Assembly: GCF_013817205.1 (NCBI RefSeq)
Contig: NZ_JACDDD010000042.1
Span: 1 to 32,299, forward strand
Direction of reading: 5' to 3'
DNA: 32,299 nt
From: Polaromonas sp.
GTDB taxonomy: Bacteria; Pseudomonadota; Gammaproteobacteria; Burkholderiales; Burkholderiaceae_C
Of this stretch, positions 1 through 32,299 are shown piece after piece. The position numbers were made by a program, and so were the translations under genes. The notes beneath the pieces were generated by a model. The model ran no database searches. It was not told the DNA's origin and worked only from the letters and a program-made list of their open reading frames with translations. Every line of letters begins with the position of its first letter. The first letter of the stretch is position 1.

Positions 1-1726
<1,726 letters not shown>

Positions 1727-1768
1727 AGGCAGACATGAAAACAACGATGCGACGGCACCGGCAGGGCC

Positions 1769-2647
1769 ATGTTGATGCATAAAAGGTGGCTTCAGCCCTT
1801 ATCTGTCGGGCGTAGGCAGCTATCATTTTTGATGGTTGTTGTGACGCTGCTGCTGGCCGCGCCGGCCCGCGCCGATGTCTGGGGTTATGTTGACAATGCC
1901 GGCGTGGCGCACTTTTCTGCCGAGCGGCTGGACGAGCGCTATCAGCTGTTTTTCCGCAGTGGCGAGACCTTTGACACCAGTCGCGGCAACCGCAGGCTGC
2001 CGGCTTACAACGCTGGCGCGAGCGGCGCGCCGCCCAAGCTGCTGGCTTTTTTCGACGTTTCGCCCAATTACAAGGCCGTTAAGCACCTTCTGCGCGAGGC
2101 CTCGGTGGCGCAGAACATCGACTACGAATTGCTGCAGGCGCTGATTGCCACCGAGTCGGGCTTCAACACCCATGCGGTGTCACCCAAGGGTGCGGTTGGC
2201 CTGATGCAACTGATGCCGCCAACGGCTCAGCAATATGGCGTCCGGTCCGACAACAAGACGCCGATCGAGAAAAAGCTGACCGACCCCAAGACCAACATCC
2301 GCGCCGGCTCGCGCCATCTGCGCTACCTGATTGACATGTTCCCGGGGCAGCTGGAACTGGCGGTTGCGGCCTACAACGCTGGCGAAGGCGCCGTGCAGCG
2401 CGCCGGCAACCGCATTCCGAACTATCCCGAGACCAAAAACTATGTCAAGACCGTGATGCAGCTGTATGCGCACCTGAGGCCTCCCAGCATGGTGAGCGAC
2501 GCGCGCCGTACCGGGCGGGTGCGCATGGAAATGATGGGCGGCGCCCGCAGCCAGCCGGCCAGTGGCGCTCAGGGTCGTGGCAACCAGCAGCCCACGCTGG
2601 TAGTGCAGACACCGGTCGCACCGGAATTCCGGGTCGAGCGGGACTAA
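1769..2647 (+). CDS. Secreted lytic transglycosylase (SLT domain)
   Basis: Predicted to cleave peptidoglycan glycan strands with formation of 1,6-anhydromuramic acid. The 292-residue protein has a basic N-terminus, a hydrophobic segment and an AxA site (LLLAAPARA, about residues 26-34), so it should be exported. A short DUF4124-like stretch (WGYVDNAGVAHFS) follows, then an SLT domain at about 110-230. The catalytic Glu is E129 in ATESGFNTHAVSPKGAVGLM, with the AYNAGEGAV motif later; the tail from about 240 is low-complexity. The ATG at 1769 gives the best signal peptide, but the first 20 codons overlap a dispersed repeat on the opposite strand (1779-1831). The next in-frame ATG is at 1832, just after the repeat, so the n-region may be repeat-derived. 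It lies between parE and parC with a 6-base gap to the next gene, suggesting co-transcription. Confidence 0.88.
   Translation: MLMHKRWLQPLSVGRRQLSFLMVVVTLLLAAPARADVWGYVDNAGVAHFSAERLDERYQLFFRSGETFDTSRGNRRLPAYNAGASGAPPKLLAFFDVSPNYKAVKHLLREASVAQNIDYELLQALIATESGFNTHAVSPKGAVGLMQLMPPTAQQYGVRSDNKTPIEKKLTDPKTNIRAGSRHLRYLIDMFPGQLELAVAAYNAGEGAVQRAGNRIPNYPETKNYVKTVMQLYAHLRPPSMVSDARRTGRVRMEMMGGARSQPASGAQGRGNQQPTLVVQTPVAPEFRVERD
1779..1831 (-). repeat. Dispersed 30-base-core element, copy 1 (minus orientation)
   Basis: Read on the minus strand, the core runs from 1823 to 1794: it opens with ATAGCTG, has GC at core positions 13-14, and closes with AGGGCT, exactly 30 bases. The same spacing occurs in the other five copies (7880-7909, 12423-12452, 16801-16830, 27569-27598, 28956-28985). 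This copy lies in the first codons of the lytic transglycosylase gene. Its left palindrome arm is degenerate. Confidence 0.75.
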
Positions 2648-2653
2648 GGCCAG

Positions 2654-3850
2654 GTGAGTCCGGTCTTCAACCCCGATACCTTTGTCCTGGGTATCGCCGT
2701 CGGCGTGCTGGGACTGGTCATGCTGCTGAGCCTGATCGTTGCCTATGCCTATGACGAACCCACGCTGTTTGCGCTTGGCGGCTACCTGGTGGGGGTCACT
2801 CTGGTGTTGCTGGCCGGGCGCCAGATGCGCTGGCCGGTCCAGCACATTGAAGTCGTCCTGCTGATCCTGGGGCCGGCCGCCATTGCCGGCCTGCACATAT
2901 GGCTGCTGCGAAAACGCACGACTAGCGCTGCCGACAAGGTCTTGATGGCCGCCACGCTGCTGATCGCGCTGGGTCTGGCCGGGCTGCGGCTGGTCGATGA
3001 TTCACCCATGGCGGTGCTGGCGAGCAGTTACGGCCTGGGGACTTTGCTGCTTCTGTCCTGGCTGGTGCTGTGTTTGCCGGCCTGGCGTATTTCGGGGCCC
3101 TGGAAGTGGTGGTTGCTGCTGGGGCACGTGGCGGGTGCGCTGGTCGCCGTTTTGTTCCTGCTGGGCAGCATGGATTCCAGGGCCAACTACTGGCCGGTGG
3201 CGATGCTGCTCCTGGCGCAGGGGCCGCCCACCTACCTGGCGCTGGTCTGGCGCAGCCGTCTGCTCAACGAAGGCCGGCTGCGCGGTCTCGCCGCCAAGGT
3301 GACCGACCCCCTGACCGGCCTGTCCAGTCTGGCGGTGCTGATCGATCGGCTGCGGCCGGCCATCAACCGCGCCCAGAAAGTGAAATACGGCGGCGCGCTC
3401 TACCTGATTGCCATCCACAACTTCAGCGGGCTGGTTAACGAACTGGGCGTCGACGCCAAGGAAAAACTCATTCTGGAAGCTGCCAACCGCATACGCCGCG
3501 CCATCAGCGACAGCGACACCGCGGCGCGCATCACCGAACAGCTGTTTGCCGTGGTGGCCCAAGACCTGGAAGACGACGGACAGGTCGATTCGCTGGCGAC
3601 CCGGCTGCTGGTCAGCGGCCTGCGCATTGAAAGCGACTTCCTGCCCGGCGTGTCGATGCAGTTCCGCGTCATCGCCACCAACCTGAAGGTGCCGCCCCTG
3701 ACGGACGTGGCAGCGGCGCAGAACTGGTTGCGCGGCCTGCTCGGCCATTTCGGCGCCTGGCCTGATACGCACCGTTCGCGCAACATCCTGCTGTTTTCGA
3801 ACGGGCAGATCCGCCGCCCGCAAACCACCTCGGGCAACAGCACTTTTTGA
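2654..3850 (+). CDS. Multi-pass membrane protein with degenerate GGDEF domain
   Basis: A 398-residue protein starting at GTG 2654, six bases after the transglycosylase stop. The first ~205 residues are strongly hydrophobic and look like about seven membrane segments. A GGDEF-like fold follows: the start motif DPLTGL at 218-223 is well kept, but where the GGDEF signature is expected the sequence reads R-I-T-E-Q-L-F (292-298), so both glycines and the metal/phosphate-binding D-E are missing. The protein should not make cyclic-di-GMP; I infer a structural or ligand-sensing role. It sits in the parE-transglycosylase-parC strand order and ends 63 bases before parC. The start codon is uncertain because no clear ribosome-binding site is visible; the GTG is the first usable start after the preceding stop. 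Confidence 0.75.
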   Translation: MSPVFNPDTFVLGIAVGVLGLVMLLSLIVAYAYDEPTLFALGGYLVGVTLVLLAGRQMRWPVQHIEVVLLILGPAAIAGLHIWLLRKRTTSAADKVLMAATLLIALGLAGLRLVDDSPMAVLASSYGLGTLLLLSWLVLCLPAWRISGPWKWWLLLGHVAGALVAVLFLLGSMDSRANYWPVAMLLLAQGPPTYLALVWRSRLLNEGRLRGLAAKVTDPLTGLSSLAVLIDRLRPAINRAQKVKYGGALYLIAIHNFSGLVNELGVDAKEKLILEAANRIRRAISDSDTAARITEQLFAVVAQDLEDDGQVDSLATRLLVSGLRIESDFLPGVSMQFRVIATNLKVPPLTDVAAAQNWLRGLLGHFGAWPDTHRSRNILLFSNGQIRRPQTTSGNSTF

Positions 3851-3913
3851 CCGACTGACCGCGCCGGCGGGACTTTTTCCCCCATGTATTGACCTGCGAC
3901 ACCCCTGACACCG

Positions 3914-6271
3914 ATGGACGATCTTTTTACCCCCCCGCCGCCAGCCGCCCCCGAACAGCCCGATCAGGAATCGCTGGCCGCTTATGCGCAACGTGCCTAC
4001 CTCGAATACGCGCTTAGCGTTGTCAAGGGCCGGGCCCTGCCCGATGTCTGCGACGGCCAGAAGCCGGTGCAGCGCCGCATCATGTTTGCCATGGCGCGCA
4101 TGGGCCTGGGCTTTTCTGGCGCTGGCGGCGCCAAGCCGGTCAAAAGCGCGCGCGTGGTCGGGGATGTGCTGGGCAAATACCACCCGCACGGCGACCAGGC
4201 AGCGTATGACGCGATGGTGCGCATGGCGCAGGACTTCAGCCAGCGTTACCCGCTGATCGATGGTCAGGGCAACTTCGGTAGCCGGGACGGCGACGGCGCG
4301 GCGGCCATGCGATACACCGAGGCGCGGCTGGCCAAAATCACCACCCTGCTGCTCGACGAACTCGACGAAGGCACGGTGGACTTCGTGCCCAACTACGACG
4401 GGTCTTTCGAGGAACCGAAGCAGTTGCCGGCGCGCTTGCCTTTCACCCTGCTCAACGGCGCCAGCGGCATCGCTGTCGGCCTGGCCACCGAGATCCCCAG
4501 CCACAACCTGCGTGAAGTGGCCGATGCCTGCATCGCACTGATCAAGACGCCCAAACTGCCGGACGACGAGCTGTATGCGCTAGTCCCGGGGCCGGACTAT
4601 CCCGGCGGCGGACAGATCATCTCGACCGCTGCCGACATCGCCGCCGCTTACAGCACCGGCCGCGGCTCGCTCAAGGTGCGGGCACGCTGGAAGATCGAGG
4701 ACCTAGCGCGTGGCCAGTGGCAACTGGTGGTGCAGGAGCTGCCGCCCGGCGTCAGCACCCAGCGTGTGCTGGAAGAAATTGAAGAGATCACCAACCCCAA
4801 GATCAAGGCGGGCAAGAAGGCGCTGAGCCTGGACCAGGTGCAGCTCAAGCAGACCGTGCTCGCCGTGCTCGACGTGGTGCGCGACGAGTCCAGCAAGGAC
4901 GCCGCCGTGCGCCTGGTGTTTGAGCCCAAAACCAGCCGCATCAGCCAGAGCGAGCTGATCACCACCTTGCTGGCGCACACCAGCCTGGAAAGCTCGTCCA
5001 GCATCAATCTGACCATGGTCGGGCTCGATGGCCGGCCCACGCAGAAAAACTTGCGGCAGATGTTTACCGAGTGGATCAGCTTCCGGCAGAGCACCATCCA
5101 GCGGCGCTCGCAGCACCGCTTGGACAAGGTGCTGGACCGCATCCACATCCTCGAAGGCCGGCAGCTGGTGCTGCTCAACATCGACGAGGTGATCGCCATC
5201 ATCCGCCAGGCCGAGGAGCCGAAAGCCGCGCTGATCGCGCGTTTTAATCTCAGCGACCGGCAGGCCGAAGATATTCTTGAAATCCGCTTGCGCCAGCTCG
5301 CGCGGCTCGAGGCCATCAAGATCGAGCAGGAGCTCAAGAATTTACGCGAAGAGCAGGGCAGGCTCGAAGAAATCCTTGGCAGCCCGGCGGCACTGCGCCG
5401 CCTGATGATCAAGGAGATCGAGGCCGATGCGAAGCAGTTTGCCGACCTGCGCCGCACCTTGATCCAGGCCGAGAAAAAAGCCGTGCTCGAAGTCAAGGTG
5501 CTGGACGAACCGGTCACCGTGGTCGTCAGTGCCAAGGGCTGGGTGCGCGCGCGCAGCGGCCATGGCCACGATGCCGCCAGTTTTGCCTTCAAGGCGGGGG
5601 ACGGCCTGTATGGCACCTTTGAATGCCGCACGGTGGATACGCTGCTGGTCTTCGGCACCGCGGCCAAAGGCACGGGACGGGTTTATTCGATCCCGGTCGC
5701 CATGCTGCCGGGCGCGCGCGGCGACGGCCAGCCGGTGACCACTTTGATCGACCTGGAGAGCGGCACCCATCCGGCGCATTATTTCGCCGGGCCGGCCAGC
5801 GCGACGCTGTTGCTCAGCGGCAGCGGCGGCTACGGCTTCCTGGCGACGCTCGAAAACATGACAACGCGGCTCAAGGGCGGCAAGGCCTTCATCAGCTGCG
5901 CCGAGGGCGAGACGATTTGCAAACCTTCCCACGTGTCGGGTAGCAGCGGTGCCGCGCCGCTGAACCCGGCCACGCATGTGGCCTGCGCATCCACCGGCGG
6001 CCGCTTCCTGACCTTCGAGATCAGCGAACTCAAGACCCAGTCGGCCGGCGGCCGCGGTCTGGTGCTGATCGACCTGGATGCCAAAGACACGCTGGCCGGC
6101 GCGGCGGCCTACACCCGCAGCGTGAAGATCGAAGGCATCGGCCGCGGCGGAAAGGTGCGCGAGGAAACGCTGGAGATCCGCAGCCTGAACAATGCGCGTG
6201 GTGCGCGGGCGCGCAAGGGCAAGGCGGCGGATCTGGGGTTTAAACCTGCTGCGGTTTCGCGGGTGGAGTAA
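3914..6271 (+). CDS. parC: DNA topoisomerase IV subunit A (ParC)
   Basis: DNA cleavage and rejoining subunit of topoisomerase IV. At 785 residues it has the usual ParC length. The N-terminal breakage-reunion domain contains [20 protein letters not shown] and the catalytic tyrosine Y134 in [10 protein letters not shown], followed by [15 protein letters not shown]. The C-terminal part from about residue 500 is the beta-pinwheel domain (for example [18 protein letters not shown]). At the quinolone-determining position matching E. coli Ser80 the protein has Gln95 ([10 protein letters not shown]), and the position matching Glu84 is Asp. The gene converges on the acetyltransferase gene with only six bases between the two stop codons and no obvious terminator hairpin. 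Confidence 0.96.
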
Positions 6272-6277
6272 GGCCTT

Positions 6278-7360
6278 TCAGTCGCCGGCGCCGTGCCGGC
6301 TTGCCGACAGCCAGCGCCCCAGGGCATCAACGCTGACTTGCCAGGTCGCGTCCTGCCGGTGCGCCGCAAAACCGAGGCGTCGGTTGATCGACAGCATGGC
6401 GGCGTTGGTATTGGCGTTGTTGGTGATGACTGTGCGTACCTCCGGATGCCACTTGCGAACCAGATCGAACATGGCCGCCTTGACGCCCTTGGCCAGCCCC
6501 TTGCCGCGCCAGGGGCTGGCCACAGCGGTCAACTGCTGGTAGACGCGGTCCGCAAAGCGCGCGTCCCAGCTTGCATCGCAGACCGCTGCCAGGTCCTTGC
6601 CGTGCAGCAGCATGACGAGGAAATGGTCGCCTCCGCGCCGGTCCATCGCCGCGTACCAGCTTTCATAACCCTGCAGCTCGTAGCGAATCCGGGGGATTTC
6701 CAGTGAGCCCAGCGGTTGTTCGTTGATCAGCACGGAGAGCGGCTCCATCAGCTGTCCGAGGCGCTCGAAGGGCACCCGCCCCGCATGCGTCTCCCAGTGC
6801 AGCCCATTCGAGGGTGCGGTGGCGTGAGCCTGCCATTGGGCCAGTTCACTCCATTGCAGTCCCTCCAGTGCAAGACGATTTTCGACACTGCGGTATTTCT
6901 CCCGGGCACCGATGGCGGACATGAATGCATGCCCCTCCGGTCTGTGAACCTTCAATGTCGCCACCGTCCGGCCGCTGCCCTGCATGAAGGTATGCAGCGC
7001 GGCCAGCAACGCGGTGCCTATGCCCTGGCGCCGCAGACCGCCCAGCACGCCTCCGCCGGCGTCGACGAATGCTGCGTGGTCTTCGCAACCGGGGGACCCG
7101 TCGCGGCGAAACCCCAGCAGCAGGTTACCGACGTAGCCGCCATCGCGTATGGCCATGAGGCGGCGCGCTTCGAACAGCGGATGCCGCTGCATCAGTTCAT
7201 GCTCGAAGTCGGCTTCGGGCGTCAAGGGCTCGCCCGGTTGGTCTTCGTGATGGCGGGCGCGCCGGTAAGCGTGCAATTGCGCCCATTCGCGGCGCGAAGC
7301 CGTCTGCGGATCGAAAAGTTGTATCTGGATGCCGGCCGGCATCCTGGAGGTATGAAACAT
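6278..7360 (-). CDS. Tandem GNAT-family N-acetyltransferase
   Basis: Predicted acetyl-CoA-dependent N-acyltransferase of unknown substrate. There are two GNAT-type acetyl-CoA binding motifs, LRRQGIGTALL in the first half and SPWRGKGLAKGVKAAM in the second, the latter followed by NNANTNAAMLSINRRLGF, the usual C-terminal GNAT signature. This indicates two fused GNAT domains in about 360 residues, an arrangement seen in aminoglycoside/mycothiol-type and uncharacterised acetyltransferases. I chose ATG 7360 because AAGG lies six bases upstream; GTG 7384 (giving 368 residues) and ATG 7342 are alternatives. It is transcribed against parC, and a 22-codon ORF with a strong ribosome-binding site lies just upstream on the same strand. 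Confidence 0.8.
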   Translation of the reverse strand: MFHTSRMPAGIQIQLFDPQTASRREWAQLHAYRRARHHEDQPGEPLTPEADFEHELMQRHPLFEARRLMAIRDGGYVGNLLLGFRRDGSPGCEDHAAFVDAGGGVLGGLRRQGIGTALLAALHTFMQGSGRTVATLKVHRPEGHAFMSAIGAREKYRSVENRLALEGLQWSELAQWQAHATAPSNGLHWETHAGRVPFERLGQLMEPLSVLINEQPLGSLEIPRIRYELQGYESWYAAMDRRGGDHFLVMLLHGKDLAAVCDASWDARFADRVYQQLTAVASPWRGKGLAKGVKAAMFDLVRKWHPEVRTVITNNANTNAAMLSINRRLGFAAHRQDATWQVSVDALGRWLSASRHGAGD

Positions 7361-7455
7361 GAAAGCCTTGATGAACGAGAACACAAGGACGCGCCAGCGC
7401 TTGCGCGCCGGCGGTCGGAACTCAATGCGGCTTGGGGTCGGCGTTTTGCCGGTGG

Positions 7456-7524
7456 CTACGGGGCCGTGGATGACGCAACAAGCCGGATGAGTGCGAGGGG
7501 CGGGTTTTGAATGTCGCTTTCCAT
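7456..7524 (-). CDS. Possible 22-residue leader ORF upstream of the GNAT gene
   Basis: An ATG at 7524 is preceded by GGAGG with five bases between, the strongest Shine-Dalgarno in this part of the window, and opens a 22-codon frame starting MESDIQNPP and ending TAG. The acetyltransferase start lies 71-95 bases further on. It has no recognisable family. It could be a leader peptide, the start of a decayed gene, or chance; I cannot separate these from the sequence alone. Confidence 0.35.
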   Translation of the reverse strand: MESDIQNPPLALIRLVASSTAP

Positions 7525-7652
7525 GGGCACCTCCGGATGTTGGTTAAGGCAGATGCGAATCTTACTGCAGGTTTCTTTTTGCGCCTCAAGTCTTTTCAGG
7601 GAGGGCCCTGCACTCCTCGACGCATACAGAAGGTGGAGGCTAAAATCAATAC

Positions 7653-7698
7653 CGGAGACAAAGTCCGGAGTGCAGGAAGCGCAAAGCGCTTCCTGCAC
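7653..7698. other. Two adjacent hairpins, one with a perfect 13-bp stem
   Basis: GTGCAGGAAGCGC (7670-7682) and its exact reverse complement (7686-7698) are separated by AAA, a perfect 13-bp stem with a three-base loop. Just before it CCGGA and TCCGG (about 7653-7668) form a smaller hairpin. No U-rich tract follows on either strand, so it is not a standard intrinsic terminator. It lies in the non-coding stretch between the 22-codon ORF and mog. Confidence 0.6.
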
Positions 7699-7776
7699 TG
7701 GAATCCCAACGAACGGTAATGCGGGCACGCGAGCGCAGCGCACGTGGCCGAATGAAGTCCCCCGCCATCGCCCAGC

Positions 7777-7815
7777 GGGGCGAGGGAGGGGTTAGGGGTG
7801 GCAGTGGGAGTGGGG
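7777..7815 (+). other. G-rich tract with quadruplex-forming potential
   Basis: Six runs of three or four G occur within 39 bases on the plus strand: 7777-7780, 7784-7786, 7788-7791, 7795-7798, 7806-7808 and 7812-7815. Loops between the first four are one to three bases, which satisfies the usual quadruplex pattern. It sits in the 406-base non-coding interval 7525-7930, which otherwise holds the hairpins at 7653-7698 and a dispersed repeat at 7868-7924; I see no further gene there. Confidence 0.5.
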
Positions 7816-7867
7816 AGTGGAAACTACTGCCCTGAAAGAACCGCAGGCGCAGCGTGATGCAGATAAT

Positions 7868-7924
7868 GCTATCGAATCGATAGCTGGCGGCGCTTTCCAA
7901 CCGTGGGCTGGAGCCCAATTTGAT
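7868..7924 (+). repeat. Dispersed 30-base-core element, copy 2
   Basis: Left palindrome GCTAT-N7-ATAGC at 7868-7884, then the 30-base core 7880-7909 starting ATAGCTG, with GC at core positions 13-14 and ending GGGCT. It ends just before the mog stop codon. This is the most diverged core of the six in its middle. Confidence 0.7.
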
Positions 7925-7930
7925 GCTGAA

Positions 7931-8527
7931 TCAGACGGCCGGCGGCCGCAGCGCCGACTTCGGCCTGAACGCCTTGCACACCGCCTCGTCGGTTTCCAGA
8001 TAAGGCCCACCGATCAAGTCGATGCAGTAAGGCACGGCCGCAAAAATGCCGGCGACCGCTTGTGACCCGTCGGCATCTTTCAGGCCTTCCAGCGTTTCGG
8101 CAATCGCCTTGGGCTGGCCCGGCAGGTTCATGATCAGGGCCTGGTCGCGGATGACTGCCACCTGGCGCGACAGGATGGCTGTCGGCACAAACTTCAGGCT
8201 GATTTGCCGCATCTGTTCGCCAAAACCCGGCATTTCCTTGTGGGCCACCGACAGCGTGGCCTCGGGCGTCACGTCGCGCAGCGCCGGGCCTGTGCCGCCG
8301 GTGGTCAGCACCAGCGAGCAGCCGGCATCGACCAGCTCGATCAGCGTCGCACTAATCTGCTCTTTTTCGTCGGGGATCAGGCGTTCTTGAAACCTGATGG
8401 GGTTGCGCAGCGCGCGGCCCAGCCATTCCTTGAGCGCAGGCAGGCCCTTGTCTTCATACACGCCGCTGGAGGCCCGGTCGCTGATAGAGATGATGCCGAC
8501 CGTCACCGCGTCGTAGTTGGCGCTCAC
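7931..8527 (-). CDS. mog: Molybdopterin adenylyltransferase (Mog)
   Basis: Adenylates molybdopterin before molybdate insertion, a step of molybdenum cofactor synthesis in the cytoplasm. The 198-residue protein carries the MoCF/MogA-like signatures GIISISDRASSGVYEDKG near the N-terminus, VLTTGGTGPALRDVTPEAT in the middle, and ALIMNLPGQPKAIAETL later. The start is GTG 8527, whose bases overlap the TGA stop of yjgA (GTGA overlap), so the two genes are probably translationally coupled. Its product is needed by the nitrate reductase NasA encoded elsewhere in this window, although the two loci are about 9 kb apart. Confidence 0.93.
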   Translation of the reverse strand: MSANYDAVTVGIISISDRASSGVYEDKGLPALKEWLGRALRNPIRFQERLIPDEKEQISATLIELVDAGCSLVLTTGGTGPALRDVTPEATLSVAHKEMPGFGEQMRQISLKFVPTAILSRQVAVIRDQALIMNLPGQPKAIAETLEGLKDADGSQAVAGIFAAVPYCIDLIGGPYLETDEAVCKAFRPKSALRPPAV

Positions 8528-9111
8528 GCGTCCTCCTGCGCCAGCGTTTCACGCACCAGCTGGAAAATTTCGCGGTAGGACTTGCCATGGCGCGGCGCCT
8601 CGCCCGGTTTTTCGGGCTTAGCGTCCTTGCGGGCCTGGCGGATCAGTGCGCGCAGCTGCTGCGAGTCGGTGTCCGGGTGCTCGGTGAGCCAGTCGCTGAG
8701 CGCGTCGTCGGAAGCAATCAGCTTGTCGCGCCACTGCTCGGCCAGGTGCAGGGCCAGTGTCAGGTCGGCCGAGCCATTGGCCTGTTCGTCGATGGCGGCG
8801 CGTATCGGTTCGGTGTCCAGCGGGCGCATCAGCTTGCCGATGAACTGCATCTGGCGGCGCCGGCCTTCGAAGTTGGTGATGCGTTTGGCGTCCTTGATGG
8901 CATCCAGCAGTTTTTCGGGCAGGTCCAGCCTGGCCATCAGATCGGCGCGCAGGGTCAGCAGCGCTTCACCGAGCGCCTGTTTTTCATCGGCCTCGGCCTT
9001 GAGCTGGGTTTTACTCGGCGGGCCGACTTCTTCCAGCGCAATTTCTTCGGGTTTCACGAAGCGTCCGTTGGACCAGTAGCCTTTGATGGCCTTGGGAGTC
9101 TTGTTGTTCAT
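8524..9111 (-). CDS. darP: DUF615 ribosome-associated protein YjgA/DarP
   Basis: A 195-residue member of the YjgA (DUF615) family, which acts in late 50S ribosomal subunit assembly in E. coli. Family features seen are IKGYWSNGRFVKPE near the start, a KAIKD/KRITNFEGRRRQMQFIGKLMR helix in the middle, and a basic C-terminus with the RHGKSYREIFQLVRE motif. I chose ATG 9111, giving an N-terminus of MNNKTPKAIKGYW; a longer in-frame start would overlap the divergent pmbA gene. Only 25 bases separate this start from that of pmbA, so the promoters of the two genes must overlap each other's coding regions or lie in that gap. Confidence 0.9.
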   Translation of the reverse strand: MNNKTPKAIKGYWSNGRFVKPEEIALEEVGPPSKTQLKAEADEKQALGEALLTLRADLMARLDLPEKLLDAIKDAKRITNFEGRRRQMQFIGKLMRPLDTEPIRAAIDEQANGSADLTLALHLAEQWRDKLIASDDALSDWLTEHPDTDSQQLRALIRQARKDAKPEKPGEAPRHGKSYREIFQLVRETLAQEDA

Positions 9112-9136
9112 GGCAGTCAGTATCATAGCTACCCAT

Positions 9137-10528
9137 ATGACCCCAAAGACCCCCAAGACAACATCTTCCGCTTCGCCTCCCGAATCGGGCTTCAGTTACC
9201 ACCGCGAATTCTTCGAAGACCTGGTGGACAGCGCTTTGGCCCATGCCAAAAAGATAGGCGCGACCGATGCCGCTGCGGAAGCCTCTGAAGGCTGCGGTCT
9301 GAGTGTCAGCGTACGCAAGGGTGAACTGGAAAACGTCGAGCGCAACCGCGACAAGTCGCTGGGCATCACGGTGTATGTGGGGCAAAAACGCGGCAATGCC
9401 GCCACCAGCGATTTTTCGAAAGCTGCGATCCAGCAGACGGTGCAGGCCGCCTACGATATTGCGCGGTTTACCGCCGAAGACAAGACCTCCGGCCTGCCGG
9501 CCGCCCGCGACATCGCGCGCGTGCATCCCGAGCTTGATTTGTTCCACCCCTGGGCCATAGACTCGGCGGGCGCTGCTGCGCTGGCCCTCGAATGCGAAGC
9601 GGCGGTCTTCGATACCAGCAAGCTGATCACGAACAGCGAAGGCGCGGGCGTGTCGGCCCAGCAAAGCCATTTTTTCAGCGCCCATACGCGCGGCTTTCGC
9701 GGCGGGTATGCGAGTTCGCGTCATAGCATCTCGGCCGCGGCGATTGCCGGCAAGGGCAGCCAGATGCAGCGCGATGCGTGGTACAGCTCCATGCGCGACG
9801 CGAGCGAACTGGCCAGCGCGCAGGCGGTGGGCCGTTATGCGGCAGAACGCGCGCTGTCTCGTCTGAAGAGCCGCAAGATCAAGACCACACAGTGCCCTGT
9901 GCTGTTCGAATCGCCGCTGGCTGCTGGCCTGTTGGGCGGCTTTGTGCAGGCCATCAGCGGCGGTGCGTTGTACCGCAAGAGCACGTTTTTGCTGAACAGC
10001 CTGGGCAAACCGGCGTTTCCGGCGCACATCGACATCAGCGAAGACCCGTTCATCAAAAAAGGAAAGGGCAGCTCGCCCTTCGATGAAGAAGGCGTCAAGA
10101 CCCGCGCTCGCACGGTGGTGGATGGCGGCATCGTGCGCGGCTACTTTTTGAGCACCTACTCGGCGCGCAAGCTCGGCATGCGCACCACCGGCAACGCTGG
10201 CGGCTCGCACAACCTGGTGATGAGCAGCCGCAAGACGAAAGCCGACGACGACCTCGATGCGATGCTGAAAAAACTGGGCACCGGCCTGTTCGTGACCGAA
10301 CTGATGGGGCAGGGCGTGAACTACGTGACCGGTGACTATTCGCGCGGTGCCTCGGGCTTCTGGGTCGAGAAAGGGCAGATTGCCTTTCCGGTCGAAGAGA
10401 TCACGATTGCCGGCAACCTGAAGGACATGCTGATGGGCATCCAGGCCGTGGGCGCCGATGTCTACAACTACGGCGCCAAAAGTGTGGGGTCCATCCTGAT
10501 CAACCGGATGAAGGTTGCTGGAAGCTAA
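9137..10528 (+). CDS. pmbA: Metalloprotease-related protein PmbA/TldE
   Basis: PmbA (TldE) pairs with TldD to form a protease that matures microcin B17 and removes CcdA-like unfolded peptides. This subunit lacks the metal site itself. The 463-residue length matches E. coli PmbA. Visible family stretches are SVRKGELENVERNRDKSLGI near residues 55-75, NSEGAGVSAQQSHFF in the middle, and GSHNLVMSS, TELMGQGVNYVTGDYSRGA and FPVEEITIAGNLKDML near the end. ATG 9137 is preferred; ATG 9110 is in frame but would overlap the darP start. No strong ribosome-binding site is visible. The stop codon is followed immediately by a repeat element that fills the entire gap to the convergent yqeY gene. Confidence 0.92.
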   Translation: MTPKTPKTTSSASPPESGFSYHREFFEDLVDSALAHAKKIGATDAAAEASEGCGLSVSVRKGELENVERNRDKSLGITVYVGQKRGNAATSDFSKAAIQQTVQAAYDIARFTAEDKTSGLPAARDIARVHPELDLFHPWAIDSAGAAALALECEAAVFDTSKLITNSEGAGVSAQQSHFFSAHTRGFRGGYASSRHSISAAAIAGKGSQMQRDAWYSSMRDASELASAQAVGRYAAERALSRLKSRKIKTTQCPVLFESPLAAGLLGGFVQAISGGALYRKSTFLLNSLGKPAFPAHIDISEDPFIKKGKGSSPFDEEGVKTRARTVVDGGIVRGYFLSTYSARKLGMRTTGNAGGSHNLVMSSRKTKADDDLDAMLKKLGTGLFVTELMGQGVNYVTGDYSRGASGFWVEKGQIAFPVEEITIAGNLKDMLMGIQAVGADVYNYGAKSVGSILINRMKVAGS

Positions 10529-10653
10529 GGCCCCCACGTTCGCTCGCTGCGCGCGGCGCGACCATGAGGGCATCTTATGTCAAGCAGGGGCCGCAGGCGC
10601 AGCGGCCCCCTCGGGGGGCAAGGAGCTACACGAAGTGAGTGACCGTGGGGGCC
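10529..10653 (-). repeat. Comamonadaceae-type intergenic repeat, copy 1, with inverted ends
   Basis: A 125-base element exactly filling the space between the pmbA stop (10526-10528) and the yqeY stop (10655-10657). Its ends are inverted copies: GGCCCCCACG at 10529-10538 and CGTGGGGGCC at 10644-10653. The part 10577-10653 matches the plus-strand sequence at 11499-11595 in opposite orientation (shared blocks include CACTTCGTGTA, the CCCCCCGAGGGGG hairpin, TGCGCCTGCGG and GGCCCCTGCTTGACA). The internal hairpin could terminate both convergent genes. Confidence 0.75.
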
Positions 10654-10654
10654 T

Positions 10655-11101
10655 TTAACCGGCCAACGCTGCCTTGACGGCGGCGGACACCTGGCCCATG
10701 TCGGCCTTACCGGCGAGTTTGGCTTTGACTGCGCCCATGACCTTGCCCATGTCGCCGGGGCCGCTGGCACCTAGTTCCGCCACGATGGCTTTGACGGCTG
10801 CCATAACCTCTTCGGCGCTCAGGCGGGCCGGCAGGTAGGCCTGCAGCACCACCAGCTCCGCCGCTTCCTTGTCGGCCAGGTCTTTTCGCTCGGCTTTCTC
10901 GAACGCCTCAATGGAGTCTTTGCGCTGTTTGATCAGCTTGTCGACGATGGCGACCACCGCAGCATCGTCCAGCACCACGCGTTCATCGACTTCTTTTTGC
11001 TTGAGTGCGGCCAGCAGCAGACGGATGGTGCCCAGGCGCTCGCTGTCCTTGGCGCGCATGGCGGTTTTCATGTCTTCGGTGATCTGGTCTTTGAGGGACA
11101 T
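10655..11101 (-). CDS. GatB/YqeY domain-containing protein
   Basis: A 148-residue YqeY-family protein, related to the C-terminal tRNA-binding domain of the GatB subunit of the glutamyl-tRNA amidotransferase. It starts MSLKDQITEDMKTAMRAKDSERLGTI and shows the family's LLLAALKQKEVDER, QRKDSIEAFEKAERKDLADKE and GDMGKVMGAVKAKL blocks. The exact role is not established. It lies downstream of rpsU on the same strand, a conserved order (rpsU-yqeY) in many proteobacteria, but the strong terminator between them suggests read-through or a promoter of its own. The dnaG and rpoD genes that often follow are absent here. Confidence 0.9.
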   Translation of the reverse strand: MSLKDQITEDMKTAMRAKDSERLGTIRLLLAALKQKEVDERVVLDDAAVVAIVDKLIKQRKDSIEAFEKAERKDLADKEAAELVVLQAYLPARLSAEEVMAAVKAIVAELGASGPGDMGKVMGAVKAKLAGKADMGQVSAAVKAALAG

Positions 11102-11127
11102 GGGGTCTCTGTCTGAAAGTTGAAAGT

Positions 11128-11170
11128 CAAAAAATACAAAAGCCCGCAGAGCGTCCTCGTGCGGGCTTTT
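11128..11170 (-). terminator. Intrinsic terminator downstream of rpsU
   Basis: On the minus strand AAAAGCCCGC (11170-11161) pairs with its complement (11147-11138) around a 13-base loop, followed by TTTTGTATTTTTT. This is a standard GC-rich hairpin with a U tract, 24 bases after the rpsU stop. Confidence 0.85.
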
Positions 11171-11193
11171 GGTTTGCCGTGAGGCGTGTACTT

Positions 11194-11406
11194 TTAGTAC
11201 AGCTTTTTAGGCAGTTGCATCGAGCGGATACGCTTGTAGTTGCGCTTGACGGCGGCAGCCTTTTTGCGCTTGCGCTCGGCGGTGGGCTTTTCGTAGAACT
11301 CTCTAGCGCGAAGGTCGGTCAGCAGGCCAAGTTTTTCGATGGTGCGCTTGAAACGGCGCAGAGCCACGTCGAAGGGCTCATTGTCTTTTACACGAATGGT
11401 CGTCAT
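11194..11406 (-). CDS. rpsU: 30S ribosomal protein bS21
   Basis: Small basic ribosomal protein bS21, needed for initiation on structured mRNAs. The 70-residue product has the family hallmarks [21 protein letters not shown] at the start, [19 protein letters not shown] in the middle and the basic C-terminal tail. The length is typical. A consensus -10 hexamer lies 82 bases upstream of the start, and an intrinsic terminator lies downstream, so it can be expressed alone or with yqeY. Confidence 0.96.
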
Positions 11407-11487
11407 TGATGGGTTGATCCAAAAGGGTACGCCTTTGTTGATCTGATCAGGATCAGGCCGGGCGCGGGTTTGCTAGCAAAGCCTGAG

Positions 11488-11493
11488 ATTATA
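11488..11493 (-). promoter_or_regulatory. Likely -10 box of the rpsU promoter
   Basis: TATAAT on the minus strand, a perfect sigma-70 -10 hexamer. The expected -35 position falls inside the repeat that begins at 11499, where I see no good TTGACA match. The leader to rpsU would be about 75 bases. Confidence 0.5.
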
Positions 11494-11498
11494 TACTA

Positions 11499-11595
11499 GG
11501 CCCACGGTCGTTCACTTCGTGTAACTCCCTGCCCCCCCGAGGGGGCCGATGCGCCTGCGGGCCGGCAAAGCCGGTCCCGCGGCCCCTGCTTGACA
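11499..11595 (+). repeat. Comamonadaceae-type intergenic repeat, copy 2
   Basis: Matches the reverse complement of 10577-10653 and lies in inverted orientation to it, so the pair brackets yqeY-rpsU. This copy has about 23 extra bases around 11559-11580 that contain a hairpin (CCGGC-AAA-GCCGG, 11562-11574). One end abuts the rpsU -10 box; the other is 20 bases from the stop codon of the HI0933-type gene. Confidence 0.7.
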
Positions 11596-11615
11596 AAACG
11601 GGGGCGGGATCGGGG

Positions 11616-12857
11616 TCAGGCGTTGGTTGTTTTTGCTGCCAGTGCTTTTGCGCAGGCGTGGGCTGATGCCCAGGCCCACTGGAAGTTGTAACCGCCGAGC
11701 CAGCCGGTGACGTCCACCACCTCCCCGATGAAATACAGCCCGGGCTGCCTGGACTCCATGGTCTGGGACGACAGGTCGCGGGTGTCGACCCCGCCGAGCG
11801 TCACCTCGGCTTTTTTGTAGCCTTCGGTGCCGGTCGGTGTCAGTTGCCAGTCAGCCAGCCGGTCTGCCAGGGCAGTCAGGGCCTTGTCGGTGGCTTCGCT
11901 GACGGGTTTTTGCCAGGCCGGGTCGCGGCTGGCCCAAGCGTCGGCCAGGCGGCTGGGTACCAAGGTGGCCAGTTCGTTGGCAATCAGCTTTTTCGAGTTG
12001 GCCTTGGCGCGCAGCAGCAAGGCTGAAAGATCGACACTGGGCGCGAGGTTGATGCGTACCGGCTGGCCTTCGCGCCAAAAGCTTGAAATCTGCAGTACAG
12101 CCGGCCCGCTCAGGCCGCGGTGAGTGAACAGCAGGTCTTCGGCGAAAACCGTGGCTTTCTTGCGCTGTTTGGGTGAGTCGTCCGCTGCCCCGGTTTCGAT
12201 CAGCACCGGCAGCGCCAGCCCCGACAGTTGCGCGTAGGGCGCCCAGGCTTCGCCGTCAAAAGTAAGCGGCACCAGCCCGGCGCGGGGTTCCACCAGGCGC
12301 AGGCCGAATTGTTTGGCGATGCGGTAGCCGAAGTCGGTCGCGCCAATTTTGGGAATCGACAGGCCGCCCGTGGCAATGACGACCTGCGCTGCTTCGATGG
12401 TGCCGCGGTTGCTCTCGATTTTATAGCTGCTGGTGCCCGTCTGCTCAGGGCTAACAATGCTTTTGATGCTGCATGGCTGCCAGCGAGTGACACCGCCACC
12501 ATCGCATTCGGCCAGCAGCAGCTGGATCACGTCTTCGGCCGATCGGTCGCAAAACAGCTGGCCCTTGTGCTTTTCATGAAACGGCACACCGTGCTTTTGC
12601 AGCAGGCCAAGAAAGTCTTGCGGCGTGTAACGCGACAGGGCAGAGCGGCAAAAATGCGGGTTGTCGCTCAGAAAATTTGCAGGCGTTGCGTAGCGGTTGG
12701 TGAAGTTGCAGCGGCCGCCCCCTGAGATGCGGATTTTTTCAGCGACTTTTTCGCTGTGGTCGATCAGCAAAACCTTCAGTCCGAGCTGGCCCGCAACGCC
12801 CGCACAAAACAGCCCGGCGGCGCCAGCGCCCACCACCACAGCATCGAAAGCATGCAT
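11616..12857 (-). CDS. HI0933-family NAD(P)/FAD-dependent flavoprotein
   Basis: A 413-residue flavoprotein of the HI0933/YhiN family, whose members bind FAD but mostly have no proven reaction. Seen directly: the dinucleotide-binding VVGAGAAGLFCAG at residues 8-20, LLIDHSEKVAEKIRISGGGRCNFTN (the family signature GGGRCN), an ATGG motif (VVIATGGLSIPKIG) and the C-terminal FAD-contacting GLYFIGEVVDVTGWLGGYNFQWAWASA. It follows the histidine kinase gene by 15 bases on the same strand, so they may be co-transcribed. Codons near residues 130-148 (SIKSIVSPEQTGTSSYKIES) are supplied by a dispersed repeat on the opposite strand, in a segment that is usually a variable loop. Confidence 0.9.
   Translation of the reverse strand: MHAFDAVVVGAGAAGLFCAGVAGQLGLKVLLIDHSEKVAEKIRISGGGRCNFTNRYATPANFLSDNPHFCRSALSRYTPQDFLGLLQKHGVPFHEKHKGQLFCDRSAEDVIQLLLAECDGGGVTRWQPCSIKSIVSPEQTGTSSYKIESNRGTIEAAQVVIATGGLSIPKIGATDFGYRIAKQFGLRLVEPRAGLVPLTFDGEAWAPYAQLSGLALPVLIETGAADDSPKQRKKATVFAEDLLFTHRGLSGPAVLQISSFWREGQPVRINLAPSVDLSALLLRAKANSKKLIANELATLVPSRLADAWASRDPAWQKPVSEATDKALTALADRLADWQLTPTGTEGYKKAEVTLGGVDTRDLSSQTMESRQPGLYFIGEVVDVTGWLGGYNFQWAWASAHACAKALAAKTTNA
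12414..12468 (+). repeat. Dispersed 30-base-core element, copy 3, inside coding sequence
   Basis: Core 12423-12452 starts ATAGCTG, has GCCCGT at core positions 13-18 and ends AGGGCT, exactly 30 bases. It lies within the flavoprotein gene, antisense to it, without breaking the frame. Confidence 0.7.
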
Positions 12858-12872
12858 GGCTGCGCTGTGCGC

Positions 12873-15335
12873 CTATAACTTGGAAAACGCAGAGGCGGAA
12901 AAACCCGCGTCGGGCGTTGTGGCGTGTGCGCGTTTGTTGGCAACCCAGTCGTTCAGGCCTTCGATAAGCAGATCGGGATTGACTGGCTTGCTCATGTGTC
13001 GGTCAAAACCGGCCGCCATCGCGTTTTTCTGGTCGCTTTCCTTGCCCCAACCGGTCAAGGCGACCAGCAGCAGCTGCGCGCCTGCAGCCGTGGCGCGGAG
13101 ATGGCCAGCAAGCTCGTAGCCGTTCATGCCGGGCATGCCGATGTCCAGAATGCATGCGTCAAAAGTTTGCTGGCTTGCCAGCGCCAAGGCGGACGCACCG
13201 TTGTAGGCCGTCGCCGTGCGGTGGCCTTCCATGCCCAGTAGCATGGCCAGCGTGTCGGCGGCGTCGCGGTTGTCATCGACCACCAGAATCGAAAGCCCTG
13301 TCTCCAGCGGCTTGCCGTCCAGTTGGCCGCGTGCGGGCGAATCTTCGCCGCTGTGCCGGTTGACGCGCAGCGAGTCCGGCAAATGCACCGTCATGGTGGT
13401 GCCGTGGCCCAGTCCCCGGCTCTGCGCCTCCAGCCTGCCGCCATGCAGCTCGACGAGTCCGCGCGCCAGCGAAAGGCCGATGCCCAGCCCGCCCTCGGAG
13501 CGGTCTATCGCTGAGCTGACCTGTGAAAACATTGCAAAAATGCCCGCCAGGTTGTCCGGCGCGAGACCGATGCCGTTGTCGCTGACGGCCAGTTGCAGCC
13601 CGTCCGGGGTTGCCTTGGCGGCCAGCGTGATCTGTCCTCCCGGGTCGGTATATTTGGCTGAGTTGTTGAGCAGGTTGGTCAGCACCTGCGACAAGCGGAG
13701 CGAATCGGCGTCAAGCTCTATCACCTCGTCGGGCAGGCTGACGGTCAGGTGATGCCCGCGCGCGACAATGCCGGGGCGCGCCGCTTCGACGGCGGCTTCA
13801 ACAATGGCCCTGACGGTAACGACGGCTTTTTTGAGTTCCAGCCGGCCGCTGGTGATGCGGGAAATGTCCAGCAGGTCGTCCAGCAGCAGGGCCATGTGGC
13901 CGGCTTGCCGGGCCAGTATGTCGGCACAGGTCCGCACACTCGCCGCGTTCACATCGGGCTGCGACAGCACCCGGGCGGCGGTGCGTATGGGCGCGAGCGG
14001 ATTGCGCAGCTCATGGGCCAGTGTGGCCAGAAACTCGTCCTTGCGCTGATCTGCCTCGCGCAACTCTTGTTCGGTACGCCTTGCCTCCGTGATGTCGATG
14101 TGTACGCCCACCCATTCAGTGATTTGCTGGTCGGCATCAAATACCGGCACGGCCCGGATGCTGAACAAGCGCCATTGCCCCGATTGAACCCGCACGCGGT
14201 GCTCATGCTGGAACAAGGACTGGGACTTCACCGATCGCTGCCAGGCTTCTACCGTGGACTGCACATCGTCGGGATGCACCGCATGGGTCCAGCCGTAACC
14301 TTGGTACTGGGCGGCGCTTTGCCCGGTTATCTGGCTCCAACCTGGTTGCTCGCCCACCATCTCGCCATCGGCGTTCTTGGTCCACATGACGCCTATCGCG
14401 GTGACGGCCGCGCGAAAACGCGCCTCGCTGGCGCGCAGCTGAGCCTCCGCACGAATGGGCTCGTTGATGTCGCGAAAAAAGACGGCCACTCCGCCTTCTG
14501 GCACCGGGTAGATACGCAGATCCACCCAGTTGTCATAGCCTTCGGCGGTGTAGTGATGCCGCACTGAAACCGGCCGGCGCTCTAGCATCGCCTCGCGGTG
14601 GGCCGCCTCGAGCGGTGAGCCCAGCGAGCCAGGCCATAGCTCCCAGAGGCTGCGTCCCACCAGCTGTCCCAGCTCTCTTTGACTCACGCGCAGCCCCTCA
14701 GCGTTCATCTCAAGTACCCGGTACTGCTCGTCTAAAAGCAGAAAGCCTTCGCTCATGACTTCAATCACATCTTTGTAGCGTTGGCTGGTGGCTGCGGCGG
14801 CTTGCTGAGCCAGGTGCTGCTCTGTGATCTCGTTGCAGGCGCAGAAGATGCCGATGACATCGCCGTTCGCATCAAGCACCGGTGCATGGAAAAACGAGAA
14901 CCAGGCTGGCTCAAGGCGGCCGCCCCGCTCGGCAAGAATCTCCATCTTGCCGCTCTGCGTGGGCTCGCCGCCGTAGGCCTTGTCAACCAGCGGCAGCAGC
15001 TCGTCGGCGGCCTCGTGCCACACGTCAAACAGCGGCTGGCCAAGAGCAGAAGGGTGCTTTTGGCGCAGGATGGGGATGAAGGCGTCGTTGTAGACCTGGT
15101 TTCGACCATTACCCCAGGCCACGTACATCGGCGGCTGTTTGGCGCAGAGGATGACGGCGACCAGCGTCTTGATGCTGTCAGGCCAGGACGCGGGCGTCTG
15201 CATGGACGCCGGCAGGCCGCTGCCGCTGCGCAGGATCCGCCCGATCTCGCCGCCGCCGCTTAAAAAGCGCAGGTCATTGCTGCCAGCTGTGTTGTGCGCC
15301 GCGTCGGCGGCTGCCTGTGAGTGAGACCCCAGCAT
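12873..15335 (-). CDS. PAS-domain hybrid sensor histidine kinase
   Basis: An 820-residue cytoplasmic-looking sensor kinase with no clear membrane segment or signal peptide. In order: an N-terminal PAS-like domain (PPMYVAWGNGRNQVYNDAF, about 65-180), two more PAS domains (about 185-300 and 300-420, the last ending ITEWVGVHIDITEAR), a HisKA domain with phosphoacceptor His441 in LATLAHELRNPLAPIRTA, an HATPase domain with NLLNNSAKY, AVSDNGIGL and GGLGIGLSLARG, and a C-terminal receiver with VVDDN and phosphoacceptor Asp731 (CILDIGMPGMNG). The output is therefore probably phosphorelay to a partner that is not encoded next to it. It precedes the flavoprotein gene on the same strand. The signal is unknown. 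The 187 bases between it and cobA hold no feature I can support. Confidence 0.92.
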   Translation of the reverse strand: MLGSHSQAAADAAHNTAGSNDLRFLSGGGEIGRILRSGSGLPASMQTPASWPDSIKTLVAVILCAKQPPMYVAWGNGRNQVYNDAFIPILRQKHPSALGQPLFDVWHEAADELLPLVDKAYGGEPTQSGKMEILAERGGRLEPAWFSFFHAPVLDANGDVIGIFCACNEITEQHLAQQAAAATSQRYKDVIEVMSEGFLLLDEQYRVLEMNAEGLRVSQRELGQLVGRSLWELWPGSLGSPLEAAHREAMLERRPVSVRHHYTAEGYDNWVDLRIYPVPEGGVAVFFRDINEPIRAEAQLRASEARFRAAVTAIGVMWTKNADGEMVGEQPGWSQITGQSAAQYQGYGWTHAVHPDDVQSTVEAWQRSVKSQSLFQHEHRVRVQSGQWRLFSIRAVPVFDADQQITEWVGVHIDITEARRTEQELREADQRKDEFLATLAHELRNPLAPIRTAARVLSQPDVNAASVRTCADILARQAGHMALLLDDLLDISRITSGRLELKKAVVTVRAIVEAAVEAARPGIVARGHHLTVSLPDEVIELDADSLRLSQVLTNLLNNSAKYTDPGGQITLAAKATPDGLQLAVSDNGIGLAPDNLAGIFAMFSQVSSAIDRSEGGLGIGLSLARGLVELHGGRLEAQSRGLGHGTTMTVHLPDSLRVNRHSGEDSPARGQLDGKPLETGLSILVVDDNRDAADTLAMLLGMEGHRTATAYNGASALALASQQTFDACILDIGMPGMNGYELAGHLRATAAGAQLLLVALTGWGKESDQKNAMAAGFDRHMSKPVNPDLLIEGLNDWVANKRAHATTPDAGFSASAFSKL

Positions 15336-15522
15336 ATTTCCCCCATTGCTGCCTGCATCGTGTAAAGCCCTGCAGCGTTTGTATCACGATAGCCCACCCC
15401 ATTCGAATACAGAAGGAATTCGCGCCGTGCTGCTGGACGATCACCGGATGGATGCTGAACAAATCGGGATTTTCGCATCGGCCTTGGGTGTCGCCGTCTG
15501 TGGCGCACCATGCCCGGACGGA

Positions 15523-16314
15523 TCAGGCTGCGCGAAATTGCGCCGGCAGCTCCTGGGCCGCCGCCACGCCGCTGACCACGTCGCCGACGACGATGATCGA
15601 CGGGCTGGCCATGCCGGACGCGCTGATCGCGTCGGTCAGTTGGCCCAGCGTGGTGGTGATGTGGCGCTGCGTCGCCAGCGTGGCGTTCTGGATCACGGCC
15701 ACCGGTGTGCTGGCGGGCAGGCCGGTCAGCAATTCGTTCTGGATGCGCCCGGCGCCGCTGACGCCCATGTAGATCACCAGCGTGAGTTTGGCCTTGTGCG
15801 CGGTGTCGGCCAGGGCGCGCCAGTCTGTGCCTTGGTCGCCCGGTTTGGCGTGGCCGGTCACAAACACCACGCCATGGGCATGCTGGCGATGTGTGAGCGG
15901 CACGCCCAGTGAGGTCACTGCTGCCAGTCCGGCGGTGATGCCGTTGATGACCTGCACATCAATGTTGGCAGCCCGCAGGTGCTCGACCTCTTCTCCGCCG
16001 CGCCCGAAGATGAAGGGGTCGCCGCCCTTGAGGCGAACGACGTTTTCGCCTTCGCGCACGGCCATGATCATGAGCTTTTCAATAAACTCCTGCGGCGTGG
16101 ATTTGCATCCGCCGCGCTTGCCCACATGCACGATGCGTGCATCGGCCCGCGCGTAGGCCACGATCTCGTCGCTGACCAGGTCATCGACCAGCAGCAACGT
16201 GGCGGCCTGGATGGCTTTGATCGCCTTGAGTGTGAGCAGCTCCGGATCACCCGGGCCCGCCCCGACCAGGGTGCATCGGCCGGAGGTCGTCAGAGGGGAA
16301 TGGCGGCTGGTCAT
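15523..16314 (-). CDS. cobA: Uroporphyrinogen-III C-methyltransferase (siroheme branch)
   Basis: Transfers two methyl groups from S-adenosylmethionine to uroporphyrinogen III, giving precorrin-2, the precursor of siroheme. The 263-residue protein has the family motifs VGAGPGDPELLTLKA at about 17-31, VGKRGG, VRLKGGDPFIFGRGGEE, GITAGLAAVTSLGVPLTHR and SPSIIVVGDVV. It is a stand-alone methyltransferase, without the CysG dehydrogenase/chelatase domain. Its ATG overlaps the ybiB stop (ATGA), so it is coupled to the nitrate assimilation operon as the last gene. The link is functional because NirB, the first gene product, needs siroheme. Confidence 0.95.
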   Translation of the reverse strand: MTSRHSPLTTSGRCTLVGAGPGDPELLTLKAIKAIQAATLLLVDDLVSDEIVAYARADARIVHVGKRGGCKSTPQEFIEKLMIMAVREGENVVRLKGGDPFIFGRGGEEVEHLRAANIDVQVINGITAGLAAVTSLGVPLTHRQHAHGVVFVTGHAKPGDQGTDWRALADTAHKAKLTLVIYMGVSGAGRIQNELLTGLPASTPVAVIQNATLATQRHITTTLGQLTDAISASGMASPSIIVVGDVVSGVAAAQELPAQFRAA

Positions 16315-17216
16315 AGTTGTGAAGTCAGTTGCAAGATATGTTCCACCTGCCTTGTTATCGATGCCGGCACGGCGTGTGTGCCCGACATCACTGCGCGGAT
16401 ATAGGCGGCGGTGCTGTCGCTGTCAATCTCTGCAGGCAGATCTGGGACGCTGGCCAGTGTGCCGGGCTGAAACTCCTGCAGCAGCGTACGCCGGCCTTTG
16501 AGGAAGGCCTCCATCTGCGGCGTGCGGCGTGCATCGGCCACCACCTCACCTTCGGTGCCGCGTAGCAGCATGGCATTGGCTTCGATCAGCTCGAAGGTCT
16601 GGCCCATGGAGATCGCGTATTCGGGGTGTGTGTAACTGCTGACCACCAGAGCCTTGCCCATGCAAGGGTTCATGATCTTGACCAGGCTGTGCGCCGGGTT
16701 GCGCAGACCGACAGCGCGCCGTACGTCCAGCAGGCGTTTGAGGCCGGGGCACAGAAGTTCGGTCGGTGCAAAAACCACTTCACCATTTGCTATTGATGTT
16801 ATAGCTGTCAACGCAGGTATATCGAGGGCTGCAAGCACATTTGACGTAAATATCCGGCCAGATTCGGTGGCGGTGCCGTGCACCAGCACCGCCAGACCTT
16901 CCCGCGCCAGCAGCAGCGCCAGCAGCGGTGTCAGCACCGGCAGTTTGCGTGCGCCGTTGTAGCTGGGCAGTACGACGGTGGGGCGGTCACCGGCCGGAAA
17001 ACGCTGCATGCGCTCGTAGGTGGCGTCCAGGAAGCCGGCCATTTCTTCTGGCGTTTCGCCCTTGATGCGCATGGCCAGGCAGAAACCACCGATCTCCAGG
17101 TCGGTCACCGTGCCGTCCAGCACCTGGCCAAACAGGTCGCAGGCCTGCGCACGCGTGATCGGCCTGGCGCCGTCTTTGCCGCGGCCTATGACCTTGATGT
17201 ATTGAGCGATGGACAT
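16311..17216 (-). CDS. ybiB: YbiB-family TrpD-fold nucleic-acid-binding protein
   Basis: A 301-residue protein with the fold of anthranilate phosphoribosyltransferase (TrpD), beginning with MSIAQYIKVIGRGKDGARPITRAQA. YbiB of E. coli binds nucleic acids rather than making tryptophan precursors. Visible stretches are GFCLAMRIKGETPEEMAGFL, LLAREGLAVLVHGTATESGRI and GLRNPAHSLVKIMNP. It lies in the nitrate operon between nasA and cobA, an order I recall from other Burkholderiales, but its job there is not known. Codons around residues 124-142 (NVLAALDIPALTAITSIAN) overlap a dispersed repeat on the other strand. The stop overlaps the cobA start. Confidence 0.85.
   Translation of the reverse strand: MSIAQYIKVIGRGKDGARPITRAQACDLFGQVLDGTVTDLEIGGFCLAMRIKGETPEEMAGFLDATYERMQRFPAGDRPTVVLPSYNGARKLPVLTPLLALLLAREGLAVLVHGTATESGRIFTSNVLAALDIPALTAITSIANGEVVFAPTELLCPGLKRLLDVRRAVGLRNPAHSLVKIMNPCMGKALVVSSYTHPEYAISMGQTFELIEANAMLLRGTEGEVVADARRTPQMEAFLKGRRTLLQEFQPGTLASVPDLPAEIDSDSTAAYIRAVMSGTHAVPASITRQVEHILQLTSQL
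16789..16844 (+). repeat. Dispersed 30-base-core element, copy 4, inside coding sequence
   Basis: GCTAT-N7-ATAGC palindrome at 16789-16805 and a 30-base core 16801-16830 from ATAGCTG to AGGGCT, with GC at core positions 13-14. It lies inside ybiB, antisense, in frame with no disruption. Confidence 0.7.
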
Positions 17217-17281
17217 GCGTGATTGTCAGTGAAGGCAGATAACCTGCCGTTATAAGCTTAAGCCGACCGTTCCGGATGGTG

Positions 17282-20188
17282 TTAGGCGATGACCTTGATC
17301 GGAATCACCGCGCGTTCAACACCTGCGGGGGGTGAGGGCAGGTGTCGGCCTTCGGTGCTGGCCCGGATGATGCGCTTGATCTCCGGCACGCAGGATCCGC
17401 AGTTGGTGCCGCATTTGAGTTTGTCCTGCAGCATCAGCATGCGGTCTTCGTCGCTGGCGAGCCTCCCCGCGCCGCCTGCCGCGTTGGTAATGTCGCTCAG
17501 GCAGGCGTTGATCTCAGCGTCACTGACGCTGAAGCAGCTGCAGACTGGCTTGCCACGAGCCTGCAGTGCCACAGGTGCCTTGGCGCCGGGCAGCAGCAGC
17601 AGGCGGCCGTACGCTTGCGCCGGCAACTCATCCTGCAGCAGGCTTTTGATCCAGGCCTGCGCGCTGACATCGCCGGCCAGCACAAAACCGGTGAGCTCGG
17701 CCTCTTCGTGTTGGTTGCCCTTGCGCACCAGGCGTGCCGTGCGGTGCTGGCCTTTCTTTTTGTCCACGTAACGCAGCGCGTCGGTACCGTCCAGACCCAG
17801 AATGGATTCGATTTTTTCCAGCATGCCTTGGGGCGGCGCCTCAAAACCGGCGGCACGAAACAGCACACCCGTGCGCTGGCTGCCTGCCTCCCCCAGCGGC
17901 ACCGCGTTGGAAAATGGCACGCAGCTGCAGAAGGCAAAGCTGGCCATCAGCGGTTTGAGTTTTTCCCGCGCAGCCAGCGCCTGGCCGTCAGGCAGCCAGG
18001 CCATGGCCAGCAGCGACCAGGGCAATTCAGCCTTGAGAATTTTTACCGCCGCATGTTTGAGTTCAGGCTGTTTGGAACTGGGGCAGTAAGCAGAAGTGGT
18101 CAGCGCATTGACGCCAGCCAGCCGCTCGCCCTTGCTCGACAGGCCGCTCAGGTACTCGTCGCCCCAATGCATGGCCATAAATGCCTGGCTCACCGCGACT
18201 TCTGGCGAAGCCTGCAGGGGCACCACGATGGAGCCGCGTTTGGACGTGACATGCACCAGCTCGCCGTCTTTGAGCAGGCGGCGCGCCATGTCCTGTGCGT
18301 TCATCTGGATCGAAGGTTCAGCCACATGGCCGAACAGCCGACCCAGCGTGCCGGTACGGCTCATGCCGTGCCACTGGTCGCGCAGGCGGCCGGTGGTCAG
18401 CGAGAACGGGTAACGCGACTCGCGCGGCTCGGCCACCGGCTTGTAGACGGTGTTGACGAAGCGGGCTTTGCCGTCCTCGGTCGGAAAAATGCCGTCTTCA
18501 TAGAGCCGCACTTTGCCGGTGGTTTCGCCTTCGCGCAGTGGCCACTGTTGCGGCGCTGATTCAAGCATGGCGTAACTCATGCCAGTGATGTCGAGGTCGC
18601 GCCCACGCGTGGACTCGCGGTGTTCGTTCCAGATGTTTTCTACGCTGGCGGATTCGTCGGTCACGGACCACGGAAACAGCGTGCTGATTTTCTGCACAGG
18701 CAAAAGCTTTTCCAGCCGCTGTGCAAAGGCCACCGCAATCGACCAATCGTGTCGCGTTTCGCCGGGTGCAGACACCGCCGGTCGCACGCGGCTGATGCGC
18801 CGCTCGCTGTTGGTCACGGTGCCGGTTTTCTCGCCCCAGGTGGTGGCGGGCAACAGCAGGTCGGCATAGTCGCAGGTCGAAGTCGTCGCAAACGCCTCCT
18901 GCACCACGACAAGCTCGGCGCGTTCAAGTGCACGCCGAACGGTGGCCTGATCGGGCATGGACTGGGCCGGGTTGGTGCAAGCTATCCACAAGGCCTTGAT
19001 CTCGCCATCGGCCGCGGCTTGGAACATCTCCACGGCAGTCTTGCCAAGTTTGTCCGGGACCGAGGGAATGCCCCACAGCGCGGCGACTTCGGCGCGGTGT
19101 TGCGGGTTGGCAAGGTCGCGGTGCGCGCTGAGAAGATTCGCCAGGCCGCCCACCTCGCGCCCGCCCATGGCATTGGGTTGGCCGGTCAGTGAAAACGGCC
19201 CGGCGCCGGGTTTGCCGATTTGCGCGGTGGCCAGGTGCAGGTTGATCAGTGCTGCGTTTTTGGCGGTGCCGCTGCTCGACTGGTTCAAACCCTGGCAATA
19301 CAGGCTCAGCGTCGCGGCAGACGTTGCAAACAGCCTGGCCGCTGTGAAAAGGTCTTCCTTTTTGATGCCGCAGGTGTCTGCTACCAGGTCTGGTGTGTAG
19401 TCGCGCACAGTGGTTTTCAGGGCATCAAAACCGTTGGTGTGTTCAGCGATGTAAGCCGGCTGGGTCCAGCCTTCCCACAGCATGATGTGCAGCATGCCGT
19501 TGAACAGCGAGACATCGGTGCCGGGCTGGATCGGCAGGTACAGATCGGCAATGCCAGCAGTGTCGGTGCGACGCGGGTCGCAGAAGATGATTTTCATCGC
19601 CGGGTTGGCGGCCTTGGCGTCTTCGATGCGCCGGAAAAGAATCGGGTGTGCGTAGGCGGTGTTGCTGCCGACGATGAAGATGCATTGCGCATGGTTGACG
19701 TCGTCGTAGCAACTGGGCGGCGCGTCGGCGCCCAGCGTCTGCTTGTAGCCGGCGACCGCGCTGCTCATGCACAGGCGCGAGTTGGTGTCGACGTTGTTGG
19801 TGCCTATCAGGCCCTTGGCGAGTTTGTTGAAGACGTAATAGTCCTCGGTCAGCAACTGGCCCGAGATGTAAAACCCTACCGAATCCGGACCATGCTGCCG
19901 GATGATGTTGGCAAAACCTTCGCTGGCGAAATCCAGCGCGCTGTCCCAACTGACCCTTTGCGCGGGTTCGCCTCGGTGCTCGCGCCGCATCGGGTGCAGC
20001 AAACGGGTTTGGCGCGTGACGATGCTTGACGCGGTCAGGTGCAGGGTCGAACCCTTGGTACACAACCGGCCAAAGTTGGCCGGATGCGTCGGGTCTCCGC
20101 GCACACCCGTGATCTCATCGCCCTGCGACTCAATGATCACACCGCAGCCGACGCCGCAGTAAGGGCAGGTAGATCGTGTCTCAGTCAT
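17282..20188 (-). CDS. nasA: Assimilatory nitrate reductase catalytic subunit with C-terminal BFD-type iron-sulfur domain
   Basis: Cytoplasmic molybdenum enzyme reducing nitrate to nitrite. In its 968 residues an N-terminal [4Fe-4S] site uses C8, C11, C15 and C43 (CPYCGVGC...LCTKG). The long bis-MGD-binding part follows (NNVDTNSRLCMSSAVAGY, GSNTAYAHPILFRR, CTNPAQSMPDQ, TWGEKTGTVTNSERR, then the molybdopterin dinucleotide-binding domain GRLRDQWHGMSRTGTLGRL). A BFD-like [2Fe-2S] domain lies at about 883-931 (CSCFSVSDAEINAC...CGTNCGSC). There is no signal peptide, so it is assimilatory. No separate reductase subunit (nasB/nasC) is present, so electrons may reach the enzyme through the BFD domain. 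The start is preceded by a micro-ORF that repeats its first motif. Confidence 0.96.
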   Translation of the reverse strand: MTETRSTCPYCGVGCGVIIESQGDEITGVRGDPTHPANFGRLCTKGSTLHLTASSIVTRQTRLLHPMRREHRGEPAQRVSWDSALDFASEGFANIIRQHGPDSVGFYISGQLLTEDYYVFNKLAKGLIGTNNVDTNSRLCMSSAVAGYKQTLGADAPPSCYDDVNHAQCIFIVGSNTAYAHPILFRRIEDAKAANPAMKIIFCDPRRTDTAGIADLYLPIQPGTDVSLFNGMLHIMLWEGWTQPAYIAEHTNGFDALKTTVRDYTPDLVADTCGIKKEDLFTAARLFATSAATLSLYCQGLNQSSSGTAKNAALINLHLATAQIGKPGAGPFSLTGQPNAMGGREVGGLANLLSAHRDLANPQHRAEVAALWGIPSVPDKLGKTAVEMFQAAADGEIKALWIACTNPAQSMPDQATVRRALERAELVVVQEAFATTSTCDYADLLLPATTWGEKTGTVTNSERRISRVRPAVSAPGETRHDWSIAVAFAQRLEKLLPVQKISTLFPWSVTDESASVENIWNEHRESTRGRDLDITGMSYAMLESAPQQWPLREGETTGKVRLYEDGIFPTEDGKARFVNTVYKPVAEPRESRYPFSLTTGRLRDQWHGMSRTGTLGRLFGHVAEPSIQMNAQDMARRLLKDGELVHVTSKRGSIVVPLQASPEVAVSQAFMAMHWGDEYLSGLSSKGERLAGVNALTTSAYCPSSKQPELKHAAVKILKAELPWSLLAMAWLPDGQALAAREKLKPLMASFAFCSCVPFSNAVPLGEAGSQRTGVLFRAAGFEAPPQGMLEKIESILGLDGTDALRYVDKKKGQHRTARLVRKGNQHEEAELTGFVLAGDVSAQAWIKSLLQDELPAQAYGRLLLLPGAKAPVALQARGKPVCSCFSVSDAEINACLSDITNAAGGAGRLASDEDRMLMLQDKLKCGTNCGSCVPEIKRIIRASTEGRHLPSPPAGVERAVIPIKVIA

Positions 20189-20306
20189 GGTTGGGTGAAA
20201 ACCGGCTGCGGTGCCCCATATTTATCGCAAAGCGATCTGCGGCTCCAGCCGAGAGTTCGCAGCCGACGCCGCAGTAAGGGCAGGTAGAACGCGTTTCCCG
20301 TGTCAT
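20181..20306 (-). CDS. Micro-ORF duplicating the iron-sulfur N-terminus of NasA
   Basis: A 41-codon frame whose ATG (20306-20304) overlaps the nirD stop (TGATG), so it should be translated by coupling. It starts MTRETRSTCPYCGVGC, nearly the NasA N-terminus MTETRSTCPYCGVGC, and 31 bases (from TCTACC to the TGCG after the third Cys codon) are identical in both copies. After the third Cys the sequence departs from NasA and runs to a TGA at 20181-20183, overlapping the true nasA start in another frame. Two small hairpins lie between the copies (ATCGC-AAA-GCGAT, 20224-20236; CGGCT-CC-AGCCG, 20240-20251). It may be debris of a partial duplication or may feed ribosomes into nasA. Confidence 0.55.
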   Translation of the reverse strand: MTRETRSTCPYCGVGCELSAGAADRFAINMGHRSRFSPNHD

Positions 20307-20728
20307 CACGCGGTGTGCGGGGCCTGCACTTCAAAGGTCTGGTCGCCCAGCGCGCCGGTGGTTGCGCAGGGTCCCGCACGCGGCGCTTCAAGGTCCAGGG
20401 CCAGCGTGGCCAGTTCAGTCGGATCAAGCATGACTTTGCCGGCCTCCACTTTGCACGCAAACTTCGGTGTACAGCCTTCGTCGGCCCCTTGAGCACACCC
20501 GTCGGCCAGGCCTATGGTCCAGTTGTGCAGCGGGCAGGCCACGCTGGTGCCGAACACAATGCCTTGCGACAGCGGCCCACCCTTGTGCGGGCAGCGGTCG
20601 AGCAGCGCGAAGACCTGGTCTTCCGCGTTGCGAAAGACAGCTACATCAATGCCGCGTGCGCGGGCAATCCGGCGCGAGCCCAACACCGGGATGTCGGTCA
20701 TCAGGCAGATTTCTTTCCATTCACTCAT
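20306..20728 (-). CDS. nirD: Nitrite reductase small subunit NirD (Rieske type)
   Basis: Small subunit of the NADH-dependent assimilatory nitrite reductase NirBD. The 140-residue protein has a complete Rieske ligand set, C46-P-H48 and C65-P-L-H68 (CPHKGGPLSQG and CPLHNW), so it can hold a [2Fe-2S] cluster; E. coli NirD lacks these residues. It begins MSEWKEICLMTDIPVLGSR. About 30 extra residues at the C-terminus (from LDPTELATLALDLE) go beyond the common NirD core. It lies 12 bases after the PilJ-domain gene and its stop overlaps the micro-ORF preceding nasA, placing it inside the nitrate operon. Confidence 0.94.
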   Translation of the reverse strand: MSEWKEICLMTDIPVLGSRRIARARGIDVAVFRNAEDQVFALLDRCPHKGGPLSQGIVFGTSVACPLHNWTIGLADGCAQGADEGCTPKFACKVEAGKVMLDPTELATLALDLEAPRAGPCATTGALGDQTFEVQAPHTA

Positions 20729-20740
20729 GGCAATTGCCCT

Positions 20741-21523
20741 TCATGCTTTAAGGTTGCTGTAAAGGCCGGTGATGCGGTCCATGACACTCAGCAGGTTTTC
20801 GCTGGAAACAAACACGTCGGACATCAGTTTGGGTGAACTGCGTGCGCCTTCCAGGCGGCTCAAGCCCAGGTCAAAAAAGACCCATTGACTATCGGCCAAT
20901 GCCAGTTCTTCCTTGATCCGGGGAGTGGCTTCGGGTGCCTTGCGCAGCACTGCGAGTGCTGCTATGAATTCACCGCGCGATTTTGCAATTTCTGCAATGC
21001 TGCCATGGGCGTCCATCTGCAGTGAGTTGGCCAGATAGAGCTTGGCCATGCGCTGCGACAACATGCGCTGGCGGCCTGCGATATTGACGAGTTTCCCCAC
21101 GACGGCCGATCCGCCCGTTTGCTCGTACTGCCGCGTGCCCTGGTTAGCCAGCGAGAGAATCTTCGCGTCCAGTTGCATCAGTTTCAGGGCGTGTTCCTTG
21201 TCGGGGACGGTGCCCACCAGCACTGACTTGAACTCGCTCCAGAGGTTTTCGAGCTTTGCGTAGGTATCGCGGATCTCAGCGTGGGGTGCATAGGCCTTCA
21301 GCTCGACCAGCTGCCGGTCGAATGTGGACATCGAGCGGTCCAGCACCTGCTGCGCACTGCTGGTTTCGACTTTCTGGATCAGGGCGAGGTAGGCCTTGCT
21401 CATGCGCTGGGAGAGCATGCGCTGGCGCCCCGCTTTGTTGATGGCATCGTTCATGTCGGCCACTTGCGAGTGAGCCGTCATGCCGAGTAAGGCCGCTGAA
21501 GCGATAAAAATCCGTCTTTTCAC
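20741..21523 (-). CDS. Secreted two-repeat PilJ/NarX-type sensor-domain protein
   Basis: A 260-residue protein with a signal peptide (MKRRIFIASAALLGMTAHSQ) and no later membrane segment, so it is probably soluble in the periplasm. It contains two PilJ N-terminal-type helical repeats, each opening with nearly the same motif: AGRQRMLSQRMSKAY at residues 31-45 and AGRQRMLSQRMAKLY at 149-163. That motif belongs to the PilJ/NarX/NarQ periplasmic family, where the matching segment contacts nitrate in NarX/NarQ. It has no kinase, methyl-accepting or output domain. Lying between nirB (47-base gap) and nirD (12-base gap), it is almost certainly co-expressed with nitrite reductase. I infer a nitrate/nitrite-binding or sensing accessory role; the partner is unknown. 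The divergent ANTAR regulator carries the same motif twice. Confidence 0.8.
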   Translation of the reverse strand: MKRRIFIASAALLGMTAHSQVADMNDAINKAGRQRMLSQRMSKAYLALIQKVETSSAQQVLDRSMSTFDRQLVELKAYAPHAEIRDTYAKLENLWSEFKSVLVGTVPDKEHALKLMQLDAKILSLANQGTRQYEQTGGSAVVGKLVNIAGRQRMLSQRMAKLYLANSLQMDAHGSIAEIAKSRGEFIAALAVLRKAPEATPRIKEELALADSQWVFFDLGLSRLEGARSSPKLMSDVFVSSENLLSVMDRITGLYSNLKA

Positions 21524-21570
21524 TTTTGAATTTTCCTGGGGTGATTCGTTGTTTTGGAGGGGTCTTGTGT

Positions 21571-24006
21571 TCAGACCGCAGCGAGTTTCTCGAATTGCCG
21601 CGTATCCACGGCCGCTTCCTTCAGATCGAACCAGGGATCGGGCTCACCGTCGAGTGCAAACTGCAATTGCTCCCACAGGGCCTTGCGGCCTTCGTGGTCA
21701 TCAAGAATTTTCTTTTTCACATAGTCCAGTCCGACCCGGTTCACGTAATGCACCGTGCGCTCAAGATACCAGCCTTCCTGGCGGTAAAGCTCGCAGAAAG
21801 CGCCGGTGTACTCCAGCACTTCGGCGGCAGTCTTGAGTTTGGTGAAAAAGTGCGCCACCTCGGTCTTGATGCCGCCATTGCCGGCGATGTACATCTCCCA
21901 GCCGGAATCGACACCAATGATGCCCACGTCCTTGATGCCTGACTCGGCGCAGTTGCGCGGGCAACCGCTGACCGCGAACTTGACCTTGTGCGGTGCGTAC
22001 ATGCGCCACATCGCGCGCTCCAGGTCCTTGCCCATCTGCGTGCTGTCCTGCGTGCCCATGCGGCACCATTCGCTGCCGACACAGGTTTTCACCGTGCGCA
22101 GCGCTTTGGCATACGCGTGGCCCGAAGGCATGCCGATGTCTTTCCAGACGTTCTGCAAATCCTCTTTCTTCACACCCAGCAAATCGATACGCTGGCCGCC
22201 GGTGACCTTGACCGTCGGAATTTTGTACTTGTCCACCGCATCGGCAATGCGGCGCAGCTCGCTGGCTGTGGTTTCGCCGCCCCACATGCGCGGGATCACG
22301 CTGTAGGTGCCGTCCTTCTGGATGTTGGCATGGCTGCGTTCGTTGATGTAGCGGCTTTGCGGATCGTCTTTCGCTTGCTTGGGCCAGGTGCTGATCAGGT
22401 AATAGTTGACGGCTGGGCGGCAACTTGCGCAACCATTGGGCGTCTTCCAGTCCATGAACTTGAAAGTATCGGCAATGGTCATCAGTTTGTTGTTGCGGAT
22501 CGCGTCGCGCACCGCCTGGTGCCCGTGGTCGGTGCAGCTGCACATGGCCTTGAGCTTCGGCGTGGCGGAGTAGTCGCCGCCGGCAGTGAACATCAGGATC
22601 TGTTCGACCAGCCCGGTGCAGGAGCCGCAGGAGGCGCTGGCCTTGGTGTGCTTGCGCACCTCGTCGAGGGTAAACAGGCCTTTTTCCTTGATGGCCTTGC
22701 AGATCGTTCCCTTGTTCACGCCGTTGCAGCCGCAGACCTCGGCTTCATCGGGCATGGACGCCGCCTTGCTGTGGCCCTCGTGACCGGCGTCGCCGATGTT
22801 CGATTCGCCGAACATCAGGCGTTCGCGTATGTCGCCGACGCTGCGGCCGTCGCGCAGCAGCTTGAAGTAGTAGCTGCCGTCCACGGTGTCGCCATACAGG
22901 CAGGCGCCGATGAGCTTGTCGTCCTTGATGACCAGTTTTTTGTAGACCCCACCGAAGGGGTCGCTCATGATGATTTCTTCGGTGCCTTCACCGCCCATGA
23001 ATTCGCCCGCGGAAAAGAGATCGATGCCGGTGACCTTGAGCTTGGTGGAGGTGAGCGAGCCGGTGTAGCGGCCGATGCCGAATTGCGCCAGATGGTTGGC
23101 GGCGACCTTGGCTTGCTCGAACAGCGGCGCGACCAGGCCGTAGGCGATGCCGCGGTGCGCCGCACATTCACCCACGGAATAGATGCGCGCGTCAGTGACG
23201 GTCTGCATGGTGTCGTTGACCACAATGCCCTTGTTGCAGTGCAGGCGCATTTTTTCGGCCAACTCGGTGTTGGGCCGGATGCCGACCGCCATCACGACCA
23301 GGTCGGTGACCAGTTCGGTGCCATCCTTGAACTTGATGCTGGCGACGCGGCCATCGGCGTTACCCACCAGTTCCTGGGTCTGCGCACCCATCAGGAACTT
23401 GAGACCGCGGCCTTCCAGCGATTTTTGCAGCAGCTTGCCGGCCACGCTGTCGAGTTGACGCTCCATCAGTGTGGGCATGACGTGCACCACGCTGACGTTC
23501 ATGCCGCGCAGCATCAACCCGTTGGCTGCTTCCAGACCGAGCAGGCCGCCACCGATGACCACGGCATTTTTGTACTTCACCGCAGCGTCAATCATCGCGT
23601 TGGTGTCGGCAATGTCGCGGTAGGCAATCACGCCCTGCAGGTCCTTGCCCGGTATGGGCAGGATGAACGGGTTGGAGCCGGTGCACATCAGCAGCCGGTC
23701 GTATTCCTCTTCGGTGCCATCTTCGGCGCGCACCACGCGCTTGATGCGGTCCACCTCAACGACTTTTTTGCCGGCGTGCAGCGTGATGTGGTTGTCCTTG
23801 TACCAATCCCAGCTGTTGAGCACGATCTCGTCCAGTGTCTGTTCGCCGGCCAGCACCGGGCTGAGCAGAATGCGGTTGTAGTTGGGATGCGGCTCGGCAC
23901 CAAAAACCGAGATGTCATACAACTCGGGCGCGACCTTGAGCAATTCTTCAATAGTGCGCACGCCGGCCATACCGTTGCCGACCATCACGAGTTTTGATTT
24001 TTTCAT
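21571..24006 (-). CDS. nirB: NADH-dependent nitrite reductase large subunit
   Basis: Reduces nitrite to ammonium with NADH through FAD, iron-sulfur clusters and siroheme. The 811-residue length is typical. An FAD/NAD oxidoreductase domain occupies about 1-320 (VMVGNGMAGVRTIEELL, VIGGGLLGLEAANGL), with a rubredoxin-reductase-like C-terminal part to about 390. BFD-type [2Fe-2S] segments lie at about 424-475 (CGCNGVNKG...CGSCTG) and 487-530 (CSCTDHG...GCASC). The siroheme/[4Fe-4S] part follows, with CVGSEWCRMGTQDS near 640 and SGCPRNCAESGIKD near 680. ATG 24006 is chosen because GGAG lies eight bases upstream and the product starts MKKSKLVMVGNG; a longer frame from 24066 lacks support. It is the first enzyme gene of the operon, downstream of the leader described separately. 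Confidence 0.97.
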   Translation of the reverse strand: MKKSKLVMVGNGMAGVRTIEELLKVAPELYDISVFGAEPHPNYNRILLSPVLAGEQTLDEIVLNSWDWYKDNHITLHAGKKVVEVDRIKRVVRAEDGTEEEYDRLLMCTGSNPFILPIPGKDLQGVIAYRDIADTNAMIDAAVKYKNAVVIGGGLLGLEAANGLMLRGMNVSVVHVMPTLMERQLDSVAGKLLQKSLEGRGLKFLMGAQTQELVGNADGRVASIKFKDGTELVTDLVVMAVGIRPNTELAEKMRLHCNKGIVVNDTMQTVTDARIYSVGECAAHRGIAYGLVAPLFEQAKVAANHLAQFGIGRYTGSLTSTKLKVTGIDLFSAGEFMGGEGTEEIIMSDPFGGVYKKLVIKDDKLIGACLYGDTVDGSYYFKLLRDGRSVGDIRERLMFGESNIGDAGHEGHSKAASMPDEAEVCGCNGVNKGTICKAIKEKGLFTLDEVRKHTKASASCGSCTGLVEQILMFTAGGDYSATPKLKAMCSCTDHGHQAVRDAIRNNKLMTIADTFKFMDWKTPNGCASCRPAVNYYLISTWPKQAKDDPQSRYINERSHANIQKDGTYSVIPRMWGGETTASELRRIADAVDKYKIPTVKVTGGQRIDLLGVKKEDLQNVWKDIGMPSGHAYAKALRTVKTCVGSEWCRMGTQDSTQMGKDLERAMWRMYAPHKVKFAVSGCPRNCAESGIKDVGIIGVDSGWEMYIAGNGGIKTEVAHFFTKLKTAAEVLEYTGAFCELYRQEGWYLERTVHYVNRVGLDYVKKKILDDHEGRKALWEQLQFALDGEPDPWFDLKEAAVDTRQFEKLAAV

Positions 24007-24010
24007 GCGC

Positions 24011-24118
24011 TTACTCCAGATTGATTGATGCGTTAATCGCAAGCGCCGTGCCACGGGCCGGGCCACTCAGGGCGGGTGCACCGGCATGCCGGCTTTGAAA
24101 ATGTGAGGTTGAAACCAT
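24011..24118 (-). CDS. 35-residue leader ORF coupled to nirB
   Basis: An ATG at 24118 preceded by AGGAGAG opens a 35-codon frame beginning MVSTSHFQSRHAG and ending TAA at 24011-24013. The stop overlaps the spacer after the nirB Shine-Dalgarno (GGAGTAAGCGC), and the nirB ATG follows four bases later, so translation of nirB could be coupled to this ORF. Its own Shine-Dalgarno lies in the 3' arm of a small hairpin (CCTGT-TCG-ACAGG, about 24138-24126). The peptide matches no family I know and is not rich in one amino acid. Confidence 0.5.
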   Translation of the reverse strand: MVSTSHFQSRHAGAPALSGPARGTALAINASINLE

Positions 24119-24176
24119 GATGCTCTCTCCTGTCGAACAGGGACACGGCCGTGGAGCCGGTATGAGGCACATCAAT

Positions 24177-24239
24177 ACGCACGTCGTTATGCGCAGAACC
24201 CGCAGTGCTTTCGCTAAGGTTGGGCGCTCCGTTACGCCC
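24177..24239 (-). promoter_or_regulatory. Dual-hexaloop ANTAR-type leader RNA of the nirB operon
   Basis: Read as RNA from the minus strand, GGGCGU (24239-24234) and GCGCCC (24227-24222) enclose the six-base loop AACGGA. Then GCGCAU (24194-24189) and GUGCGU (24182-24177) enclose AACGAC, extended by a U-A pair. Two short stems with hexaloops having A at position 1 and G at position 4 are the known recognition element of ANTAR antiterminators (NasR, NasT, EutV). The 27-base linker can itself fold (AACC/GGUU with a GC-GAAA-GC core). Hairpin 1 starts at the second base of the transcript predicted from the sigma-54 promoter. No GC hairpin with a U run is evident between hairpin 2 and nirB. Confidence 0.75.
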
Positions 24240-24251
24240 TAACATGACTAC

Positions 24252-24266
24252 GCAAAAGTTGTGCCA
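24252..24266 (-). promoter_or_regulatory. Sigma-54 promoter of the nirB operon
   Basis: TGGCACAACTTTTGC on the minus strand matches the -24/-12 consensus with exact GG-N10-GC spacing. The -12 C is at 24252, placing the start at A24240, one base before the first leader hairpin. An NtrC-like half-site TGCACC lies immediately upstream (24278-24273). Sigma-54 control by NtrC is known for the Klebsiella nas operon; a full upstream NtrC site is not evident here. Confidence 0.8.
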
Positions 24267-24364
24267 TATCATGGTGCAGGCTTGTGGGTGCTCGTCCCGG
24301 CGTCAGGCATGGCGCGCGACTTGCGTTCCCTGCCGACAGTTTTCCCTCTCAAAACCCGATTTTT

Positions 24365-25648
24365 ATGATTTCCGCACTGGTAATTCTCAATGGCCCCGAG
24401 GGCCCGCATTCGCTTGCCGCTGACCTCGAAGCGGTGGGTATCCAGGTGCTGGGAACTGTGCGCGGATGCAGCAAACTGGTGCAGGAGGTTTTGCGCCAGC
24501 AGCCCGATGTGGTGATCTGCGACAGCCCGACTCCCGCTGAAGAGTTTTTCAAGGCCTTGCAGATCGTCGGCGACACCTCACCCCGTCCGCTGATCGTCTT
24601 CACTACCGCCCCCGACGCAGACAGGATCACCCGTGCCACCGAAGCAGGCATTCACGCCTATGTGGTCAATGGCTACGGCCGGCAGCGCCTGCGCCCGCTC
24701 GTTCACCTGGCACAGGCGCGCTTTAGCCGCGAACAGGCCCAGCGCGAAGAGATGCGCGATATCGCCAGCCGGCTGGAAGAGCGCAAGGTGGTGGACCGCG
24801 CCAAGGGCATATTGATGCGGGCCAGGGAGGTGTCCGACGACGATGCCTTCAAGATGCTGCGCACCGCCTCCATGCACAGCAACCAGCGCCTGGGCCAGGT
24901 GTCCCAGCACATCATTCATTCCGCGCGTTTTGCCGAAGACGTGAATCGTTCTGGTCAATTGCGCATGTTGTCCCAGCGGCTGGTCAAGCTGGCGTTGCTG
25001 CAACTGGCTGGCGTGCAGACCGCGCAGGTGCAGGACCATCTGAATGACTCGGTCACGCGAATAGACGCCAACCTCGCGGGCCTGGGCAAAAGCCTGTCGC
25101 CGCCGACCTTTGGCGACCTGCTGGAGCAGGTGCAGCGCACCTGGTCACAACTCAAGCCTCTGCTGCAGGGAGTGCCTGCACCTGCCCACATGCTGCAGCT
25201 GGACGCCCTGGCAGGCCAGCTGCTGCAGGAGGCCGAACGCCTGACCAGCAGCCTGGAAAACGCCGGCGCCATGCCCCCCCTGCAGGTGCTCAACCTGGCC
25301 GGGCGCCAGCGCATGCTGAGCCAGCGCTATGCCAAGTATGCGTTGGCCGGCATGCTGGGCGCGCAGGCCGGTATCGCACCGGACGCTCTGGGCCTGGACG
25401 AAACCCGGGCTGCTTTCGAAGAGGCGCTGGCCTACCTGAACACCATTCCGCTGAGCAGCAAGGAAATCCGCAGCTTGTTGGAAGCCGCTGCCGTGAGCTG
25501 GGCGCAGATGCTGGCTGCCAGCGCGCCGGGTGTCCGGGCCAAAGCGCCCGATCTGGAGCGGGTGGCCGCAGCCAGTGAGGATTTGCTGGATGCCTTCGAC
25601 AAGCTGTCGCTTCATTACGGGCACAGCATGCAGATGCTGGTGGGTTGA
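24365..25648 (+). CDS. ANTAR-family nitrate regulator: pseudo-receiver, ANTAR, C-terminal PilJ-type domain
   Basis: Predicted RNA-binding antiterminator for the divergent nirB operon. The start ATG 24365 (MISALVILNGPEG) is chosen because receiver-like folding begins there. Residues 1-120 are a NasT-like receiver in which Asp53 is kept but the acidic pair is replaced by N9-G10. An ANTAR domain follows at about 127-186 (RLEERKVVDRAKGILM, DDAFKMLRTASM). The rest, about 190-427, is helical and holds two PilJ/NarX-type motifs, SGQLRMLSQRLVKLA at 196-210 and AGRQRMLSQRYAKYA at 312-326. Known nitrate ANTAR proteins are NasR (NIT sensor first, ANTAR last) or NasT (receiver-ANTAR with separate NasS); this joins a NasT-like front to a sensor-like tail. 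No signal peptide, so the tail would read cytoplasmic nitrate or nitrite. The sensing role is inferred. Confidence 0.85.
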   Translation: MISALVILNGPEGPHSLAADLEAVGIQVLGTVRGCSKLVQEVLRQQPDVVICDSPTPAEEFFKALQIVGDTSPRPLIVFTTAPDADRITRATEAGIHAYVVNGYGRQRLRPLVHLAQARFSREQAQREEMRDIASRLEERKVVDRAKGILMRAREVSDDDAFKMLRTASMHSNQRLGQVSQHIIHSARFAEDVNRSGQLRMLSQRLVKLALLQLAGVQTAQVQDHLNDSVTRIDANLAGLGKSLSPPTFGDLLEQVQRTWSQLKPLLQGVPAPAHMLQLDALAGQLLQEAERLTSSLENAGAMPPLQVLNLAGRQRMLSQRYAKYALAGMLGAQAGIAPDALGLDETRAAFEEALAYLNTIPLSSKEIRSLLEAAAVSWAQMLAASAPGVRAKAPDLERVAAASEDLLDAFDKLSLHYGHSMQMLVG

Positions 25649-25681
25649 TGGCATGCTCGCCCGTCACCTGTTTTGCTGCAG

Positions 25682-25721
25682 TGCACCAAATTTGGGCGCA
25701 AAACTTGCTTGGTTTGGTGCA
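25682..25721. promoter_or_regulatory. Nine-base inverted repeat at the start of the phosphatase/kinase gene
   Basis: TGCACCAAA (25682-25690) and its exact reverse complement TTTGGTGCA (25713-25721) are 22 bases apart. The second arm ends on the A of the chosen start codon, so an RNA hairpin would cover the ribosome-binding region. The arms also resemble NtrC half-sites (TGCACCA), but the spacing is not that of a single NtrC site. Confidence 0.4.
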
Positions 25722-27529
25722 TGGCATTTGACATAGACATCGGTTTCGCAAGCCTCGCCGGCCGCAAGGAGGTCAACGAGGACTTTTGCGCAGCCATGTT
25801 GCCTGAACCGGGCCAGGAGGGCATGGGTTCCATCGTGGCGATTGCCGACGGCGTCAGCACCGGCGGCATGGGCAAGGAGGCCGCACAAACCACGGTCACC
25901 AGCCTGGTGCGCGACTATTACGGTACGCCCGAAACCTGGGACACCACGGTGGCGCTGGACCGCATCATCAGTGCGCAAAACGCCTGGCTGGCCGGGCTGA
26001 ACCGGCGCCGGCACCCGGCCCTCGGGCTGACCACGCTGACCGCGCTGGTGCTGCGTGGCCAGTCTTACGCGCTGGCGCATGTGGGCGACACCCGCGCCTA
26101 CCTGCTGCGCGAAGGCCGCATGACGCAGCTCACCACTGACCACGTGATGGATCACCCGGACCTGCGGCACCAGCTCCTGCGCTGCGTCGGTGCGGAAGAC
26201 CGCCTGGTCATGGACTACACCCAGGGCGACCTGCAGGTGGGGGATGTGTTTGTGCTGCTGTCCGACGGCGTGCACAACGTGATGACGGACAAAAAGCTGC
26301 AGGTCCTGGCCAGTGCCGACGCGTCCTCAGCCTCCGAAGGCCGGGCGCAACGCATCTGCCGTCAGATGGTGGATGCCGCGATTGCGGCAGGCACGCCGGA
26401 CAACGCCACCGCTTTGGTGGTGCGAGTGCTTGGTTTGCTGGACGCCACGCTGGACGACGAAAACCGGCGTGCGCTGGCTCTGCCAGTGCCCGGCAGGCTC
26501 AGGGTCGGGGACAGCCTGGACGGCCTGATCGTGACCGCGCCGGTGGCTGACAACGGCATCAACGTTTTGTACCAGGTCAGGTGGAGTCGCCCCCCGGCGG
26601 ATGCAGACCCCGAAACACGGCCCACCAGCGGCAAGCTGTACGCCCTGAAGACACTGCACCCGGCGCGGGCCCATGACCCGCAGGAGCGCGCCATGCTGGC
26701 GCACGAGGCCTGGCTCGCCCGGCGCATGCGCTCCTCGCGTGTGGCTGGCCACCTGGTGCATATTCACGACCGTCTGCCCGGCGGTGGCGAGCCTGGCGCG
26801 TTTTACCTTCTGTACGACTGGCATGCCGGTGAAACCCTACAACAGATGCTGGACCGCAAGCACCGCTTCAATCTGCCGCAGGTGCTGGCTCTGGCCACCC
26901 AGGCCGCCACGGCGCTGGGCCTGCTGCACCGGCAGCATGTCGTCCACCGCGACATCAAACCTGCCAACCTGCACCAAGGTGAGGACGGCGTGCTGCGCGT
27001 GCTGGACCTGGGCGTGGCCTTGACCGGGCGCGAGCCCGAGGCCATGCGCAAGCTGCATGCGGGCACGCCCAGCTACATCAATCCCGAGCAATGGGGCTTC
27101 AGCAGCCGGGCCGCGGCGGCGGGCAAGGATGGCCCCGAAGAATTGCCCGATGCGCAGAGCGACCTGTTTGCGCTGGGCGTCACCGTTTACCAACTGCTGA
27201 CTGGCAAGCTGCCCTATGGCGAGGTGCTGCCCTACCAGGCCGGGCGTTATTACCGCGACCCGACGCCGCCCAGCCGCCACAACCCCGAGGTGCCGATCTG
27301 GCTGGACCACGTGGTGCTCAAGGCCGTGGCACGCGACAAGCGCCAGCGTTTCGAAACGGCGGAAGAGTTGTTGCTGGCCATTGAACGCGGCGCCTCGCGA
27401 ACCTTGACGGCCCTGCCGGCAACGCCACTGATCCAGCGCGACCCGGTGGTTCTATGGAAGTTGGCGCTGGCCCTGTCCGTTTTATTCAACGTCTTGTTGG
27501 TGTACTGGCTGCTGTTCTTGCCGCGTTAG
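25721..27529 (+). CDS. PP2C phosphatase and Ser/Thr protein kinase fusion with C-terminal membrane anchor
   Basis: A 602-residue bifunctional signalling protein. The PP2C-type phosphatase part (about 1-240) shows EVNEDF, ADGVSTGGMG with metal-binding D43, HVGDTRAYLLR, LLSDGV and GTPDNATALVV. The kinase part (about 255-560) shows the ATP lysine K310 in LYALKTLHP, the catalytic HRDIKPAN with D411, DLG in place of DFG, and SDLFALGVTVYQLLTGKLPY; the glycine-rich loop is poorly kept (APVADNGINVLYQV). One hydrophobic segment near the C-terminus (about 577-598) should anchor it in the membrane with the catalytic domains in the cytoplasm. It follows the ANTAR gene by 72 bases on the same strand. From memory, Pseudomonas aeruginosa also has a kinase gene next to nirBD. 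ATG 25721 has only a weak ribosome-binding site; ATG 25673 is the alternative. Substrates are unknown. Confidence 0.88.
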   Translation: MAFDIDIGFASLAGRKEVNEDFCAAMLPEPGQEGMGSIVAIADGVSTGGMGKEAAQTTVTSLVRDYYGTPETWDTTVALDRIISAQNAWLAGLNRRRHPALGLTTLTALVLRGQSYALAHVGDTRAYLLREGRMTQLTTDHVMDHPDLRHQLLRCVGAEDRLVMDYTQGDLQVGDVFVLLSDGVHNVMTDKKLQVLASADASSASEGRAQRICRQMVDAAIAAGTPDNATALVVRVLGLLDATLDDENRRALALPVPGRLRVGDSLDGLIVTAPVADNGINVLYQVRWSRPPADADPETRPTSGKLYALKTLHPARAHDPQERAMLAHEAWLARRMRSSRVAGHLVHIHDRLPGGGEPGAFYLLYDWHAGETLQQMLDRKHRFNLPQVLALATQAATALGLLHRQHVVHRDIKPANLHQGEDGVLRVLDLGVALTGREPEAMRKLHAGTPSYINPEQWGFSSRAAAAGKDGPEELPDAQSDLFALGVTVYQLLTGKLPYGEVLPYQAGRYYRDPTPPSRHNPEVPIWLDHVVLKAVARDKRQRFETAEELLLAIERGASRTLTALPATPLIQRDPVVLWKLALALSVLFNVLLVYWLLFLPR

Positions 27530-27552
27530 TGGCGAACGGCCACCGATTTGGG

Positions 27553-27608
27553 GGCGATATCTGGCTGTAGCCCTTGCTGTACGGGCGCCAACAGCTATTG
27601 ATTTAGTA
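27553..27608 (-). repeat. Dispersed 30-base-core element, copy 5 (minus orientation)
   Basis: Read on the minus strand, the core 27598-27569 starts ATAGCTG, has GCCCGT at core positions 13-18 and ends AGGGCT. It lies in the 183-base gap between two convergent genes, after the kinase stop. The rest of that gap holds nothing I can name. Confidence 0.75.
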
Positions 27609-27712
27609 GCGCCAGGAGCCTGTCGGACTTGGGGCGTCGAAAGCGAAAATTGGCGCCAGTGAGGACCGCTGCGGTCGATTTGCAGCTGACGATTCCCAAG
27701 CCCGACAAACTC

Positions 27713-28828
27713 CTAATGCACCAGACCCAGCAGTTCGGTAGCATCGATCGCGCTGCTGCGGCCCGGCACAGAAAACCGTTTGCGCCGGCCAGTTTTCACC
27801 AAGCCCGTTACCTCGCGCAGCAGGCTGGCACTGGCAGCAATTTTCCAGTCAGCCTGCTGCGCCTGTTTTTGCAACAGCAAGCAGGTACTCACAGCGTCGC
27901 CTACCGGCAGGATCTGGGATTTCCCGCGCAGCGGGTCCTCCAGCTTGGCCAGAGTGACTGCGCCGCTGTTCAGTCCTACGCCTACAACAAAGCGCGGGAG
28001 GGAGCGGCCGGGAAAATGACTGAGCAGGTAGCCCTGAACCCGGTGTGCTGAATCGATCAGGCCCAGGGCGGCCTTGGCGGCACGCAAACCACTGTTGACG
28101 GTGTCGGTGTCTGTACTGTCAACAAACACCGCCAGCAGGCCTTCGCCGACAAACTGCATGTGGTAGGCGCCGAAGAGATAAACCGTGTCGCCGGCATTGT
28201 TGTAGAACTGGCGCACCACCTCGCTGAGCTCCGAACTGGTGAGCTTTTCCGCGAGTGCCGGGAAGTTGACGACGTCGACAAACAGCACCGTGGCGTTGGC
28301 AAACTTCCTGTCCTCCGCCATCGAGTCGGCCGTTGGCCATTTTTCGCCCAGTTCCGCCAGGAGTTTTTCCTCGTAGAGCCGACTGAGCTGCTTTTTCTGG
28401 GTGTCCAGGGCGGTCGAAATGGCCCTTCCTATAGTCCGGGCCTGTGCGGACTGACGCATCAGCTGTTTGTTGAGCTGGGCGGCCACGGCCTCGCGGAGCT
28501 CGTCAAAATCGATGGGCTTGGTCAGGTAATCGTCGGCGCCGCCGGTCATTCCGGCGCGGACGTTTTCGCGCTCCTGCAGCGAGGTCAGCAAAATGACCGG
28601 CGTGGCCTGGATGGCCGGGTCGGCACGCACTGCCTGCAGCATGGCAAAGCCGTCGAGCCGAGGCATGTTGACGTCGCTGATCACCAGGTCGGGCCGATGG
28701 TCATGCACCACCTGAAGCCCGGCAGCGCCGTCCTCGGCCTCCACCACCTCATAGCCTTCAAAGCGCAAGGCCGCCGAGATCAGTTCCCGGATCGTTTCGT
28801 CATCATCGATCACAGCGATCAAAGCCAT
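27713..28828 (-). CDS. Response regulator with atypical class III cyclase domain
   Basis: A 371-residue protein. The receiver domain (1-120) has the acidic group D8-D10, phosphoacceptor D52 (LVISDVNMPRLDG) and K104. A helical linker (about 121-175) leads to a class III nucleotidyl cyclase-like domain (about 178-325). There the first metal Asp is kept (D185 in VLFVDVVNF), but the second is Glu (E229 in FVGEGLLAVF), the substrate Lys position is Gln (Q225), and the N and R of the usual GDxVNxAxR are S314 and L318 (GDAVSTCLLLQ). It may be a catalytically weak or dead cyclase used for output by dimerisation. ATG 28828 is chosen because AAGGAAAA precedes it and the product starts MALIAVIDDDE; a longer frame adds no domain. 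It converges on the kinase gene; no partner kinase is adjacent. Confidence 0.85.
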   Translation of the reverse strand: MALIAVIDDDETIRELISAALRFEGYEVVEAEDGAAGLQVVHDHRPDLVISDVNMPRLDGFAMLQAVRADPAIQATPVILLTSLQERENVRAGMTGGADDYLTKPIDFDELREAVAAQLNKQLMRQSAQARTIGRAISTALDTQKKQLSRLYEEKLLAELGEKWPTADSMAEDRKFANATVLFVDVVNFPALAEKLTSSELSEVVRQFYNNAGDTVYLFGAYHMQFVGEGLLAVFVDSTDTDTVNSGLRAAKAALGLIDSAHRVQGYLLSHFPGRSLPRFVVGVGLNSGAVTLAKLEDPLRGKSQILPVGDAVSTCLLLQKQAQQADWKIAASASLLREVTGLVKTGRRKRFSVPGRSSAIDATELLGLVH

Positions 28829-28943
28829 TATTTTCCTTGGAGCGGCGACAGGCGTGAAGCTTAACAGCGCCAGTGGTCCGCAGGTCGTGACCCCGAGGAG
28901 ACGGCGAGTCCATGGGGGCCAGAAGTGCAAGTTACGGGTGTTT

Positions 28944-29000
28944 GCTATGAAATTCATAGCTGCTACCGCCCGTTGGACAAGGGCTGGATGGCTAAAATAT
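28944..29000 (+). repeat. Dispersed 30-base-core element, copy 6
   Basis: GCTAT-N7-ATAGC palindrome at 28944-28960 and the 30-base core 28956-28985 from ATAGCTG to AGGGCT, with GCCCGT at core positions 13-18. It lies 115 bases upstream of the response regulator start, in a 406-base gap without genes. Confidence 0.75.
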
Positions 29001-29034
29001 CACATACTGAAGATGCGGACATGCTTTGTGGCCA

Positions 29035-29180
29035 AGCGCTGCGCGCCCTCCCGCCCTTTTTGCTCCGCAGAAAAGATGGGCAAAGTGCAATGCACTTTCT
29101 TCGCTGGGCTCAGTGAGCGCTGCGCGCAGAATTGCCCTTTTAGTTTCGGCTCGCTACGCTTAACTTTTCTGCGAAAAGTT
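29035..29180. repeat. Cluster of direct and inverted repeats in the gap before narK's 3' end
   Basis: The 12-base AGCGCTGCGCGC occurs at 29035-29046 and 29116-29127. GCAGAAAAG (29067-29075) is inverted at 29164-29172. AAAGTGCA-A-TGCACTTT is a perfect palindrome at 29082-29098. AACTTTT and AAAAGTT form a hairpin at 29162-29180. No coding potential is evident, and the gap 28829-29234 holds only these repeats, dispersed copy 6 and the branched structure that follows. Confidence 0.55.
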
Positions 29181-29188
29181 AGCCTGCA

Positions 29189-29266
29189 CTGAAAGGGAGG
29201 CCAGGCGCTGCCAGCGCCTTATCGGCTACGCCGATCACGCACTGCGTGCGCGGCCTCCCTTTTCAG
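29189..29266. other. Branched hairpin structure at the 3' end of narK
   Basis: An outer stem of about 14 pairs joins 29189-29202 to 29252-29266, with one bulged base. Inside are three perfect hairpins in a row: GGCGCTG/CAGCGCC (29204-29218), ATCGGC/GCCGAT (29221-29235) and CACGCA/TGCGTG (29236-29248). The narK stop codon (29235-29237) lies inside it, so it may end or stabilise the narK transcript. It lacks tRNA consensus bases and a U tract. Confidence 0.55.
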
Positions 29267-30449
29267 CCCAGGTACGGGTCCAGCGGATCTGCATCACTCT
29301 GAGCATCACCAGCATGCCGAGTGACAGTGCTGCAAAGAAGAAAAAGCCCCACATGTACGTCCCGGCATATTGTTTGGATAGCCCCATGGCATTGGGCACC
29401 AGGCCGCCGCCCAGTGCGCCTATCTCGCCGATCATGGAGCCGGCCACGGCTGTGGCCAGGGGCCAGCGCAGCGGCACCAGCTGGAACAATGCGCCATTGC
29501 CCGCGCCCAGCGCCGCAAAACACAGCATCACCAGCAAGGTGGTGCCCACCAGAGAACTGCCGGCCAGGCCGCACAGCACCAGTGTGACGGCGATGGTCAG
29601 CAGCACCACGCTCAGTGTGTTGACGCCGCCCCAGCGGTCAGAGATCCAGCCGCCAAAAATACGCAGGGCGGCACCCATAAAGGCGGCGAGCATCGACAAC
29701 TGGCCGGCTTCCACCTTGCTGACACCGAACTGGTCGTAGTAGTAGGAAGGCAGAAAGGTCGCCAGGCCGATGAAGCCGCCGAAAGTCACCGCATAAATCA
29801 GGCTGAAAGCCCAGCCGTCTTTTTCGAACAGGCAGGCCACATGCTCGCGCAGCGTGGCGTGGCTGTCCACGTCATCCGGTTCCTTGGCGAAGAGGATCAT
29901 GGCGATTAGCGGCAGCAGCATGGCGATTGCGGCGATGCCGTACACCGACTGCCAGCCAAAACGCTGCGCCAGGGCCGGCGCGACCAGCACCGATACCGCC
30001 GTGCCGACATTGCCGGCGCCCACCAGGCCCATGGCCAGGCCTTTGTAGCGGGCCGGAAACGAGCCCGAGCCCAGGCTGAGGGCCACGCCAAAACTGGCGC
30101 CGGCGATGCCCAGCAGCACACCCATGGCCAGCAGGCTGCTGTAGGAATCAACAAAAAAGTAGCCGAACAGCAGGGCCACCATGATCAGGCCCATTTCGAC
30201 CAAGGTGGCGTTTTTGCGGCCGATGTACTGGGCCAGTACCCCCAGCGGAAAACGCATAAGGGCACCGGCAAAAATGGGCACCGACAGCATCACACCTTTT
30301 TGGGTCGGTGACAGGTTGTAGGTCTCGGAGATGAAGGGGGCCATCGCCCCATTCATCACCCAGATGCAGCAGGAAAATGCGAAGTAGAAAAAGGCCGCGC
30401 CCAGCGTGGGCGCGTGACCAGCGTTTAGAAAATTACGGAACCCCGCCAT
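29235..30449 (-). CDS. narK: NarK-type nitrate/nitrite transporter (major facilitator superfamily)
   Basis: Inner-membrane nitrate importer or nitrate/nitrite antiporter. The 404-residue protein has about 12 membrane segments and both nitrate signature loops: GLVGAGNVGTAVS (G144-A-G-N147) and FAALGAGNGALFQLVP (G315-A-G-N-G319). The substrate-binding arginines expected in helices 2 and 8 are present as R66 (GALMRFPLG) and R263 (GAALRIFGG). It could be named nasA or nasD in other species; the fold and motifs are clear but the direction of transport is not. It is transcribed from its own sigma-54-type promoter, separated from the nirB operon by the regulators, and should supply NasA with substrate. 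Confidence 0.94.
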   Translation of the reverse strand: MAGFRNFLNAGHAPTLGAAFFYFAFSCCIWVMNGAMAPFISETYNLSPTQKGVMLSVPIFAGALMRFPLGVLAQYIGRKNATLVEMGLIMVALLFGYFFVDSYSSLLAMGVLLGIAGASFGVALSLGSGSFPARYKGLAMGLVGAGNVGTAVSVLVAPALAQRFGWQSVYGIAAIAMLLPLIAMILFAKEPDDVDSHATLREHVACLFEKDGWAFSLIYAVTFGGFIGLATFLPSYYYDQFGVSKVEAGQLSMLAAFMGAALRIFGGWISDRWGGVNTLSVVLLTIAVTLVLCGLAGSSLVGTTLLVMLCFAALGAGNGALFQLVPLRWPLATAVAGSMIGEIGALGGGLVPNAMGLSKQYAGTYMWGFFFFAALSLGMLVMLRVMQIRWTRTWAEKGGRARSA

Positions 30450-30461
30450 GGTGCAAGCTCT

Positions 30462-30488
30462 TTCTGTGAAAAATTGGCATTCACAGAA
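30462..30488. promoter_or_regulatory. Nine-base inverted repeat at the narK transcription start
   Basis: TTCTGTGAA and TTCACAGAA (30462-30470 and 30480-30488) are exact reverse complements nine bases apart, lying between the sigma-54 -12 element and the narK ribosome-binding site. The predicted start (30482) falls inside one arm, so the site fits a DNA operator better than an RNA hairpin. It resembles a CRP site in its TGTGA/TCACA arms, but the spacing is 11 instead of 6. Confidence 0.5.
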
Positions 30489-30493
30489 TCAGT

Positions 30494-30508
30494 GCGAGAA
30501 ACGTGCCA
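30494..30508 (-). promoter_or_regulatory. Sigma-54 promoter of narK
   Basis: TGGCACGTTTCTCGC on the minus strand has GG-N10-GC with exact spacing and a full TGGCAC -24 half. The -12 half is TCGC in place of TTGC. The predicted start is about 30482, 33 bases before the narK ATG. NtrC-like half-sites (GGGTGCAC and GCGCACC, minus strand) lie about 45 and 90 bases upstream of that start. Confidence 0.7.
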
Positions 30509-30603
30509 CCTTGGGGCGGTGGAAAGTGCACCCTTGCGGCGCAATTTCGCGCGTAAAGGCGGTTTTTTTGGTGCGCCGCACAATTTGCGGGCATTTATTT
30601 GCT

Positions 30604-31062
30604 TCAATGCCTGCGCTCCATGTCCACACACACCATGGCCGCATAGTGACTCCAGCGCAGGGTGATCACATAAGGATGCGTGCGCACCCTGGCCTTGATG
30701 CCTTGTGCGCCCTGGAGTTTGATCGGCACCGAGATCTGTAGATCTGCCCCCAGGGCCTTGCGCGCGTTGCCTGCCAGTGTGTTCGCAATTTCGCCCACTG
30801 CGTCCAGCAGGTTGCTGTCGGTCAAATTGGTTTCGTGCTGCAACAGCAGGATCTCGCGCACCAGCTTGCCTGGCATCGAAACAACGACATGGCCGTTGTG
30901 GCTGCCGGCAAAGGTGACGATGCCGTTGAATTCAAAGCCCTCGATGTCGCCGGTGCCCAGAAAGGCCGAGGTGATCACGGGTTCCTGCCGTGTGGTGACC
31001 TTCAGGTAGTGCCTGATCGAGTCCACAAACAGCTTCAGATCGGTTTCATTGAGTGTGGCCAT
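30604..31062 (-). CDS. cheX: CheX-type chemotaxis phosphatase
   Basis: A 152-residue protein of the CheC/CheX/FliY family, which dephosphorylates CheY. The catalytic motif is a single E-x-x-N, E91 and N94 in GEIANTLAGNARKALG, as in CheX, which has one site where CheC has two. GAGGAG precedes ATG 31062, overlapping the end of the cheY-like gene, whose stop lies two bases upstream, so the two are translationally coupled. With the CheA-like and CheY-like genes upstream on the same strand this forms a compact phosphorelay set: kinase, response regulator and phosphatase. Confidence 0.9.
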   Translation of the reverse strand: MATLNETDLKLFVDSIRHYLKVTTRQEPVITSAFLGTGDIEGFEFNGIVTFAGSHNGHVVVSMPGKLVREILLLQHETNLTDSNLLDAVGEIANTLAGNARKALGADLQISVPIKLQGAQGIKARVRTHPYVITLRWSHYAAMVCVDMERRH

Positions 31063-31064
31063 GG

Positions 31065-31442
31065 CTACTCCTCGCGCGCGTCGGATACGTCGAGCAGCGC
31101 CATCTGCAGCTCTTCGTCGGTAAAAGGCTTGGCCACGAAGCCGCGGGCGCCCAGCTTGAGCGCCTGGATGGCGGTGGACTTGTCGCTCAGGGCGCTGACT
31201 ACCAGGATGTTGATCTTCGGGTCAATCCGCAGCAGCTCCGTGATGCATTCAATCCCGTCCATCTCGGGCATGGTCAGGTCCATGGTGACCACTTCGGGTC
31301 GGGTGGCCCTCGCCACGCGTAGCGCCTCGCGGCCATTTTTGGCCAGGCCGGCGAGCACGACGCCCTTGAGCCCGCCGCTTTGCACCACACGCGAGATGCG
31401 GGTGCGGATCATGTTGGAGTCGTCAACAATCATCAGGCGCAT
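31065..31442 (-). CDS. Single-domain CheY-like response regulator
   Basis: A 125-residue stand-alone receiver: acidic pocket D7-D8, phosphoacceptor D55 (VVTMDLTMPEMDG), S83 in VVSALS and K105 in VAKPF, all intact. It has no output domain, so it acts by protein contact. ATG 31442 is chosen because GGAGA lies seven bases upstream and the product starts MRLMIVDDSN. It lies 62 bases downstream of the CheA-like gene and immediately upstream of cheX. Its target (motor, pilus or enzyme) is not visible in this window. Confidence 0.93.
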   Translation of the reverse strand: MRLMIVDDSNMIRTRISRVVQSGGLKGVVLAGLAKNGREALRVARATRPEVVTMDLTMPEMDGIECITELLRIDPKINILVVSALSDKSTAIQALKLGARGFVAKPFTDEELQMALLDVSDAREE

Positions 31443-31504
31443 GAAGGTCTCCGTGTGAGGAAGGAAGGAAGGAGCGTGAGAGTCATGACGCGCAGCGCAG
31501 GGGC

Positions 31505-32299
31505 TTATGAAAAAATGATCCGGAACTCGGTGTGTTTGCCAGGCGTGCTGGCCAGCAACAGGCGTGCGCCAAGCTTTTGCACATTGGCCTGCACCAGGTC
31601 CAGGCCGACACCGCGACCCGCGTGGGCGGTGGTGCCGGCGGCCGTGGAAAAACCCGGTTTGAAGATGTGCGCCACGATTTGTTTGTCGCTGAAGCTTTGC
31701 AGTTGTTCGGCGGTGTACCAGTGCAATTCCAGCAGTCGGCTGCGGACCTTGGCCGCATTGAGGCCGGCACCGTCGTCGCGCACACTCAGCTCCCACTGAC
31801 CACTGTCTTCGCGGGTGAGTTTGACTGCCACCTGGCCTTCTGGCGCTTTTCCGGCCGCTGCCCTGGCTGAAGGTGCCTCCACCCCGTGCACCACGGCATT
31901 GCGAACCAGCTGGATGGCCAGCTCGCGCAACAGGTCCAGCTTGTCGGCGGGCAGGTTCGTCGCTTCGTCCAGCTGCACGCTGGCGCTGACACGTTTGCCG
32001 CAGGCGCTGCCGACTTCCTCGGCCAGCTGCGTCAGTGTGGTGTGCAAAGTCTGGGGTATGGCCTCGACCATGACCTGAGCGGAATCGTTTCCTCTTTTCA
32101 GGCTCATGGCCTTGAACGCAGCCACTTTGGACAGCAGGTCTTCCAGCGGCAGCGGCAGGGCGAGCAGGGCGTCGCCCGTGGCGGCGCCGCTGTCCTTGAG
32201 TTTTTGCAATTCGTTTTCAAACTGGTGGGCCAAGGAGGCGAGGATTTCCAGGCCCAGGGACGATGCATCGCCCTTGATGGCGTGGATGCGGCGGTAGGC
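31505..32299 (-). CDS. CheA-like Hpt-HATPase histidine kinase, 5'-truncated by window edge
   Basis: The visible C-terminal 264 residues are in frame to the last base of the window. They start with a histidine phosphotransfer segment (RRIHAIKGDASSLGLEIL, the His being the likely phosphoacceptor). After about 55 residues a HATPase domain follows with LVRNAVVHGVEAPSARAA, VRDDGAGLN and GRGVGLDLVQANVQKLG, which are CheA-style N and G boxes. The C-terminus ends shortly after, with no CheW-like coupling domain, so it is not a classical CheA that docks to chemoreceptors. The neighbouring cheY-like and cheX genes are its likely partners. The N-terminus is outside the window. Confidence 0.88.
   Translation of the reverse strand, partial: AYRRIHAIKGDASSLGLEILASLAHQFENELQKLKDSGAATGDALLALPLPLEDLLSKVAAFKAMSLKRGNDSAQVMVEAIPQTLHTTLTQLAEEVGSACGKRVSASVQLDEATNLPADKLDLLRELAIQLVRNAVVHGVEAPSARAAAGKAPEGQVAVKLTREDSGQWELSVRDDGAGLNAAKVRSRLLELHWYTAEQLQSFSDKQIVAHIFKPGFSTAAGTTAHAGRGVGLDLVQANVQKLGARLLLASTPGKHTEFRIIFS

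What the first reader, a model, noticed from the sequence alone, without database searches (positions are those of the whole stretch)
24177..24266. Sigma-54 promoter feeding directly into a dual-hexaloop ANTAR target RNA ahead of nirB
Seen: exact GG-N10-GC sigma-54 spacing, and a predicted start one base before the first of two stems whose hexaloops are AACGGA and AACGAC. Known: ANTAR antiterminators recognise paired hexaloop hairpins with A1 and G4. Inference: nitrogen limitation (sigma-54/NtrC) starts transcription and nitrate (the ANTAR protein encoded next door) lets it proceed. The odd part is that no GC hairpin with a U run is visible before nirB, so the switch may act through Rho, translation of the leader ORF, or a terminator I cannot fold by eye.
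Basis: partly seen in the sequence, partly recalled or inferred. Interest (0 to 1): 0.85.

Follow-up and report, generated by a model that had tools for sequence, protein, structure and literature searches.

The report
Nitrate-gated three-hairpin RNA switch before nirB
Upstream of nitrite-reductase genes in a Polaromonas-like bacterium, a sigma-54-type promoter site leads straight into an RNA element conserved in relatives that is predicted to be bound by the neighbouring likely nitrate-sensor protein and that likely controls whether ribosomes can start, rather than whether transcription stops.

Summary
A sigma-54 site (24266-24252) is followed by hairpins P1 and P2 with hexaloops AACGGA and AACGAC. 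The divergent neighbour encodes REC-like-ANTAR-PilJ; its second PilJ half carries a perfect nitrate N-box. In relatives the layout is fixed and the stems covary (11 of 14 pairs change on both sides).

Three additions change the reading. (1) The 25-nt linker is itself a covarying hairpin (P1b). (2) No intrinsic terminator was found, whereas the genome's own NasT leader has a strong one. Instead the strand after P2 (S1, GUGCCUC) complements the Shine-Dalgarno/start region of the first ORF: a NarK-type transporter in many relatives, here a 35-codon leader ORF ending 4 nt before nirB. S1 also complements the P1b loop (GCAC:GUGC; GAUAC:GUAUC in one genus). (3) A second sigma-54 site lies 47 nt before nirB and recurs in 10 of 18 nirB leaders counted.

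Most likely: nitrate-controlled translation initiation, a new variant of ANTAR control. Protein binding, sign and promoter use are untested; the S1/start-region helix shows no covariation, the S1/P1b-loop match fails an energy-based test, and blocking S1 has little computed effect in this window.

The parts
24252..24266 (-). sigma-54 site 1, TGGCACAACTTTTGC; predicted start 24240
   Evidence: sequence; same site at a fixed distance before P1 in relatives
24222..24239 (-). hairpin P1, hexaloop AACGGA (24233-24228)
   Evidence: strand permutation 0/2000
24197..24221 (-). hairpin P1b in the linker; loop GCAC at 24208-24205
   Evidence: strand permutation 0/2000; RNAalifold on seven leaders
24176..24195 (-). 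hairpin P2, hexaloop AACGAC (24188-24183)
   Evidence: strand permutation 0/2000
24164..24173 (-). strand S1, GATGTGCCTC; complements the start region and, through GTGC (24170-24167), the P1b loop
24129..24141 (-). small hairpin CCTGT-TCG-ACAGG that also covers the Shine-Dalgarno
24119..24127 (-). strand S2, GAGAGCATC, between Shine-Dalgarno and leader-ORF start; predicted partner of S1
   Evidence: no covariation
24011..24118 (-). leader ORF, 35 codons, stop 4 nt before nirB
   Evidence: start region conserved, peptide not
24039..24053 (-). sigma-54 site 2, TGGCACGGCGCTTGC
   Evidence: 10 of 18 nirB leaders counted have such a site 47-70 nt before nirB
21571..24006 (-). nirB
   Evidence: TIGR02374, 914.6 bits
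24365..25648 (+). REC-like-ANTAR-PilJ protein, predicted binder and nitrate sensor
   Evidence: Pfam ANTAR and PilJ (the receiver match is below its cut-off); N-box
20741..21523 (-). PilJ-only protein between nirB and nirD, two perfect N-boxes

Best explanation
The nirB leader begins with a conserved three-hairpin RNA (P1-P1b-P2) that is predicted to be bound by the adjacent REC-like-ANTAR-PilJ protein, a likely nitrate sensor, and that likely switches translation initiation of the first downstream ORF. Shown: the promoter-site/RNA layout, covariation of P1, P1b and P2, the neighbouring protein with a nitrate-type N-box, no recognisable terminator, and complementarity of S1 to the Shine-Dalgarno/start region and to the P1b loop. 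Inferred: under nitrogen limitation sigma-54 polymerase makes the leader. Without nitrate, S1 pairs with the leader-ORF start region and ribosomes stay off. With nitrate, an ANTAR dimer holds P1 and P2, the P1b loop captures S1, and the start region opens. Ribosomes then translate the leader ORF, which ends 4 nt before nirB (overlapping it as ATGA in four relatives), reach nirB by coupling and shield the RNA from Rho. The second sigma-54 site would give a switch-independent transcript.
For: P1/P2 covariation; P1, P1b, P2 strand permutations 0/2000 each. No intrinsic terminator in the window leader and weak ones in 2 of 44 family leaders, with the same genome's NasT leader as positive control. 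In 33 of 49 parsed elements a usable start lies 27-66 nt after P2: 15 open a NarK-like transporter, 15 a short ORF of 17-57 codons, 3 something else. S1 complements the start region beyond shuffles (-12.06 vs -9.31 kcal/mol, 0/1000, 24 loci); RNAalifold on seven leaders predicts that helix. Blocking S1 lowers the computed cost of opening the start region more than the mean of other blocks in 24 of 33 loci. P1b-loop/S1 matches in 34 of 49 (shuffled mean 20.7, maximum 28 of 10,000), 31 of 33 with a near start against 3 of 16 others; four genomes of one genus carry GAUAC:GUAUC instead of GCAC:GUGC. N-box match.
Against: The S1/start-region helix has no covariation (none of its pairs). The P1b-loop/S1 match by duplex energy is not significant (1295/5000); the rows are related, and the GAUAC change is probably one event. 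In the window blocking S1 saves only 0.7 kcal/mol, and in several relatives nothing, because another hairpin also covers the Shine-Dalgarno. P2 and the S1 helix can coexist. Twelve elements, most of them before a distant nirB start, lack the S1/P1b match yet keep P1, P1b and P2, so the output cannot be the same in all. The leader peptide is not conserved.
Confidence: 0.45

Rival explanations
1. Transcription attenuation: the protein, when bound to nitrate, prevents premature termination in the leader, by an unusual intrinsic terminator or by Rho on untranslated leader RNA.
For: This is how NasR, EutV and NasT are described. A GC-rich hairpin follows P2 in many leaders, and some leaders with a distant nirB start have T-rich stretches.
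Against: No terminator in the window; 2 weak ones in 44 leaders by a rule that finds the NasT terminator. In 15 of 33 near-start elements a NarK-like start codon itself follows within 27-66 nt of P2.
Confidence: 0.3
2. Translational control of opposite sign: the protein binds without nitrate and stabilises the closed leader, and nitrate releases it.
For: ANTAR RNAs of mycobacteria are reported to repress translation when bound (passages of PMC8164766). P2 and the S1 helix abut and can coexist.
Against: NasR binds RNA with nitrate and NasT is released to act with nitrate; both activate. The P1b-loop/S1 complement offers an opening route.
Confidence: 0.15

Closest known systems
Klebsiella oxytoca NasR / nasF leader
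   Same: ANTAR protein with its own nitrate sensor, dual hexaloop RNA, nitrate assimilation, Ntr (NtrA/NtrB/NtrC) control as well (passages)
   Different: NIT sensor instead of PilJ; intrinsic terminator; no third hairpin described in the passages seen
NasT (with NasS) leaders
   Same: REC-like plus ANTAR protein, sigma-54-type site before the leader; one exists in this genome (L091)
   Different: separate sensor NasS; a strong terminator; no PilJ fusion
Enterococcus EutV / eut RNAs
   Same: two hexaloop hairpins with A1 and G4; EutV is a close solved relative of the REC-ANTAR part (6WSH)
   Different: 5-12 nt linker, longer linkers fail; P2 overlaps a terminator
Mycobacterial and actinobacterial ANTAR RNAs
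   Same: translation is the proposed output (passages)
   Different: [quoted passage not shown] here a separate strand S1 would
McpN PilJ domain
   Same: nitrate N-box matched by the second PilJ half and by both halves of the PilJ-only protein; weak PDB match 6GCV, E 0.023 (that 6GCV is McpN is recalled)
   Different: a chemoreceptor domain there; fused to an RNA-binding domain here

Membership tests
ANTAR-target RNA (dual hexaloop) | two stem-loops with six-base loops | tested here: met
   both could be placed in 40 of 44 genomes with the protein, one of them (L048) with a seven-base second loop
ANTAR-target RNA (dual hexaloop) | A at loop position 1 and G at position 4 | tested here: met
   both loops of the window; in relatives position 1 is A or G
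ANTAR-target RNA (dual hexaloop) | short linker (5-12 nt in eut) | tested here: not met
   25 nt, but folded into P1b; eut range from passages
ANTAR-target RNA (dual hexaloop) | second hairpin overlaps an intrinsic terminator (antitermination type) | tested here: not met
   not required for translational types
ANTAR-target RNA (dual hexaloop) | bound by an ANTAR protein | not testable with these tools
   only adjacency of the gene is known
NasR | NIT nitrate sensor plus ANTAR | tested here: not met
   PilJ, not NIT; PDB match to NasR covers the ANTAR part only
sigma-54 promoter | TGGCAC-N5-TTGC | tested here: met
sigma-54 promoter | sigma-54-dependent start at the site | not testable with these tools
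   needs 5'-end mapping
nitrate-binding PilJ domain | N-box [IVL]-[ND]-x-A-G-x-Q-R-M-L-[ST]-Q | tested here: met
   second half LNLAGRQRMLSQ matches; first half VNRSGQLRMLSQ departs at two positions; binding not tested

The most novel reading that the evidence does not exclude
A protein-operated translational switch: one strand (S1) chooses between the start region of the first ORF and the loop of a hairpin inserted between the two hexaloops, and a fused nitrate-sensing ANTAR protein that grips both hexaloops decides. In Polaromonas it gates a tiny leader ORF whose ribosomes are handed on to nirB, with a second sigma-54 promoter as a bypass.
Probability: 0.3. Interest if true: 0.78.

Novelty: new variant of a known kind. 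Interest (0 to 1): 0.6.

Why it matters
ANTAR proteins are best known as antiterminators, and lengthening the linker between the hexaloops abolishes their action in eut. This family would show how a folded third hairpin can bridge a long linker, how an ANTAR protein might open a ribosome-binding site, and how nitrate sensing was rebuilt with PilJ. The same genome holds a classical NasT antitermination leader, so the two outputs can be compared side by side, and the motif is searchable in other Burkholderiales.

Tried and rejected
Rfam scans gave nothing usable. Whole-leader stability was not above shuffles (one search folded the other strand). An intrinsic terminator was sought in the window and in 44 of the 49 parsed leaders with a relaxed rule (L006, L044, L061, L106 and L108 were not scanned): 2 weak sites. 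Covariation for the S1/start-region helix was tested on 24 and 17 loci, then on 33 and 22: none. The energy version of the P1b-loop/S1 test was not significant. That site 2 is conserved only as coding sequence was set aside: in L003 the leader ORF stops inside it, and L036, L043, L045 and L046 have the site without a near-start leader ORF. No second copy of the element was found in the genome. The order-wide model search (3 of 399) scored only 12 candidates per genome and is not a reliable absence. Seven paper searches listed no description of a PilJ-ANTAR nitrate regulator or of this RNA; only open-licence papers are held, and the N-box paper does mention transcriptional regulators among its N-box proteins.

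They confirmed the NarK assignment for three downstream proteins and corrected the counts of first ORFs.

Full report
Setting. The window lies in a Polaromonas-like genome (the named relatives are Polaromonas). nirB (21571-24006, minus) is followed on the same strand by a PilJ-only gene, nirD and a molybdopterin oxidoreductase gene that resembles assimilatory nitrate reductases below the curated cut-offs. The divergent gene 24365-25648 encodes a REC-like segment (below the Pfam cut-off), an ANTAR domain and PilJ stretches. The finding is on the minus strand, in the nirB leader.

The observation. A consensus sigma-54 site (24266-24252) puts the predicted start at 24240, one base before P1; P2 follows. 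Both hairpins form in the predicted fold. In 39 related elements the first loop lies 33-38 nt after the first base of the promoter site and the loops are 42-47 nt apart. Alignment A1 (39 rows, 38 distinct; the L034 row is cut by a contig end) gives 88.7% standard pairs; 11 of 14 pairs change on both sides; no shuffle of 500 reaches either value; slid structures fall to 21-67%. Permuting strands among 38 loci gives 0/2000 for P1 and for P2, and again after thinning to 27 rows.

Distribution. The protein was found at E <= 1e-80 in 44 of 399 genomes drawn from the family. Next to the gene, both hairpins could be placed in 40 of those 44, partly by script and partly by hand. The exceptions are G445 (no element), G116 (P1 atypical), G106 (no P2) and G068 (its second hairpin pairs poorly, though its row is in A1). 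L048 has a seven-base second loop. Three more distant proteins (L115-L117) have P1 but no P2 that I could see.

The linker. In eut RNAs the linker is 5-12 nt, 14 nt reduces induction, and a 20-nt extension abolishes antitermination (passages of PMC3369931, and PMC8934654). Here it is 25 nt. Its halves complement each other within a locus better than between loci: -10.24 vs -7.52 kcal/mol over 38 loci, 0/2000; -10.69 vs -7.64 over 27 thinned loci, 0/2000. I call this hairpin P1b.

After P2. Of 49 parsed elements, 33 have a usable start 27-66 nt after P2, found by a Shine-Dalgarno rule or, where none was seen, by the NarK N-terminus. In 15 the first ORF is NarK-like by an in-frame motif, in 15 it is a short ORF of 17-57 codons, and in 3 something else. 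Three downstream proteins checked have the NarK family as best NCBIfam match, below its cut-off. In seven Polaromonas-type leaders the short ORF has a conserved Shine-Dalgarno and start but no conserved peptide. It overlaps nirB as ATGA in L002, L031, L032 and L033, stops 4 nt before nirB in the window, and 39 and 47 nt before it in L003 and L005 (for L002 read from the printed sequence).

S1 and the start region. S1 complements the start region beyond composition shuffles: -12.06 vs -9.31 kcal/mol, 0/1000, 24 loci. RNAalifold on seven leaders predicts the same helix. There is no covariation: permutations among loci give 2190/5000 and 2595/5000 and 1377/5000 and 1746/5000 on the larger set, or 784/5000 and 634/5000 for its outer part alone. 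Blocking S1 lowers the computed cost of opening the start region from a mean of 9.4 to 7.7 kcal/mol, against 9.1 for other blocks. It beats the mean of other blocks in 24 of 33 loci and every other block in 15. In the window the gain is only 0.7, and in L002, L003, L031, L047, L052 and L100, for example, there is none.

S1 and the P1b loop. 30 of 49 elements have GCAC in the P1b loop and GUGC in S1; four genomes of one genus have GAUAC and GUAUC. The 34 matches compare with a shuffled mean of 20.7 and a maximum of 28 in 10,000. Matches occur in 31 of 33 near-start elements and 3 of the 16 others, L006, L044 and L062. On the protein tree (33 rows, one of the 38 parsed sets left out where no protein was in the database) the joint state needs three changes, two of them forced by well-supported branches. 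The same comparison by duplex energy is not significant (1295/5000), and rows are related. I rate this pairing as plausible, not shown.

No terminator. A relaxed rule finds weak sites in 1 of 11 leaders with a distant nirB start and 1 of 33 others, and finds the NasT terminator of the same genome. That NasT leader (fold z -6.4) follows a sigma-54-type site and precedes genes that look like a nitrate ABC transporter (by eye); its protein has ANTAR and a REC-like segment.

Sensor. The published N-box pattern (one section of PMC6381276 read) is matched exactly by the second PilJ half of the ANTAR protein and by both halves of the PilJ-only protein; the first half departs at two positions. [quoted passage not shown]

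Second promoter site. TGGCAC-N5-TTGC recurs at 24053-24039. Of 18 nirB leaders counted, 10 have such a site 47-70 nt before nirB, against 0.008 expected from base shuffles (L005, L047 and L035 were left out, and several of the ten are close relatives).

What is known. In K. oxytoca, nitrate assimilation genes are under both the Ntr system and NasR antitermination (passages of PMC5424462, and PMC7496416), so the pairing of nitrogen control at the promoter with nitrate control in the leader is not new. New here are the PilJ sensor, the third hairpin, the missing terminator with a predicted translational outlet, and the second promoter site.

Conclusion. The element is best filed as a new variant of ANTAR-target RNA with a predicted translational output. 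Binding, sign, transcript start and promoter use remain to be measured.

Noticed in passing
20741-21523 (-): A PilJ-only protein sits between nirB and nirD, with two perfect nitrate N-boxes and a signal-like N-terminus; it may be a second nitrate sensor in the same operon.
   Followed up: partly
24039-24053 (-): A second perfect sigma-54 site lies 47 nt before nirB and recurs in relatives; it would bypass the RNA element.
   Followed up: yes
L091 2484-3560 (same genome, contig C63): A NasT-like ANTAR gene is followed by a sigma-54-type site, a hexaloop hairpin and a strong terminator before transporter-like genes: a second, classical ANTAR system in this genome.
   Followed up: partly
25673-27529 (+): Just downstream of the ANTAR gene is a protein that joins a PP2C-type phosphatase and a Ser/Thr kinase domain; its link to nitrate is unknown.
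   Followed up: no
L004 (G006, contig C603): This genome has two copies of the ANTAR-PilJ protein, and the element at L004 precedes a gene for a repetitive Asn-rich protein rather than nirB or narK.
   Followed up: partly
L036, L037, L039-L043, L045, L046, L049, L106, L108: Elements with a distant downstream start keep P1, P1b and P2 but lack the matched P1b-loop/S1 pair; their output mechanism is unexplained.
   Followed up: partly
L047 (G331): The NarK-like reading frame after the element appears disrupted, and nirB follows further downstream.
   Followed up: no
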